Source: Chromohalobacter sp. 11-W
Lineage (GTDB): Bacteria > Pseudomonadota > Gammaproteobacteria > Pseudomonadales > Halomonadaceae
NCBI RefSeq assembly: GCF_029889905.1
Contig: NZ_JARANZ010000006.1
Span: 124,001-188,000 of the forward strand
Direction of reading: 5' to 3'
DNA length: 64,000 nucleotides
Below the pieces are notes generated by a model. It was not told where the DNA came from. It made no database searches and worked only from the letters and a program-made list of their open reading frames with translations. Every line of letters begins with the position of its first letter. The stretch's first letter is position 1. Positions 1-64,000 of the stretch are shown here, piece after piece. A program made the position numbers and the translations under genes.

Positions 1-824
1 ATACTTCCAAATGATCCGTTTGGCATTGTGTCTCTAGAAAAATTCCGCAATGTTTCCGCATTAGCAAAATCCTCTCTTGATCGCTGCAAATGATTCTTAT
101 ATACCTTGAATTTATTAGCCTGGCAGACCTCAGTAATTTCTTCTTCGGAATGGCTATCATATGCCGCAAGTAGCTTTCTTACGTAAGTTATTTCATTCTC
201 GCTCACGTCTTTCGATATCTCTGGGGTAATGGGCCTTTCTGGCAATTGGACTCCAAATCTCACGACGTGAAACTGGGTTTTGCTATGTTCCATAATTATT
301 TTTATAGTGGCAATTTTATCAAAAGCACTAAAGTCAAGATTTTGGATATACGACTTTAACTCATCTGTCAACTCAATTTCACCAATATCTGTTATGTTTT
401 TCCTGCAGTAGTTATCCCAATTCTCAAAAAACTGCTTCTTCAATTTATCAGGCTTTTTTAATAAATTGGCAAGTTTTGTACCGATCCCCAATGGCGCAAT
501 AAAATAGTATTTCCTCGGGAAAGGATATTCTTCCATAAAAGAGTAGTAGCAGATTTTCGCAATCTCATTCCAAATTTTTGCGGGAGACAATGGGGCAGCG
601 TAATGCTTGCATTGATAGTTATCCCAAATATAAGTATTGCTTCCAACAGGGTTGTCTACATAGCCTACTACATCCCTACCTTGGTCTCCGGCTCCACCAA
701 GTCTTTCAAAGTCATAATAGCTAGATGACTTGTAACTCATCCACTCTTCAATAAATTCTTCCCAGTCATCAGGAGACATAGTGGATATCTGATTTTGTAC
801 AGTGATATGTTTTCCCAAACTCAA
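1..824 (-). CDS. ABC-three-component (ABC-3C) system effector, N-terminal part (3' end off window)
   Basis: The reverse strand is open from the left edge to a TTG at 822-824; about 274 residues are visible. TTG is preferred because AGGAAGG lies 9 bases upstream and residues 7-16 (ITVQNQISTM) read as part of the domain; an ATG at 777-779 is the alternative. Residues 40-51 (E-RLGGAGDQGRD) and 71-75 (QCKHY) form a D...QxK pattern of an Mrr-like restriction-endonuclease fold. Residues about 105-145 hold a conserved-looking block (YFIAPLGIG, then WDNYC). From ~214 (YVRKLLAAY, then RDTMPNGSFG) it resembles the C-terminal region shared by ABC-3C effectors. In that family the effector works with a middle component and an SMC-like ABC ATPase in phage defence; both would lie to the left, outside the window. 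The gene is far richer in A+T than the chromosome, which indicates transfer. Family assignment is from memory of motif patterns. Confidence 0.7.
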   Translation of the reverse strand, partial: MSLGKHITVQNQISTMSPDDWEEFIEEWMSYKSSSYYDFERLGGAGDQGRDVVGYVDNPVGSNTYIWDNYQCKHYAAPLSPAKIWNEIAKICYYSFMEEYPFPRKYYFIAPLGIGTKLANLLKKPDKLKKQFFENWDNYCRKNITDIGEIELTDELKSYIQNLDFSAFDKIATIKIIMEHSKTQFHVVRFGVQLPERPITPEISKDVSENEITYVRKLLAAYDSHSEEEITEVCQANKFKVYKNHLQRSREDFANAETLRNFSRDTMPNGSFGS

Positions 825-840
825 AACTACACCCCTTCCT

Positions 841-846
841 ATTATA
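841..846 (-). promoter_or_regulatory. Candidate -10 hexamer upstream of the ABC-3C effector gene
   Basis: The minus strand reads TATAAT here, a perfect sigma-70 -10, in an A+T-rich leader. No convincing -35 is seen 16-18 bases upstream. Transcription from it would start within or just after the AGGAAGG ribosome site of the TTG start, so either this is not the promoter or translation begins at the ATG at 777-779. Confidence 0.25.
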
Positions 847-913
847 CTTTTCTGTCTTGCTTCTTAATTGTTATCAGAATAAAGATGAACAATGCTTCGC
901 AAGGTGTTTACGG

Positions 914-999
914 CACATAACGCCGCCAACACGCGCAGCTTTGTAGTGAAGGCGCAGCCCCAACGGAAAAGCTGTCGCCGTGCTTGGCTTGGTTATGTG
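914..999 (-). other. Integron attC recombination site (distal to DUF1989 cassette)
   Basis: The ends form an inverted repeat: CACATAAC at 914-921 and GTTATGTG at 992-999. Inside it CCAA, CACG and CAGCTTT (924-941) pair with the complement of AAAGCTG, CGTG and CTTGG (969-988), leaving an unpaired G on one arm, as in the extrahelical bases that orient attC. The loop contains GAAGGCGCA, also present in the attC at 1694-1778. It lies just after the stop codon of the gene at 1045-1665, as expected for a gene cassette. The core GTTATGT fits GTTRRRY at 6 of 7 positions. Confidence 0.75.
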
Positions 1000-1044
1000 T
1001 AGGGAACCCCATCAGCACCTCACCTTCCGCGACTCTGCAACAAG

Positions 1045-1665
1045 TCATTGGTGCTCTACGACGATACCTGTACAGCACCCACCGTTTGTTGGGTGATAGT
1101 CCACGGAACAGGCCGTGATCACGACAAATAAATCAGCATCGGCTCGCAGCAGCACGTTTCCACCGGGGGGATTGTCTGATGCAATCACTTCAAGCCGACC
1201 GTCGGGTTGCGGCTCGGATCGCTGGAACAGATTGACCGGGTCAGGAACAATCGGAAGGTAAATACCAGCTTTGGACAGGATACCCAGGAGGTTATCTCGA
1301 CAGTTCGGGTGGCCCCGCAAACCAGCACGCTCATAAAGCCCACGGTTGCATGCAGGAAAAAGCATATCGTGGGGACAGAGTGAGTTGTCTTCGATGAGCG
1401 TCAAGACCTGGTTAGCCTGTTCGCTGTAAAAGCTCTTGCCAGGAATAGGAAACATTCGCTCTGTAATGTCCCGTGTTTGCGAGGTGCTAAGCCAATCGAC
1501 TCCATCACTGTTCACGACGAACGACCACAAGTCAGCAACCTGTTGGCCCTCAGGGTCAATCACACGCAAGCATTCGCCCTTCTGCACTCGGAAGCCTCGC
1601 CCCGATTGTGGCGGTATCTCGGTGCGGTATTGCTGGTGCCTCTCAACTTCAAAATCATCTTCCAT
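1045..1665 (-). CDS. DUF1989 / urea-carboxylase-associated family protein (integron cassette gene)
   Basis: The product is 206 residues, the usual size for this family. Residues 17-47 (PPQSGRGFRVQKGECLRVID, then GQQVADL) match the family signature, followed by TSQTRD, a block with NSLCPHDMLF and HPNCRDNL, and the C-terminal DADLFVVITACSVDYHPTN. Family members are linked to urea carboxylase and aminomethyl-related metabolism; the biochemical role here is unknown. The start ATG has GGAG 8 bases upstream. The gene sits alone between two attC sites (914-999 and 1694-1778) and points away from the integrase remnant, so it is a complete gene cassette. Base composition lies between the AT-rich left edge and the chromosome. 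No promoter of its own is obvious. Confidence 0.8.
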   Translation of the reverse strand: MEDDFEVERHQQYRTEIPPQSGRGFRVQKGECLRVIDPEGQQVADLWSFVVNSDGVDWLSTSQTRDITERMFPIPGKSFYSEQANQVLTLIEDNSLCPHDMLFPACNRGLYERAGLRGHPNCRDNLLGILSKAGIYLPIVPDPVNLFQRSEPQPDGRLEVIASDNPPGGNVLLRADADLFVVITACSVDYHPTNGGCCTGIVVEHQ

Positions 1666-1693
1666 CTACATTCTCCAAGATGGAGTCCTTGAA

Positions 1694-1778
1694 CACATAA
1701 CGCTTGCAGCATGCGCGCCCTTGGAATGGAGCCGAAGGCGCAATGGAAAGGGCGTCGCCATGCCTGCACTTGTTATAG
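1694..1778 (-). other. Integron attC recombination site (distal to ABM cassette)
   Basis: Ends are ATAAC at 1697-1701 and GTTAT at 1772-1776. The arms pair through TGCAG, CATG and GCGCCCTT (1705-1722) with the complement of AAGGGCG, CATG and CTGCA (1756-1769); the right arm carries one extra G between TGCAG and CATG, at the same place as the unpaired G in the attC at 914-999. The two sites also share GAAGGCGCA and GTCGCC. The stop codon of the ABM gene lies inside the GTTATAG box, a common arrangement in cassettes. Confidence 0.78.
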
Positions 1779-2066
1779 CTTTTTCATCAATGTGACTTCA
1801 GTTGGCTCTGCTAGCCAGTGTTCGAATTTTTGCGCAATCAACTTTGTATGCTCTTCCTGGTGGTGGTTATCTAGGGCAGCTTCTGTCTCCCATTCTTCAT
1901 ATAGACAAATGTAACGACCACAATCTGATACATACAGCTCAAATTGAATACAGTCGGCCTCGTTTCTTGTAGCTTCTAACATTCCCAGCAATTCATTTTA
2001 TGCCGACTCAAAGAACTCTGCTTTCGGGGTGATCCTTGCAAAAACGAAAGTGTTTTTAATTGACAT
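1773..2066 (-). pseudogene. ABM-domain (putative quinol monooxygenase) cassette gene broken by an in-frame TAA
   Basis: Reading from ATG at 2064-2066 (GAGGG ribosome site 5-6 bases upstream) gives 22 codons, MSIKNTFVFARITPKAEFFE and so on, then TAA at 1998-2000, then an uninterrupted continuation NELLGMLEATRNEADCIQFE through CLYEEWETEAALDNH to the stop at 1773-1775. Joined, it is 97 residues, normal for an antibiotic-biosynthesis-monooxygenase (ABM) protein, and the frame is unchanged, so a single nonsense change (for example AAA to TAA) is the simplest explanation. A shorter product from an internal ATG would lack the first beta strand. It occupies the cassette nearest the integrase remnant. 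Confidence 0.75.
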
Positions 2067-2094
2067 GAAACCCTCTACTACTGACTAATTTTAG

Positions 2095-2145
2095 CTATAA
2101 CAGGTATTAGATAGCGCGCTCGTTTTGTCACTTGAACGAGCGCGC
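2095..2145. other. Probable attI-side cassette boundary with 11-bp hairpin
   Basis: The minus strand carries GTTATAG at 2095-2101, the same core that ends the ABM-cassette attC at 1772-1778, so this is the expected first-cassette junction. Next to it 2114-2124 (GCGCGCTCGTT) and 2135-2145 form a perfect 11-bp inverted repeat with a 10-base loop. Whether this is attI, an attC remnant or a transcription signal cannot be told from the sequence. No LexA box was seen. Confidence 0.4.
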
Positions 2146-2524
2146 GCGTTCAAGAAATCTTATCAAGCCCGCCTTTTCGCACCTGACCCATTGATTCCAC
2201 ATTGTGCTAAGCATAATTCGACACGTTATGCAGGATTCGTGTGCTGGCAAGCTTCATTGGGGTTGAGAATAAAACGCTCCAGCCCTCACACCGTGAAGAC
2301 CTACTGCTACTGGATACGTTATTTCATTCGCTTCAATGGCTTACGTCATCCCGCCAGCATGGGTGGTCCCGAAGTGAAAGCTTTTCTGGAGCATCTTGCG
2401 GTACAGCGCCATGTGGCCGCGGCCACGCAGAATCAGCCCTGATGCTCTTGTTTTCTATATCGGCATGTACTGGGAAAAGTTTTATCGGAGTGCGGGGTAT
2501 ATTGGGATGAGGATAGGATTTTAG
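2125..2524 (+). pseudogene. intI: Integron integrase remnant (IntI), frameshifted and truncated
   Basis: From about 2278 the frame reads SPHTVKTYCYWIRYFIRFNG, RHPASMGG, EVKAFLEHLAVQRHVAAATQ, NQ, then stops at 2440-2442. This is the N-terminal SAM-like (core-binding) domain of integron integrases; intact relatives continue with ALNALVF. That continuation is present in the +1 frame from 2444 (ALVFYIGMYWEKF) and ends at TAG 2522-2524, so two single-base losses near 2436-2443 explain the break. The catalytic tyrosine-recombinase domain (R-H-R-Y) and the integron-specific insertion are absent. The TTG at 2125 is only the edge of the open frame; the real start probably lay nearer 2200. The gene faces away from the cassette array, the normal integron layout. 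Cassettes here can no longer be moved by this copy. Confidence 0.72.
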
Positions 2525-2709
2525 CCACGCTACCGCCCCTACCTGTGCATGCGGCGATGAGCGGCTGTCATCCATGCGGTAGTCCCAGCGTAATGGTTTA
2601 TCACCGGCCTTCTTAAGTAGCCTTTGCTGTACCGTAACCAGCCGTTACAGGGAGAGCAATGCCCACGAAAGGATAAAGCGCAAAGCATTTCAAGCTGGGG
2701 GTACTGGAG
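2525..2709. other. Intergenic, no gene seen
   Basis: This stretch follows the integrase remnant and precedes the stop of the TetR gene. No continuation of the integrase catalytic domain, no inverted repeats of an insertion sequence and no convincing small gene are visible. The right-hand border of the integron must lie in or near it. Confidence 0.5.
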
Positions 2710-3357
2710 CTACTGGCTGACGTCGCCGAGCATGCTGTCCAGTTCGTCCTGGTCTACGCCGAGCATCTGCAGGATGTTGCGCTGGGCGGCTTCGAGGATG
2801 TGCTGGCGTTCTTGCTCGCCGGGCAGGCTCTTGGCGAGGGCCACGGCGCCCACCAGGGAGGCAAGAATGACGCGGGACTTGTCGGCGATGACGTCGCGGT
2901 CAGGTTCGAAGGGCAGTTTCTTGAGGCGGCTCAGGGCGATGAGGCGGGTTTCCAGCATCTTCTTCATGCGCAGGTAGGAGGCTTCGAAGAGCGTGCGGAT
3001 CTCGGCGTTCTCGTTGCCGATCTCGTTGAACAGCACGGTCTCCGGCCCGGGTTGGTGCTTGCGTTCCAGTTCCTGGAGATTCCAGCAGTTGGAGACCAGT
3101 TCCGTGAGGTGCTTCACCGAAAGCGGCCCCTTGACCAGCCTGGCCGCGCGGCTGCTTTCCAGGGTGTCTCGCACCGAGGCGTGGTACAGCGCTTCCTTGG
3201 AGGCGAAGTGGGCATAGAAGGCGCCGTGGGTCATCTTGGCCAGTTTCATGATCTGGCCGATGGAGACCTTCTCGAACCCTTGGCGGCTGAACAGTTCGAC
3301 GGCCGATTTAAGGATTCGCTCGCGCGATCTGGCCTTGCGATTCGTCGAGTCGGACAT
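2710..3357 (-). CDS. TetR/AcrR family transcriptional regulator
   Basis: The 215-residue protein has an N-terminal TetR helix-turn-helix at about 11-57 (RERILKSAVELFSRQGFEKV, then IGQIMKLAKMTHGAFYAHFA), the FYAHF segment being the recognition helix. The remaining ~150 residues form an all-helical ligand and dimer domain, LysR-unrelated, of the kind often sensing hydrophobic ligands. It is divergent from the ketoacyl synthase at 3471 with 113 bases between, holding a palindrome (3411-3425) that is the likely operator for both genes. Fatty-acid-linked regulation is inferred only from the neighbour. Confidence 0.85.
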   Translation of the reverse strand: MSDSTNRKARSRERILKSAVELFSRQGFEKVSIGQIMKLAKMTHGAFYAHFASKEALYHASVRDTLESSRAARLVKGPLSVKHLTELVSNCWNLQELERKHQPGPETVLFNEIGNENAEIRTLFEASYLRMKKMLETRLIALSRLKKLPFEPDRDVIADKSRVILASLVGAVALAKSLPGEQERQHILEAAQRNILQMLGVDQDELDSMLGDVSQ

Positions 3358-3410
3358 GGCGACCTCACGCTGCTGCTCAGAATAGGTGCTGAATACACAC
3401 TGAATATTAT

Positions 3411-3425
3411 CTTGATCATATCAAG
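3411..3425. promoter_or_regulatory. Palindromic operator candidate between tetR-type gene and ketoacyl synthase gene
   Basis: CTTGAT-CAT-ATCAAG is a perfect 6-bp inverted repeat around a 3-base centre, next to an A+T-rich segment (GAATATTAT) that could be a -10. The position between divergent regulator and target is typical for a TetR-family operator. Confidence 0.45.
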
Positions 3426-3470
3426 CCCGGTGCTAGCGTGGCGTAAATTCCAACAGTTCAGGACACTCGC

Positions 3471-4736
3471 ATGTCATCACCGCTCGTTATCACCGGCATG
3501 GGCATGGTCAGCCCCCTCGGTTGCGGCGTCAATGCCAGTTGGGAGCGCCTTCTGGCGGGCCGCTCCGGCGTTTCCTCGATCACGCGCTTCGAGACCGGCG
3601 AGCTGCCGATCAAGGTCGCGGGTTCGGTTCCCGGCATGGAGAGCGACCCAGAGGCGGGCTTCGACCCCGACCGCGTCGCCGATGCCAAGGAACGACGCAA
3701 GATGGAGCTGTTCAGCCTTTATGCCATGGCCGCCGCCGATGAGGCGCTGACCCAGGCGAACTGGTTCCCATCGAGCGATGAGGATCGGCTGGCCACCGCC
3801 ACTATCGTGGGCTCCGGCATCGGAGGCTTCCCGACCATCACCCAGGCGCAGGATACGCTAACGACGCGCGGCTACCGCCGACTCTCGCCGTTCACCGTGC
3901 CGGCCTTTTTGGCCAACCTGGCGGCGGGCAATGTGTCGATTCGCTATGGCTTGCGCGGGCCGTTGGGCTGCCCGGTCACGGCCTGCGCGGCGGGCGTGCA
4001 GGCCATCGGCGATGGCATGCGCATGATCCGCAGCGGCGAGGCCGAGGTGGCCCTGGTGGGTGGCGCCGAGGCCTGTATCGACCCGCTCTCATTGGCCAGC
4101 TTCCATGCCATGAAGGCGCTCTCCACCGAGCAGGAGGCGCCTGCCAAGGCGTCGAGGCCTTTCGATCAAGCCCGCAACGGCTTCGTCATGGGCGAAGGCG
4201 CGGGGCTCCTGGTGATCGAGACCCTGGCCCATGCCGAGGCGCGCGGGGCAACGCCACTGGCCTTTCTCAGCGGCTATGGCACCAGCGCGGACGCCCACCA
4301 CATCACCGCCGGGCCGGAAGATGGCGCCGGGGCCGCGGCGGCCATTCGGGCCGCGCTACGTATGGCGGGGCTCGCCCCCGATGCCATCGATCACATCAAC
4401 GCCCACGCCACCTCGACGCCGGTCGGCGACCGGGCGGAGATCGCCTCCTTGCGCAATGCGTTCGGCGACGCGTTGCCCGGCATCCCGATCTCCGCCACCA
4501 AATCGGCTACCGGCCACCTGCTCGGTGCCGCCGGCGGCGTTGAGAGCATCTTCTCGGCCCTGGCGGCCATCCAGGATCGCCTGCCCCCGACCCTGAATCT
4601 GGAGCACGCCGATGAAGATCTAAGCGACTTGGACTTCGTCGCGGGCGAGGCACGCGAACACCGTAGCCAGCACGTACTGTGCAACGGGTTCGGCTTCGGT
4701 GGGGTTAATGCCGCGCTGATCGTCAGCAAGGTGTAG
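3471..4736 (+). CDS. Beta-ketoacyl-ACP synthase II-like (FabF-type) condensing enzyme
   Basis: The 421-residue protein has the KAS II layout. The nucleophile is Cys172 in VTACAAG, with the catalytic histidines His312 (NAHATSTPVGD) and His349 (KSATGHLLGAAGG) and the C-terminal GFGFGG loop. It would condense acyl-ACP (or acyl-CoA) with malonyl-ACP in the cytoplasm. It is not beside acpP or fabD/fabG, so it is likely an accessory paralogue rather than the housekeeping FabF. The residues around 50-75 (GSVPGMESDPEAGFDPDRVA) are the usual variable insertion. Expression is probably controlled by the divergent TetR regulator. It is monocistronic; a hairpin lies 35 bases after its stop. Confidence 0.85.
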   Translation: MSSPLVITGMGMVSPLGCGVNASWERLLAGRSGVSSITRFETGELPIKVAGSVPGMESDPEAGFDPDRVADAKERRKMELFSLYAMAAADEALTQANWFPSSDEDRLATATIVGSGIGGFPTITQAQDTLTTRGYRRLSPFTVPAFLANLAAGNVSIRYGLRGPLGCPVTACAAGVQAIGDGMRMIRSGEAEVALVGGAEACIDPLSLASFHAMKALSTEQEAPAKASRPFDQARNGFVMGEGAGLLVIETLAHAEARGATPLAFLSGYGTSADAHHITAGPEDGAGAAAAIRAALRMAGLAPDAIDHINAHATSTPVGDRAEIASLRNAFGDALPGIPISATKSATGHLLGAAGGVESIFSALAAIQDRLPPTLNLEHADEDLSDLDFVAGEAREHRSQHVLCNGFGFGGVNAALIVSKV

Positions 4737-4770
4737 GCGCTGTCTGAAAAGTACTGTGCTCCGACAAGCC

Positions 4771-4801
4771 GCCACCACCGCTTCGGCGCAGCGGTGGTGG
4801 C
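4771..4801 (+). terminator. Hairpin downstream of ketoacyl synthase gene
   Basis: GCCACCACCGC at 4771-4781 is exactly complementary to GCGGTGGTGGC at 4791-4801, loop of 9. No U-tract follows, so it is either a weak intrinsic terminator or an end-protecting hairpin; it lies between convergent genes. Confidence 0.5.
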
Positions 4802-4875
4802 TAAGAAACGCTCGCTGAGACGGTGAGGCGAGCGGCAGGACACGTTGCCGCGACGCCCAGGCTGTGTCTCCTGCC

Positions 4876-5487
4876 TTACCGTTTCGCGCTGGCCAGGGCG
4901 GCCCCGAAGCACATGAAGGTCGCGCCACCGATGCGGTTGACGACGCGTGCTCCCGTTGGCGAGCCGAACCATCCCTTCGCCTGTTGCCCAAAGAACGCAT
5001 ACAGGCAGTGAATCACCATGACCAGCGTACTGTAGGTCAGCACCAACAGCGTGAACTGTGCGGTGAAGTTACCTTGTGGGCTGATGAACTGAGGAAAGAC
5101 CGAGAGAAAGAAAAACACGGCCTTGGGATTCGTCAGTTGTATCGTCAGCCCTTCGAGAAAGCGGCGGCGAAAGCCTAGCGATTGCGTGGGCCGTTCAGCG
5201 AACGTAAGCGACGGCGAGCGCCAAAGACGAATCCCCAGATAGAACAGATAGGCGGCGCCGAGGAACTTCATCGCCGTAAAGGCAACCGCCGAGGTCGCCA
5301 ATATCACACCGACACTCGAGGCGGAAATGCCCGCTACGAGCAGTGTGCCAAAGGCAATACCGACTATTCCGCCAAGACTCCCCATGAAGCCAAACCGCAA
5401 CGAATTGCTCAGGGTCATCACGACGCCCGGCCCCGGGCTGAGCACTGTCAGCGTTGCCATTATCAGAAAAAGCCAATACAGGTCCAT
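4876..5487 (-). CDS. LysE/RhtB family amino-acid exporter
   Basis: With the ATG at 5485-5487 (GAGG upstream in GAGGATCTGAG) the product is 203 residues and begins MDLYWLFLIMATLTVLSPGP, the canonical first membrane segment and SPGPG signature of the RhtB family. Five to six hydrophobic segments follow, with the LTNPKAVFFF motif at mid-protein. The open frame extends 25 codons further upstream, but those residues are hydrophilic and unlike the family. RhtB-type proteins export homoserine, threonine or related amino acids across the inner membrane; the substrate here is not predictable. It is convergent with the ketoacyl synthase gene. Confidence 0.85.
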   Translation of the reverse strand: MDLYWLFLIMATLTVLSPGPGVVMTLSNSLRFGFMGSLGGIVGIAFGTLLVAGISASSVGVILATSAVAFTAMKFLGAAYLFYLGIRLWRSPSLTFAERPTQSLGFRRRFLEGLTIQLTNPKAVFFFLSVFPQFISPQGNFTAQFTLLVLTYSTLVMVIHCLYAFFGQQAKGWFGSPTGARVVNRIGGATFMCFGAALASAKR

Positions 5488-5638
5488 CTCAGATCCTCGC
5501 CAGATATCGCTCTCGCAATACTTCGCCAGTCGGAGAGGGTTGGACGCCCACGTAGAGCGCAATTGGCGTCCCGTTGACCGCCTTGTTAGGGCCCTTGAAT
5601 CGGGCTAGCATAATCGTATTGCCACTCGCGGAGGCACC

Positions 5639-5875
5639 ATGAATACGGAAACATTAGACCACCTACGCTCCCAGATTTCGACGCTCTCCGAGTCGGAACG
5701 TGCAGCGCTGGCTCGCGAGCTGATAATGAGTCTGGACGGTCCCCGTGACGACTCTGTCGAGCAAGCCTGGAACGATGAAATCGTTCACCGTGTTTCCAAG
5801 GTCAAAAGCGGAAAAACGACACTTATCGACCGTGAAGAATTCCGATCGAAGATGCGGGCGAGATTAGGCCAGTAA
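5639..5875 (+). CDS. Addiction-module antitoxin (PF09720-type)
   Basis: The 78-residue protein matches the small helical 'putative addiction module component' family: an N-terminal helix with LRSQISTLSESERAALAREL, then DSVEQAWNDEIVHRV and a basic C-terminal tail (EEFRSKMRARLGQ). It should bind and neutralise the toxin encoded two bases downstream and repress the operon. GCGGAGG lies 7 bases before the ATG. A weak TTGAAT near 5596 could be the -35. The region 5488-5638 upstream also holds a GGACGCC/GGCGTCC inverted repeat (5542-5571) of unknown role. Confidence 0.85.
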   Translation: MNTETLDHLRSQISTLSESERAALARELIMSLDGPRDDSVEQAWNDEIVHRVSKVKSGKTTLIDREEFRSKMRARLGQ

Positions 5876-5877
5876 TA

Positions 5878-6192
5878 GTGAGAACGGTACGGATACTGGA
5901 AGATGCTTCGCAGGAAGCGATAGAGGCTGCAGCATGGTACGAATATGAGCAGCCTGGACTCGGAACCGAGTTTTTTGCTGCCCTTGACGCCGCAATCGAC
6001 GTTATTGAAGAAAACCTCATCCCCCTATCACCTCTCCCCGAAGAAGCCGGCAATATCGGTGCAAAACGACTAATCCTGAAACGCTTCCCGTATGACATAG
6101 TTGTGATTGAGCTGGCGGAAGAAACAGTCGTAATCGCCGTCGCCCACCACTCTCGCAAGCCTGGCTATTGGTTGGAACGAGATAAGCTCTAA
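5878..6192 (+). CDS. RelE/ParE family toxin
   Basis: It starts with GTG two bases after the antitoxin stop, so it is translationally linked to it. The 104-residue product has the ParE-like layout: N-terminal helix EAIEAAAWYEYEQPGLGTEF, a second helix with FAALDAAIDVIEE, then beta strands KRLILKRFPYDIVVIELAEE and a C-terminal VVIAVAHHSRKPGYW, the family's usual ending. ParE-type members poison gyrase and RelE-type members cleave ribosome-bound mRNA; the catalytic class cannot be decided. Together with the upstream gene it forms a complete, apparently intact type II toxin-antitoxin module about 3 kb from the integron remnant. Confidence 0.87.
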   Translation: MRTVRILEDASQEAIEAAAWYEYEQPGLGTEFFAALDAAIDVIEENLIPLSPLPEEAGNIGAKRLILKRFPYDIVVIELAEETVVIAVAHHSRKPGYWLERDKL

Positions 6193-6227
6193 CCTGATAA
6201 CCTGACTTCCCAACACGGCGCGCCCAC

Positions 6228-6254
6228 AAAAATGCCGCTTCCTAGGAAGCGGCA
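6228..6254 (-). terminator. Rho-independent terminator of the aldehyde dehydrogenase gene
   Basis: A 22-base perfect palindrome (TGCCGCTTCCT at 6233-6243 and its complement) is followed on the minus strand by five U (A-run at 6228-6232). It lies about 60 bases past the dehydrogenase stop and also separates it from the convergent toxin gene. Confidence 0.8.
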
Positions 6255-6312
6255 AAGCATAAGTCGGACGCGACTCAGTTTCGTGGATGGCGGTTACTGA
6301 CTACAGGCTCTC

Positions 6313-7833
6313 TCAATAAAGCCCCATCGGGTCGTCGCTGTAGGACACCAGTACGCATTTCACCTGCTGGTAGTGGTCGAGCATCAGCTTGTGGGTCTCG
6401 CGGCCAATGCCTGACTTCTTGTAGCCCCCGAATGCCGCGTGCGCGGGGTATTGGTGATAGCAGTTGGTCCACACGCGACCGGCTTGAATGCCCCGACCCA
6501 TGCGGTAGGCGCGATTCATGTCGCGGGTCCAGACCCCGGCGCCTAGGCCGAATTCGGTATCGTTGGCGATGGCCAGCGCTTCTTCTTCATCGCGGAAGGT
6601 CGTGATGGCGAGCGTGGGGCCGAAGATCTCCTCCTGGAAGACACGCATGTCGTTGCGGCCCTTGAGAATGGTGGGCTGCACGTAGAAACCACCCGCCAGC
6701 TCGCCCTCAAGCGTGGCCTTGCCACCGCCCAGCAGGCATTCGGCGCCCTCCTCGCGGCCGATGTCCATGTACGAGAGGATCTTGTCGAATTGCTCCTTGG
6801 AGACCTGGGCGCCGATCTGCGTTTCGGTATCCAACGGATCGCCCTGGCGAATGGTTTTGGCGCGTTCGATGGCGCGGGCCATGAACTCGTCATAGATCGA
6901 CTCGTGCACCAGCGCGCGCGACGGGCAGGTACACACTTCGCCCTGGTTGAAGAAGGTCATCAGCAGGCCTTCGATGCACTTCTCGGCGAAGGCCTCGCCA
7001 TGCGAGAGCACGTCCTCAAAATAGACGTTGGGCGACTTGCCGCCCAGTTCCAGCGTGGCCGGCACGATGCGCTTGGCGGCATTGGCCATGATATGGCTGC
7101 CCACCGGGGTGGAACCGGTGAAGGCGATCTTGGCGACACCTTCATGCGTGGTCAGCGCCTCGCCGGCTTCTTCACCGAGGCCATGCACGACGTTGATCAC
7201 GCCCGGCGGCACCAGGTCGGCGATGAGTTCGAGGAAGATGTTGATCGAGGCCGGGGTCTGTTCGGCCGGCTTGAGCACCGAGCAGTTGCCGGCGGCGAGC
7301 GCAGGCGCCAGCTTCCAGGTCGCCATGAGGATGGGAAAGTTCCAGGGGATAATCTGGCCCACCACGCCGTAGGGCTCGTGATAGTGATAAGCGACGGTGT
7401 TCTCATCGACTTCACTGATGGTGCCTTCCTGGGCACGCAGGCAACCGGCGAAATAGCGGAAATGATCCGCCACCAGCGGGATGTCGGCGCCGCTAGTTTC
7501 GCGGATCGGCTTGCCGTTGTCCCAGGTCTCGGCCACGGCGAGCTTATCGATGTTCTGCTCGACACGATCGGCGATCTGGAGCAGCACCTTGGCCCGCTCG
7601 GCGGGCGGCATCTTGCCCCAGGCCGGGGCGGCTTTCTGCGCCGCCTTCACCGCACGGTCGATATCCGCAGCCGATGAACGCGGTACCTGACAGAAGACCT
7701 CACCGGTGATCGGGGTGATGTTGTCCAGATAGCGACCGTCGGCGGGCGCCACCCACTCACCGCCGATGAAATTCTCGTAACGCGACTTGAAGTCGACGAC
7801 GGCACCTGGGGTGCCGGGACGTGCGTGAATCAT
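6313..7833 (-). CDS. NAD(P)-dependent aldehyde dehydrogenase (acetaldehyde dehydrogenase, ExaC/AldB-like)
   Basis: A 506-residue ALDH-superfamily enzyme oxidising aldehydes to acids. Cofactor residues are seen in [13 protein letters not shown] and in [11 protein letters not shown]; the general-base glutamate is in LELGGKSP (about 270); the nucleophilic cysteine is in [12 protein letters not shown] (about 308-310). The double cysteine CTC and the C-terminal [20 protein letters not shown] are typical of the AldB/ExaC acetaldehyde-dehydrogenase group. It is divergent from an AraC-family regulator with repeated sites between them, suggesting induction by an alcohol or aldehyde. Single-gene unit with its own terminator. 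Confidence 0.88.
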
Positions 7834-7938
7834 GGCGTGTCTCCTTGGGCGAATGCGCCGGGGCGAATCGTCTGGTGTGCGACCCTGCCCCTTGGAAAAT
7901 GAGTACGCATCGCCCTCAGCATGGCGTGTCGGCCAGGC

Positions 7939-7980
7939 GTCGGTTTGCCTGCCAGTCTCCGACGTTTGTCTGCCAGTCTC
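7939..7980. promoter_or_regulatory. Tandem direct repeats, likely AraC-regulator binding sites
   Basis: TGCCAGTCTC occurs at 7950-7959 and 7971-7980, and the similarity extends leftward (C-GTTTG-C before each), giving two 21-bp units head to tail. A 21-bp period is two helical turns, the usual spacing of AraC-family half-sites. The repeats are about 110 bases from the dehydrogenase start and 80 from the regulator start. Confidence 0.5.
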
Positions 7981-8058
7981 AGATAGCGAATTTGCCTACA
8001 CTGCAAGGTAACGGGCGTCATCCACGCCCACACCGTCGGTACCGTTCAGGAGTTCGCC

Positions 8059-9021
8059 ATGCACGCCGTCACGCCTCCCGATTCGCGCTCCCGGGGCTCC
8101 CAAGTGGACAACGCCCGCGCGCTCGAGCAACTGACGGATACGCCCCGCACGCGGCGCTTGATCGAGAATCGCATCTGTTACGCGGGCCCGCATGCGGAGC
8201 TTTCGATCTACGATACCTGGTGGCCCGCGCAGGATGTCGCCTTGAGCGCCGAGCGGGTGCTCTACTGCGGCATGCTACAAGGGCGCAAGGTGATGAATGG
8301 CGCCACCGAAGTGCCGGAAACCTTCTTGCCGGGCGAGAGCTTCGTGCTGGCGCCGCATCAGGAAGTGCGCATCGATTTCCCCGATGCGCGCCCCGACGCG
8401 CCCACCACCTGCATGACTATCGATCTCGATCCCGCGCGCATTCACGCCCTCAGCGAGCGCCTCAACCAGGCCCAGCCGCGCGAACGAGAACTCGGCGAGT
8501 GGCACTATCATCCGCATGCCCTCCATGTACCGCACAGCCCGACCACCCAGGCGCTGATCGAACGCTTGATGGGGCTGTTCCGCGAGAATCACCCCGACCG
8601 CGACGCGCTGATCGGGCTGGGCATCGACGAGTTGATCGTGCGCCTGCTGCGTACCCAATCGCGTGAGTTGCTGCTCGCCGACGCCCGCCAGGCGCCACCG
8701 CGTCACGGGCTCGCGGCCGCCCTGGCCTGGCTGGAACGCCACCCCGAGCAGCCTCTGGACGGGGCGCAATTGGCCCGCGAGGCCTGCATGAGCAAGGCGC
8801 GCCTGTATCGGCTTTTCCAGCGCGAGGTCGGCTACACCCCCGGCGAGTATCAGCAGCGCCTGCGCCTGGCACGCGCTCGCCAGTGGCTGCGCGAGGCCGA
8901 CGCTCCCATCACCGAGATCTGCTACTCGCTGGGCTACCGCAGCCTCAGCCACTTCACTCGGCGCTTCAAGGCGGCCTATGGCCTCACGCCGGGCGACTAT
9001 CGACGTCTACTCATCGCCTGA
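8059..9021 (+). CDS. AraC family transcriptional regulator
   Basis: The 320-residue protein has an N-terminal AraC_N-type sensor domain (about 25-190; for example LSAERVLYCGMLQGRKVMNG) and a C-terminal double helix-turn-helix at about 215-315. The first HTH is LDGAQLAREACMSKARLYRL, the second ITEICYSLGYRSLSHFTRRF, followed by the family signature AAYGLTPGDYRR. It probably activates the divergent aldehyde dehydrogenase gene through the repeats at 7939-7980. Both genes are transcribed away from a 225-base shared region. The effector is unknown. Confidence 0.87.
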   Translation: MHAVTPPDSRSRGSQVDNARALEQLTDTPRTRRLIENRICYAGPHAELSIYDTWWPAQDVALSAERVLYCGMLQGRKVMNGATEVPETFLPGESFVLAPHQEVRIDFPDARPDAPTTCMTIDLDPARIHALSERLNQAQPRERELGEWHYHPHALHVPHSPTTQALIERLMGLFRENHPDRDALIGLGIDELIVRLLRTQSRELLLADARQAPPRHGLAAALAWLERHPEQPLDGAQLAREACMSKARLYRLFQREVGYTPGEYQQRLRLARARQWLREADAPITEICYSLGYRSLSHFTRRFKAAYGLTPGDYRRLLIA

Positions 9022-9282
9022 GCGCGCGGCGATTTAAAGACGCCTAAAATGCATCTTCCATCAGCGCCTCCTCAAGGAGTGTGCTTGCATTTCAGCGTCA
9101 ATCCGATAAAGTAGATAACGAAATTTTATTCTACCCGCGCAAGGCAAGAATTCCTCGTGATGCACGTTCATCGTACTAAGCAAGCCGTACTAGGCAATAT
9201 GAGTGTCACGCGGAATTCGTGACCGGGGTAGGCATTTCCTGCATCGCGCCGCGATGCATATAGTGTTTACAAGAGAGACATC

Positions 9283-10089
9283 ATGACATTACGTCACGCC
9301 GAAAGCGGCGACGCTCCGCGATTGCACCTCGACCTCACTCCTTTTCAGGAAGACGGCCAGTGCTACGGCGACTACCACCGCCTGCCACTCAACCCGATGC
9401 TCAAACGCCTGTGCATAGAAGCGCGCCGCGCCGGCCTCGCGGATGCATCGCTCGGGGCTCGCGACCTGATGAGTCATATGGCACTCGATGAAGATCATAT
9501 CGTCACCCAGGAAATCTCCGGGCGCGTATGGCGCTATAATGTCGGCTACTCGGAGGCGCCCAGCCAACTCGATTCGGCGCTGGATTCACTCGGCGAACGC
9601 ATGCTCGAGGAACCGCTGCCCACCGGCCTGGCACAGCTCACCGAGTCATGGGTCTATATGCCCGGACAGCTCGATGCCGCCACGACTCAAAGCACCGACG
9701 TGCTGTGGATGGATAAGTCCGCGTGGGCACGCTATCGCCTCGAACAAGTCCAGCTCTGGTTTCGTGCGTTGCGCGACGATGCCGAGCGTCTCGACGACGG
9801 CTGGCTGGCCTGGCATCTGACCCACCTACCGCTGACACGCGCGCCGGTGTTCGATAGCGTCGATGCATTCAGCAAGCTGGCGCGCCTCGACCTCGGCGGC
9901 CGCAATGCCCTGGGGCAACTCTCCTTCGTGCGTTATCAACATGGAGAATGCCACGAGGGCATGGGGCTGGCGATCACTCAACTGCCGCATCACCTCGACG
10001 CGTTGGCGCCGCTGGACGACGCCCTGGTGGTGCCCGCACGCCAGGTCGACACGATACTCGCACGCCTGGATCGCGCGCTCGCCGACTAG
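9283..10089 (+). CDS. Unrecognised 268-residue protein
   Basis: I do not recognise this family. The product is soluble, acidic, without a signal peptide or membrane segment. Notable features are an N-terminal QEDGQCYGDYHRLPLNP, a tryptophan-rich middle (ESWVYMPG, VLWMDKSAWARY, WFRAL, GWLAWHLTHLPL) and a C-terminal FVRYQHGECHEGMGLAITQL. Codon use matches the neighbours, so it is resident. The region upstream (9022-9282) has no gene; an A+T-rich patch near 9110-9140 could be a promoter. The gene is convergent with lptG, with a strong hairpin between. ATG with AAGAGAG upstream is the start. Confidence 0.7.
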   Translation: MTLRHAESGDAPRLHLDLTPFQEDGQCYGDYHRLPLNPMLKRLCIEARRAGLADASLGARDLMSHMALDEDHIVTQEISGRVWRYNVGYSEAPSQLDSALDSLGERMLEEPLPTGLAQLTESWVYMPGQLDAATTQSTDVLWMDKSAWARYRLEQVQLWFRALRDDAERLDDGWLAWHLTHLPLTRAPVFDSVDAFSKLARLDLGGRNALGQLSFVRYQHGECHEGMGLAITQLPHHLDALAPLDDALVVPARQVDTILARLDRALAD

Positions 10090-10137
10090 GCTTTTTACGA
10101 AAGCTGCCTGTGCGACACGCGCGGCAATGAACGAAAA

Positions 10138-10171
10138 CGCCCCCGGTGCCGAATTGACGGCGCCGGGGGCG
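10138..10171. terminator. Bidirectional terminator between the 268-residue gene and lptG
   Basis: CGCCCCCGGTGCCG (10138-10151) pairs with CGGCGCCGGGGGCG (10158-10171) with a 6-base loop. On the minus strand it is followed by UUUUCGUU, so it best serves lptG. Confidence 0.7.
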
Positions 10172-10199
10172 TTGCGTTGGGGCCTGCGTAGCGTTTCCG

Positions 10200-11264
10200 T
10201 CAGCCGGTGCGTCTGAGCAGCACGATGCCCAACACATAGCAGGCCACGGTGGGTACCAGCACCGCGAACACCGGCGAGAAGCCGAACAGCATCGACGCCG
10301 GCGCCAATAGATCCTGCAGATACTTGAACGAGACGCCGACGATGATGCCGTAGAACACCCGCGTGCCGGCGGCCACGGTACGCAACGGGCCGAACACGAA
10401 GGAGGCAGCCACCAACATCAGGCCCGCCAAGGTGAAAGGCAGCAGCATTTTCTGCCAGAAGTACAATAGTGGCTGCGTGGCCTCGAGCCCCTGGTTGCCC
10501 AGGTAACTGGCGTAACGCCACAAGTCGCTGGGCGACTGGCTCTCCAGCGGGCGCAACAAGCGATTGAGCTGTTCGGGGGTGAACGAGGTCTCCCAGGTAC
10601 GCTTGTCAGTGGTGTCGACGACGGTCTGGCCGTCCTCGAAACGCGTTTCCTCGATGTTTTGCCATTGCCAGCTACCGTCTTCCCAGACCGCACGGTCGGC
10701 ATGCTCGGCACTCACCAACTGCGTGCCATCGAAGTGATAGCGCGTGACATCGATGACCACGTCATCCGCGCGGATGGTGCCGAAGCGATAGAAATCATCG
10801 CCCTCGCGCTGCCAACCGCCACGCTCGGAGAGAATCGCGCCCTCGCCCTCGAGCTGCTCGAGCCGCCAAGCCTCGGCATGTTGCTCTGTCACCGGGCTGA
10901 CCCACTCGCTGATCGCCATGGTCAGGATGATCACCAGACCCAGCGGCTTCATGGCGCCCCACAGAATGCGGGCCAGCGAACGCCCGGAGGCGCGCATCAC
11001 CGTCAACTCGTTACTCGACGCCATGCTGCCCAGGCCGATCAGCGCGCCAATCAGCACCCCCACCGGCGCATATTGATAAAACCGCCACGGTAGGCGCATC
11101 AACAGATACACAAAGACGTCGAGAGCGCCGTAGTTACCCTCGACGTCACCGAGATCGTTGATATAGGAAATGACCAGATCAAGCCCCAGGATCATGACCT
11201 GCACGACCAGCATGGCCGCCAGCACATTGCGCGCAATGTAGCGATCGAAACGGTCGAAAATCAT
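10200..11264 (-). CDS. lptG: LPS export ABC transporter permease LptG
   Basis: The 354-residue inner-membrane protein shows the YjgP/YjgQ layout: three N-terminal membrane segments (MLVVQVMILGLDLVISYI, a second near 60-85, a third near 100-125), a ~145-residue periplasmic beta-jellyroll (about 130-265) and three C-terminal segments. With LptF and the LptB ATPase it extracts lipopolysaccharide from the inner membrane and hands it to LptC. Its ATG overlaps the lptF stop as ATGA, so the two are translationally coupled. LptF/LptG are essential in Gram-negative bacteria of this type. Confidence 0.95.
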   Translation of the reverse strand: MIFDRFDRYIARNVLAAMLVVQVMILGLDLVISYINDLGDVEGNYGALDVFVYLLMRLPWRFYQYAPVGVLIGALIGLGSMASSNELTVMRASGRSLARILWGAMKPLGLVIILTMAISEWVSPVTEQHAEAWRLEQLEGEGAILSERGGWQREGDDFYRFGTIRADDVVIDVTRYHFDGTQLVSAEHADRAVWEDGSWQWQNIEETRFEDGQTVVDTTDKRTWETSFTPEQLNRLLRPLESQSPSDLWRYASYLGNQGLEATQPLLYFWQKMLLPFTLAGLMLVAASFVFGPLRTVAAGTRVFYGIIVGVSFKYLQDLLAPASMLFGFSPVFAVLVPTVACYVLGIVLLRRTG

Positions 11265-12343
11265 GTGCGGCCCCCTCGGCGCTGATCACGGCGTGTCATC
11301 CATATTCCCAGCAGCAGATACCCCAGGTGGATCGGCCACATACCGATGGATGGCGCCAGCGAGCCACGCGAGATGGCATCCTGAGCCGCCAGCAATAAGC
11401 TCAAGTAACTGATGTGCAGGAAGATCGCCGGCATCAGCTTGGCGAAACGTCCCTGCCGTGGATTGACCCGCGACAGCGGCAGCGCCAGCAGGGTGAGGAT
11501 CGGCACCATCAGCGGCATGGAAAGCCGCCACTGCAGATGGGCCCAGGCCTCGTTATCGCCGCGCTCGATGAGCTGCGGGGTCGAGGTCAGCTCGGCGGCA
11601 TCGAGATCGACCCGCTCGCTGGCGCGCGATAGGCGCACCGCATAGGTGTCGAACTGCACCCGCTCGGCGACGTTTTTACCCGGTTCGACGCTGTAACGCT
11701 CGCCATCGGTCAACACCAGGAAGCGGCTGCCAGTATCCTCGTCGACCGTCTGATAGCCGCCTTCGGCCCGCGTGACGACCGTCTCCGGTGTGCCATCGTT
11801 GCGTGGCTGGCGCTCGCTGATGAAGACGTTTTCCATCCGCGAGCGGTCATCGTTGAGGCTCTCGGTATAGGCGGTGCGCCCACTGCCGAACTCCTGGAAA
11901 CGCCCCGGCTGCAGCACCGAGAAATCGAGCCGGCTTTTCTGTTCCTCGAGCACCATCTCGTTGTGGCGGGCACCGCTCGGGGTCAGCCACAGGCTGCACA
12001 CCGCCACCAGTATGGCCACCAGCACTGCCGGCCACAGCGTCACCCGCAATAGCCGGTTGGGGCTGATGCCACAGGCCACCAGTACGGTGATCTCGCTATT
12101 GAGATAGAGCTGTCCGAACGCCAGCAGAATGCCGAGAAAGAACGACAGCGGCAGCACCAGCTCCATGAACCCGGGCAGGTGAAAAAGCATCAGGGTGCCA
12201 AGAATGTTGGCAGGAATATCCCCTTGCGCGGCATCGCCGAAATAGCGAATGAAGCGACTGCCCATGATCACCAGCAATAGCACGCCGGCCACGGCAGCCA
12301 TGGTGGCGAGGATCTCGCGCGTCAAATAGCGGAATACGATCAA
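11261..12343 (-). CDS. lptF: LPS export ABC transporter permease LptF
   Basis: I place the start at TTG 12341-12343 (product 360 residues, IVFRYLTREILATMAAVAG), because GGGAG lies 8 bases upstream and this is where the family begins; the frame is open 35 codons further but codes for a basic, non-conserved stretch. Membrane segments, then a periplasmic jellyroll domain (about 125-260, with VVTRAEGGYQTVDEDTG), then three C-terminal segments. It is the LptG partner in the LptB2FG transporter and the first gene of the two-gene unit, divergent from pepA as in many gammaproteobacteria. Confidence 0.93.
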   Translation of the reverse strand: MIVFRYLTREILATMAAVAGVLLLVIMGSRFIRYFGDAAQGDIPANILGTLMLFHLPGFMELVLPLSFFLGILLAFGQLYLNSEITVLVACGISPNRLLRVTLWPAVLVAILVAVCSLWLTPSGARHNEMVLEEQKSRLDFSVLQPGRFQEFGSGRTAYTESLNDDRSRMENVFISERQPRNDGTPETVVTRAEGGYQTVDEDTGSRFLVLTDGERYSVEPGKNVAERVQFDTYAVRLSRASERVDLDAAELTSTPQLIERGDNEAWAHLQWRLSMPLMVPILTLLALPLSRVNPRQGRFAKLMPAIFLHISYLSLLLAAQDAISRGSLAPSIGMWPIHLGYLLLGIWMTRRDQRRGGRT

Positions 12344-12552
12344 GCGTCTTCTCCCGGGTCGGTTCCCTGGTCCACGACGACCCCTTGCGGGGCCCAATGC
12401 AGCCTTCGACCACCCTCCCCATGCATTGCGTTCCGGCTTTGCGTACACTGGAGTACGTTCAGCGCCGGCATCCTTGTCGGCATTATCCAGAATACTCGGA
12501 CACTTGTCTCGCCACGAGACAAGACATGCCAGCTCAGTCGTGTGGAGACTTC

Positions 12553-14076
12553 ATGGAATCCCCCGTAATCAACGTCAACCCGGCCAAGGTCGAAACGGCA
12601 TGCCTGATCGTGCCCGTCTTCCAGGATGGGGACCTGCTGCCAGCGGCGGACAAGCTCGACGACGCCAGTGAACGCCTGATCGGCCAGCTTCTCGACCGGG
12701 GCGACTTCGATCCCAGCCTCGGCAATGTGCAGTTGATTCCCTTCGCGCCGGGGCTCGGTGCCGAGCGTCTGTTGCTCGTCGGCCTCGGCGAGCGCGCTAA
12801 GTGCGGCGAAGGCCAGCTCATCAAGGCCCTCGATGCCGCCTTCGCCGCCGTCATCAAGCTGCCGCTCGACGACGTGGCCGCCGCCTTCACCGACGTGCCG
12901 GTCGGCGAACGCGACACCGCCTGGAAAGCGCGCGTCACGCTGGAAGCCGCGCATCGCGCCTGCTATCGCTTCGACGACTTCAAGTCGCAGCCGGCCCCCG
13001 CTCCGCGCCTCGAGAGCCTGACGCTGCTGGTCAGCGACGCAGATGAGACGCCCCAGGCCGAACTAGGGGCCCGCATCGGTGCCGCCGTCGGCGAAGGGGT
13101 CGCGCTGACGCGTACCCTGGGCAACCTGCCCAGCAATGTTTGCACGCCGCGTTACCTCGCCGAGCAGGCACAAACACTGGCTGCGGATGCCGATGGCGCA
13201 CTGAACGTCGAGATCCTCGACGAGGACGCCTTGCAAGCGCTGGGCGCCAACGCCCTGCTCTCTGTCGGTCAAGGCAGCGAAGAACCCTCGCGCCTGATCG
13301 TCATGCAGTATCGCGGCGCCGAGGACCCGGATGAAGCCCCGCACGTCCTCGTCGGCAAGGGCATCACCTTCGATTCCGGCGGCATCTCGCTCAAGCCGGG
13401 AGCCGGCATGGACGAGATGAAGTTCGACATGTGCGGCGCCGCCAGCGTCTTCGGCACCATGAAGACGGTGCTCGCGCTCAAGCCCAAGATCAATATCATC
13501 GGCGTGGTGGCAAGCGCCGAGAACATGCCCGATGGCCGCGCCTTCAAGCCCGGCGACATCGTCAAGACCCTCAAGGGGCTCAACGTCGAGATCCTCAACA
13601 CCGACGCCGAGGGGCGCATGGTGCTGTGCGACGCGCTGAGCTACGTCGAGCGCTTCAAGCCCGCTAGCGTGGTGGATATCGCGACCCTGACCGGTGCGGC
13701 GGTCATCGCCCTGGGCCATCATGCCTCGGGGCTGCTGTCCAACGACGACGATCTGGCGCTGGACCTGCTCGACGCCGGCGAGAACGCCTGGGATCGCGCT
13801 TGGCACCTGCCCTTGTGGGACGAGTACCAGAGCCAGCTCGACTCCAACTTCGCCGACTTGGCCCACATCGGCGGTCGTCCCGCGGGCACCATCACGGCGG
13901 CCTGCTTCCTGTCGCGTTTCGCCGATGCCTATCCGTGGGCGCACTTGGATATCGCCGGTACCGCCTGGGCTTCGGGTGACAAGAAAGGCGCCAGCGGCCG
14001 CCCCGTGGGCCTTTTGACCCAATACTTGCTCGACCGCGAAACCGAGGCCAACGAGACCCGCCCCAGCGTCGAGTGA
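12553..14076 (+). CDS. pepA: Leucyl aminopeptidase (PepA, M17)
   Basis: From ATG 12553 (GGAG upstream) the product is 507 residues. The N-terminal regulatory domain (about 1-165) precedes the M17 catalytic domain. Two-metal-site residues lie in VGKGITFDSGGISLKPG, DMCGAAS and LNTDAEGRMVL; the substrate and bicarbonate region is in DIATLTGAAVIALGHHASG. PepA removes N-terminal residues in a hexameric cytoplasmic enzyme and in enterobacteria also acts as a DNA-binding protein at carAB and cer sites. Divergent from lptF, the conserved order, but separated from holC-valS here by two extra genes. The open frame upstream of 12553 (56 codons) overlaps lptF and is unlikely to be translated. Confidence 0.94.
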   Translation: MESPVINVNPAKVETACLIVPVFQDGDLLPAADKLDDASERLIGQLLDRGDFDPSLGNVQLIPFAPGLGAERLLLVGLGERAKCGEGQLIKALDAAFAAVIKLPLDDVAAAFTDVPVGERDTAWKARVTLEAAHRACYRFDDFKSQPAPAPRLESLTLLVSDADETPQAELGARIGAAVGEGVALTRTLGNLPSNVCTPRYLAEQAQTLAADADGALNVEILDEDALQALGANALLSVGQGSEEPSRLIVMQYRGAEDPDEAPHVLVGKGITFDSGGISLKPGAGMDEMKFDMCGAASVFGTMKTVLALKPKINIIGVVASAENMPDGRAFKPGDIVKTLKGLNVEILNTDAEGRMVLCDALSYVERFKPASVVDIATLTGAAVIALGHHASGLLSNDDDLALDLLDAGENAWDRAWHLPLWDEYQSQLDSNFADLAHIGGRPAGTITAACFLSRFADAYPWAHLDIAGTAWASGDKKGASGRPVGLLTQYLLDRETEANETRPSVE

Positions 14077-14114
14077 CCCTTCGCAGCAAACAATTTGCAT
14101 GCTAACGTAAGTAG

Positions 14115-14149
14115 CAGGCGCGCCGGCCTTTCCTCGTCCGACGCGCCTG
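14115..14149 (+). terminator. Hairpin after pepA
   Basis: CAGGCGCG (14115-14122) pairs with CGCGCCTG (14142-14149) around a pyrimidine-rich loop. Only a short U-rich run follows (TGTCATTCT), so termination is likely but may be partial. Confidence 0.45.
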
Positions 14150-14239
14150 TGTCATTCTCGGTATCCAACCAATCGCCGAATTTGACGGCTTTTCAACCGG
14201 CGTCTTTCGCCGAGCGCTTAGATGTAACGGAGAACTTCA

Positions 14240-15340
14240 GTGACCCCTTCAGGCTTCGATATACGGCCTAACGCGCATCCCAAGGATGCCGCCCTGCGCG
14301 AGACGATTCTCGAGAACCCCGGTTTCGGTCGTCATTTCAGCGATCACATGGCTCATATCCGCTGGACGAGCGATGTTGGCTGGCATGGCCACGAAGTCCG
14401 CCCCTACGGGCCGTTGACGCTGGACCCGGCAGCGGCGGTATTGCATTACGCTCAGGAAATCTTCGAGGGCATCAAGGCCTACCGCCACGCCGACGGCTCG
14501 GTATGGACCTTCCGCCCCGAGAAGAACGCCGCACGTTTCCGCGCTTCCGCGCGTCGCCTGGCACTGCCTGAGCTCTCCGACGAGGATTTCATCGGCTCGC
14601 TCAAGGCGCTGCTTTCCCAAGACCATGTCTGGGTGCCGACGCCGGCCAGTGCCGCTGAGGAATCGAGCCTTTATCTGCGTCCGTTCATGATCGCCAGCGA
14701 GACCTTCCTCGGTGTGCGGCCTTCCAAAGAGGTCGACTACTACGTCATCGCCTCGCCGGCGGCGGCGTACTTCAAGGGTGGGGTGAATCCGGTCTCCATC
14801 TGGCTGTCCTCGCATTACAAGCGGGCCGCGTCCGGCGGCACGGGCTTCGCCAAGTGCGGCGGCAACTACGCCGCCTCGCTGGCAGCCCAGAAGGAAGCCG
14901 AAGCGCATGACTGCGCCCAGGTCGCCTTCCTCGACGCCGCCGAGAATAAGTGGATCGAGGAACTCGGCGGCATGAACCTGTTCTTCGTCTACAAGGACGG
15001 GCGCATCGTCACGCCCAAGTTGACCGGTACCATCCTCGAAGGCGTCACCCGTGACTCCATCCTGGAGCTCGCCCGGGATCAGGGCCTGACGCCCGAAGAA
15101 CGTCACATCAGTATCGACGAATGGCGCGACGGCGCTGCCTCCGGCGAGATCACCGAGGTCTTCGCCTGCGGCACCGCCGCCGTCATTACCCCGGTCGGCG
15201 AGCTACGCAGCGAAGACGAGAGCATACGCCTCAAGGCGGATAGCGGCGGCGAAGTCGGCAAACGCCTGCGCAAGGAGCTGCTCGACCTGCAATACGGGCG
15301 CAGCGAAGATACGCGCAACTGGCTGACACGCCTGGCCTGA
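14240..15340 (+). CDS. ilvE: Branched-chain amino acid aminotransferase
   Basis: A 366-residue class IV (PLP, fold type IV) aminotransferase of the longer BCAT2 type. Recognisable blocks are GPLTLDPAAAVLHYAQEIFE, GIKAYRH, the substrate-loop residues in SLYLRPFMIAS, the PLP lysine in GFAKCGGNYAAS (about 205), EELGGMNLFFV and the phosphate-binding ACGTAAVITPVG. It interconverts leucine, isoleucine and valine with their 2-oxo acids. The start is GTG at 14240 with CGGAG 8 bases upstream. It stands between pepA and an SDR gene, splitting the usual pepA-holC-valS order; hairpins on both sides suggest it is its own transcript. Confidence 0.92.
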   Translation: MTPSGFDIRPNAHPKDAALRETILENPGFGRHFSDHMAHIRWTSDVGWHGHEVRPYGPLTLDPAAAVLHYAQEIFEGIKAYRHADGSVWTFRPEKNAARFRASARRLALPELSDEDFIGSLKALLSQDHVWVPTPASAAEESSLYLRPFMIASETFLGVRPSKEVDYYVIASPAAAYFKGGVNPVSIWLSSHYKRAASGGTGFAKCGGNYAASLAAQKEAEAHDCAQVAFLDAAENKWIEELGGMNLFFVYKDGRIVTPKLTGTILEGVTRDSILELARDQGLTPEERHISIDEWRDGAASGEITEVFACGTAAVITPVGELRSEDESIRLKADSGGEVGKRLRKELLDLQYGRSEDTRNWLTRLA

Positions 15341-15353
15341 CGTCTTGTCGAAC

Positions 15354-15381
15354 GACACGGCGGCATGACGCGCGCCGTGTC
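15354..15381 (+). terminator. Terminator-like hairpin after ilvE
   Basis: GACACGGC (15354-15361) pairs with GCCGTGTC (15374-15381), followed by ATTTCCTT. It lies just after the ilvE stop and 26 bases before the next start. Confidence 0.5.
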
Positions 15382-15407
15382 ATTTCCTTCCGTTATCAGG
15401 AGGCCCC

Positions 15408-16148
15408 ATGTCGAAAGTGATGCTGATCACTGGTGCCGGACGTGGCATCGGCGCCGCGACTGCCAAGCTTGCTGCACAAAAGGGCTACGCCGTTGCCATC
15501 AACTATCGCAGCGACAAGGCGTCCGCCGAGGGTGTCGTGGGTGACATCGAAGCCTCGGGCGGACGCGCCATCGCCATTCAGGCCGATGTCGCCAACGAGG
15601 CGGATATCGTTGCCATGTTCGAGACCGTCGACCGTGAGCTGGGGCACCTCGACGTGCTGGTCAACAACGCCGGCATCGTCGACCAGATCAGTCGCGTCGA
15701 CGAAATGAGTTTCGAGCGCGTCGACCGCATGATGCGCATCAACGTGACCGCACCGTTCATCTGCGCCCGTGAAGCCATCAAGCGCATGTCCACCCAGCAC
15801 GGCGGGCAAGGCGGCGCCATCGTCAATGTCGGCTCGGCGGCCTCGCACCTGGGCGGTGCCAGCGAATACGTCGACTATGCCGCCTCCAAAGGCGCCGTCG
15901 ATACCATGACCGAAGGCCTGGCCAAGGAAGTCGCCGGCGAAGGCATTCGCGTCAACGGCGTGCGTCCCGGTGTCATCCGCACCAGCATCCATGCCAGCGG
16001 CGGCAACCCCGACAAGCCCGATGTCGCCGGCTCGGTGATTCCCATGGGCCGCATCGGCGAACCCGAGGAAATCGCCGACGGCGTGCTATGGCTGGCCGAA
16101 GCCGGCTTTACCACCGGGGCGTTGATCGATATCGACGGCGGCGTTTAG
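15408..16148 (+). CDS. SDR family oxidoreductase
   Basis: A classical short-chain dehydrogenase of 246 residues: NAD(P)-binding TGAGRGIGAAT at about 8-18, NNAG in VLVNNAGIVDQ, catalytic Ser in NVGSAASHLGG and Tyr-x3-Lys in YVDYAASKGAVDTM, with the C-terminal GALIDIDGGV. The basic residues of the NADP type (NYRSDKASAE) follow the second strand, so NADPH is likelier than NADH. Substrate cannot be predicted; members are annotated as glucose dehydrogenase or 3-oxoacyl reductase relatives. Ribosome site AGGAGG precedes the ATG closely. Confidence 0.85.
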   Translation: MSKVMLITGAGRGIGAATAKLAAQKGYAVAINYRSDKASAEGVVGDIEASGGRAIAIQADVANEADIVAMFETVDRELGHLDVLVNNAGIVDQISRVDEMSFERVDRMMRINVTAPFICAREAIKRMSTQHGGQGGAIVNVGSAASHLGGASEYVDYAASKGAVDTMTEGLAKEVAGEGIRVNGVRPGVIRTSIHASGGNPDKPDVAGSVIPMGRIGEPEEIADGVLWLAEAGFTTGALIDIDGGV

Positions 16149-16318
16149 TCGCCATCGATTGGCTGCGCGTCGCCCAGGCGGCGTTGAATCCAGCTTCGTG
16201 ATGCTCATTGAAGAACCCTCAACTGCGCTCGCTTAGCTGGATTCGCCTTGCCTGAGGCTAGCTCGCTCAATCGCTCGGGTGTTGGGCTGTAAGTCAAAGA
16301 ATCAGATAATCTACCTTT
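16149..16318. other. Intergenic, no gene seen
   Basis: Between the SDR stop and the CGTAGCT array there is no convincing open frame. The stretch has lower coding character and some GCTCGCT-type short repeats. It probably includes a promoter for holC-valS, but none is clear. Confidence 0.4.
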
Positions 16319-16353
16319 CGTAGCTCGTAGCTCGTAGCTCGTAGCTCGTAGCT
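16319..16353. repeat. Five tandem copies of the 7-mer CGTAGCT
   Basis: CGTAGCT is repeated exactly five times head to tail. The array lies 72 bases upstream of holC and could vary in length by slippage. In one reverse frame it reads as a repeat of Ser-Tyr-Glu-Leu-Arg-Ala-Thr, but no real gene is supported there. Confidence 0.85.
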
Positions 16354-16424
16354 GGGATTGTCTTTCTTCCAGCTTCCAGGCGCGTAGCGCCGCTCTTACA
16401 ACTTACGACTCCCCGAAGGGGCCC

Positions 16425-16877
16425 ATGACTCAAGTCGATTTCTACATCTTGCCCGATACCACGCTCGGCGCGCGGCTGGACTTCGCGTGCCGGCTGGCGG
16501 AGACCATCCACCGCAAGGGCTATCGGCTGCATATCCACACCGAGGACGAAGCCATGGCGCGTGACCTCGACGAACGGCTGTGGACCTTCAAGCCCGAAAG
16601 CTATCTGCCCCATGCGGTGCTGGCCGACGAGGTCGAGCCCTTGCCGCCCGTCACGTTGGGCTGGGAAACGCCTCCGGCGCCCGGCGTCGAGGCGATGCTC
16701 AACCTGCACCCCGAGATTCCCGAGTGGTTCTCGCGTTTCGAACGCGTCGCCGAGATCATCAATCAGCACCAGGACGTGCTGACCGCCAAGCGCGCCTGCT
16801 GGCAGACCTATAAAAAGCGCGGCTACCCCGTCAAAGCCAACGACCTCACCAACACCTCACGCAACGCTGCGGGCTAA
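16425..16877 (+). CDS. holC: DNA polymerase III subunit chi
   Basis: The 150-residue product has the HolC features: VDFYILPDTTLGARLDFACR, LAETIHRKGYRLHIHTED, the conserved LWTFKPESYLPHAVLADE, and LNLHPEIPEWFSRFERVAEI. Chi binds psi (HolD) in the clamp loader and contacts single-stranded-DNA-binding protein at the replication fork. The C-terminal YKKRGYPVKANDL is also typical. It precedes valS by 102 bases in the conserved holC-valS order; a CCCCGCTTGCGGGG hairpin (about 16895-16910) and a TATACT-like -10 lie in the gap. Confidence 0.92.
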   Translation: MTQVDFYILPDTTLGARLDFACRLAETIHRKGYRLHIHTEDEAMARDLDERLWTFKPESYLPHAVLADEVEPLPPVTLGWETPPAPGVEAMLNLHPEIPEWFSRFERVAEIINQHQDVLTAKRACWQTYKKRGYPVKANDLTNTSRNAAG

Positions 16878-16979
16878 GCCCCGCCATGACGTCACCCCGC
16901 TTGCGGGGTTATACTTGTCGGCATTTTTCGCCACGGCCATGCGCCGTGCTGACCGTATTTCAAGAGCCGACCGACGCCC

Positions 16980-19823
<2,844 letters not shown>

Positions 19824-19857
19824 ACGTCGCTGTCAAAACGTCGGCGCACGCCAATCA

Positions 19858-19889
19858 CGCCCATGCGGTTCACGCCGCATGGGCGTTTT
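19858..19889 (+). terminator. Rho-independent terminator of valS
   Basis: CGCCCATGCGG (19858-19868) pairs with CCGCATGGGCG (19875-19885) and is followed by UUUU. It begins 35 bases after the valS stop. Confidence 0.8.
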
Positions 19890-19970
19890 CATGTCGGGAC
19901 AACGGAGTAAAGGCAATAGGGTAAGCATGGCCAAGCGACATGACGTCCCCGCCGCCCGCTAAGCGCACAT

Positions 19971-20001
19971 AAAAAAACCCGCGCCAGGGGGCTGCGCGGG
20001 T
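19971..20001 (-). terminator. Rho-independent terminator, minus strand
   Basis: ACCCGCGC (19977-19984) pairs with GCGCGGGT (19994-20001); on the minus strand the hairpin is followed by seven U (A-run 19971-19977). It ends transcripts from the potassium channel gene or from the candidate small RNA. Confidence 0.85.
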
Positions 20002-20100
20002 CGAGGCAGGGTACTACTAGGGGTGCATCGCGAAACGATGCAGGGATGAAACATCTGATGAGCACCAGATGCCGCTTACTTTATCCCTACGCGTCTCATG
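19971..20100 (-). ncRNA. Candidate small RNA or structured 3' UTR (minus strand)
   Basis: Read on the minus strand, AGGGAT (20083-20088) pairs with ATCCCT (20042-20047) around an inner ATCTG/CAGAT hairpin (20053-20070); next comes a 7-bp hairpin TGCATCG with loop TTTCG (20024-20042), then a strong terminator. Several stems ending in an intrinsic terminator with seven U is the layout of a small RNA. It could equally be the 3' UTR of the potassium channel gene, whose stop is about 50 bases upstream. A TTGAAA at the end of that gene could be a -35, but no good -10 is spaced correctly. No known RNA family was recognised. Confidence 0.3.
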
Positions 20101-20138
20101 CCACCAATAAATTGTTAGCATGATAGCGATAGCGCTTT

Positions 20139-20945
20139 TCAATCCTCGTTGCGTGTCGCTGATGCTCGACGCGTGGCGTCTTCCGAGTCCCGCGTTTCCA
20201 ATAGCGTCCTCAGGGACGTAACCTCGGCGTTCAGGCTCTCGATCTGCCGCGAAAGATGGCGCATCATCTCGCGATCCGCCTTGTGCTGCCGCGACTCCTG
20301 CACGCTGTCATCGGACACCACCAACGAGCCGATGTACGCCGCGAAACTCCCGAATAGCCCCACACCGCCGACCATGAGAAAGATCGCCACGACTCGGCCC
20401 AGGGTGGTGACCGGGTAATAGTCGCCATAGCCCACCGTGGTCACGGTCACGAAGGCCCACCATAGCGCCTCTTCCGCCGTGTTGATGGGGCTTTCCGGAT
20501 GGGGCGACTCGAGCAGCAGCATGGTAATGGCGCCAAAGGCCACCAGCAGCAGCGTGGCGGTCGCCGCCGACGCAAACACCCCCTCGGCACGATTGCGAAA
20601 CAGCACCCGCCAGATCATGTGCACGGATTTCAGCGCACGGATCACCCGCAGCATCTGCACGACACGGAACAAGCGTGCACCCTGGAACGGCCCCGGCGGG
20701 ATACAGGCCAGAAGGTCGAGCCACCCCCAGCGCATGTAGCGCCACTTGTTGGGAGCAGCGCGAAAGCGCAGGCAGAAGTCCACGAAGAAGAACCCGCACA
20801 CCACCCAGTCCATGTACGTTAGAAGGCGCGAGACTTCCGCGGGCAGGGTCAGGAAAAGATCCGCCAACAAGGCGCCAATCACATAGAACGACAGCACCAG
20901 CACGACGAGTTGGAAGGGCGTGATACGTTCCTGACTGACCGGCAT
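20139..20945 (-). CDS. Voltage-gated potassium channel family protein
   Basis: A 268-residue inner-membrane protein with the six-segment Kv layout. S1 is at about 10-30, S2 near 43-60, S4 carries spaced arginines (RLFRVVQMLRVIRALK, 91-106), S5 near 126-145, the pore helix ALWWAFVTVT leads into the selectivity filter TVGYGD at 170-175, and S6 is near 185-210. The C-terminus (215-268) is a predicted coiled coil (MMRHLSRQIESLNAEVTSLR) that could hold a tetramer. It would conduct K+ in response to membrane potential; potassium flux is central to osmoadaptation in halotolerant bacteria, though no regulatory link is seen. Confidence 0.87.
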   Translation of the reverse strand: MPVSQERITPFQLVVLVLSFYVIGALLADLFLTLPAEVSRLLTYMDWVVCGFFFVDFCLRFRAAPNKWRYMRWGWLDLLACIPPGPFQGARLFRVVQMLRVIRALKSVHMIWRVLFRNRAEGVFASAATATLLLVAFGAITMLLLESPHPESPINTAEEALWWAFVTVTTVGYGDYYPVTTLGRVVAIFLMVGGVGLFGSFAAYIGSLVVSDDSVQESRQHKADREMMRHLSRQIESLNAEVTSLRTLLETRDSEDATRRASATRNED

Positions 20946-21038
20946 ACGAGTCTCCTTGGTGGCCCGGATAGCTCATGGCGATGGACGCGACACGCCCCTT
21001 TCCATTCTCGAGCATCGGCCGCCAAGTGGCTATTGTCA

Positions 21039-21072
21039 GAGAAATGCCGCGCCCATGGGCCCGGCATTTCTC
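21039..21072. terminator. 34-base near-perfect palindrome after the aminopeptidase gene
   Basis: GAGAAATGCCG (21039-21049) and CGGCATTTCTC (21062-21072) flank GCCCATGGGC with single unpaired bases. It can act in both directions and lies 16 bases past the aminopeptidase stop. Confidence 0.65.
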
Positions 21073-21088
21073 AACGTGCCGCAAGCGT

Positions 21089-22906
21089 TTAGCGAGCGAT
21101 GGGCGCCGTACGCTGCTCGAGCCAGTCGCGGGCTTCGCCGTCGACCTTGGGCATCAGGCGTTGACGAACCTCGTCATGGTAGGCGTTGAGCCAAGCGATT
21201 TCCGCATCATCGAGCAGCGCAATATCGATGGCGCGGGTATCGATGGGGCATAGCGTGAGCGTCTCAAAATGCAGGAACTCGCCGAAGTCACTGGGCTGGG
21301 CCGAACGATTGACCACCAGGTTCTCGATGCGCACGCCCCACTGCCCGGGCCGATAGACGCCCGGCTCAATCGAGGTGATCATGCCGGGTTGCATGGCTGA
21401 CTGCGGCGTCGGCGACGCGTACCACGCGATCACCTGCGGTCCCTCGTGGACATTCAGGAAATAGCCCACGCCGTGCCCGGTGCCATGGCCGTAGTCGATC
21501 CCCGCGGCCCACAACGGCGCGCGGGCGATGGCGTCCAGTTGCGGCGATGGGATGCCGCGCGGGAACTGGGCACGCGACAGCGCGATGGTGCCCTTGAGCA
21601 CCTGAGTGAAATCGCGCCGGTGCGCCGCGTCGATCTCGCCCACCGGCACCACACGGGTAATGTCGGTGGTGCCGCCCAGGTATTGGGCCCCCGAGTCGAT
21701 CAGCAGCAAACCATCGCCCTCGATCACGGAATGCGCTGCGGGAGTGGCGTGATAATGCGGCAGCGCCCCATTGGCGTTGAAGGCGGCGATGGTCCCGAAA
21801 CTCCGCGAGACGAAGCCGTCGCGCTCAGCGCGTGCGGCGGTTATCCGCTCGTCGACGTTCAGCTCGGTCACCGTCTCGTCGCTGGCCAATGCAGCGTACA
21901 GCCAGGCGAAGAACGCGCACAACGCGGCGCCGTCTTCCTCCATGGCGTGGCGCACATGTTCGATGTCGCGGTCGCTCTTGCGGCTCTTGGCCAGCGTGCT
22001 CGGCTGGAAGGCCTCGACGACGTTCACGCCTTCCGGCACGGCCTCCGTCAGCGCCAGGCTGACCCGCGCCGGATCGATCAACAGGCGCGCATCGACGGAC
22101 AACCCAGCGAGACGTTCCGCCACCAGCGCGTAATCGGCAACATCGATGCCGTCGTCGGCAAGTTCGCCGACCAAGGCGTCATCCAGCTTGCCCGGGGCGA
22201 CGAACAAGGTGGCACGCGTCGCCTCGACGAGCAGGTGCGACAGAAACACCGGATTGAAGTCGACATCCGACCCGCGCAGGTTGGTCAGCCAGGCGATGTC
22301 ATCGAGGGTCGACACCAGATGCGTATCGGCCCCTTGAGCCTCCATTGCCTGGCGCAATGTCGCCAGCTTGTCACGCCGCGAAGTATCCACGTAAGCGCTC
22401 GGGTGGCCACGCACCGGTGCCTCGGGCAGCGCGGGGCGATCCGGCCAGATGGCATCGAGCAGATCCCGATGGCCTTCCCAGCGGATCCCTTTCGGCGCCA
22501 GATGCGTCTCCATCTGACGCACGCTAGCCGCCGCCACCACGGCGCCGTCGAAACCCACCGTGGCGCCCTGCGGAAGCTGCTCGGCGAGCCACTGCATGGG
22601 CCGCTGCGCCTGGCCGGGCTGAAGTTTCATCAACTCGATGCCGCTCCCGGCCAGTTGCTGCTCGGCCTGAACCCAGTAGCGACTGTCCACCCACAGCCCG
22701 GCCGCCTGCTGGGTGATCACCAGCGTGCTCACTGATCCATCGAAGCCCGACAGCCAGGCGCGACCCTGCCAGTGATGCGGCAGGTATTCGGAGCTATGCG
22801 GATCGGACGATGGCAGCCACCAGGCATCGACGGCCTGTTCACGCATGGTATCGCGCAGCGCGGCCAGGCGGGCGGCGGGCGTTTGGGGAGATTCACTCAG
22901 CGGCAT
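21089..22906 (-). CDS. Aminopeptidase P family protein (M24B, Xaa-Pro aminopeptidase)
   Basis: At 605 residues it is the long, three-domain type (two creatinase-like N-terminal domains to about 315, then a pita-bread M24 domain). Metal ligands fall in LLIDSGAQYLGGTTDITR (two Asp), GHGTGHGVGYFLNVHEGPQ (His) and in MITSIEPGVY and GVRIENLVV (two Glu). It removes N-terminal residues before proline. The start lies 3 bases after the stop of the peptide transporter gene, so the two form one operon that takes up and degrades peptides. Confidence 0.9.
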   Translation of the reverse strand: MPLSESPQTPAARLAALRDTMREQAVDAWWLPSSDPHSSEYLPHHWQGRAWLSGFDGSVSTLVITQQAAGLWVDSRYWVQAEQQLAGSGIELMKLQPGQAQRPMQWLAEQLPQGATVGFDGAVVAAASVRQMETHLAPKGIRWEGHRDLLDAIWPDRPALPEAPVRGHPSAYVDTSRRDKLATLRQAMEAQGADTHLVSTLDDIAWLTNLRGSDVDFNPVFLSHLLVEATRATLFVAPGKLDDALVGELADDGIDVADYALVAERLAGLSVDARLLIDPARVSLALTEAVPEGVNVVEAFQPSTLAKSRKSDRDIEHVRHAMEEDGAALCAFFAWLYAALASDETVTELNVDERITAARAERDGFVSRSFGTIAAFNANGALPHYHATPAAHSVIEGDGLLLIDSGAQYLGGTTDITRVVPVGEIDAAHRRDFTQVLKGTIALSRAQFPRGIPSPQLDAIARAPLWAAGIDYGHGTGHGVGYFLNVHEGPQVIAWYASPTPQSAMQPGMITSIEPGVYRPGQWGVRIENLVVNRSAQPSDFGEFLHFETLTLCPIDTRAIDIALLDDAEIAWLNAYHDEVRQRLMPKVDGEARDWLEQRTAPIAR

Positions 22907-22909
22907 GAC

Positions 22910-24490
22910 TCAGGCTCCGGTGGTGGCATTAGAAGACGAAGCACCGGCGGGATCGACGGTGGGATTGCCCCTCAGCATACGCTTGATGAACGGCGTCAGC
23001 AGCGCCAACACGATGGCACATAGCACCAGCGCCACCGCGCAGCGGCCGAATAGCTCGGGTAACTGTCCCAGCTCTTCGGCGTTCACATGCCCGCCGATCA
23101 ATCCGGCAACCAGGTTCCCCAGCGCCGAGGCGGTGAACCACAACCCCATCAATTGGCCGCGCAGCTTGGTGGGTGCCAGCGCGCTCATGGTAGAAAGCCC
23201 GACCGGACTCAGGCACAGCTCGCCGATCGTCAATAGCAGCAAACTGGCGGTGATCCACAGCGGCGAGACCTGATCGATCCCGCCCGCCACGCGCATCGCC
23301 GCGAACATCATCAAGGCAAAGCCACCGGCCGCGAACAAGAGGCCGAGGATGAACTTCACCGGGCTGCCGGGTTCCAGGCGACGGCGGCCGAGTGCCGGCC
23401 ACAGCCAGCCGAAGAGTGGCCCCAGCAGGATGATGAAGACCGGATTGAACGACTGAAACCACACGGTGGGAATTTCCCAACCGAACAACATGCGGTCGGT
23501 ATAGTCGTGGGCGAACAAGTTATAGGACGTCGGCTGTTGCTCGAAGGACGCCCAGAAGAACGCCGCCGCCATGATCAGGATGAAACACACGACGATACGC
23601 GCCCGCTCCTGCTTATCGAGCCCGTTAAAACCGAAGAGAAAAACGAAATAGCCCAGCGCACAGACGATGATGATCGTGGTCATGGCCTCGGCGATCGCCA
23701 CGGCGTTCAAGGTGATCACGCCGTTGGCCACCAGGGCGATGAAGCCTGCCAGCGCTATCGCCAAACCGGCGACGTAGTAGCCCACGCCGCGACGGTGTAC
23801 TGACGGCGCATCCCAACTGGCGGCGCGCCCCCGCAGGCTGTCGGCGCGGCGCATGGAGGGAATGGCTGCCAAACGAAAGATCAGCAAGGCCACCAACATG
23901 CCCAGCCCGCCGATGCCGAAGCCCCAATGCCAACCGTACTCGCGCATCAGCAAGCCGGTGAACAGCGGGGCCAATAAGGCACCGATGTTGATGCCCATGT
24001 AGAAGATGGCGAAGCCACCGTCGCGTCGCACGTCGCCTTGATCGTAAAGGCTACCGACCATCACCGAGATGCAGGATTTGAAAAGTCCCGAGCCGAGCAC
24101 GATCAGCACCAACCCGATGAAAAACCAGGTCGCGCCCCAGACGGCAGAAAACGCGATAGAAAGATGGCCCAAGGCGATGAGGACCGAGCCGTACCAGACG
24201 GCGCGTCGCTGGCCCAGCCAATTGTCTGCCAGCCAGCCGCCGGGCAAGGCCGAGAGATAGACGGCACCCGCGTAGATACCCACGATGGCCGAGGCCGTTT
24301 CACGCGTGAAGCCCAGTCCGCCCTCGAAGACCGTGGCGGCCATGAACAGCACGAGCAGCGGGCGAATACCGTAGTAGGAGAAACGCTCCCACATTTCGGT
24401 GAAAAATAACGGCCCCAGCGCTCGCGGGTGACCGGCGAAACCCCGGTCCTCTTGGGAGCGGGGCGATGCTACATCCGTGGTAGAGCGCAT
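22910..24490 (-). CDS. Proton-dependent oligopeptide transporter (POT/PTR family)
   Basis: A 526-residue MFS protein with 12-14 membrane segments. Family signatures are visible: FFTEMWERFSYYGIRPLLVL near the N-terminus (the ExxERFxYYG motif), GGWLADNWLGQRRAVWYG, and FAIFYMGINIGALLAPL. It imports di- and tripeptides with protons. The hydrophilic first ~25 residues are poorly conserved, so the true start could be slightly downstream. It is the promoter-proximal gene of an operon with the aminopeptidase P gene. Confidence 0.9.
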   Translation of the reverse strand: MRSTTDVASPRSQEDRGFAGHPRALGPLFFTEMWERFSYYGIRPLLVLFMAATVFEGGLGFTRETASAIVGIYAGAVYLSALPGGWLADNWLGQRRAVWYGSVLIALGHLSIAFSAVWGATWFFIGLVLIVLGSGLFKSCISVMVGSLYDQGDVRRDGGFAIFYMGINIGALLAPLFTGLLMREYGWHWGFGIGGLGMLVALLIFRLAAIPSMRRADSLRGRAASWDAPSVHRRGVGYYVAGLAIALAGFIALVANGVITLNAVAIAEAMTTIIIVCALGYFVFLFGFNGLDKQERARIVVCFILIMAAAFFWASFEQQPTSYNLFAHDYTDRMLFGWEIPTVWFQSFNPVFIILLGPLFGWLWPALGRRRLEPGSPVKFILGLLFAAGGFALMMFAAMRVAGGIDQVSPLWITASLLLLTIGELCLSPVGLSTMSALAPTKLRGQLMGLWFTASALGNLVAGLIGGHVNAEELGQLPELFGRCAVALVLCAIVLALLTPFIKRMLRGNPTVDPAGASSSNATTGA

Positions 24491-24704
24491 TGACTATCTG
24501 CCTCGTTGAGAACTTACAGGTTGTGCCTGACGTTCGCCGCGCCTTGTGGGCGGGTGGCGAAACAAAACGGCGATGACACGTATGCCATCGCCGGAGGCGG
24601 ACTATAAAGTTTTCACGCGAATGATCAATACTCAACTTTTGTCGTACTAACCATTCACCGAGTTATCGTGAGCCCGAAAAGTAACAGCTTGTTTCCAGCA
24701 CAGC
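24491..24704. promoter_or_regulatory. Intergenic region upstream of the POT operon
   Basis: The stretch is richer in A+T than its surroundings and ends next to the glnE stop. It should carry the POT promoter on the minus strand. No hairpin with a U-tract for glnE and no small gene was identified. Confidence 0.35.
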
Positions 24705-27700
24705 TCATCGCGAGGCATCGTCTTCTTGCATCCATTGCGCCCAAATGGCGCGGACCCGGCGGCGATGATCGTCGATATCGGCGATCTCGACCTGGCTTCC
24801 GGCCTTGGCCAGCGAGGCACGATGGCTGATGCCGCGATAAGTGAGGTACGCCTCACGAAGCTCGCGCGCCTGCTCGGCGGGAAGGCGGCCGCTTTCCTCC
24901 AGCGTTTCGAGAATGCGCATGTTATCGCTGAAGGCGAGCATTTCCGGCGCCTCGGCACCCAACCGCAGTACCGCGTATTGGCAGAGGAACTCGATATCCA
25001 CCATGCCACCGGGGTCCTGCTTGAGATGAAACGTTCCCTGGCGGCCGGCCTGATCGCTGCTACCCAAATGAGTGCGCATCTTGCGGCGCATGGCAACGAC
25101 CGAGTCGCGCAGTTTTTCAGGGTCGCGTGTCTGGCCCAGCACCTCGCAACGCACTGTCTCGAAGCGCTCGCACAATGCTGTGTTGCCGGCGATGGCCCGT
25201 GCGCGCACCAGCGCTTGGTGCTCCCAGGTCCAGGCTTGTTGGTGCTGATAGTCGGCGAAGGCGTCGAGCGTCGTCACCAATAGCCCTGCGTTACCCGAAG
25301 GACGCAGGCGCATATCCACCTCGTACAGCGCGCCGCTGGGCGTCATGGCCGTCAGCAAATGGATGACGCGCTGACCGAGGCGCGTAAAGAAGACCGCATT
25401 GTCGAGGGCCTTGGCACCGTCGGTGGCGCCCTTGGGGTCGGCGTCGTGCAAAAACACCAGGTCCAGGTCCGAACCATAGCCCAGTTCGATGCCGCCCAGC
25501 TTGCCGTAACCGATGATCGCGAAATTGGCCTCGTCGCTCTCGCGCTCGCCGGAATGGCCCGAGGGGCGGCCGTACTTGCGTGTCACCTGCTTCCAGGCCA
25601 TCGCCAGTATCTGCTCGAGAATCACTTCGGCGATGAAGGTGAGGTAATCGCTGACCTTCATCAGCGGCCGCGCGCCGACGATATCCGAGGCCGCGACGTG
25701 CAGCACCTGGGCATGCTTGAAGATACGCAGCGCGTCGAGCTGGCCTTCTTCGTCGTCCTCGGGCACCCGCGCCAGTGACTGACGCAGTTCATCGGCGAGT
25801 TCGTCCTTGTCGGCGGGCGAATACAGTGTGGCGGGATGCAGCAATTCATCGAGCAGCACGGGATGGCGCGCCAACTGCTCGGCGATCCACGGACTCGCAG
25901 CGCACAGCCGAATCAACTGACGCAGCGCATCGGGATTCTCGCGCAGCAGCGCCAGGTACGCAGTGCGCCGTAGCACCGCCTCGATCAGCGGCAATACGCG
26001 CTCGAGCGCGACATCCGGCGCGTGACTCTCGCCGACGGCCTCGAGCAGCAACGGCATCAAGGCATCGAGACGCTCGAAACCGATACGTTGCATGGTCGCT
26101 ACGGCGCGCGAACGATGCAAACCAACAAGCCGCTTGAAGGTCGCCTCGGGCGTCTCGAACCCCAGCGTCGTCAGCGTTTCGCGGGCCTCCGCCAGGGTCA
26201 GCTCCTCACGCCAGAGCGCACCCAGTTCCTCGTGTGAGGCGTCCTCGGCGGTGTTCTGCTCATCGTCTTCTTCCTCGGGCGGCGCGATGACGGCGTCGAA
26301 ATGTTCGCGCACCCGCCCTCGCGCCTCGTCAAGACGCGCCACGAGCGCCGGCCAGTCGGCCATGTCGAGCGCCAGCGCCAAGCGCTCGCGCCCCAGGCTA
26401 TCTTCCGGCAGGGTCTGGGTCTGGCGGTCCTTCTGGGCCTGCAAGGCATGCTCGAGATCGCGCAGAAAGGCGTAATCGCGCCGCAGGGCATCGGTCACCT
26501 CGCCCGGCAGCAGCTCCAGGTCCGTCAAACAACGCAGCGCCGCCGCCAGCGAGGTCAGTTGGAGCTCGGTATCGCGCCCACCACGGATCAACTGAAACGC
26601 CTGGACCACGAACTCCACCTCGCGGATGCCGCCAGAGCCGAGCTTGATGTTGTCGGCCATGCCCTTGCGCTTGACCTCGCGGTTGATGAGCCGCTTCATC
26701 TCACGCAGCGATTCGATGGCGCCAAAATCCAAGTACTTGCGATACACGAACGGCCGCAGCGAGGCAAGCAGCTCGGCGCCCGCTTCGAGATCGCCAGCCA
26801 CCGGGCGCGCCTTGAGCATGGCGTAGCGTTCCCACTCGCGCCCTTGGTCCTGATAGTAGCTGGCCAGCGTGGCGAAGTTGCCGACCAACGGCCCGCCATC
26901 GCCGAGCGGGCGCAAACGCATGTCGACACGGAACGCCATGCCTTCGTCGGTCACCGCGTCCAACGCGCCAATGAGCTTCTGGCCCAGCTTGGTGAAATAT
27001 TCTTGATGCGAGAGCGCCCGACGGCCGCCCTCGGTCTCGCCCTCTTCGGCGAAAGCGAAGATCAGGTCGATGTCCGAGGACAGATTGAGCTCGCCCGCAC
27101 CGAGCTTGCCCATGCCCAGCACTACCAGGCGTTGCGGTGTGCCATCGGCCCGGAGAGCCGGTTGCCCCCAGCGCGGCGCATAGTAGTGTTCGAGCCAGCC
27201 CAGCGCGCCATCGAGACAGATCTCCGCCAGGCTGCTGACATCGCGCGCCGTGACCCACATGCCAGCCTCTTCGCCCTGGCCGCGCGGCGCGCGGCATAGA
27301 TCACGCCATACGATGCCCAGCATGCGCAGCCGTCGGAAGCGGCGTATTGCGGCCTGCATGGCCGCTTCATCCTCGGCGCCCTCGAGGCGCTCAGCGAGGT
27401 CCGCTTCCCAGATCTCGCGCGGCGGCGACTCATCCAGTTCGCCCTCGGCATCCAGCACCGGCAACCAGCCAGGATCGCGAGCCAACGTCTCGGTGGCGAA
27501 ATCGGAAAGCGCCACGACCCGCGCCAGCTCAGCGCGACGCACCTCCGAGAGCGCCAGCCAGGTGGCACTCGGCGTTTCTTCGGCATCAACATTGGCATCG
27601 GCGTCCGCATCGCTCGTCGGTCGCTTCGCCTGGGCGACGCGATCGGCCAGGCACAACGCATCGTCGAGCCGCTCGGTGGCTTCGCCCAGCGCCTCATGCA

Positions 27701-27749
27701 ACGGTGCGGGAATATCGGCGTCGGGTAGGAATCCTTCGGGCAGGGCCAT
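24705..27749 (-). CDS. glnE: Bifunctional glutamine synthetase adenylyltransferase/adenylyl-removing enzyme
   Basis: With ATG at 27747-27749 (AGGAG 9 bases upstream) the product is 1014 residues; the frame runs 41 codons further but without family resemblance. The two nucleotidyltransferase halves are both present: the N-terminal adenylyl-removing domain with SSDIDLIFAF in GKLGAGELNLSSDIDLIFAF, and the C-terminal adenylylating domain with GYGSDLDLVFLH after GYGKLGGIEL. GlnE modifies glutamine synthetase in response to PII and glutamine. An acidic inserted segment (DADADANVDAEETPS) near residue 55 and an EEEDDEQNTAED stretch near residue 480 are consistent with the acidic bias of halotolerant proteomes. 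Confidence 0.93.
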   Translation of the reverse strand: MALPEGFLPDADIPAPLHEALGEATERLDDALCLADRVAQAKRPTSDADADANVDAEETPSATWLALSEVRRAELARVVALSDFATETLARDPGWLPVLDAEGELDESPPREIWEADLAERLEGAEDEAAMQAAIRRFRRLRMLGIVWRDLCRAPRGQGEEAGMWVTARDVSSLAEICLDGALGWLEHYYAPRWGQPALRADGTPQRLVVLGMGKLGAGELNLSSDIDLIFAFAEEGETEGGRRALSHQEYFTKLGQKLIGALDAVTDEGMAFRVDMRLRPLGDGGPLVGNFATLASYYQDQGREWERYAMLKARPVAGDLEAGAELLASLRPFVYRKYLDFGAIESLREMKRLINREVKRKGMADNIKLGSGGIREVEFVVQAFQLIRGGRDTELQLTSLAAALRCLTDLELLPGEVTDALRRDYAFLRDLEHALQAQKDRQTQTLPEDSLGRERLALALDMADWPALVARLDEARGRVREHFDAVIAPPEEEDDEQNTAEDASHEELGALWREELTLAEARETLTTLGFETPEATFKRLVGLHRSRAVATMQRIGFERLDALMPLLLEAVGESHAPDVALERVLPLIEAVLRRTAYLALLRENPDALRQLIRLCAASPWIAEQLARHPVLLDELLHPATLYSPADKDELADELRQSLARVPEDDEEGQLDALRIFKHAQVLHVAASDIVGARPLMKVSDYLTFIAEVILEQILAMAWKQVTRKYGRPSGHSGERESDEANFAIIGYGKLGGIELGYGSDLDLVFLHDADPKGATDGAKALDNAVFFTRLGQRVIHLLTAMTPSGALYEVDMRLRPSGNAGLLVTTLDAFADYQHQQAWTWEHQALVRARAIAGNTALCERFETVRCEVLGQTRDPEKLRDSVVAMRRKMRTHLGSSDQAGRQGTFHLKQDPGGMVDIEFLCQYAVLRLGAEAPEMLAFSDNMRILETLEESGRLPAEQARELREAYLTYRGISHRASLAKAGSQVEIADIDDHRRRVRAIWAQWMQEDDASR

Positions 27750-27849
27750 GATGCACTCTCCTGGAACATCCCGGCACCTAATGCCGGGGCAAGCGTAATG
27801 GTCCCAGCTTAGCGGAGCTACTCGCTTGGAAGCTACAGCCAAGCGCTCC

Positions 27850-29334
27850 TCAGCGCCGCCACGGCAAACCACGCTCGGCGGCGGCGATGAACGCCTCGGC
27901 GGTTTGACGCGGCGGTGCGCTGAGCAAGCTGACGCCTACGAACAACACGCACGCCACCGGCAGCGCCCAGATACCCGGCGGCCAACCCAGCGGCTTGGCG
28001 CCGGTGATATACAACGCCACGACGCAGACACCACCGCCGAGAATGCTCGCCAGGGCGCCCGCCGCACTGCCGCCTCGCCAGAAGAAAGCGCCGATAAGCG
28101 CCGGTACGGTGACTACCAGGCCGGTCGAGGCGGCAACCGAGAGCACCGCGATCAGATCGAGGCGCAACTCGGCGAAGGCCAGCGCCAACAGCGCGATCAG
28201 CGGCAACACGGCCTTGCCGACCCACAGTTGGCGGCGTTCGTCGCTGCCCTTGCGGGCCACCGCATAGACGTCCCGCGACAACATCGACGAGAGCGTCAAC
28301 ATGATCGAGTCGATGGTCGAGACCGCCGCCGCCAGGATGCCGACCATCACCAGCACGCCGAGTAACGGCGGCACGTGCGCAGAGGCCAACAAGGTCGGCG
28401 TGGCCAGATCCGAATTCTCCAGCTCGGGGAAGGCGATCAGCGCCGAAAAGCCCCACAGTACCGAAACGGCGGTATAGACCAGGCCGAAGCACAGAAAGCC
28501 CAGCAGCATGCGGCGCATGGCCTGGAGCGAGGCCGGCATGAAGAGGCGCTGGCTGACCTGGGGATTGGAAAGGCTGAAGAAGAACCACGGAATCGTCAGG
28601 CCGAGGAAGGTTATCGGCGTAAACAGGCCCGATCCCGGCACGGTAAGCGCCTCGGGATGCTCATCGGCGAGGGTCGCGAACAGCGTCTCGAAGCCGCCCA
28701 GCGAATCCACTACCAGCAGCGCCACGGCCGTCGAGGCGACAATCATCAACAATGCCTGCAACGCGTCGGTCCACATCACCGAGCGAATCCCGGCGATGAA
28801 GGTGAACACCAGCGCCAGTACGGTGGCGACCGCCACGCCGGTGGTAAAGCCGATGGCACCGTCGGTCATCCCGCTCAGCAGGTACCCCACACCCGCCAGT
28901 TGCACCGCCGCATAAGGGATCAGGAATAGGCTGCTGACCAGCGCCGTGGCCACGGCCACGCCGCGATTCGCATAGCGGTGTCCCAGCATCTCGCTGGGCG
29001 TGACGAAACCGAATGCCTTGCCCACCGCCCAGAAGCGCGGCCCGAAGATGGCCACCAACGAGACACCGGCGAAGTAGACGATTTCAAAGCCCAGCGCCCC
29101 GACGCCACCGGCGTAGGTCAGCCCAGCCAGCCCCACCATCATGAAGGCACTGTAGGTCGTCGCGCTGTAGCTGAGCGCCGACACCAACCCGCCCATGCGC
29201 CGCCCGCCGAGGAAATAGTGCGCCATGTCGGGCGTCCCGCCGGAAACGCGCTCGCGCGAGCGCCATGCCACGCCCAAGGCGACGACGACATACACCAGCA
29301 CCGACGTCCACACGAGCGTCGACGACATCCTCAC
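27850..29334 (-). CDS. Sodium:solute symporter family protein
   Basis: A 494-residue SSS-family transporter with about 13 membrane segments, including the signature region GGRRMGGLVSALSYSATTYS, AGIRSVMWTDALQALLM and GVLVMVGILAAAVSTIDSIM. It couples Na+ to uptake of an unidentified solute. The start is a GTG at 29332-29334 that overlaps the stop of the upstream 59-residue membrane gene as GTGA; an ATG two codons on is the alternative. The overlap indicates translational coupling with that small gene. Confidence 0.88.
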   Translation of the reverse strand: MRMSSTLVWTSVLVYVVVALGVAWRSRERVSGGTPDMAHYFLGGRRMGGLVSALSYSATTYSAFMMVGLAGLTYAGGVGALGFEIVYFAGVSLVAIFGPRFWAVGKAFGFVTPSEMLGHRYANRGVAVATALVSSLFLIPYAAVQLAGVGYLLSGMTDGAIGFTTGVAVATVLALVFTFIAGIRSVMWTDALQALLMIVASTAVALLVVDSLGGFETLFATLADEHPEALTVPGSGLFTPITFLGLTIPWFFFSLSNPQVSQRLFMPASLQAMRRMLLGFLCFGLVYTAVSVLWGFSALIAFPELENSDLATPTLLASAHVPPLLGVLVMVGILAAAVSTIDSIMLTLSSMLSRDVYAVARKGSDERRQLWVGKAVLPLIALLALAFAELRLDLIAVLSVAASTGLVVTVPALIGAFFWRGGSAAGALASILGGGVCVVALYITGAKPLGWPPGIWALPVACVLFVGVSLLSAPPRQTAEAFIAAAERGLPWRR

Positions 29335-29510
29335 TTCTCCTTGAAATCGGCGGTCACGAGCAGGTTGAGCACTATTACGGCGAGACCGATCAGCCCCCAG
29401 AAGAGCATACTGCCGTACCAGGCCTGAACATCACGCAGTAGCGTGAAGGGGACAATCACGGCAGCCACCACCAGCACGCCGAGCAATCCAAAACCGACGC
29501 GTCGGGACAT
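29331..29510 (-). CDS. Small two-segment membrane protein coupled to the symporter
   Basis: The 59-residue product has two hydrophobic stretches (GFGLLGVLVVAAVIVPFTLL and MLFWGLIGLAVIVLNLLV) separated by RDVQAWYGS. Its size, topology and position resemble the DUF3311-like partners found upstream of sodium:solute symporters; I could not confirm the family. It probably is an accessory subunit. The stop overlaps the symporter GTG. Confidence 0.7.
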   Translation of the reverse strand: MSRRVGFGLLGVLVVAAVIVPFTLLRDVQAWYGSMLFWGLIGLAVIVLNLLVTADFKEK

Positions 29511-29566
29511 AGCGCACCTCGTACGGACGTTGAAGGTAACCAACACGGCGTCGCCGACCGCGTGGC

Positions 29567-29941
29567 TCAGCCGAGGAATTTCTGCCAGGCCAGTAGGCCC
29601 CAGGTCAGCCCCGCCATGATCAGCGAGATCATCACCGCCGCCGAACCGATATCCTTGGCCCGGCCAGACAGCTCGTGATGCTCGGGACCGATGCGGTCGA
29701 CCACGGTTTCTACCGCGCTGTTGAGCAATTCCACGATCAGCACCAGCGCACAACTGCCCACCAGCAGCAGCCATTCAACTGGCGTAGCGCCGATCCACCA
29801 CGCCAAGGGCAAGAGTACCACGCAGATGCCGACCTCCTGGCGAAACGCCGTTTCATTGCGAAACGCGGCTCGCAGTCCCTTGAGCGAGTAGTGCGTGGAG
29901 TCGGTCAAGTGACGCAAGCCGGTGGTCTGGCGGGATTTCAT
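29567..29941 (-). CDS. dgkA: Diacylglycerol kinase (DgkA)
   Basis: The 124-residue protein has the three membrane segments of prokaryotic DgkA. The conserved block is ELLNSAVETVVDRIGPEHHE, with Glu and Asn in the active site, followed by RAKDIGSAAVMISL; the N-terminal SLKGLRAAFRNETAFRQE is also typical. It phosphorylates diacylglycerol left from membrane-derived osmoregulated glucan or LPS modification. It lies 56 bases upstream of the small membrane gene and may share its transcript. Confidence 0.93.
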   Translation of the reverse strand: MKSRQTTGLRHLTDSTHYSLKGLRAAFRNETAFRQEVGICVVLLPLAWWIGATPVEWLLLVGSCALVLIVELLNSAVETVVDRIGPEHHELSGRAKDIGSAAVMISLIMAGLTWGLLAWQKFLG

Positions 29942-30169
29942 CGCGCTTTTTCCTCAGTGAAGGAGTTCTCGATGGCCGATCACGCAACGGCCAGGACGGC
30001 AACGCACACGGCGACTTGAGATGGTAACAAAGGGGCAGCCCCAGGCAACGCTACGCGAATGACGGACGGTATCCCGCAAAAGTCGCGTTGTCGACACTCG
30101 TGGCTCAACGCTAGGCTAATGATCTCGCGCTCGCCGCAGCGCCTTCACCCGAATTCGCAGGAGTCCTCC

Positions 30170-31147
30170 ATGCCCCGTGCACTCATGCTTCATGACGACG
30201 CTCCCCGCGCCCGCCTCGAAACGCTCGATGAAAGCCAGTTGCCGGAACGCGCAGTGCATGTCGCCATCGATTATTCGGATCTCAATTACAAGGACGCCAT
30301 GGCGGTCACCGGCCAGGGCAAGATCGTGCGCGACTATCCATTTGTGCCAGGGATCGATTTTGCTGGCACGGTAACGGATTCCACGGATACGCGCTTCGCC
30401 GCCGATGACCGCGTAATCCTCACCGGCTGGGGCGTCGGCGAGCGCCATTGGGGCGGTTTCGCCGAGTCCATGCGTGTCGATGCCGACTGGCTGGTGCCCT
30501 GCCCGCAACCGCTGAGTACGCGTCAGGCAATGCTCTTCGGCACCGCCGGACTCACCGCCATGCTCAGTGTCATGCGACTGAAAGAAGCCGGCCTCGACCC
30601 CGGCGATGGACCGGTCGTGGTTACCGGCGCCAGTGGCGGCGTGGGCAGTTGGGCGGTGTCGATCCTCGCCCATGAGGGTTTCGAGGTTCACGCCATCACC
30701 GGCAAGCCCGAGCAGAATGCTTGGCTCGAGGCGCTCGGTGCCCACGCCATTCTACCCCGCACCGACTTCGAAGCCCGCGGCCGGCCGCTGGAATCGACGC
30801 AGTGGGCGGGCGCCGTGGATACCGTCGGCGGCCAGGTCCTGGCTAATCTCCTGGCGCAAATGCGCTACTCAGGCAAGGTTGCCGCCGTGGGACTGGCAGG
30901 CGACGCCGCGCTGCCGACCACGGTAATGCCGTTCATCCTGCGTGGCGTGTCGTTACTCGGCGTGGACAGCGTGTATATCCCGTTCGAGCGGCGCCGCGCA
31001 GCATGGCAGCGCATCGCCGCCCTGCCCAACGCCCTGCTGTCGCACATGCAGGTCGAGGAGATCGGCCTCGACGACGTGGCCGACCGAGCCCAGGCCATGC
31101 TCGAAGGCCGCACCCACGGGCGCGTGCTCATCGAGCCACGGCGCTAA
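30170..31147 (+). CDS. acuI: Acryloyl-CoA reductase-type MDR oxidoreductase (AcuI/YhdH)
   Basis: From ATG 30170 (GGAG 6 bases upstream) the product is 325 residues. It has a medium-chain reductase layout: GroES-like domain with SDLNYKDAMAVTGQGKIVRD and YPFVPGIDFAGTV, then a Rossmann domain with VVVTGASGGVGSWAVS. There are no zinc ligands, as in the AcuI/YhdH quinone-reductase-like group. AcuI reduces toxic acryloyl-CoA to propionyl-CoA with NADPH, relevant to DMSP or acrylate catabolism in marine bacteria; YhdH is the E. coli relative. No dddL/acuN-type neighbours are present, so the physiological role is open. Confidence 0.85.
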   Translation: MPRALMLHDDAPRARLETLDESQLPERAVHVAIDYSDLNYKDAMAVTGQGKIVRDYPFVPGIDFAGTVTDSTDTRFAADDRVILTGWGVGERHWGGFAESMRVDADWLVPCPQPLSTRQAMLFGTAGLTAMLSVMRLKEAGLDPGDGPVVVTGASGGVGSWAVSILAHEGFEVHAITGKPEQNAWLEALGAHAILPRTDFEARGRPLESTQWAGAVDTVGGQVLANLLAQMRYSGKVAAVGLAGDAALPTTVMPFILRGVSLLGVDSVYIPFERRRAAWQRIAALPNALLSHMQVEEIGLDDVADRAQAMLEGRTHGRVLIEPRR

Positions 31148-31160
31148 TGGGCGTGATCTC

Positions 31161-32639
31161 TCAGTGGGCCTCGATCATCTCCGTCAAGTCCGCCGCCACC
31201 AGGGGCAACACCTGCCGCCAGGCGAGATACGGCGTTTGCGAGGTGCCGTTGACCAGTACCGCGAAGCTGCCCCAACGCCCGGTTTGGGTACGGAAGTAGC
31301 CGGCCACCGCGCGCACCGTGACCGGCTCGTTGAGCGTGCCGGTCTTGAGCATGACGCTCTGTTGGAAGGTATCGCTGCCTCGGCGAATGAAATGCATGGG
31401 CCCGTTGGTCGGCAGTTGCAGGCCGGCCACAAAGGTCGGAAACAGCGCCGAGCGCTGGTACATCGCTGACAGCAAGGCATTGAGGTCGCGGGCCGAGACG
31501 CGGTTCTCGGGGGTCAGGCCACTGCCACTGGCAAGCGTCGGCACGCCGTGGCCCGGTAGCCCCTGAGCGAAGCGCATCAGGGCGTTACCGGCGTCCTGTA
31601 GCTCGGCACGCGGCTTGGCGACGAGATCCAAAGCCAGGGTATCGGCCATGAAGTTATTGGAATAGTTGAGCATGCGCAGCAGCAATTCCTGCAACGGCTT
31701 GCCATCCACCGCCGCCAAGCGCTTGGCCGTGGTCGGCGGCGGTGTCGTGCTGGTTGCGTAGCCTTCGATCTCGACCCCCGCCTGTCCGAGCAACGCCATC
31801 AAGGTCTTGGCGGTCTGTTCGGCGGGATCGGAACTGCCGCGATAGATTTCGCGCGAGTAGCTATCGCGCGCGATCTGCCCACTGACACGCAACGTGTCGC
31901 CGCGCTCGCTACTGATGCGCTCGGCACTCAGGCGCGAATCCCCACCATGCGCTACGGTCTTGACCTGATTATCGAGACGTATGAGAGGCGCCACCGTCGC
32001 GCAATCGCTGATCGAGGCCGCCTCGCCCACGGCATTGCCGGGCTTGACTCGATTGCACCAGCTTCCGTAATTCACGGCCGCCGAGGACAACAGGGCACTA
32101 TAGGCATTGTCGGAGCGCGAGCGCGCCTTGCAGCGGTCGGTGGTCACGCAAGTCACCGGGCCGAAGCGCCACTGGCTAACCACCAATTGGCCATCGACGG
32201 CGTGCACACCGCGTTCGCGCAAGCGTTGCACCAGGCGCCATAGGTTTTCGCTGGTCAGCGCCGGGTCGCCGCCGCCATCGAGCACCAGATCGCCATGCAG
32301 CACGCCCTGGGCATCGACATTGCCGGTGGCCATCAACTGCGTGGTGAAACGATGCTGCGGCCCCCAGCGGTCGAGGCTCGCGGCGGCGGTATAGAGCTTG
32401 GTCACCGAGGCCGGCGAAAGCCGCCGCGCGGGGTGGATCGCACCCAGGTCTTCGCCGCTCCCCAGCAGTTGCGCCTGAGCGCCGATCACGAAGCCCTTGT
32501 CGGCCAACGTGGCAAGATTATCGAAGCCCTCGGCCTGCACAGCCAATGGCAAACCCGTCAAGACTAGAAGCGCGAGCACACGACGTCCGACACGCTGCGA
32601 GGAGCGCAGACGTCGGCAATGGAATAGCCTACTCAGCAT
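31161..32639 (-). CDS. dacB: D-alanyl-D-alanine carboxypeptidase/endopeptidase (PBP4)
   Basis: A 492-residue class C penicillin-binding protein with an N-terminal signal peptide (VLALLVLTGLPLAVQA, about 21-36). The SxxK motif is Ser78-Val-Thr-Lys81, SxN is in NYSNNFMAD, and KTG is in MLKTGTLNEP. A large inserted domain separates SxxK and SxN, as in DacB. It trims pentapeptide side chains and cross-links of peptidoglycan in the periplasm. Convergent with acuI. Confidence 0.9.
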   Translation of the reverse strand: MLSRLFHCRRLRSSQRVGRRVLALLVLTGLPLAVQAEGFDNLATLADKGFVIGAQAQLLGSGEDLGAIHPARRLSPASVTKLYTAAASLDRWGPQHRFTTQLMATGNVDAQGVLHGDLVLDGGGDPALTSENLWRLVQRLRERGVHAVDGQLVVSQWRFGPVTCVTTDRCKARSRSDNAYSALLSSAAVNYGSWCNRVKPGNAVGEAASISDCATVAPLIRLDNQVKTVAHGGDSRLSAERISSERGDTLRVSGQIARDSYSREIYRGSSDPAEQTAKTLMALLGQAGVEIEGYATSTTPPPTTAKRLAAVDGKPLQELLLRMLNYSNNFMADTLALDLVAKPRAELQDAGNALMRFAQGLPGHGVPTLASGSGLTPENRVSARDLNALLSAMYQRSALFPTFVAGLQLPTNGPMHFIRRGSDTFQQSVMLKTGTLNEPVTVRAVAGYFRTQTGRWGSFAVLVNGTSQTPYLAWRQVLPLVAADLTEMIEAH

Positions 32640-32723
32640 GAGATTTTTCCTTCCCTGGACGAACGTACATCGTCCGCCAGGCTAGCAGGGCTCCTCATCG
32701 AGTGCGATGGCGACATACGATCG

Positions 32724-32759
32724 GCGCATTAGGCATCTTGCTGATAGCGCCTAATGCGC
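32724..32759 (-). terminator. Hairpin at the end of the SMR gene
   Basis: GCGCATTAGGC (32724-32734) and GCCTAATGCGC (32749-32759) are exact complements; the right arm includes the SMR stop codon. No U-tract follows on the minus strand. Confidence 0.5.
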
Positions 32760-33080
32760 GGACATACGCGAAAACACCTGAATGATGGCAACCCCGGCGA
32801 TGATCATTCCTAGACCGAGAATCGCGGGCAAATCGGGTTTTTCGCCATACACGACCACCCCGATCAGTGTCACCAGCACGATGCCAAGCCCGGCCCAGAA
32901 TGCATAGGCGATGCCCACCGGCAAATCGCGAAGCGCCAGCGTGAGCATATAAAACGCCAATGCATAGCCCACGACCACGGTTACGCTCGGCCACAGGCGA
33001 GTGAATTCCTGGGACGCCTTGAGCGCGCTGGTGGCCACGACCTCGGCGATGATCGCGATGGCCAAAAATACATACACCAT
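32751..33080 (-). CDS. SMR family efflux transporter (EmrE-like)
   Basis: The 109-residue protein has four membrane segments and the SMR core: Glu13 in AIIAEVVATSALK is the conserved proton- and drug-binding glutamate, followed by AYAFWAGLGIVLVTL and a GLGMIIAGVAII last segment. Members export quaternary ammonium compounds; some (Gdx type) export guanidinium. WAGLG and the EVVATS context suit the drug or compatible-solute type. No guanidine riboswitch was seen upstream. Confidence 0.88.
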   Translation of the reverse strand: MVYVFLAIAIIAEVVATSALKASQEFTRLWPSVTVVVGYALAFYMLTLALRDLPVGIAYAFWAGLGIVLVTLIGVVVYGEKPDLPAILGLGMIIAGVAIIQVFSRMSAH

Positions 33081-33114
33081 ATTCTCTCTCCTGAAAGCCC
33101 GTGTTGTTTGGCCC

Positions 33115-33798
33115 CTAAGTGGGTAACAGCTCGGGTCGATGCGCCAGCGTCACCGTCAGTCGCCATAGTGGTTGGCCGCTGGCGTGATATTTGTGTTCGA
33201 AAGGCGTGAGATACTCGCCCGATGGCTCGCAGGGTTCGAGATGCGGTTCGCGCCCCGTGGCTTGCGTCAACGCCAGGGCCAATTCCTCGAGATAGAGCCG
33301 CCAGTTGGAGCGCGCTTCCAGTGCGCCGCCGAGCCCCGCCAGGGCCGGAAACACTGGGTGGCCATGCCAGCGCATCTTGAGATGCGCCGGCTTGGGATAC
33401 GGGTTGGGATAGAGCAGATAATGACGTGCCGGCTGCCACCCTTCTTGTAGCGCCAAACGCCAGAAATCCACCAGATCGGCACGTACCAGCAGAGCGTTGT
33501 CGGGCAGTTCGCCGTGCTCGCGGGACAGGCGGTCGGCGCTGCGGTCGATGCCAATCACCGCATGGCCGGGAAAACGTGCGGCCAGACGTCGGGTGGAAAG
33601 CCCTACGCCACAGCCCGCGTCGAGAATCAGCGGCTTGTCCTGCTCATGGAGCCATGTCCGCGCCGCGCCGAATGCTATTCGCGTATGCGATGCCAACGGC
33701 TTTTGCCAGGGGTGCGTCAGCGCCCGCGACACGCGCCGCGAGAGATCCTCATGCGGCGCGGTCTGCTGGGTGACGATGGCGCGGGAGTTGGCATGCAT
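33115..33798 (-). CDS. TrmB-like SAM-dependent methyltransferase
   Basis: The 227-residue protein has a Rossmann methyltransferase core: LILDAGCGVGLSTRRLAARF (SAM loop), VIGIDRSADRLSR, and NALLVRADLVDFW. In place of the TrmB tRNA motif FPDPWPKxRHxKRR it has LYPNPYPKPAHLKMRWHG, and RSNWRLYLEE and EKKYHASG-like ending (FEHKYHASGQPLWRL). This marks a TrmB paralogue found in several gammaproteobacteria. The activity may be tRNA G46 methylation or something else; a second, canonical trmB is expected elsewhere. Confidence 0.75.
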   Translation of the reverse strand: MHANSRAIVTQQTAPHEDLSRRVSRALTHPWQKPLASHTRIAFGAARTWLHEQDKPLILDAGCGVGLSTRRLAARFPGHAVIGIDRSADRLSREHGELPDNALLVRADLVDFWRLALQEGWQPARHYLLYPNPYPKPAHLKMRWHGHPVFPALAGLGGALEARSNWRLYLEELALALTQATGREPHLEPCEPSGEYLTPFEHKYHASGQPLWRLTVTLAHRPELLPT

Positions 33799-33937
33799 GG
33801 GCGACTCTGTAAACGACTGAACGAAATGCCATTCTAGCAGACCGACGGGGCTGACCGAGCGTCACGAAATCGACCCACGCGAGACCGCTATTGGCGGCAT
33901 TTCCACTTTATCGGACAGTGTTCGCATGACGCCACTC

Positions 33938-33955
33938 GCACCCGGGTGCTATCAT
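33938..33955 (+). promoter_or_regulatory. Palindrome abutting a TATCAT -10 upstream of fabY
   Basis: GCACCCGGGTGC (33938-33949) is a perfect 12-base palindrome immediately followed by TATCAT (33950-33955). A regulator bound here would cover the -10/-35 spacer. No clear -35 is seen. Confidence 0.3.
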
Positions 33956-34088
33956 TCCCAGACTCATTAAGACGCCACGCGCCCTATCTATACCCTATAT
34001 CGCGCGGGTGGGCGCTACATCTCCGGCCGACGCGTGCCGGTCATGAATCATGACGCATCGTCATCCACAGCATTACGAGGAACGCGGC

Positions 34089-36836
<2,748 letters not shown>

Positions 36837-36972
36837 GCGCGGCCATGCCCGATACACAGCGTCGACGGCCCACGAGGTCAGTCTTCGCGCCCCTCCGTTC
36901 TTTTCATGTCTCGCAGGCGGCTCGCCAGGCGTAAACGTCCAACGCAAACTCCAACGTAAACAACGGAATCCC

Positions 36973-38283
36973 GTGTCCACTTCACGCTCCCCGACACGCA
37001 TCTGGTCACTCGCCTGGCCGATCATTCTTTCCAACATCACCGTGCCATTGCTGGGCCTGGTGGATACCGCCGTGGTCGGGCACCTGCCGGATTCGCGCTA
37101 CATGGCCGCCGTAACCCTCGGCGCCACGCTGTTCAGCTTTCTGTACTGGGGATTCGGCTTCCTGCGTATGGGCACTACCGGCCTCACCTCCCAGGCCATG
37201 GGGCGCGAGGACGACAGCGACATACGCAACCTGCTGGGGCAATCGTTGTTGCTGGCCCTGGGTATCGGCGTGATGTTGATCCTGCTCGCCGAATCGCTCA
37301 TCAGCTTCGGCCTTTACCTGCTCGATGGCAGCGAGGCCGCCATGTCACTGGCGGCGAGCTATGCCCATATTCGCATCCTCTCGGCTCCGGCGGTGATGGC
37401 CAATTACGCGATTCTCGGCTGGTTCCTCGGCCAGCAGAATTCGCGAGTCACGCTGGCGATCATGGTACTCACCAATAGCGTCAACATCGCACTCGATCTG
37501 TTGTTCGTGGTCGGGCTGGGCATGACCAGCGACGGCGTAGCCTGGGCCACGGTGATCGCCGATTACACCGCGCTGGCCGTCGGCCTGTGGCTGGTGGCGC
37601 GTCAACTGAAGCTGCTCAAGGGGCACTTCCTGCGCCAGCGACTACTGCGCCTTGCCGCCTACTCCGAGCTTTTCCAGGTCAACCGGCACCTGTTCGTGCG
37701 GACGTTAGGGCTGCTGTTCGCCATGGCCTTCTTCACCGCCCAGGGCGCCAGTCAAGGCGATACGGTGCTCGCCGCCAACGCCGTGCTGATGCAGTTCATC
37801 ATGATCACTTCCTACGCGCTGGATGGCTTCGCCCACGCCGCCGAGGCCTTGACCGGCCGCGCCGTGGGACGCCGTGACTGGCCGTTGTTCGGGGCCTCGG
37901 TGCGTGCCGCCGCGCGGTTCTCGCTGATGACCGCCGGCGTCGCCATGGCGGCATTCTTCTTCGGTGGCGACTATCTGATTGCCCTGCTCACCGACCTTCC
38001 GGACGTGCGCGCCACAGCGGGGGACTATCTCCCCTGGATGATCGTCATGCCGGCCATCGCGGTGTGGAGTTACCTGCTCGATGGGGTCTTCATCGGTGCC
38101 ACAGCGACCCGCGAAATGCGCGATACCATTCTACTGGCGCTCGCCGTCTACCTGCCGGTGTGGTGGTTCACGCAACCGCTGGGCAATCATGGCCTGTGGC
38201 TCGCCTTCACCGTATTCACCCTGGTGCGCTCGGCAAGTCTCGCCGGTGTCTACCTGCATTACCGGCGCACGCGCTGGAGATGA
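36973..38283 (+). CDS. dinF: MATE family efflux transporter (DinF type)
   Basis: The 436-residue inner-membrane protein has 12 hydrophobic segments in two homologous halves. The opening IWSLAWPIILSNITVPLLGL, VDTAVVGHLPDSRYMAAV is the standard MATE N-terminus, and the conserved ILGWFLGQQNS and DGFAHAAEALTGRAVGRRDW mark the DinF branch. It exports drugs or toxic metabolites in exchange for H+ or Na+. The start is GTG at 36973 (weak ribosome site, CGGAATCCC). Confidence 0.87.
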   Translation: MSTSRSPTRIWSLAWPIILSNITVPLLGLVDTAVVGHLPDSRYMAAVTLGATLFSFLYWGFGFLRMGTTGLTSQAMGREDDSDIRNLLGQSLLLALGIGVMLILLAESLISFGLYLLDGSEAAMSLAASYAHIRILSAPAVMANYAILGWFLGQQNSRVTLAIMVLTNSVNIALDLLFVVGLGMTSDGVAWATVIADYTALAVGLWLVARQLKLLKGHFLRQRLLRLAAYSELFQVNRHLFVRTLGLLFAMAFFTAQGASQGDTVLAANAVLMQFIMITSYALDGFAHAAEALTGRAVGRRDWPLFGASVRAAARFSLMTAGVAMAAFFFGGDYLIALLTDLPDVRATAGDYLPWMIVMPAIAVWSYLLDGVFIGATATREMRDTILLALAVYLPVWWFTQPLGNHGLWLAFTVFTLVRSASLAGVYLHYRRTRWR

Positions 38284-38379
38284 GACGTCTCTCTCCGCCA
38301 CAAAAGCGACAAGGCAGGGCAAAACGTGGTACATCTTGCGCCTCTATTCATTCCCTCGATCTCAGTAGGACTGTGACCC

Positions 38380-38895
38380 ATGGCGCCTGACGACCTCCCC
38401 CGCCAGCATGAACTCACCATGACGGTGCTGATGACCCCTGACATGGCCAACTTCAGCGGCAAGGTGCATGGCGGCGCGATTCTCAAGAAGCTCGACGAGG
38501 TCGCCTATGCCTGCGCTAGCCGTTACTCCGGTTCCTATGTCGTCACGCTGTCGGTGGACCAAGTACGCTTCAAACAACCCATCCACGTTGGTGAGCTGGT
38601 CACCTTCCTGGCCTCGGTCAACTATGTCGGGCATTCCTCGATGGAGATCGGCATCAAGATCATCGCCGAGTCGATCCAGGATCGCGTGATTCGCCACACC
38701 AACAGCTGCTATCTGACCATGGTCGCGGTAGATGGCGAGGGTCATCCCAACCCCGTGCCACAGCTACAACTCGATACGCCATTGCAGAAGCTACGCTTCG
38801 AGAAAGCCAAATTACGCAAGAAAATGCGCAAGCAAGAGGAGCAGGAAGAACAGCGCGCCCAGGCGCATCTCAATGAGACCCGCGAGGCACCCTGA
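38380..38895 (+). CDS. Acyl-CoA thioesterase, hotdog fold
   Basis: The 171-residue protein is a YciA/Acot-like thioesterase. The hotdog core contains MTPDMANFSGKVHGGAILKK, LDEVAYACASRYSGSYVVTL, the base-dyad region SVDQVRFKQPIHVGELVTF and MEIGIKIIAES. The C-terminal 40 residues are highly charged (KAKLRKKMRKQEEQEEQRAQ), a likely helix of unknown role. It hydrolyses acyl-CoA esters in the cytoplasm. Confidence 0.88.
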   Translation: MAPDDLPRQHELTMTVLMTPDMANFSGKVHGGAILKKLDEVAYACASRYSGSYVVTLSVDQVRFKQPIHVGELVTFLASVNYVGHSSMEIGIKIIAESIQDRVIRHTNSCYLTMVAVDGEGHPNPVPQLQLDTPLQKLRFEKAKLRKKMRKQEEQEEQRAQAHLNETREAP

Positions 38896-38977
38896 CGCGA
38901 CACCGCGAAACTGGTAGCGTGACCACGTGCATGACGCCTGCCGCCGCCTTGGCGCGGCGCCGCCGACGGAGAATTTG

Positions 38978-39982
38978 ATGAGCGCACCTTCCACCGCTGG
39001 CTCGCGCCGACGCGAGCGCCTTTATCTCGTCTGGGACATCGCCATCGTGGTGCTGGTCTCGGCGAACCTGTTGCTGCTGCTCGTCGATAGTCTGTTTCTC
39101 TTGCCGCCCCTGAATGCCGGGCTGGAAGCGCTGGCACCGAGCCTCCATCAGGCTTATGACAGCGCCATTCACCAGCGTTTCATGACCATCGACCTGGTCT
39201 TCGTGAGCATCTTCCTGCTCGATGTCCTGGCCGGCTGGGCGGTGGCCATTGCCGAACGCCGCTACGCCCGCTGGTTCTTCTATCCGTTCGTGCACTGGTA
39301 CGACGTGCTGGGGTGCATTCCGATCAGCGGCTTCCGCATCCTGCGTGTACTGCGTCTCATCTCGCTGCTGATTCGATTGCAGCGCCTGGGGGCAATCGAC
39401 ATCCGCCGCTGGGGTCTATACGCCTTCTTCGAGCGCTACTACCGCGTGCTCATGGAGGAGCTTTCCGACCGCGTGGCAACGCGCCTGCTGAGTAGCCTGC
39501 AAGAGGAAGTCCAGCGCAGCGACGACTTCACCAAACGTCTCTCGGAAAAGGTGATCCAGCCACGCAAGGCGGCGCTTGTCGACGAGATCGCCCGGCGCCT
39601 CGAAACCACCGTCGACAAGAGCTATGCCGAGAATCATCAGGAAGTGCATCGCTACGTGGCGACCCTGGTCACCCGCACGCTCGAGGAGAACCAGGAGCTC
39701 TCCCGCCTGAGACGCCTCCCCATGGGCGAGCATATGGCCCATGCCATGGAACGCAGCCTGAGTGACGTCGCCAGCCGTGTGGTCCACGAAGCCATCGATG
39801 GACTACGCTCGCCGCGTTTCAAGAGCCTCATCGGCGACTTGGCTGGAAGCGGCATCGATGCCTGGCTATACGTCGACCAGCGCACCGACCGCGTCACCGA
39901 GCAGGTGTTGATCGAAACGCTGGAAATGCTCAAGGACGAGATCGCCGTACAGCGCTGGAGAGACGAACTCGACCTCCGATGA
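38978..39982 (+). CDS. Voltage-sensor-like membrane protein without a pore domain
   Basis: From ATG 38978 (GGAG upstream) the product is 334 residues. Hydrophobic segments at about 18-40 and 68-90, and a third around 103-118, are followed by an arginine-spaced S4-like segment FRILRVLRLISLLIRLQRLG (119-138). There is no S5-pore-S6 and no TxGYGD filter; instead ~195 cytoplasmic residues follow, mostly helical (about 150-330), including VIQPRKAALVDEIARRLETT and YVATLVTRTLEENQELSRL. The N-terminal part resembles ion-transport voltage sensors. Whether it moves protons, senses voltage for the helical domain, or neither is unknown. Confidence 0.7.
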   Translation: MSAPSTAGSRRRERLYLVWDIAIVVLVSANLLLLLVDSLFLLPPLNAGLEALAPSLHQAYDSAIHQRFMTIDLVFVSIFLLDVLAGWAVAIAERRYARWFFYPFVHWYDVLGCIPISGFRILRVLRLISLLIRLQRLGAIDIRRWGLYAFFERYYRVLMEELSDRVATRLLSSLQEEVQRSDDFTKRLSEKVIQPRKAALVDEIARRLETTVDKSYAENHQEVHRYVATLVTRTLEENQELSRLRRLPMGEHMAHAMERSLSDVASRVVHEAIDGLRSPRFKSLIGDLAGSGIDAWLYVDQRTDRVTEQVLIETLEMLKDEIAVQRWRDELDLR

Positions 39983-39994
39983 ATCAGCAGGATC

Positions 39995-41032
39995 TCAGGT
40001 GAGCCGCAAGGTCGTGTACGGCGCCTCGCAGGCGTGGCGCTCGTCACGTTCATCGATGCTGCCCAACGACATGTCGCGATCGTTGTCGTAGGCCACGAAC
40101 AAGCGCTCGCTATCCAGAATCGCCAAGCCTTCCGCCTTGTGTTCGAATTCCAGGGCGTCTCCGGCCATCGTGCGCACCAGCGTCGGCGCTTTCCCCGCCG
40201 CGAACCCCTCTAGCGATACCACCCAGAGGTAGCCGCCGATGCGCTCTTCTTCCGCTTCCTCGACTTCGAAGCTCGTCAACAGAAACAGGCGCTGATGATG
40301 GGGATCGTACTCCAGGCTGGACAGGCCGCAGTCATAGCGTACCTCAGGCTGCTGCTGGGGCGAGAAGCTATAGAATTCGCGTAGCTCATCGACGAACACC
40401 AAGTTACCGTGTTCGTTCACGGTATAATGCGCGCCCACGACACGGCATACATAGTCGAAGTCTTCGTGCGAGTAGCCTTGTTCGCGCACGCCGAAAAGCA
40501 GTAGCCCATCACCACGCTCCCCCGGAATCGCCGCCAGCCCTTCTATCTTGTAATATGGATAGCCGATGGCGCCGTCCAGCTTGTTGCGCAGTTCCAGCGA
40601 GCCTTCGACACCGTCACGCGGGTCGGGGTCGACCACTTGCACCTGCTCGGGCTCGCCCAGCGGCCAGATCAATAAATGGTTGTAGGCATTGAGCGCATGG
40701 CTTTCCATGTCGATGCGATCGAACCCGGTGGTCGCCAACACGTAGCGACCGTCGGCAGTCAATGCGAAGTCCTCGTACTTGACTGCCCGCTTGATGGCAT
40801 CCGCCGTGAAGTATTCCAGGCCGCGATCATCGGGACCGGCAGCCGTGATCGGGACAGAGAAGACAGCCGAACGTGCGTCACCGGGAATCGGCTTGTCGCT
40901 GGCCAGAATCAGACGCTGGCCATCGTAGACCACGGCCGATACCTCGACGTTGACCAGCTTGCCGTTCTCGTCGCGCAAACCGGTGGGAAAACAATGCAGC
41001 GTTCCTTCTTGTAGCACCTCGGCATTGGCCAT
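39995..41032 (-). CDS. Unrecognised 345-residue protein with a propeller-like pattern
   Basis: No family is securely recognised. The sequence is acidic and beta-rich with repeating segments such as FALTADGRYVLATTGFDRID, KIEGLAAIPGERGDGLLLFG, SLEYDPHHQRLFLLTSFEVE and KAEGLAILDSERLFVAYDND, which look like blades of a beta-propeller of the esterase-like phytase or DUF3616 sort. There is no signal peptide, so it seems cytoplasmic. Convergent with the voltage-sensor-like gene, 12 bases between stops. Confidence 0.65.
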   Translation of the reverse strand: MANAEVLQEGTLHCFPTGLRDENGKLVNVEVSAVVYDGQRLILASDKPIPGDARSAVFSVPITAAGPDDRGLEYFTADAIKRAVKYEDFALTADGRYVLATTGFDRIDMESHALNAYNHLLIWPLGEPEQVQVVDPDPRDGVEGSLELRNKLDGAIGYPYYKIEGLAAIPGERGDGLLLFGVREQGYSHEDFDYVCRVVGAHYTVNEHGNLVFVDELREFYSFSPQQQPEVRYDCGLSSLEYDPHHQRLFLLTSFEVEEAEEERIGGYLWVVSLEGFAAGKAPTLVRTMAGDALEFEHKAEGLAILDSERLFVAYDNDRDMSLGSIDERDERHACEAPYTTLRLT

Positions 41033-41191
41033 AAAGCCTCCTTGATCGCGTTGTGCATGGCACTTCTAGCGTAACGCGAAATCCACGTACGGTCGCAACG
41101 CAACGTGATAGCTTGCGGTCGTGGCATCCGGCCGGCAAGCTGGTCGTCTGCGGGGGCATAACGTTCCCGGCGATGATCACTTGAGGACGAC

Positions 41192-41797
41192 ATGCTGGAA
41201 GGATGGGTGGCGCTTGGCCCTGCTGCGCTGTACATGATTTCGATGAGCATCACGCCGGGTCCCAATAACGTCATGCTGACCGCCTCGGGCGCCAATTACG
41301 GCTACCGACGTACGCTGCCGCACCTGCTGGGCATCGCGGTGGGCTGTTTCGTATTGTTCACGGCCATCGCCCTAGGATTGGGGGTGCTCTTCGAGCGCTA
41401 CCCGATGGTACAAAACGCCCTGCGACTGATCGGCAGCGCCTACCTGTTGTATTTAGCCTGGAAAATCGCCACCGCACCTCCGCCCGAGTTCCGCGACGAT
41501 GCTGCGGCAAAGCCGTTGAGTCTCTGGCAAGCAGCCGCGTTTCAGTTCGCCAATCCCAAGGCGTGGGTGATGGGTCTGGCTTTGATGGCGGGCTTTCTGC
41601 CCGAGGGTGGCCCCGTCTGGCTGAATGCCTTGCTGCTGGCCGGGCTCGCCGAAATCGTGGCCTTCCCGTGCATCTCGCTCTGGGCCGGGTTCGGCATGGC
41701 CATCCGTCACTGGCTGACCACGCCCCAAGCCTGGCGGCGCTTCAACGTCGTCATGGGCGTGCTCACCGCAGCCTGCGTATTTTTCATTCTTCGCTAG
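41192..41797 (+). CDS. LysE family translocator
   Basis: The 201-residue protein has six hydrophobic segments and the opening YMISMSITPGPNNVMLTASG, with TPGPNN the LysE/RhtB signature, followed by LLYLAWKIATAPP and QFANPKAWVMGLALMAGF. It exports amino acids or related metabolites through the inner membrane. It is a second, diverged paralogue of the exporter at 4876-5487. ATG has GAGGACG upstream. Confidence 0.88.
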   Translation: MLEGWVALGPAALYMISMSITPGPNNVMLTASGANYGYRRTLPHLLGIAVGCFVLFTAIALGLGVLFERYPMVQNALRLIGSAYLLYLAWKIATAPPPEFRDDAAAKPLSLWQAAAFQFANPKAWVMGLALMAGFLPEGGPVWLNALLLAGLAEIVAFPCISLWAGFGMAIRHWLTTPQAWRRFNVVMGVLTAACVFFILR

Positions 41798-41811
41798 GTG
41801 GCCCGCATGGC

Positions 41812-42123
41812 TCAACCACAGGTTAGTTCGACGATATTGTCCTGGTCATCGAATTTGACGTTGAGGCGATCCACTCGGTAATCCATCGTCACCGCCTGAT
41901 TGGGGCCGACGACACGAACGCGCTCGGCATCGCTATCCGTTTCCAGGCGCGCCAAGGTGCGCTCGGTGGCACGCTGGCCTAGGTAACCCTGCAGCGCGTT
42001 GGCACCGCAAGCGTCACGTTGTGACATCGACGGTGGCGGTGGCGCCTCGTCCGGCGCCGGGCCGCCAGTACATCCCGCCAGCATAAACACCACCACTGCA
42101 CTGCCCAGAATACGTTTATTCAT
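41812..42123 (-). CDS. I78-type peptidase-inhibitor family lipoprotein
   Basis: The 103-residue product has a lipobox with Cys18 (VFMLAGCTGG), then a Pro-rich linker and a compact domain with CGANALQGYLGQRA, VRVVGPNQAVTMDYRVDRLN and a terminal ELTCG. This matches the I78 peptidase inhibitor family, small potato-inhibitor-like proteins with a conserved Cys pair. It would be anchored to the outer or inner membrane, facing the periplasm. Confidence 0.83.
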   Translation of the reverse strand: MNKRILGSAVVVFMLAGCTGGPAPDEAPPPPSMSQRDACGANALQGYLGQRATERTLARLETDSDAERVRVVGPNQAVTMDYRVDRLNVKFDDQDNIVELTCG

Positions 42124-42275
42124 GTCTTATCCTCTTCGTTCGCTGAACTCACAGGTTAGCGTATCCAAGCAGCGCGCTAGAGGCCAGGCGCATTCCCTCT
42201 CGCTGCGCGAGCCGAGAATGCTAGACTCAAGGCTGGACCGTCGCGACGCTCGTCATTTCCAAGGAGCCAGGAATC

Positions 42276-43208
42276 ATGCAAGGAACCTTCAAGTATTTCT
42301 CCACCGCCGTGCTCGGCCTGGCCGCCGGGGCGGCGTTGTCGTTGACGCCGGCGTTCGCCGACGAGCCGGTGCGCGTCTCGTCGAAGATCGATACCGAGGG
42401 CTCTTTGCTCGGCAACATGATCGTTCAGCGCCTGGAGCATGCCGACATTCCCGTCGAAGACAAACTTCAACTCGGCCCGACCAACATCGTACGCAGTGCC
42501 TTGCTCGAAGATGAGATCGACCTTTATCCCGAATATACCGGCAACGGCGCGTTTTTCACGCAAACCACCGATGACGCTGCGTGGAAACGTTCGGGCGAGG
42601 GTTACGAGAAGATTCGCGCCTACGACAAGGAACACAACGACCTGGTATGGCTCACGCCGGCGCCAGCCAACAACACTTGGGCCATCGCACTGCGCCGTGA
42701 CATCGCCGACGAGAACGATCTCTCCAGCATGGAGGATTTCGCCGCCTGGATACGCGATGGCGGTGAGATCAAGCTGGCCGGCTCCGCCGAATTCGTGGAA
42801 AGCGATGCCGCCTTGCCCAGCTTCCAGCGTGCCTACGATTTCAAGCTCGATCAGGACCAGTTGCTAGTCCTCTCCGGCGGCAACACGGCGGCGACCATTC
42901 GCGCCGCCGCCGAGAACACCAGCGGCACCAATGCCGCCATGGTCTATGCCACCGACGGCGCTATCCCTGCCGCTGACCTCAAGGTCATGGACGACACCCA
43001 AGGCGTGCAGATGGTCTATGAACCGGCGCCAGTGATCCGCCAAGCCACGCTCGATGCTTATCCGCAGATTCCCGAACTGCTCGAGCCCGTTTTCGAAGGG
43101 CTCGACCGGGAAACCCTGCAGTCCCTCAACCGCCGCATTCAGGTCGATGGTGAACCGGCCAGCGATGTCGCCGAGGATTACCTGGAATCACAAGAACTGC
43201 TCGACTGA
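42276..43208 (+). CDS. yehZ: Osmoprotectant-type ABC transporter substrate-binding protein (YehZ/OsmF)
   Basis: The 310-residue periplasmic protein has a Sec signal peptide ending AFA (about 1-28) and a quaternary-amine-binding (OpuAC-like) domain: VSSKIDTEGSLLGNMIVQRL, LGPTNIVRSALLEDEIDLYP, EYTGN. This is the first gene of a four-gene operon (SBP, permease, ATPase, permease) in the same order as E. coli yehZYXW. Enteric relatives bind glycine betaine poorly or under osmotic and stationary-phase control, so the true ligand here is uncertain. CAAGGAG precedes the ATG. Confidence 0.88.
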   Translation: MQGTFKYFSTAVLGLAAGAALSLTPAFADEPVRVSSKIDTEGSLLGNMIVQRLEHADIPVEDKLQLGPTNIVRSALLEDEIDLYPEYTGNGAFFTQTTDDAAWKRSGEGYEKIRAYDKEHNDLVWLTPAPANNTWAIALRRDIADENDLSSMEDFAAWIRDGGEIKLAGSAEFVESDAALPSFQRAYDFKLDQDQLLVLSGGNTAATIRAAAENTSGTNAAMVYATDGAIPAADLKVMDDTQGVQMVYEPAPVIRQATLDAYPQIPELLEPVFEGLDRETLQSLNRRIQVDGEPASDVAEDYLESQELLD

Positions 43209-43217
43209 CGGCTGCCG

Positions 43218-44429
43218 GTGTCTGTTTCTCACATTCCCACGCGCGACGCGGCCAGCGCGCGCCTGGTGGCCAATCGCGTCTTGGCCACACTGCTATGTGC
43301 GGGGCTTCTGGCGGCTTGGCTATTGCCCTTCGCCACGATGTCGCCCAACCGCTTGGCCTCCGGGCAAACCGTCGGCCTGAGCGAGGCGCTATCAGCCTGG
43401 CAGGTGTTCGCTTTTCTAGCCCTGAGCGCGATACTGGCCGTGGCGGCGCTGAGACGCCCGCTACCGCGCGAGCTCGCCCATGGCGTGGTCTTGCTGGCAA
43501 GCCTAGGGCTGTTGCTGATCACGCTGTATAGCCTGGGCGACTACGCGCAACGCACGCTGGTCGAAGAATCGCCGTCGGCGCGGGTCTCGCAGGGATCGGC
43601 CTTCTGGGTGATGGTCTTCTGCTGCGCCCTGGCGGCCATCGATGCCTTTCAGCGCGCCGCCAGCGGCTGGCTACTGCGCCTGGGTTACATGCTGATCGCA
43701 GGGGGAAGCGTGGCGATGTTATTCGCCAGCGGCCATTTCGATGATCTATCGATCATGCGCGAATATGCCAATATCCGCGATAACTTCGCTGATCAGTTCA
43801 TCACGCATTTGGTGCTGGTGGGCTCCGCGTTGGGGCCGGCGTTACTCATCGGCGTGCCACTGGGTCTGCTAGCCCATCGCCGCGTACGCCTGCAGGGAAC
43901 GCTGTTCAGCGTGCTCAATTTCTTCCAGACGATTCCCTCGATTGCCCTTTTCGCCCTGCTTGTCGCGCCGCTTTCGGCACTCGGCAACGCCTTCCCGTTG
44001 CTCGGCGAATGGGGCGTCAAGGGCATCGGTGCCGCGCCAGCCATCATCGCGCTGGTGATGTACGCGCTGCTGCCGGTGGTACGCAATACCTACGCCGGGC
44101 TCAAGGGCGTCCCGCCCGCCACCGTGGAAGCGGCACGTGGCATGGGCATGACCACGCGTCAGGTGCTGTGGCGCGTGGAGATCCCCTTGGCGTTACCGGT
44201 CATGCTTTCGGGGCTGCGCATCGTCACCGTACAGGCCATCGGCCTGACGGTAGTGGCGGCGCTGATCGGTGCCGGGGGCCTGGGCGCCTTCATATTCCAA
44301 GGCCTCGGCCAATATGCCATCGACCTGGTCCTGCTCGGCGCGATTCCCACTATCGTGCTGGCGGTGATCGCCGATTTCACGCTGCAGATGCTGGTCGTGC
44401 TGAGCAAGCCGGCCGGCACCCGCCGATAG
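43218..44429 (+). CDS. yehY: Osmoprotectant-type ABC transporter permease (YehY)
   Basis: The 403-residue protein is the long permease of the system. Several N-terminal membrane segments (about 20-170) precede a BPD_transp_1 domain (about 190-395) with FFQTIPSIALFALLVAPLSA and the EAA-loop region VEAARGMGMTTRQVLWRVEI. It starts at GTG 43218, nine bases after the binding-protein stop, and is followed after nine bases by the ATPase gene. Two different permeases in one operon suggest a heterodimeric channel. Confidence 0.88.
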   Translation: MSVSHIPTRDAASARLVANRVLATLLCAGLLAAWLLPFATMSPNRLASGQTVGLSEALSAWQVFAFLALSAILAVAALRRPLPRELAHGVVLLASLGLLLITLYSLGDYAQRTLVEESPSARVSQGSAFWVMVFCCALAAIDAFQRAASGWLLRLGYMLIAGGSVAMLFASGHFDDLSIMREYANIRDNFADQFITHLVLVGSALGPALLIGVPLGLLAHRRVRLQGTLFSVLNFFQTIPSIALFALLVAPLSALGNAFPLLGEWGVKGIGAAPAIIALVMYALLPVVRNTYAGLKGVPPATVEAARGMGMTTRQVLWRVEIPLALPVMLSGLRIVTVQAIGLTVVAALIGAGGLGAFIFQGLGQYAIDLVLLGAIPTIVLAVIADFTLQMLVVLSKPAGTRR

Positions 44430-44438
44430 GTAACACCG

Positions 44439-45488
44439 ATGATCGAACTTCAGGGATTGACCAAGCGGTATGGCGAAACACGTGTCGTCGACGATATCTC
44501 GCTAACCGTGGAACAGGGCGAATTCTGTGTCCTCATCGGCCCATCGGGATGTGGCAAATCGACCACGCTGAAGATGATCAATCGCCTGATCGCGCACAGC
44601 GAGGGAAAAATCCTGGTGGGCGGCGAAGATATCACCACCCTGCCGCCGGAACGCCTGCGTCGTCGCATCGGCTATGCCATTCAGTCGATCGGGCTGTTCC
44701 CGCACTGGCGCGTCGCGGACAACATCGCCACCGTGCCCAAGCTACTCAAGTGGCCGTCGTCACGCATTGCCGAGCGCGTCGACGAATTGCTGGCTCTTTT
44801 TCAGCTCGATGATGAAGGACTGCACGACAAGTATCCGCATCAACTCTCGGGTGGTCAGGCGCAGCGTGTCGGTGTGGCCCGAGCCCTGGCCGCCGATCCT
44901 GACGTGCTACTGATGGACGAGCCCTTCGGTGCCGTCGACCCCCTGACGCGCGATACCTTGCAGGCCGAATTGGCACGCGTGCACCGCCAAACTGGCAAGA
45001 CCATCGTCTTCGTCACCCATGACATGGACGAGGCCTTGCGCCTGGCCTCCCGCGTGGCACTGCTCAATGCCGGCCAGTTGGTGCAATACGACCGCCCGGC
45101 GGAGCTTCTCGTCGCACCCGCCAACGATTTCGTGCGCGACTTCATCGGACGCGCCGACTTAGGCCTCAAGCTACTCTCACGGCGCCGGGTCGAGGAATAT
45201 TGTCGGCCCGCCCAGCGCACGCGCAACAACGCCATCGCCAGTGCGCCCATCACCTGGCAGGTGGATGCCAACGATCGCCCCATGGCGTTGCTGGGCGGCC
45301 GCCTGGGTGAATCCGAGACGGCACGCACGGTGGTCAATCCCGAGTGGACCGCCACGCCGGACATGTCGATGAAGGAGGCCTTGTCACGCATGGTGTGGTT
45401 TCGCGTGACGGCCTTGCCGGTGCTCGATGGCGAAGGGCGTCTGCTGGGCGAAGTGACGATGGCGGGCGTCATGGGGCATCGCCCATGA
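44439..45488 (+). CDS. yehX: Osmoprotectant-type ABC transporter ATP-binding protein (YehX)
   Basis: A 349-residue ATPase with Walker A GPSGCGKSTT, signature LSGGQAQRVGVARALA, Walker B VLLMDEPFGAVD and the switch His in VFVTHDMDEA. The C-terminal ~100 residues carry CBS-like sequence (TPDMSMKEALSRMVWFRVTA, LPVLDGEGRLLGEV), a possible ionic-strength sensor as in OpuA. Its stop overlaps the next start as ATGA. Confidence 0.9.
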   Translation: MIELQGLTKRYGETRVVDDISLTVEQGEFCVLIGPSGCGKSTTLKMINRLIAHSEGKILVGGEDITTLPPERLRRRIGYAIQSIGLFPHWRVADNIATVPKLLKWPSSRIAERVDELLALFQLDDEGLHDKYPHQLSGGQAQRVGVARALAADPDVLLMDEPFGAVDPLTRDTLQAELARVHRQTGKTIVFVTHDMDEALRLASRVALLNAGQLVQYDRPAELLVAPANDFVRDFIGRADLGLKLLSRRRVEEYCRPAQRTRNNAIASAPITWQVDANDRPMALLGGRLGESETARTVVNPEWTATPDMSMKEALSRMVWFRVTALPVLDGEGRLLGEVTMAGVMGHRP

Positions 45489-46255
45489 GCGTCAGAGTAA
45501 TGTCCCGTGCCCCTTCCTCGCGCCGTGTGCTGCTGATTGCGCTCGGTGCCTTGCTGATCGCGCTGGTACTAGGCATGGAGCAGTTGGCGCCACTGTTTCG
45601 GGCGTTGTTTCCCGATCAAGATCCGGCGATGTATGAGCGCGAGAGCTTCCTCAATCTGACGCTCGCCCATCTCGCACTGGTATTGGTGTCGTCACTCATC
45701 TCGGTGAGTGTCGGCGTTGCAGCAGGGCTTTTTGTCACGCGGCCAGCAGGGCGCGAGTTCGAGCCCTTGGTGTCGACGCTGGCCGCCATCGGCCAGACCT
45801 TCCCTCCGGCGGCGGTGCTGGCAATCGTCGTGCCAGTCGCCGGTTTCGGCTTCGTCCCCACCTTGGTGGCGCTGGTGCTCTATGGCCTCTTGCCCGTGGT
45901 GCAAAACACCGTCGCGGGGCTGGGCACAGTACCCTCGCAAACGCTCGAGGCCGCACGCGGCAATGGTATGAACGCCTGGCAAATCCTATGGCGCATCGAA
46001 CTCCCTCTGGCGATGCGGATCATCATCGCCGGCGTGCGTGTCTCGGTGATCATCAACATCGGCACAGCGACGATCGGCTCCACGGTCGGTGCCAAGACAC
46101 TGGGCACACCGATCATCGCCGGCTTGGTGGGCAACAACCTGCCGTACGTGATCCAAGGTGCAATATTGGTAGGTCTTCTGGCTATCGTCACCGACTTGGC
46201 GTTCGAACGCCTGGAACAACGCTTTTCATTCGGTGAGGGTGGCAATGCCTCGTGA
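45485..46255 (+). CDS. yehW: Osmoprotectant-type ABC transporter permease (YehW)
   Basis: From ATG 45485 the product is 256 residues with a BPD_transp_1 domain: LAIVVPVAGFGFVPTLVALV and the EAA loop LEAARGNGMNAWQILWRIEL. Five to six membrane segments. It overlaps the ATPase stop (ATGA), so it is translationally coupled, and is the last gene of the operon. An upstream in-frame extension into the ATPase gene is not used. Confidence 0.9.
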   Translation: MSVRVMSRAPSSRRVLLIALGALLIALVLGMEQLAPLFRALFPDQDPAMYERESFLNLTLAHLALVLVSSLISVSVGVAAGLFVTRPAGREFEPLVSTLAAIGQTFPPAAVLAIVVPVAGFGFVPTLVALVLYGLLPVVQNTVAGLGTVPSQTLEAARGNGMNAWQILWRIELPLAMRIIIAGVRVSVIINIGTATIGSTVGAKTLGTPIIAGLVGNNLPYVIQGAILVGLLAIVTDLAFERLEQRFSFGEGGNAS

Positions 46256-46392
46256 GAAGAGGCTCACATGCTCGCCAGACACTTGTGCGGGGGAGAAAGA
46301 AAACGACACGAGCGTGTCACATGGAGGCTTCTGGCGTATCCACCGGCAGCTAAGGCAACCCGCCGCCCCGTGTGGGACGGCGGTAGAAAGCG

Positions 46393-46524
46393 TCAATCGG
46401 CAGCTTCTTGAACTTCTTCACCGCCTTGTTCGATATCTTCACCTGCGCCTTCAAACGTATTGCAGCCACTGATAGCACCAGCGGTGAACATCAGCAGCAG
46501 GGAAAAAGCCAGCATCCGTTTCAT
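46393..46524 (-). CDS. Entericidin-like mini-lipoprotein (copy 1)
   Basis: A 43-residue lipoprotein with start ATG 46522-46524 (AAGGAG 10 bases upstream), signal MKRMLAFSLLLMFTAGAISG and lipobox Cys21 in ISGCNTF. The mature part EGAGEDIEQGGEEVQEAAD carries the family core GAGEDIExGGE. Entericidins are small membrane-active lipoproteins, EcnA acting against EcnB in E. coli, controlled by stationary-phase and osmotic signals. A near-copy lies upstream at 46662-46793. Confidence 0.82.
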   Translation of the reverse strand: MKRMLAFSLLLMFTAGAISGCNTFEGAGEDIEQGGEEVQEAAD

Positions 46525-46549
46525 AGTCGTGTCTCCTTCACGGTATCAA

Positions 46550-46565
46550 GCGGGAACGTTCCCGC
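46550..46565. promoter_or_regulatory. 16-base palindrome between the two entericidin-like genes
   Basis: GCGGGAACGTTCCCGC is perfectly self-complementary and sits 26 bases upstream of the start of copy 1, close to its expected promoter. It could be an operator or a terminator for the upstream copy; there is no U-tract. Confidence 0.35.
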
Positions 46566-46661
46566 GGGTCCAAACCCATTTCTTGGGTAATCTTATCCGC
46601 CATACCGGCGGCACGCCCACAACGTAGCAAAGCTAGCGGCGCTATGCATCCTTTCCAGGAT

Positions 46662-46793
46662 TCAGTTGGTTGCGGCATCCTGCATCGCTTCACCGCCACG
46701 CTCGATATCCTCGCCCGCGCCGTGGATGGTGTTACAACCACTCAGCACCGCCACCAACAGAAGACCCAAGATCGCAATCGATGTACGCTTCAT
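46662..46793 (-). CDS. Entericidin-like mini-lipoprotein (copy 2)
   Basis: Also 43 residues: MKRTSIAILGLLLVAVLSG, lipobox Cys20 (LSGCNTI), then HGAGEDIERGGEAMQDAATN. It shares CNT, GAGEDIE and GGE with copy 1, is on the same strand 137 bases upstream, and has GGAG before its ATG. The tandem arrangement parallels ecnA-ecnB of enterobacteria; which copy plays which role cannot be assigned. Confidence 0.82.
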   Translation of the reverse strand: MKRTSIAILGLLLVAVLSGCNTIHGAGEDIERGGEAMQDAATN

Positions 46794-46903
46794 GCGTTTT
46801 CTCCGGCAAACACCGCTGACTTAGCGGAAGGCACGGCCCTATGCCGTGTAACGTAACGTTAGCATAGCCAGACACTTTACGACGATTTTCAGGAGCGCCG
46901 CGC

Positions 46904-47320
46904 ATGACCGATTTCACCCTGCATCCACGCTTGGCGGCCGACTCGCATTACGTCGCCGACCTGCCCCTTTGCCAGGTACGCCTGAACGACGACGCGCGCT
47001 ATTCCTGGCTAGTGCTGATCCCCCGTCGCGACGATATCTGCGAAGTCTACGAACTCTCCGCCGACGATCAGGCCACGCTGTGGCAGGAAGCCACCGAGGT
47101 GGGACGCCTCTTGATGGCACACCATGATGGCGACAAGCTCAATCTGGCGACGCTCGGCAATCAGGTTGCGCAGTTACACCTGCATGTCATCGTCCGTCAC
47201 CAGAACGATGCAGCCTGGCCGGGACCGGTGTGGGGACAAGGCACCCCGCAGCCGTATGACGACGCAACGCTGAACGCCCACCTGACGACACTCCGCGACC
47301 TCCTCGCCCCATGTGAGTGA
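46904..47320 (+). CDS. HIT domain protein
   Basis: The 138-residue protein carries the histidine triad HLHVIVRH in LGNQVAQLHLHVIVRHQNDA, the signature of HIT nucleotide hydrolases or transferases, preceded by LVLIPRRDDI. The C-terminal WPGPVWGQGTPQPYDD is common in bacterial HIT proteins of this group. Substrate is not predictable. Confidence 0.9.
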   Translation: MTDFTLHPRLAADSHYVADLPLCQVRLNDDARYSWLVLIPRRDDICEVYELSADDQATLWQEATEVGRLLMAHHDGDKLNLATLGNQVAQLHLHVIVRHQNDAAWPGPVWGQGTPQPYDDATLNAHLTTLRDLLAPCE

Positions 47321-47343
47321 TACGCAGGCAGTTTTCGTAGTAC

Positions 47344-47715
47344 TTAGGGCAGCTCACCGAGCCTCTCCTGTATATCAATCAGCAGCGTATCGAACACATA
47401 GGGCGGCACCGGCTGACCGCCACGCTGCCCCGACAGCGTGACGCGCGTTCCCTGCTCGGTCGCCTCGAGCCGGTAGCGCACCTCGAGCGTAGGACGCGCG
47501 GCCAGCACGGCCTCGACATCGCCCAGATCGACATCGGCGCGACGAATCACGAAGCCGCGTGCCGTCAGCATCGCCACCCCCGCTTCCAACGCGGTCGACG
47601 GCTCAGCCTCCACGACCAATGTCCGGGTCTGCGGCGCCACCGATGTAGTCGCGCATCCGCCCACGCTCAATACCACGAACGATGCCACCAGCAATACGCC
47701 CAGCAGCCACCTCAT
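47344..47715 (-). CDS. Putative lipoprotein (second of a coupled pair)
   Basis: The 123-residue product has a signal MRWLLGVLLVASFVVLSVGG with lipobox Cys21 (VGGCATTS), then a domain with TALEAGVAMLTARGFVIRRA, DVDLGDVEAVLAARPTLEVR and RVTLSGQRGGQPVPPYVFD. No family is recognised, but the two-strand pattern around conserved glycines resembles small periplasmic lipoproteins of the NlpC/DUF4156 sort; that is a guess. Its ATG overlaps the stop of the upstream gene (47712-47715). Confidence 0.75.
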   Translation of the reverse strand: MRWLLGVLLVASFVVLSVGGCATTSVAPQTRTLVVEAEPSTALEAGVAMLTARGFVIRRADVDLGDVEAVLAARPTLEVRYRLEATEQGTRVTLSGQRGGQPVPPYVFDTLLIDIQERLGELP

Positions 47716-48254
47716 GATGTGCTCCCCTCGCGCATGCGTGCGTCGATGTCATCGTGTAAAGCGGCGCAGAACGCCGCGCTGTTGTCCGGACGCGCATCGA
47801 TCAGATATCCGTCGACATCGACCACGCGCGAATCGCGTGTCACCCGTACGACATCCTCGACGGCGACCACCGAGACCCGTTGCAATCGCACCGGATCACC
47901 GCCAAAGCGCTGGGAATACCCCAGCGAATAGCCATGGCGGCTGCCCATGCCATAGTATCCCCAGAAACCGCTGCGCCCCCAGGGCGACCGATCCACGGCG
48001 CCTAGCCCCGGCTGCGCCTGGGCTCGCTCGGCACTCACCAACCCCAGCGCGACCTCGGTCTGTTCGATACGATACCCCTGTGCCTCCAAGGCATCGGCGA
48101 CTGCCCTTACCCGTGCCTTGGCGTCGCCCTCGGCCGGCCAGTGACACGCCTCGGGCAACGGCGAGGCCACATCGCGGCCCAGCGGATCGTAAGAAGCCAG
48201 GCTCTGACAACCGCCGAGCCCCAATGCCACTACCAGCAAAAGAGGTTTCATCAT
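47712..48254 (-). CDS. Putative lipoprotein (first of a coupled pair)
   Basis: A 180-residue lipoprotein with Cys16 (LGLGGCQSLASYD). The mature part has an alpha/beta look (ARVRAVADALEAQGYRIEQT, EVALGLVSAERAQA) and a Gly/Tyr-rich loop FWGYYGMGSRHGYSLGYS, then VSVVAVEDVVRVTRDSRVVD. The N-terminal domain resembles the one in its partner at 47344-47715, so the pair may have arisen by duplication. ATGA overlap couples their translation. No function is known. Confidence 0.75.
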   Translation of the reverse strand: MMKPLLLVVALGLGGCQSLASYDPLGRDVASPLPEACHWPAEGDAKARVRAVADALEAQGYRIEQTEVALGLVSAERAQAQPGLGAVDRSPWGRSGFWGYYGMGSRHGYSLGYSQRFGGDPVRLQRVSVVAVEDVVRVTRDSRVVDVDGYLIDARPDNSAAFCAALHDDIDARMREGSTS

Positions 48255-48480
48255 CGCGTTCTCGCCTGAAAGGAAAAGGCCACTCGGCAGCGGCGAGCGA
48301 CATCGTACATCTCGCCTCGCCGTTACCGCCGCAGGGCACCTTGTTGAGAGCGTAGTCGAGCGCCACGGTTCCGTCAGCGTGGCATGCCAAGCATCTCCCG
48401 CCTGGCGCCTGCATGCGTTAGGCTGGCAATTCGACCACGACGCCCCGCCCTCGGGTTTGGATCATGCAAGAGGCTCGCCC

Positions 48481-49629
48481 ATGAAGATCGTCATCGCCCC
48501 GGATAGCTACAAGGATGCCCTTTCGGCCCGCGAGGCCGCTGTCGCCATCGCCGCAGGCTGCGCCCGCGTCCTGCCCCAAGCACAGTTGGTCCAATGCCCG
48601 ATGGGGGACGGCGGCGAAGGCACTCTGGATGCATTGCTGGCCGCCACGGGAGCCGAGCGCCGCGTCGCCGAGGTCCACGACGCCCTGGGGCGCCCCATCA
48701 ACGCCAGCTGGGGATGGCACGCCGCGAGTGCCACGGCCTACGTCGAGCTCGCCGAGGCCAGCGGCTTGCAAGCGCTCGCCGACGCCGAGCGCACCGCGCT
48801 GCACAGTACCACCCTTGGCGTCGGCGAGTTGATACGCGATGCGCTCGATGCCGGAGCCAAGCGTTTGATTCTCACCCTGGGCGGCAGCGCCACCAACGAT
48901 GCCGGTGCGGGGATGCTCGCGGCGCTGGGGGCGCGACTGCTCGATGCCGAGGGCCAGCCGCTGCCGCCCGGCGGCGCGGCACTGGCGCAGCTTTACGAAC
49001 TCGACCTGAGCGACCTGGACCCGCGCCTGGCAACGCTCAAGGTGGACACCGCCGTGGACGTCGATAACCCCTTGCTCGGCGAGCGCGGAGCCAGCGCAAT
49101 CTTCGGACCGCAGAAGGGCGCTACGCCGGCGGATGTCACACAGCTCGACGCAGCCTTGGCCCATTTCGCCGACCACGTCGCCAGCGCGCTCGGCACAGAT
49201 CACCGCACGCTACCCGGTGCCGGCGCGGCCGGCGGCATGGGCTTCGCAGCCGCCGCTTTTCTGGGAGCGCAACTGCAGCCCGGCATCGAGCTGGTCATGA
49301 ACCAGGTCGACTTCGACCGTCTGCTGGAAGACGCCGATCTGGTGATCACCGGCGAAGGTCAGCTCGATGGCCAAAGCCTTGCCGGCAAGACGCCGGTCGG
49401 CATCGCTCGGCGCGCGCGACAATACGGCGTGCCCACGCTCGCACTCGCCGGGCGCCTCGGCGATGGCTGGCAGGCCGTTCACGACGAGGGCATCGAGGCC
49501 GCCTTCGCGCTGGCGGATGGCCCCCTGGCCTTGCCGGAGGCCCTAGAACGCACCGCCGAGCTTCTCGCCGACCGTGCCGAGAGTCTCCTGCGTGTATGGC
49601 GACTCACCAGCCGACAGGTGCCACGCTAA
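48481..49629 (+). CDS. Glycerate kinase (GlxK/GarK type)
   Basis: From ATG 48481 the product is 382 residues, beginning MKIVIAPDSYKDALSAREAA, the family N-terminus. Other signatures are PMGDGGEGTLDALL, GGSATNDAGAGMLAALG and the C-terminal ITGEGQLDGQSLAGKTPVGI. It phosphorylates glycerate with ATP to a phosphoglycerate, probably 2-phosphoglycerate, feeding glyoxylate or sugar-acid carbon into glycolysis. No glyoxylate-pathway neighbours are seen. Confidence 0.92.
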   Translation: MKIVIAPDSYKDALSAREAAVAIAAGCARVLPQAQLVQCPMGDGGEGTLDALLAATGAERRVAEVHDALGRPINASWGWHAASATAYVELAEASGLQALADAERTALHSTTLGVGELIRDALDAGAKRLILTLGGSATNDAGAGMLAALGARLLDAEGQPLPPGGAALAQLYELDLSDLDPRLATLKVDTAVDVDNPLLGERGASAIFGPQKGATPADVTQLDAALAHFADHVASALGTDHRTLPGAGAAGGMGFAAAAFLGAQLQPGIELVMNQVDFDRLLEDADLVITGEGQLDGQSLAGKTPVGIARRARQYGVPTLALAGRLGDGWQAVHDEGIEAAFALADGPLALPEALERTAELLADRAESLLRVWRLTSRQVPR

Positions 49630-49822
49630 GCGTGGGGCACGGTCACGCTGCCGCCCCTTTGCCCTTGAAAAAACACCGCGTCATGGGCATTTCATATGTA
49701 GACGCTATATCGTCGATGGAAAAGATTCGTTACCCAATGCCCAGGCGACACTCTAGACTGGGCCCATTGACGATTTTGACCACCGACAACGGTCGCCCGT
49801 TGTTCTACGAGGGAGTGCTTTC

Positions 49823-50296
49823 ATGTCCGACATCAATGCCATCGGTTTGCATACCAGCAGCGCCAATCAACTGGCCGAGAAGCTCAACGAGCTACTGGCC
49901 AACTACCAGATCTTCTACATGAACGCGCGCGGCTACCATTGGAACGTGAAAGGCCCGCATTTCTTCGAACTGCATACCAAGTTCGAGGAAATCTATACCG
50001 ACCTGCTCGCCAAGGTCGACGAAGTCGCCGAACGCATCCTGACACTGGGGCATGAGCCGCTACATGCCTACAGCGATTACGCCAAGCTCTCGCGCATTCA
50101 GGAAGACACCCACGTGCATGAAGGCACCGAATGCGTGCGCGGGCTGGTGCAGGGGTATCAGGCACTGCTCGAGTTGCAGCGCGAGCTCAACTCCATGGCC
50201 GCCGATGCCGACGACGAAGGCACCGCCTCGCAGATGAGCGACTACATCCGCGAGCAGGAAAAGACCGTGTGGATGCTCAGCGCCTACCTGGGCTGA
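49823..50296 (+). CDS. dps: Dps/ferritin-like DNA-protection protein
   Basis: The 157-residue product has the Dps helix pattern, with ferroxidase residues in ARGYHWNVKGPHFFELHTKF and EEIYTDLLAKVDEVAERILT. It should form a dodecamer oxidising Fe(II) with peroxide. The upstream region (49630-49822) is A+T-richer and has TATATCGTC and TTGACGATTTTGACC, candidate promoter parts; no OxyR site could be assigned with confidence. A strong hairpin follows the gene. Confidence 0.93.
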   Translation: MSDINAIGLHTSSANQLAEKLNELLANYQIFYMNARGYHWNVKGPHFFELHTKFEEIYTDLLAKVDEVAERILTLGHEPLHAYSDYAKLSRIQEDTHVHEGTECVRGLVQGYQALLELQRELNSMAADADDEGTASQMSDYIREQEKTVWMLSAYLG

Positions 50297-50322
50297 TTCC
50301 CGCCAAGTCATCCCGCAAGATA

Positions 50323-50351
50323 ACACCGCCCGGCCTTGTGCCGGGCGGTGT
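50323..50351. terminator. Bidirectional terminator between dps and rmuC
   Basis: ACACCGCCCGG (50323-50333) pairs exactly with CCGGGCGGTGT (50341-50351), loop 7. It lies between two convergent genes. Confidence 0.7.
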
Positions 50352-50353
50352 CG

Positions 50354-51832
50354 TTAGGACTCCCCGCGCGCCTCGTCGCCAGATGAAGTCTCCTCGTCAT
50401 CGGGCTCGTCGTCCGCCATGTCGTCCAGTTCTTCGGCGTCCACCTGTTCGGTCAAATGCGTCGGCAGGTCGCGCTTCATGCGCACGCCAAGGCGCTTGAG
50501 CATCAACGCCTGGCTGACCAAGCTCCCCTGCCCCGTTGAAAGCCGCCCCATCGCCTGGCGGTAGCTACCGTCGGCGCGTTCCAGATGGCGGCCGACGTCC
50601 TCGAGGCTCTCCACGAAGCCACGAAACTTGTCCAGCAACTTGCCCGCCCGTGCGGCGATGACGCGGGCGTTATCGTTCTGGCGCTCCAATGTCCAGAGGC
50701 TGGCCACGGTTCTCAGGCTCGCCAGCAGCGTGGTCGGCGTGACCACGACGATGTCGCGCGAGAAGGCATCCTGGAAAAGCGTTTCATCATGCTGGAAGGC
50801 CACCGCGAACGCCGGTTCGACGGGCATGAAAAGGAACACGAAATCCGGTGAGTTGAGCCCCGGCAAGCGCGGGTAATCGCGTCCTGAGAGCGCATCGATA
50901 TGCGCGCGCACCGCCTGAACATGCGCCTTCAATGCCTGCGCGCGCGTGGCATCGTCTTCGGCGTTGACGTAGCGCACGTAGGCGTTGAGCGAGACCTTGG
51001 CATCGACGATCAGGTGGCGATTGTCGGGCAGGTAGATGACCGCGTCGGGGCGCTGACGCCCCGACTCGCCTTCTACCGACACCTCGCGCTTGTATTCGAT
51101 GTCGCGGCGCAGTCCCGAGCGTTCGAGCACCGATTCGAGTATCACCTCGCCCCAATCGCCCTGCATCTTCTTGTCGCCCTTGAGCGCGCGCGTCAGGTTG
51201 GCGGCTTCCTCGGTGATCTGGCGGTTCAGCGTGGACAGATGCTCGATCTGCGTCTTGAGGGTCGAGCGCTCGCGCAGCGACTGGCCATGAATTTCCTCCA
51301 GACGCGCCCGGAAGTCGCCGACCTGCTCGCGAAACGGCGCCAGCATGGCCTCGAGATTCTCGCGGCTCTGGGTATTGAACGTCTGCTGTCGTTCCTCGAA
51401 GATCCGCCCCGCCAACGCCTCGAAGTCCTGGGTAAGGCGTGTTCGCGCCTCCTCGAGCAGGGCGAGCTTCTCGGCATGATGGGAGCGCTCCTGTTCGAGT
51501 TGCGTTTCCAGGCGACCATACCGTTCGCGTAGCGCCGCGAGTCGTTCCTGACGATCGTCGATATCGCGTTCGCGTTGCCCCAGCAGGCGCTGGGTCTCGA
51601 GGCTCTGCTCGCGCACGGCGTCCAGTTGGGCATCGCTCTGGGCCAGCTCGCGCTCCAGCCGGGCACGTGTCTCATCGGCCTCGTCATAGTGTCGCTGTGC
51701 ACGTTCGGCCTCGTGCTCGGTCGCCGCACGGCGTGTGCGTTCACGCCGCCATGCCACGCCAAGCATCAGCGTGGCGAGTGCCAGGACAGCCGCAAGGGCG
51801 AGGAGATAAGCGGCAGGAAACGTGCTGGACAT
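50354..51832 (-). CDS. rmuC: DNA recombination protein RmuC
   Basis: The 492-residue protein begins with a membrane segment (about 7-28), a long coiled coil (about 35-190) and the RmuC domain with KGDKKMQGDWGEVILESVLE, SGLRRDIEYKREVSVE, RPDAVIYLPDNRHLIVDAKV and FMPVEPAFAVAFQHDETLFQ. The PD-(D/E)xK-like core (DAKVS) suggests a nuclease fold limiting inversions at short inverted repeats, as described for E. coli RmuC. The acidic C-terminus (EELDDMADDEPDDEETSSGD) fits a halotolerant host. Confidence 0.9.
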   Translation of the reverse strand: MSSTFPAAYLLALAAVLALATLMLGVAWRRERTRRAATEHEAERAQRHYDEADETRARLERELAQSDAQLDAVREQSLETQRLLGQRERDIDDRQERLAALRERYGRLETQLEQERSHHAEKLALLEEARTRLTQDFEALAGRIFEERQQTFNTQSRENLEAMLAPFREQVGDFRARLEEIHGQSLRERSTLKTQIEHLSTLNRQITEEAANLTRALKGDKKMQGDWGEVILESVLERSGLRRDIEYKREVSVEGESGRQRPDAVIYLPDNRHLIVDAKVSLNAYVRYVNAEDDATRAQALKAHVQAVRAHIDALSGRDYPRLPGLNSPDFVFLFMPVEPAFAVAFQHDETLFQDAFSRDIVVVTPTTLLASLRTVASLWTLERQNDNARVIAARAGKLLDKFRGFVESLEDVGRHLERADGSYRQAMGRLSTGQGSLVSQALMLKRLGVRMKRDLPTHLTEQVDAEELDDMADDEPDDEETSSGDEARGES

Positions 51833-51862
51833 GTGCGGATACCGGCGATTGGAGATGTTCGC

Positions 51863-51911
51863 TTGAAACGTTCAATGAAAACTCTCGATTAACACTTTCG
51901 ATTAAACACTT
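51863..51911. promoter_or_regulatory. Short repeats upstream of rmuC
   Basis: TTGAA-ACG-TTCAA (51863-51875) is an inverted repeat, followed by two imperfect tandem copies TCGATTAACACTT (51885-51897) and TCGATTAAACACTT (51898-51911). They lie 31-79 bases upstream of the rmuC start on its promoter side. The region 51833-52073 contains no gene. Confidence 0.3.
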
Positions 51912-52073
51912 CGCGCGCCACCTTCCCCCACTGCGCGTTGCGACGCAAGCGCCCGGGGCTTGAAGTCCTGCGCCAATGGCCCAAGATCAATTAGTGAAGC
52001 CGCTTGATACCGGACTAGGATCGCCCGGTAGCGGCTGCTGTCATCCATGAAGCATCACGACCAGGAGGTCACG

Positions 52074-52637
52074 ATGAGTCAAGCACAGTCAGGTAAACGT
52101 GTCGCCATCCTCGCTACCGATGGGTTCGAGGAATCCGAGCTTGCCGCGCCGCGTGCCGCCTTGAAAAGTCAGGGCGTCGAGGTGCAGGTCGTCTCTCCCG
52201 AAGGCAAGGGCATCCGTGCCTGGGCCGAAACCGACTGGGGCGACACCTATGAGGCTGACAAAGCCTTGAGCGATGTCGACGCCACCGACTATCACGCACT
52301 GGTGCTGCCCGGCGGCCTCTTCAACCCCGACGAATTGCGCCTCAACGAAAAAGCGCTCGCCTTCGTGCGTGGCTTCTTCGAGGCGGGCAAGCCAGTGGCT
52401 GCGATCTGCCATGCGCCGTGGATCCTGATCAATGCCGGTGTTGTCGACGGACGCAAGATGACCTCGGTCGCCTCCGTGGGGCAAGATCTCAAGAACGCTG
52501 GCGCCCAATGGGTCGACGAGCCGGTCGTCGTCGATAACGGCTTGGTCACTAGCCGTACGCCCAAGGACATGGACGCCTTCAACGCCAAACTGATCGAGGA
52601 GCTGGCCGAAGGTCGCCACAGCGGACAACACGCCTGA
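52074..52637 (+). CDS. DJ-1/PfpI family protein (type 1 glutamine amidotransferase-like)
   Basis: From ATG 52074 (AGGAGG 6 bases upstream) the product is 187 residues. The PfpI elbow Cys112-His113 is in AAICHAPW, the conserved Glu in GFEESELAAPRAAL, and VLPGGLFNPDELR precedes them. Members act as proteases, deglycases or chaperones; PfpI-type enzymes have been tied to glyoxal stress. The stop overlaps the next start by one base (TGATG), so the App1-type phosphatase gene is coupled to it. Confidence 0.87.
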   Translation: MSQAQSGKRVAILATDGFEESELAAPRAALKSQGVEVQVVSPEGKGIRAWAETDWGDTYEADKALSDVDATDYHALVLPGGLFNPDELRLNEKALAFVRGFFEAGKPVAAICHAPWILINAGVVDGRKMTSVASVGQDLKNAGAQWVDEPVVVDNGLVTSRTPKDMDAFNAKLIEELAEGRHSGQHA

Positions 52638-53824
52638 TGGCTCCTCACCGACCACATTCGACGTCCGCCTCGCGTGAGGCGGACGTTTTACGTACCGCCG
52701 AGAGCGAGGGCCCGCGACGCGGCATTCGAATGCCTTCACGGCGCCTGCATTTCATCGTCAAGAGCCTGTTACGGATCTTCGCGCGGCCGATGAAGTCGGA
52801 TAGCGGCCGCGGCGGCCCGGTCGTCCATCCTTACCGTGGTTACGGCACGAATCGCGAGGCGTTCCTGATGGGGAGGGTCTTCCGTCAGGTGGGGTTGGCG
52901 CGCGTAATCCCCAGACGCGGGGCACTACGCGACGCCGCGGATGTAACCCGTCGCTTGGCGCGACGCGGCTTTGCCGACGCCGAGGTGCGCATTCGTCTGG
53001 GCGACAATAGCGCCACCGTCACCACTGACCACGACGGCTATTTCGATGTCCGCCTGCCGCTCGACATTCCGCTCGATGAGCACGTTTCATGGCATCGTGC
53101 CGAGCTCGAGGTCATCACCGCCGACCGCGACAACGTCCTCTCGCGCGCCGATGTCTATATTCCGCCACCGCATACCGACCTGATGGTGATCAGCGACATC
53201 GACGACACGGTGATGTACACCGGCGTCGCCGACAAGCTGCGCATGCTGTATCGCCTGTTCGTCGAGAAGGCGCATCGACGCACCGCCTTTCCCGGCGTCG
53301 CCGAGCTTTATCAGGCCTTGCACGCGGGTACGGCAGGCGACTTACGGCGGCCGATCCTCTATGTTTCGCGCGGCCCGTGGAGCATCTACGAAGTGCTCGA
53401 GGCGTTCTTCCAGCTCAATCACATCCCCGTCGGACCGATCCTGTTTCTGCGCGAATGGGGTATTTCCTGGCGCCATCCCTGGCCGCGCCGTGCCGAGGAT
53501 CACAAGTACGACTTGATCACCCAGATGCTCACGCTGTTCGACACGCTGCCCTGCGTACTGATCGGTGACAGCGGTCAGCACGACCCGGAAATCTACACAC
53601 GCATCGTCAAGGAAAACCCGGACCGCGTGAAGACGATCTACATTCGCCGCGTCGACCGCAAGCCCGATCGCGAAGCGGCCATCGCCCGGCTGCGCGAGGA
53701 GATCGAACATACCGACTGCGAATTACTGCTGAGCGATGACAGTGCTGCCATGGCCGCGCATGCGCGCGACCGAGGCTATATCTCCGAGACGGGGTTGGAG
53801 GCGGTGCGTCAGGCGTCGCGCTGA
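52637..53824 (+). CDS. App1 family (DUF2183) phosphatase-like protein
   Basis: The 395-residue protein has a variable basic N-terminus (residues 1-75, PSRRLHFIVKSLLRIFARPM), a beta-rich segment (about 110-170, TTDHDGYFDVRLPL) and an HAD-like phosphatase domain. Its DxDxT motif is in VISDIDDTVMYTG, Ser/Thr in ILYVSRGPWS, Lys in EDHKYDLI and the last Asp in GDSGQHDPEIY. Yeast App1 is a phosphatidate phosphatase; bacterial members may act on phosphatidic acid or similar lipids. Coupled to the DJ-1/PfpI gene. Confidence 0.87.
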   Translation: MAPHRPHSTSASREADVLRTAESEGPRRGIRMPSRRLHFIVKSLLRIFARPMKSDSGRGGPVVHPYRGYGTNREAFLMGRVFRQVGLARVIPRRGALRDAADVTRRLARRGFADAEVRIRLGDNSATVTTDHDGYFDVRLPLDIPLDEHVSWHRAELEVITADRDNVLSRADVYIPPPHTDLMVISDIDDTVMYTGVADKLRMLYRLFVEKAHRRTAFPGVAELYQALHAGTAGDLRRPILYVSRGPWSIYEVLEAFFQLNHIPVGPILFLREWGISWRHPWPRRAEDHKYDLITQMLTLFDTLPCVLIGDSGQHDPEIYTRIVKENPDRVKTIYIRRVDRKPDREAAIARLREEIEHTDCELLLSDDSAAMAAHARDRGYISETGLEAVRQASR

Positions 53825-53825
53825 T

Positions 53826-55289
53826 TCACGCCGCGCGTGCCGTGGCCAAGTCTTCGATCACGGCACGCAGCACTTGCCAGAACTCGCTCACGGAGTCGAT
53901 CTCGACACGCTCTGCGGGCGAGTGGGCACCGCGGATCAAGGGGCCGAAGGAAATCATCTCCAGGTGCGGATACTTGCCCCCGAGAATGCCGCATTCCAAC
54001 CCGGCGTGGATGACCTTCACGTCCGGGTCGACTCCGGTCTGCTCGAGGTGCAGACGACGAAAACGTGCCAGCAGCGTGCTTTCAGGGTCCGGCGTCCAGC
54101 CGGGATAAGCATTCTCGACCCGAGTTTCGGCACCGATCAGCGAGAACAATGCCCGGAAGCGGTCGGCGAGATCCTGCGTGGCGCTATCGCGCAGCGAGCG
54201 CACCAGGGCGCAGAGATGAAAGCGTCCGGCCTCGAGCTTGACCACCCCCAGGTTGTTGGACGTTTCCACCACGCCCGGTACTTCAATGCTCATACGCTCG
54301 ACACCGCACGGCGCTACATGCAGGGCCGCGATCAGCAGTCGACTGGCAGCCTCGGTGAGAGGCGCATCGGGCTCGGCGGGCTCGAGGGCGAGTTGTACGT
54401 CTTCGTCGACTCCCGCCAGCTCGCTGGCAAGCTCAGCCTGCAGTTCGACCAGCCGCTGCGTGACCGCATCTTCTTCGTCAGCGGGCAGCGCGATGCTGGC
54501 GAAGGCCTCGCGCGGCAATGCATTGCGCAGCGTGCCGCCGTGATAGGCGACGAGGCAGGCACCGAATGGCTCCAGGGCGCGCAGCACCCGCACCAGCAAA
54601 CGATTGGCGTTGCCTCGCTCCTTATGGATGTCGACGCCAGAGTGGCCACCCACCAGCCCGGTCAGGGCGACACGACGCACGATTTCGTCCTCGCCGAGAT
54701 CTCGCGTGGGCAGTCGCGCACCGACGATCACATCGGCCCCACCGGCACAGCCGATATAGACCTGGCCGCGATCCTCGGAATCGAGATTGAGCAGGTAGCG
54801 CCCCTGTAGCCAGTCCTCGTCGAGTTCCAGCGCGCCACGCATGGAGGCTTCTTCTTCCAGCGTAAACAACGCCTCGAGCGGGCCATGGCGTATGGTGTCA
54901 TCCTCGAGGATCGCCAGCGCAGCAGCCACGCCCATGCCGTTATCGGCGCCCAGGGTGGTCTCGCGAGCATGCAGCCAGCCGTCTTCGACGTAGGTGTCGA
55001 GCGCATCGCGGGTAAAATCATGCGGATGGTCGGCGTTGGCCTGAGCGACCATGTCCAGGTGCCCTTGCAGGATGACACCGGGCCGTTCCTCGCATCCCGG
55101 CGAGGCCGGCTTGAGAATCTTGAGGTTACCGGCGGCGTCACGTTCATGCGCAAGCCCGCGCTCGTCGGCCCAGGCTGTGAGCGTCTCGACCAGGCGCTGT
55201 TCATGACCGGAGGGGCGCGGCGTATTGCACAACGTGCGGAAATGGCGCCACAGCGGTTCGGGAGAAAGTTGCAGAAGGTGATCGTTCAT
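53826..55289 (-). CDS. pepD: Aminoacyl-histidine dipeptidase (PepD, M20)
   Basis: A 487-residue zinc dipeptidase. Metal and catalytic residues are visible in VILQGHLDMVAQANADHPHD (His, Asp), TLGADNGMGVAAALAILED, ALFTLEEEASMRGALEL (Glu pair) and the late VIHAGLECGILGGKYP and GPLIRGAHSPAERVEI (His). A dimerisation (lid) domain lies between about 205 and 375. It cleaves Xaa-His and other dipeptides. Convergent with the App1-type gene. Confidence 0.92.
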   Translation of the reverse strand: MNDHLLQLSPEPLWRHFRTLCNTPRPSGHEQRLVETLTAWADERGLAHERDAAGNLKILKPASPGCEERPGVILQGHLDMVAQANADHPHDFTRDALDTYVEDGWLHARETTLGADNGMGVAAALAILEDDTIRHGPLEALFTLEEEASMRGALELDEDWLQGRYLLNLDSEDRGQVYIGCAGGADVIVGARLPTRDLGEDEIVRRVALTGLVGGHSGVDIHKERGNANRLLVRVLRALEPFGACLVAYHGGTLRNALPREAFASIALPADEEDAVTQRLVELQAELASELAGVDEDVQLALEPAEPDAPLTEAASRLLIAALHVAPCGVERMSIEVPGVVETSNNLGVVKLEAGRFHLCALVRSLRDSATQDLADRFRALFSLIGAETRVENAYPGWTPDPESTLLARFRRLHLEQTGVDPDVKVIHAGLECGILGGKYPHLEMISFGPLIRGAHSPAERVEIDSVSEFWQVLRAVIEDLATARAA

Positions 55290-55437
55290 GGGAAATCGTT
55301 CCTATTGGGAGCCGCCGACATCGCGCGCCACGTCTCCCGGTAACGACAAACGATCAAGGATAACGACGCGGCACGTGTCGGGCGTCATGACACCTTACGC
55401 ACTGCATCGCGCAACGCAAGTCCGCCAACGGCGACAA

Positions 55438-57663
55438 TCATGGCGTCGGCGTCAGGCGACAACGCAAGAGGCCTGCCAAACGGCGCCAGTGGGCGAGTCG
55501 GGCCTGGCGCCCCATGGCGCGCGTCGCCTCGACCTCATGCCCCTGGAACAACGTCGTAGCCCAGTCATGCAGTGCGTTTGTGTCTTCGCCCGGCGTCTCG
55601 CTGCTGGCGACTTCCTGAGGCTGGCGGCGCCACCAGGCCAGCCAGGCCCGACACAGCCAGGGCCGCGCGAGCGCCAGCTCACCGCCGCCCTGGGCGAAGC
55701 GCTCCAGGCGTGCGCATAGATCGGCATTCACCTCGGGCGCCGCTCCTTCGTGCAGCAGCGCCGTAACGACATCGGTTTCCAGATGCGCCAGCTCGAATGC
55801 CAGCAGGCTCGGCAGCAGGTGCTGGAAGTCCTCCGACCAGGCCGACAACGCCGCTCCCGCCGGGGTCGTCAGCGCCCGCCCCATCATCAGCGCGTGCTCG
55901 CCGCTCGACGCTTCGCGGGTCAGCCCCACACGCAGCGAGATGAACCCCAAACGCCGCCAGAAGGCGATCAGTGTCGCCTCGGCGCCGAAACTCACACCCA
56001 GATGCGCGACGTCGTGCGTGCGAGCCGCCGTGGCCACGGCTTCGACCAGTGCCCGCCCCACGCCACGCCGCCGCGCGGCGGGATGCACGGCGATGCGCAT
56101 GATGCGCCACCAGCGCGAGGTCAGCGCCGTCTGCCAGCCACCGTGCGCCGCCAACGACTGCGCCAGCAGATGCCCGCGCGGACGACGCTCGCCGAGCACG
56201 ACGCGCTCGGCCAGATCGTCGGGGAAACCGCCCTCCGCCTGCACCTGGCATACTCCGAGACAGGTATCGCCGGCATAAGCCACCGCGAGTCGCACGTCCG
56301 GGCCATCGAGCAGTTGGCGTAAATCACTCGGGGTAGTCCGGTAATGGGCCTGCACTAGCAAGCCGAACAGCGCCTCGAGGCCGGGCTCGTCATGAGCCAG
56401 TGCCTGCCGGTCGAGCCAGCGCATGCGCAGGGGCGCGCCAGCCAGCGCCACTTCGGCCTCGCCATCAGCGGCCGGTGCGGCATCGAGCAACAGCATGTCA
56501 CGGGTCAGACGCTCGAGAGGATCGCCGTCGGCCCAACGCACCGGCTCGCGTAGGTGGATCTCGCGCCAGTCGGGCGTGCGGCGGGATAGACGCGCGTAAA
56601 AACGCACCTGGAAGCCACGTCCGGTGCCTTCGTAACCGTGCACGGTGGTGGCGAAAGCGAGACGTGGGAAGGCGTCCAGCCAACGTGCCAACAGCGGCGT
56701 GGGGATGGCCGCCGCTTCATCGACGAACAGCGTCGGCGGCGCGTGACGCTCCACGCCCGGCTCGCTCAGGGCGGCCATGACGGCGTCCGGGGCGAGAAAG
56801 CGTACCTCGCACTCCCCCGCCGCCAGCGTGACGTGAAAGCGCGCCTCGCCACGGTGTCCATGGGGATACAAAGCCGCCAAGCGCTCGAACAGCGGCTCGA
56901 CCGCTGCCTGACGCGGTGCGGTGACCCACAGCGTTGTTTCGCCCGCCGCCAGCCGTCGCGCGGCAGCAATGCCCAGCGCGGCCGACTTGCCGCGTCCCCG
57001 ATCGGCACTCAGGACCACCGGGCGCCGACGGCGCAGCCGCGTCAGCCGATACACGGCCTCTTGCTGATCATGCGTCATACAGGCGTCATCGGAAGAAGAC
57101 ACTGCGGGCGTGCTCGCCTCGGGCATGCGAGCGGGACGCGGCGTGGCGTGCTCATCAACCCAGCGCCAAACGCTGGGCTCACGGAGCAAGCCGCGTGCCA
57201 GGCGCACCAGGTAATGGGCGCTCAGGGTCGTCGGTGCGTGGGGCCAGTGTGCAAGGCGCGCATAGTCGGCATCCGGGCCGGCCTGGCCGCCGGCCCATTC
57301 GGCGGGCGTCAACACGACCAGCAGCCCTCCGGCACGCAGCGTGCCGCTCAATGCCCCGAAGGCATCCGGATCGAAGCCCGAAGAAACACCGGCATCGATG
57401 ATGATCAGATCATGCTCGCGTCCCAGACGGGTACGCGCCTGGCGCGAAGCAAGCGCATCGATGCTTTCTGAGGGAGTGGCTGAGCCGACCCACAAAGGGG
57501 CTTGCCATGTCCGAGCTCGCCACAGGGAAAATGCACGCGCATGTGCCGTCTCGGCAGACGCGGGGATCCAGATCACGCCGCGATGGCAACGTTCATGGCA
57601 GGCATCGACCAGTGCATCCAGCCATGCGATGGAGGACGTCATGTCATCCGAGGGGGCATTCAT
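55438..57663 (-). CDS. tmcA: tRNA(Met) cytidine acetyltransferase TmcA
   Basis: A 741-residue enzyme that forms N4-acetylcytidine at the wobble base of elongator tRNA(Met) using acetyl-CoA and ATP. Domains: N-terminal region (1-190), RNA helicase-like ATPase with Walker A RGRGKSAALG and Walker B LFVDEAAAIPTPLL (about 215-370), then GNAT acetyltransferase with RIAVHPAARRRGVGRALVEA and HLGVSFGAEATLIAFWRRLG, and a C-terminal tRNA-binding tail. Divergence of the first ~90 residues is normal for the family. Confidence 0.92.
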   Translation of the reverse strand: MNAPSDDMTSSIAWLDALVDACHERCHRGVIWIPASAETAHARAFSLWRARTWQAPLWVGSATPSESIDALASRQARTRLGREHDLIIIDAGVSSGFDPDAFGALSGTLRAGGLLVVLTPAEWAGGQAGPDADYARLAHWPHAPTTLSAHYLVRLARGLLREPSVWRWVDEHATPRPARMPEASTPAVSSSDDACMTHDQQEAVYRLTRLRRRRPVVLSADRGRGKSAALGIAAARRLAAGETTLWVTAPRQAAVEPLFERLAALYPHGHRGEARFHVTLAAGECEVRFLAPDAVMAALSEPGVERHAPPTLFVDEAAAIPTPLLARWLDAFPRLAFATTVHGYEGTGRGFQVRFYARLSRRTPDWREIHLREPVRWADGDPLERLTRDMLLLDAAPAADGEAEVALAGAPLRMRWLDRQALAHDEPGLEALFGLLVQAHYRTTPSDLRQLLDGPDVRLAVAYAGDTCLGVCQVQAEGGFPDDLAERVVLGERRPRGHLLAQSLAAHGGWQTALTSRWWRIMRIAVHPAARRRGVGRALVEAVATAARTHDVAHLGVSFGAEATLIAFWRRLGFISLRVGLTREASSGEHALMMGRALTTPAGAALSAWSEDFQHLLPSLLAFELAHLETDVVTALLHEGAAPEVNADLCARLERFAQGGGELALARPWLCRAWLAWWRRQPQEVASSETPGEDTNALHDWATTLFQGHEVEATRAMGRQARLAHWRRLAGLLRCRLTPTP

Positions 57664-57730
57664 GCGTCATCTCCCTGGGTATCGCGCTCGACAGCCTCTC
57701 ACAATCTTTCACAATCGTTCACAACTACAG

Positions 57731-57756
57731 ACGCCCGCGAATCGCTTCGCGGGCGT
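57731..57756 (-). terminator. Hairpin after trxB
   Basis: ACGCCCGCGAA and TTCGCGGGCGT form a perfect 11-bp stem with a TCGC tetraloop, 43 bases past the trxB stop and before the tmcA start. No U-tract, so it may attenuate rather than end transcription. Confidence 0.55.
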
Positions 57757-57798
57757 GGTTGGTACGAGGCTGTCACCGCGCGGCGCGGCGCAGTGGTC

Positions 57799-58821
<1,023 letters not shown>

Positions 58822-58870
58822 TCACGCGCAGGCCACACACCATTCGTTATAAACGCTTGTCGGCACGGCA

Positions 58871-58894
58871 AAGGGCGGCCGATTGGCCGCCCTT
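58871..58894 (-). terminator. Terminator after the peroxiredoxin gene
   Basis: AAGGGCGGCC (58871-58880) and GGCCGCCCTT (58885-58894) form a 10-bp stem with a GATT loop, 20 bases beyond the peroxiredoxin stop, followed on the minus strand by UUGCCG. Confidence 0.65.
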
Positions 58895-58914
58895 CGTTGC
58901 AAACGTGTTAACGC

Positions 58915-59517
58915 TTACAGTTCGTCGGAGTGCGTGCCCAGATACTTGGCGACGCCTTCGGCGGTATCTTTCATGCCTTCCTGGCCTTCTTCCCAGCCAG
59001 CCGGGCAGACTTCGCCGTTCTTCTGGTGGAACTGGAGGGCCTTGACCATGCGCAGCATCTCATCGACGTTGCGGCCCAGCGGCAGGTTGTTGATGGTCTG
59101 GTGCTGGACGACGCCATCTTCGTCGATCAGGAAGGACGCGCGCAGAGCGACGCCGGCTTCCGGGTGCTCGATACCGAACGCTTGCGTGATCTCGTGCTTG
59201 ACGTCCGCCACCATCGGGAAGCCGACTTCACCAATGCCGCCCTTCTCGGGAGAGGTCTTGCGCCATGCGTGGTGAGTGAACTGAGAGTCGATGGACACCC
59301 CGATCACTTCAACGCCGAGCTCGCGGAACTGCGCCAGACGGTTGTCGTGCGCGATGATCTCGGACGGGCAGACGAAGGTGAAGTCCAACGGCCAGAAAAA
59401 GACGACACGCAGCTTGCCGTTGGTTTCGGACAGCTTGAAGTCGTCGACGATGGTGCCATCGCCCAGAACCGCTGCCGCTTCAAAATCGGGTACCTGACGT
59501 CCAACCAATACGCTCAT
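58915..59517 (-). CDS. 2-Cys peroxiredoxin (AhpC/Prx1 group)
   Basis: The 200-residue protein has the peroxidatic Cys50 in FVCPSEIIAHD, the resolving Cys171 in GEVCPAGWEEGQ, and the usual DFTFVCP and GIEHPEAGVALRASFLID blocks. It reduces peroxides and is recycled by thioredoxin or AhpF. The C-terminal YLGTHSDEL is a typical Prx1 ending. There is no ahpF beside it, but trxB is downstream. Confidence 0.92.
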   Translation of the reverse strand: MSVLVGRQVPDFEAAAVLGDGTIVDDFKLSETNGKLRVVFFWPLDFTFVCPSEIIAHDNRLAQFRELGVEVIGVSIDSQFTHHAWRKTSPEKGGIGEVGFPMVADVKHEITQAFGIEHPEAGVALRASFLIDEDGVVQHQTINNLPLGRNVDEMLRMVKALQFHQKNGEVCPAGWEEGQEGMKDTAEGVAKYLGTHSDEL

Positions 59518-59680
59518 TCATTTCTCCTGAAAAGTCGGGTGGATGACTATGATGAAACCCCGCCAAGGCTACCGGCGGGCTTCTCTTATGCCAATTTGAT
59601 TGCCCCAATGGACAATATAGGCGCTCCCTATCGGGCCGCCATGTCGCTTCCGCCATAGCGGTATGTCCATGTGGAAGCGC

Positions 59681-59890
59681 TCAAAACACGTCGTCGTCTT
59701 GCCCTAGCATGACGTCTTCAAGTTCGCCGCTGAACGGCGATATCGTCACACGCACTTGAATCGGCGCGCAGCACTGAGGGCAATCTTCCCACGTAGCGTG
59801 GCTACCCACACTGCTATCGATCAACATCTCGAAAGATGCGTCGCAATAAGGGCATGTCGCCGGCCATGACAGCAACATCTCTTCGTTCAT
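59681..59890 (-). CDS. CPXCG-motif cysteine-rich small protein
   Basis: The 69-residue product has two zinc-knuckle halves, CPYC in WPATCPYCDASFEMLID and CPQC in WEDCPQCCAPIQVRV, and an acidic tail GQDDDVF. This is the CPXCG family (PF14255) of unknown role. It likely binds one zinc. An AGGAG-like site is not obvious, but ATG at 59888-59890 is the only suitable start. Confidence 0.83.
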   Translation of the reverse strand: MNEEMLLSWPATCPYCDASFEMLIDSSVGSHATWEDCPQCCAPIQVRVTISPFSGELEDVMLGQDDDVF

Positions 59891-59924
59891 ACCGACTCCT
59901 GGCGTCCTCGAGTACGGCGCATTA

Positions 59925-60194
59925 TTAATTGAATGTCGGGTCGTCCTTGCCCTCTTTCAAGCCAATGCGTCGAGATTCTCGCACAACACTGGCGTGCCAC
60001 GCTTCAGGCATTGCCCTACTTGCCACCTTGGTGACATGGGCGCGCTTGAAATAAAGGCTTATCATGACAATGTCTCCGGTATCGATGATATTGTAGACAT
60101 TGTCGAAGGAACCTGACTCGCGGCGAACCGGGCCATCGGATGGTCTCCAGACCTTTCCTGCATACCAAGGGCAACGTGGTTCGGCGTTCGCCAT
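59925..60194 (-). CDS. Small basic protein of unknown function, divergent from acnA
   Basis: An 89-residue product from ATG 60192-60194: MANAEPRCPWYAGKVWRPSD, then RRESGSFDNVYNIIDTGDIV and a basic end with RRIGLKEGKDDPTFN. It is unlike shadow translations (balanced composition, aromatic clusters) but has only a weak GGA site upstream, and I know no family. The frame continues 52 codons further upstream into acnA antisense and that part is not credible. Confidence 0.5.
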   Translation of the reverse strand: MANAEPRCPWYAGKVWRPSDGPVRRESGSFDNVYNIIDTGDIVMISLYFKRAHVTKVASRAMPEAWHASVVRESRRIGLKEGKDDPTFN

Positions 60195-60229
60195 GAAAAA
60201 TCGTCCAGCATTGATGAGGAGGGGGCCCC

Positions 60230-62962
60230 ATGTCCGAAGCTCCACAGAATACGTTATCGACACTCGATGTCGGCGATCATACCTATCACTACTACAGTCT
60301 GGACAAGGCTGCACAAGCGTTTGGCGACGCTTCGCGCCTGCCCATGACACTCAAGGTATTGCTCGAGAACCAACTGCGCTACGGCGACGATGAAAGCGTC
60401 TCCCCCGACGACATGCAGGCACTCGTCGACTGGCAGAAGGAAGGGCGCTCCACTCGCGAAATCGGCTACCGTCCAGCACGCGTGCTGATGCAAGACTTCA
60501 CCGGCGTTCCCGGGGTCGTGGATCTGGCCGCCATGCGCGACGCCGTCAAACGTCTGGGTGAATCCGCCGAGCGCATCAACCCACTCTCCCCCGTGGACCT
60601 GGTCATCGACCACTCGGTGATGGTCGATCACTACGGCGATCCGTCGTCGTTCAAGGACAACGTCGCCATCGAGATGGAGCGCAACCGCGAACGTTACGAA
60701 TTCCTGCGCTGGGGCCAGCAGGCGTTCGATAATTTCCGCGTCGTGCCGCCGGGTACCGGTATCTGCCACCAGGTCAACCTGGAGTATCTCGGCAAGACGG
60801 TGTGGACGAAGGAAGAAAACGGCAAGACGTTCGCTTACCCGGACACACTCGTGGGCACCGATTCCCACACCACCATGATCAATGGCCTGGGCGTGCTCGG
60901 CTGGGGTGTGGGTGGCATCGAAGCCGAGGCCGCAATGCTTGGCCAGCCGGTCTCGATGCTGATCCCCGAGGTCATCGGCTTCAAACTGACCGGCAAGCTG
61001 CGCGAAGGCATCACTGCCACCGACCTGGTGCTGACGGTCACTCAAATGCTGCGCCAGAAAGGCGTGGTCGGTAAATTCGTCGAATTCTACGGCGATGGCC
61101 TCAAGGATCTGCCGCTGGCGGATCGTGCCACCATCGGCAACATGGCTCCCGAATACGGTGCCACCTGCGGGTTCTTCCCGGTCGACGAGGAAACCCTCAA
61201 CTACATGCGCCTCACCGGCCGTGACGAGCATCAGATCGAGCTCGTCGAGGCGTATACCAAGGCGCAGGGGCTGTGGCGCGAACCCGGTGCAGAGCCGGTC
61301 TTCAGCGATGTTCTGCACCTCGACATGAACGAAGTCGAGTCCAGCCTGGCCGGGCCCAAGCGTCCGCAGGATCGTGTCGCCCTGACCGACATGAAGTCCA
61401 CCTTCGAGAAGATCCTCAGCGATCGCAAGCCGGACGCCGCGCCCACCGAGCAAGGCAAGTGGCTCTCCGAAGGCGGCCAGACCGCCGTGGGCACCGACGA
61501 AAGTGTGGAGAATGAAGATAGCCAAGACTGCGAAGTCGATGGCGAAAACTTCAAGCTCAACCACGGCGCCGTGGTCATCGCTGCCATTACCTCGTGCACC
61601 AACACCTCCAACCCCAGCGTGATGCTGGCCGCTGGGTTGTTGGCGCGCAAGGCCGTCGAGAAGGGCCTCACCACTAAGCCTTGGGTCAAGACATCACTGG
61701 CACCGGGCTCCAAGGTGGTCACCGACTACCTCGACGCCAGCGGCACCCAGAGCGATCTCAACGAATTGGGCTTCAACCTGGTCGGCTATGGCTGCACCAC
61801 CTGCATCGGTAACTCCGGCCCCTTGCACGAGCCGATAGAGAAAGCCATCGACGAAGGCGACCTGACAGTAGCCTCCGTGCTCTCCGGCAACCGCAACTTC
61901 GAAGGCCGTATCCATCCGCTGGTGCCCACCAACTGGCTGGCGTCACCGCCCCTGGTCGTGGCGTATGCTCTGGCCGGCAACATGCGCATCGATCTTTCCA
62001 AGGATCCGCTGGGCAAGGACAAGGATGGCAACCCGGTGTACCTGAAGGATGTCTGGCCCAGCCAGGCGGAGATCGCCGAGGCCGTCGAGCAGGTCAGGAC
62101 CGAGATGTATCGCAAGGAGTACAGCGAGGTCTTCGAGGGTGACGAAATCTGGAAGTCGCTCGATGTACCGGAAAGCGATGTCTACGCGTGGAACAACAAG
62201 TCCACCTACATCCAGCATCCGCCGTTCTTCGAAGGCATGGGCAAGGAGCCCGCGCCGCTGGAAGACGTCAAAGGTGCCAATGTGTTGGCCATGTTCGGCG
62301 ACTCGGTGACCACCGACCATATCTCACCCGCCGGTGCGATCAAACCGGACAGCCCTGCCGGCCGTTATCTGCAGGAAAACGGCGTTCAGCCCAAGGATTT
62401 CAACTCCTACGGCTCACGGCGCGGCAATCACGAAGTGATGATGCGCGGTACCTTCGCCAACGTACGCATCAAAAACGAGATGCTCGATGACGTCGTAGGC
62501 GGCTATACCCGCCACGTGCCCAGTGGCGAGCAGATGGCGATCTACGACGCGGCGATGAAGTACGTCGAGAAAGACACACCGCTGGTAGTGGTCGCCGGCA
62601 AGGAATACGGCACTGGTTCCAGCCGTGACTGGGCGGCCAAGGGCACGCGCCTGCTGGGCGTGCGCGCCGTCCTCGCCGAATCCTACGAGCGCATCCACCG
62701 CTCCAACCTGATCGGTATGGGCGTATTGCCGCTGCAGTTCCCCGAGGGCGAGGACCGCAAGTCACTGGGCATGACCGGCGACGAAACGGTTTCCATCGAA
62801 GGCATCGCCGATATCGAGCCTGGCGCCAAGGTCAAGGTGACCATCGCCTCCGATAAAGGCGAGAAGAAGATCGAGGCGCTATGCCGCATCGATACCGCCA
62901 ACGAGATGGCCTACTACCGTCACGGCGGCATCCTGCACTACGTGCTGCGTAGCATGCTCTAA
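60230..62962 (+). CDS. acnA: Aconitate hydratase A
   Basis: A 910-residue monomeric aconitase of the AcnA/IRP1 type. Fe-S ligands are the Cys in [15 protein letters not shown] and the pair in [11 protein letters not shown]; active-site residues appear in [20 protein letters not shown] and in [15 protein letters not shown] (Arg/Ser loop) of the C-terminal domain. It interconverts citrate and isocitrate. An acidic linker between about 410 and 435 ([14 protein letters not shown]) is longer than in E. coli. GAGGAGG lies 9 bases before the ATG. Confidence 0.96.
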
Positions 62963-63004
62963 CCGCTCCGCGCAGAACTAGCGCTATCTAAGCAGCATAA
63001 AGAA

Positions 63005-63038
63005 ACACCCCGTCGGCATGGCCGGCGGGGTGTTTTTT
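63005..63038 (+). terminator. Rho-independent terminator of acnA
   Basis: ACACCCCG-T-CGGC (63005-63017) pairs with GCCG-G-CGGGGTGT (63021-63033) around an ATG loop, followed by six T (63033-63038). It also stands between acnA and the convergent malic enzyme gene. Confidence 0.9.
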
Positions 63039-63062
63039 GTCGGTGGGTCGAGCGACGTGCGT

Positions 63063-64000
63063 TTAGAAGGCGCGGCGCCGATAGGCGCGATAACGCGGAT
63101 ACCAGAAGTGACGCTCAATGGCCTCCTTCAGCGCTTCGTCGCTAGAGGACAGCGCGACGTTTTCCTCCTGGGCCTGCTTGGCGACGGCGAAGGCGATGTC
63201 CTTGCTGATCTCGCGGATGTCGCCCAATGAGGGCAACAGTGCGCCCTTGCCGGTCTTGACGATGGGCGCGCCCTGGGCCAAGGCGTTGGAGGCCGCCATC
63301 AGCATCTTGTCGGTGACGCGAGAAGCGTTGGTCGCTACGACCCCCAGACCGATTCCGGGGAAGATATAAGCGTTGTTGCATTGGGCGATCGCCACGTCGC
63401 GCTCGCCGACGCGCACCGGCGGGAAAGGACTGCCCGTCGCCACCAGCGCTTCGCCCTGGGTCCAGTCGAGAAGATCTTGGGGAACGGCCTCGACCTTGGA
63501 CGTCGGGTTGGAAAGCGGCATCACCAGCGGCTGGGCACAGCCGGCGTGCAACGTCTTGATCACTTCCTCGGTGAACAGGCCGCTTTGCCCGGAAACCCCG
63601 ATCAATACGCTAGGCTTGGCATTGCGCACCACGTCGAGCAGGTCACGGTCCTGGGTATCCCAATCGCTCAAGGTGGCGGTCTCGTGCGCGAGACGCTGCT
63701 GGAAGTCGTAGAGCCCGTCCATGTCGCTGGTCAGCAACCCAAAACGGTCGACCATGTAGACGCGCTGACGCGCCTCGGCCTCGCTCAGACCTTCCATCGT
63801 CATCGCCACGACGATCTGCTCGGCGATACCGCAGCCCGCAGAGCCGGCCCCGAGAAACGCGATGGTCTGATCCTTGAGCGCCTCACCCTTGGTCTTGCAG
63901 GCCGCCAGCAGCGTGCCCACGCACACCGCCGCCGTCCCCTGGATGTCGTCGTTGAAACAGCACAGCTGATCGCGATAACGCTCGAGCAGCGGCATGGCGT
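63063..64000 (-). CDS. NAD-dependent malic enzyme, C-terminal part (5' end off window)
   Basis: About 312 residues are visible and the frame continues past the right edge, where a full-length enzyme (about 560 residues) would have another ~250. The NAD-binding Rossmann domain has [20 protein letters not shown]; metal-site residues are in [20 protein letters not shown] and [26 protein letters not shown] and [18 protein letters not shown] are the usual late motifs. It decarboxylates malate to pyruvate. The C-terminal [12 protein letters not shown] is typical of the SfcA/MaeA type. Confidence 0.9.

Follow-up and report, generated by a model that had tools for sequence, protein, structure and literature searches.

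A complete Lamassu operon in a chromosomal integron of Chromohalobacter that most likely entered as a single gene cassette

The left edge of the stretch of DNA analyzed here (64,000 nucleotides, positions 124001-188000 of contig 35 of the Chromohalobacter genome G000, hereafter the window) cuts through an open reading frame lying directly behind an integron attC site, which raises the question of what this frame encodes and whether it came into the array together with partner genes. An earlier note on this DNA had described a 274-codon, A+T-rich frame and taken it for the start of an ABC-3C defence effector. This frame was indeed found on the minus strand (3..824, TTG start at 824, open at the left edge) with all of the listed motifs (ERLGGAGDQGRD, QCKHY, APLGIG, WDNYC and RDTMPNGSFG), and the GC content was 37% in window 1-500 versus 62.5% across the whole window. 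The contig was extended leftward as L002, in which the window position equals the L002 position minus 12000.

The extended sequence confirmed the effector call, since the complete protein carries a C-terminal ABC-3C CTD6 domain above cut-off (E 1.1e-34). The partners that the earlier note had proposed to look for were also present leftward: the SMC-like ATPase was recognized by PADLOC as LmuB, and the middle component by Pfam as MC2 (E 1.9e-49). The three frames are open and follow the order lmuA-lmuC-lmuB, lmuA overlapping lmuC and lmuC overlapping lmuB (cf. Table 1), and the same A-C-B order was seen in the four plasmid relatives fetched. Judged by its sequence, lmuA-lmuC-lmuB is a complete Lamassu/ABC-3C operon. 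Pfam SMC_N scored 19.6 bits on LmuB, under its cut-off of 40, and a scan of the genome_contigs collection with LmuB as a single protein confirmed no relative; the LmuB profile matched 9hqu_A among PDB sequences at 8.3e-19, while the LmuA and LmuC profiles gave matches at chance level only. Residues E22, D47, D51 and Q71-C72-K73 of LmuA were invariant among nine aligned LmuA proteins and again among 47 (of 96 complete frames). In LmuB, the Walker A motif and the CxxC hook were invariant in all nine aligned proteins, and a GKG-RA signature was also found. The Walker B motif reads LD(S/T)P, with Glu replaced by Ser or Thr, in nine out of nine aligned LmuB proteins of the CTD6/MC2 clade. According to PMC10586767 (excerpt), Lamassu generally has Gln in place of this Glu, and its ATPase activity is expected to be low; the CTD6/MC2 clade has another letter there, presumably with the same sense.

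Table 1 Features of the integron array and the Lamassu operon. Window positions left of the window edge are negative.
Feature	Window position	L002 position	Strand	Details
Integron integrase remnant	2254..2574		(+)	N-terminal part only, one stop; 48/111 residues identical to L065 IntI
Box GTTATAG, likely attI crossover point	2095..2101		(-)	complementary to R'' box of A1
Cassette 1, ABM-domain frame	1773..1991		(-)	PF03992 E 2.7e-8; in-frame stop just upstream (in 1773-2000)
attC A1	1695..1778	13695-13778	(-)	96 bits (training site); ends cassette 1
Cassette 2, DUF1989 protein, 206 aa	1045..1665		(-)	PF09347 E 5.4e-36
attC A2	915..998	12915-12998	(-)	102.5 bits (training site); ends DUF1989 cassette, R' box opens Lamassu cassette
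Cassette 3, Lamassu, window part	1..920		(-)	defined by boundary boxes; whole = 920 to -2663, 3,584 bp
lmuA, 344 aa	824 to -210	11790-12824	(-)	PADLOC LmuA 2.6e-108; CTD6 120.1 bits, cut-off 26.4
lmuC, 173 aa	-697..-176	11303-11824	(-)	PADLOC LmuC 4.9e-51; MC2 167.7 bits, cut-off 26.9
lmuB, 628 aa	-2580..-694	9420-11306	(-)	PADLOC LmuB 1.4e-150
attC A3, truncated	-2669..-2611	9331-9389	(-)	59 nt, 12.4 bits, E 0.24; just after lmuB
attC		8524-8607	(-)	87.7 bits, training site
attC		7397-7473	(-)	31.5 bits, outside training set
attC		6814-6895	(-)	64 bits, training site

The same note had also assigned the effector an Mrr-like nuclease domain. The Mrr restriction endonuclease family (PF04471, Mrr_cat) was rejected, as it scored 15.5-16 bits versus the Pfam cut-off of 21, while the restriction-endonuclease fold itself was recovered; the protein is therefore better named an LmuA effector of restriction-endonuclease fold. 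LmuA was modelled with AlphaFold2 at a mean pLDDT of 94.5 and a pTM of 0.79. The top Foldseek match of this model was 9nxx_D, an LmuA of solved structure (E 1.4e-3, probability 1.00); all 73 matches had E values above 0.001. In structural alignments, the best nine rows were all Lamassu LmuA chains (Z 13.0-10.3), followed, for the N-terminal part, by AF1548, FokI, AspBHI and MspJI (Z 9.3 to 8.0) and by Cap4 (6.7 to 6.3). The rmsd amounted to 11-17 Å in eight of the nine LmuA rows, which we read as two domains probably placed differently, and the C-terminal domain alone superposed on 9hqu_C with 2.6 Å over 116 residues. LmuA is thus predicted to hold a nuclease domain with intact active-site residues and a fold near those of LmuA, FokI, MspJI and Cap4; its activity is putative, as a shared fold alone does not imply it.

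The surroundings of the operon were those of an integron array. A naive scan for R''/R' boxes gave 74 matches, mostly noise, and a covariance model (R1) built from 23 attC sites, 19 of them from other genomes and four from the window's own array, was used instead. It marked five clear attC sites in L002, all on the minus strand, four of which were its own training sites (cf. Table 1). The site directly upstream of the frame (A2), which had already been pointed out, was detected with E 6.9e-27 over the window. When folded as the bottom strand, A2 was equalled by none of 200 shuffles, and A1 by five of 200. Of 275 genomes from the family, 140 contained sequence like window 910-1003, i.e. A2, which also recurred in eight plasmid records from seven genera; another attC of the A2 type (89% identity) lies on contig C38 of this genome (114721-114799). 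An Rfam scan of L002:4500-15000 returned nothing up to E 1. The integrase remnant scored 61.1 bits against TIGR02249 (cut-off 265), and no intact integron integrase was found in this genome, the remaining matches falling below the same cut-off.

Delimited by their boundary boxes, cassettes 1-6 measure 400, 780, 3584, 807, 1127 and 583 bp, the Lamassu cassette being three- to ninefold longer than the others and oriented like its neighbours, away from the integrase remnant. The in-frame stop in cassette 1 means that the first array position may be a pseudogene. An HNH_2 protein is encoded in cassette 5, flanked by unknown frames of 235 aa in cassette 4 and 176 aa in cassette 6, and a SnoaL protein, an 82-aa frame and an NTP_transf_6 protein lie left of cassette 6. 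The placement of the operon at the far end of the array was accordingly mistaken, as more cassettes lie left of the window and the Lamassu unit is the third cassette from attI. The protein of cassette 5 (L002:7521-8459, minus strand), two beyond Lamassu, matched HNH_2 (3e-13) and PADLOC HNH (1.1e-11) and resembles the model of a phosphorothioate-DNA restriction enzyme, albeit at 39.3 bits of a 180-bit cut-off; it is a second candidate defence cassette.

The two ends of an integron cassette match each other: the R' tail at the 5' end pairs with the R'' box of the attC that the cassette itself carries. The ends of the Lamassu unit were exactly complementary (ACATAAC / GTTATGT), and so were those of the neighbouring next cassette (ATTTAAC / GTTAAAT). 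Dinucleotide shuffling of the 110-bp gap behind lmuB reproduced both expected boxes, in order, in only one of 20,000 trials, and the single boxes in 69 and 400 trials. Since the ends match exactly, entry of the operon in a single 3,584-bp cassette is the most likely history, and we consider it quite probable that window 1-920 represents the 5' portion of such a cassette, which carries the complete Lamassu (ABC-3C) operon lmuA-lmuC-lmuB. Of the two routes envisaged in the earlier note, entry of the three genes as a cassette thus gained support from the matching ends, whereas insertion at the array end was not borne out. The attC that had been expected after the ATPase gene was found behind lmuB, but it is truncated (A3): its fold was no better than those of shuffled sequences (z -0.26), and beside A4 it looks, by eye, like an attC minus part of its right arm. 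With both score and fold lacking, A3 was rejected as a working 3' attC. The cassette would have entered at attI through integrase action, after which the integrase would have decayed and the 3' attC would have lost part of its right arm. Because only an integrase remnant and a non-folding 3' site are left, the Lamassu cassette is probably stuck now; the damage to A3 counts against present mobility, and less so against arrival as a cassette.

To place this locus among its relatives, an alignment of LmuA was used to search genome_contigs, which yielded 327 relatives. Among the best 80 of these, LmuC was found in 80 and LmuB in 77, and the closest were from Vibrio atypicus (68%) and a gammaproteobacterial metagenome-assembled genome (MAG; 63%), both lying, by eye, in non-integron DNA. 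Of 142 plasmid records with LmuA, four were fetched and tested. Among 89 loci (L032-L120) scanned with model R1, L118 alone was flanked by attC on both sides; a match in L113 (E 0.037, model positions 25-63 only) was taken as noise, and the sites of L065, which are attC of another type, were missed. A model-independent test required an attC-like hairpin on both sides and own ends that are exactly complementary. It was applied to 97 loci, 94 of which had LmuA and LmuB matches (the window's own included); at least three of the tested loci were present twice (L037/L074, L086/L141 and L062/L143), and the flanks available for the test were short in loci close to a contig end. Hairpins were found downstream in 19, upstream in 25 and on both sides in five, and two of the 94, L118 and L065, passed. 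End pairs taken across loci passed in 12 of 8,742 cases, so about 0.13 passes would be expected by chance among 94. The window's own locus failed this two-hairpin test because of A3. A looser version flagged three of 87 loci (L118, L065 and L107), and L107, with a fold of -8.7 kcal/mol, was rejected as it fails the stricter test.

In L118, a Chromatiales MAG (DRLG01000102.1), lmuA-C-B lies between attC sites at 1702-1773 and 5292-5364 in a cassette of 3,591 bp with the ends GTTATGC / GCATAAC, and an intact IntI (417 bits) is encoded on another contig of the same genome. In L065, a Myxococcales MAG (JAEUKH010000003.1), an intact IntI (3150-4175, minus strand, 409.2 bits, cut-off 265) is followed by attC sites at 4636-4724, 6241-6329 and about 6766-6856, then by lmuA-C-B and an attC at 10437-10527; this cassette has the ends GTTAGAC / GTCTAAC and measures 3,671 bp. 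All three genes were named by PADLOC in both loci, with Pfam CTD6 and MC2 above cut-off. Cassette 2 of L065 (4798-6246, plus strand) encodes a 482-aa AAA ATPase matching PADLOC HEC-04 (3.3e-58), and this array would hold two candidate defence cassettes. As both genomes are MAGs, an assembly error is possible. The same capture seems to have occurred at least twice more, in bacteria unrelated to the present one, if the assembled sequences are taken at face value.

The independence of these captures was examined on an LmuA tree of 59 rows, in which the three cassette-borne LmuA need three changes and the starred branches force three, while 0% of 200 bootstrap trees had one change. Label shuffling gave counts as low in 500 of 500 cases, and with three labels only this test is without power; independence therefore rests on the starred branches. 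The L118 locus shared 81-84% DNA identity with three relatives failing the cassette test from about 1833 to 5240, i.e. over the operon without its attC flanks (two of these relatives, L054 and L058, have less than 400 bp upstream), and L065 shared 81% with L086 from 6927 to 10267. Since loss of similarity outside the genes is expected anyway, this supports capture of a bare operon only weakly.

Within the genus, sequence like window 2700-4800 was present in ten of ten genomes. The left chromosomal flank was also found in five of the eight congener stretches fetched (L157-L161), with other content in between, and one of the eight (G005) shares the DUF1989 cassette at 97%. None of these eight stretches gave a Lamassu protein match, and LmuB occurred in one genome of ten, namely this one. 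An integrase above cut-off was likewise seen in one of the ten (G008, contig C4:136-1065, L163; 396.1 bits), adjoining the same flank; matches in the other nine stayed below cut-off and were split in G003 and G009. Read from these comparisons, the genus has long carried this integron on its chromosome, and among the ten genomes sampled only the present one has the Lamassu cassette. Family-wide, six of 275 genomes had LmuB or MC2, and the other five loci (L036-L040) showed no matched ends. In Vibrio, CTD6 was found in five of 227 genomes, and the test for matched cassette ends, with limits set without reference to Vibrio attC, was negative at these five loci. Integrase and CTD6 match are on different contigs in Vibrio atypicus (C1 and C8, respectively).

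Lamassu has been described to sense stem-loop hairpins and DNA ends (PMC12904381, excerpt), and its LmuA to be freed to form a tetramer (PMC12409362, excerpt). By analogy with the solved relatives, LmuB would be a Rad50/SMC-like sensor that, together with LmuC, restrains the LmuA nuclease via CTD6. When LmuB encounters hairpins or ends in phage or plasmid DNA, it would release LmuA, which would form a tetramer and cut DNA, and the invaded cell would be stopped or killed. Integrons, for their part, move genes by recombining attC hairpins folded from single strands. A sensor of hairpins and DNA ends (PMC12904381, excerpt) inside such a platform is a puzzle, and one speculative answer, to which we give little credence, is that a defence triggered in this way was captured several times by the attC-hairpin platform, so that its sensor either must tell attC from invader hairpins or is coupled, in its cassette form, to integron activity, being tolerant when integrase and single strands are scarce and triggered by foreign single-stranded or palindromic DNA.

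Three other readings of the locus deserve consideration. That a complete Lamassu system was put between the cassettes by another mechanism, the attC-like end after lmuB being a relic of a neighbouring cassette, would fit the failure of A3 as a working attC and the location of the closest relatives (Vibrio atypicus and the gammaproteobacterial MAG) in other kinds of DNA, from which non-integron transfer appears to be common; however, both A3 boxes are those a cassette predicts, in an order that shuffling rarely reproduced, and L118 and L065 show that such an operon does become a cassette, so this course of events is rather unlikely. The operon might also serve mainly to stabilize the array by addiction rather than to act against phages, given that its effector is a probable DNA-cutting toxin restrained by its partners and that large integrons are known for toxin-antitoxin cassettes. 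We find this very improbable, as the targets of those Lamassu and ABC-3C systems that have been tested are phages and plasmids (PMC10586767, excerpt).

The last reading, which is compatible with entry as a cassette, is that the operon is a silent passenger, with intact genes unexpressed at position 3 of a dead integron. A scan for sigma-70-like promoters in L002:9300-14600 returned nine sites versus 11.3 expected, none above chance in the cassette; the integrase is only a remnant, and expression is described as weak for cassettes at a distance from the array promoter (PMC12409362, excerpt). On the other hand, the lmuA, lmuC and lmuB frames have stayed open, whereas intI and cassette 1 carry stops, and the scan was limited to sigma-70-like sites. 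Silence is therefore possible, though we lean against it.

Integrons are seen as libraries of anti-phage genes; the cassette format is said to admit only small, streamlined defence systems, and those with more than two genes are reported to be missing from integrons (PMC12409362, a review, excerpt). Twelve defence systems, including Kiwa and Shedu, were found in the integrons of Xanthomonas (PMC12444791, excerpt). No report of a Lamassu cassette in an integron was found in the literature searched, which included excerpts of PMC12409362, PMC12444791 and PMC12342005 and, as represented in the review, Darracq 2025, Kieffer 2025 and Getz 2025. The Lamassu cassettes would be exceptions to the reported absence of systems with more than two genes, and three separate captures of an entire three-gene operon of 3.6 kb would argue against a hard limit. 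A multi-subunit, SMC-based system would thus be packable as one cassette, with an intact integrase next to it in the Myxococcales genome.

The system in the window is like Lamassu type II, i.e. DdmABC of Vibrio cholerae, and like Salmonella LmuACB (PDB 9uxl, 9uxh, 9hqu, 9hqx and 9hr5) in its three parts: a nuclease effector with a C-terminal docking domain, a small middle component and an SMC-like ATPase. Its LmuA model fits the solved LmuA structures of these systems at 8-16% identity in structural alignments. It differs from them (i) in belonging to the CTD6/MC2 clade, with Ser/Thr, not Gln, in place of the Walker B Glu, and (ii) in lying in an integron, whereas DdmABC lies on a genomic island (PMC12409362, excerpt). 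With the plasmid-borne and chromosomal ABC-3C systems of the CTD6/MC2 clade it shares gene families and gene order, LmuA being 40-44% identical for most of them and 68% for Vibrio atypicus, but the tested loci of this clade, except L065 and L118, lack matched attC flanks. The known anti-phage integron cassettes (Darracq 2025, Kieffer 2025 and Getz 2025, as cited in PMC12409362, excerpt) likewise carry defence genes as cassettes; systems of more than two genes are notably absent among them according to the same source, while three genes occupy one 3.6-kb cassette here. Both the Lamassu system and the integron platform are therefore of known kinds, and the apparent novelty lies in one cassette holding the entire three-gene Lamassu operon, in each of three separate lineages.
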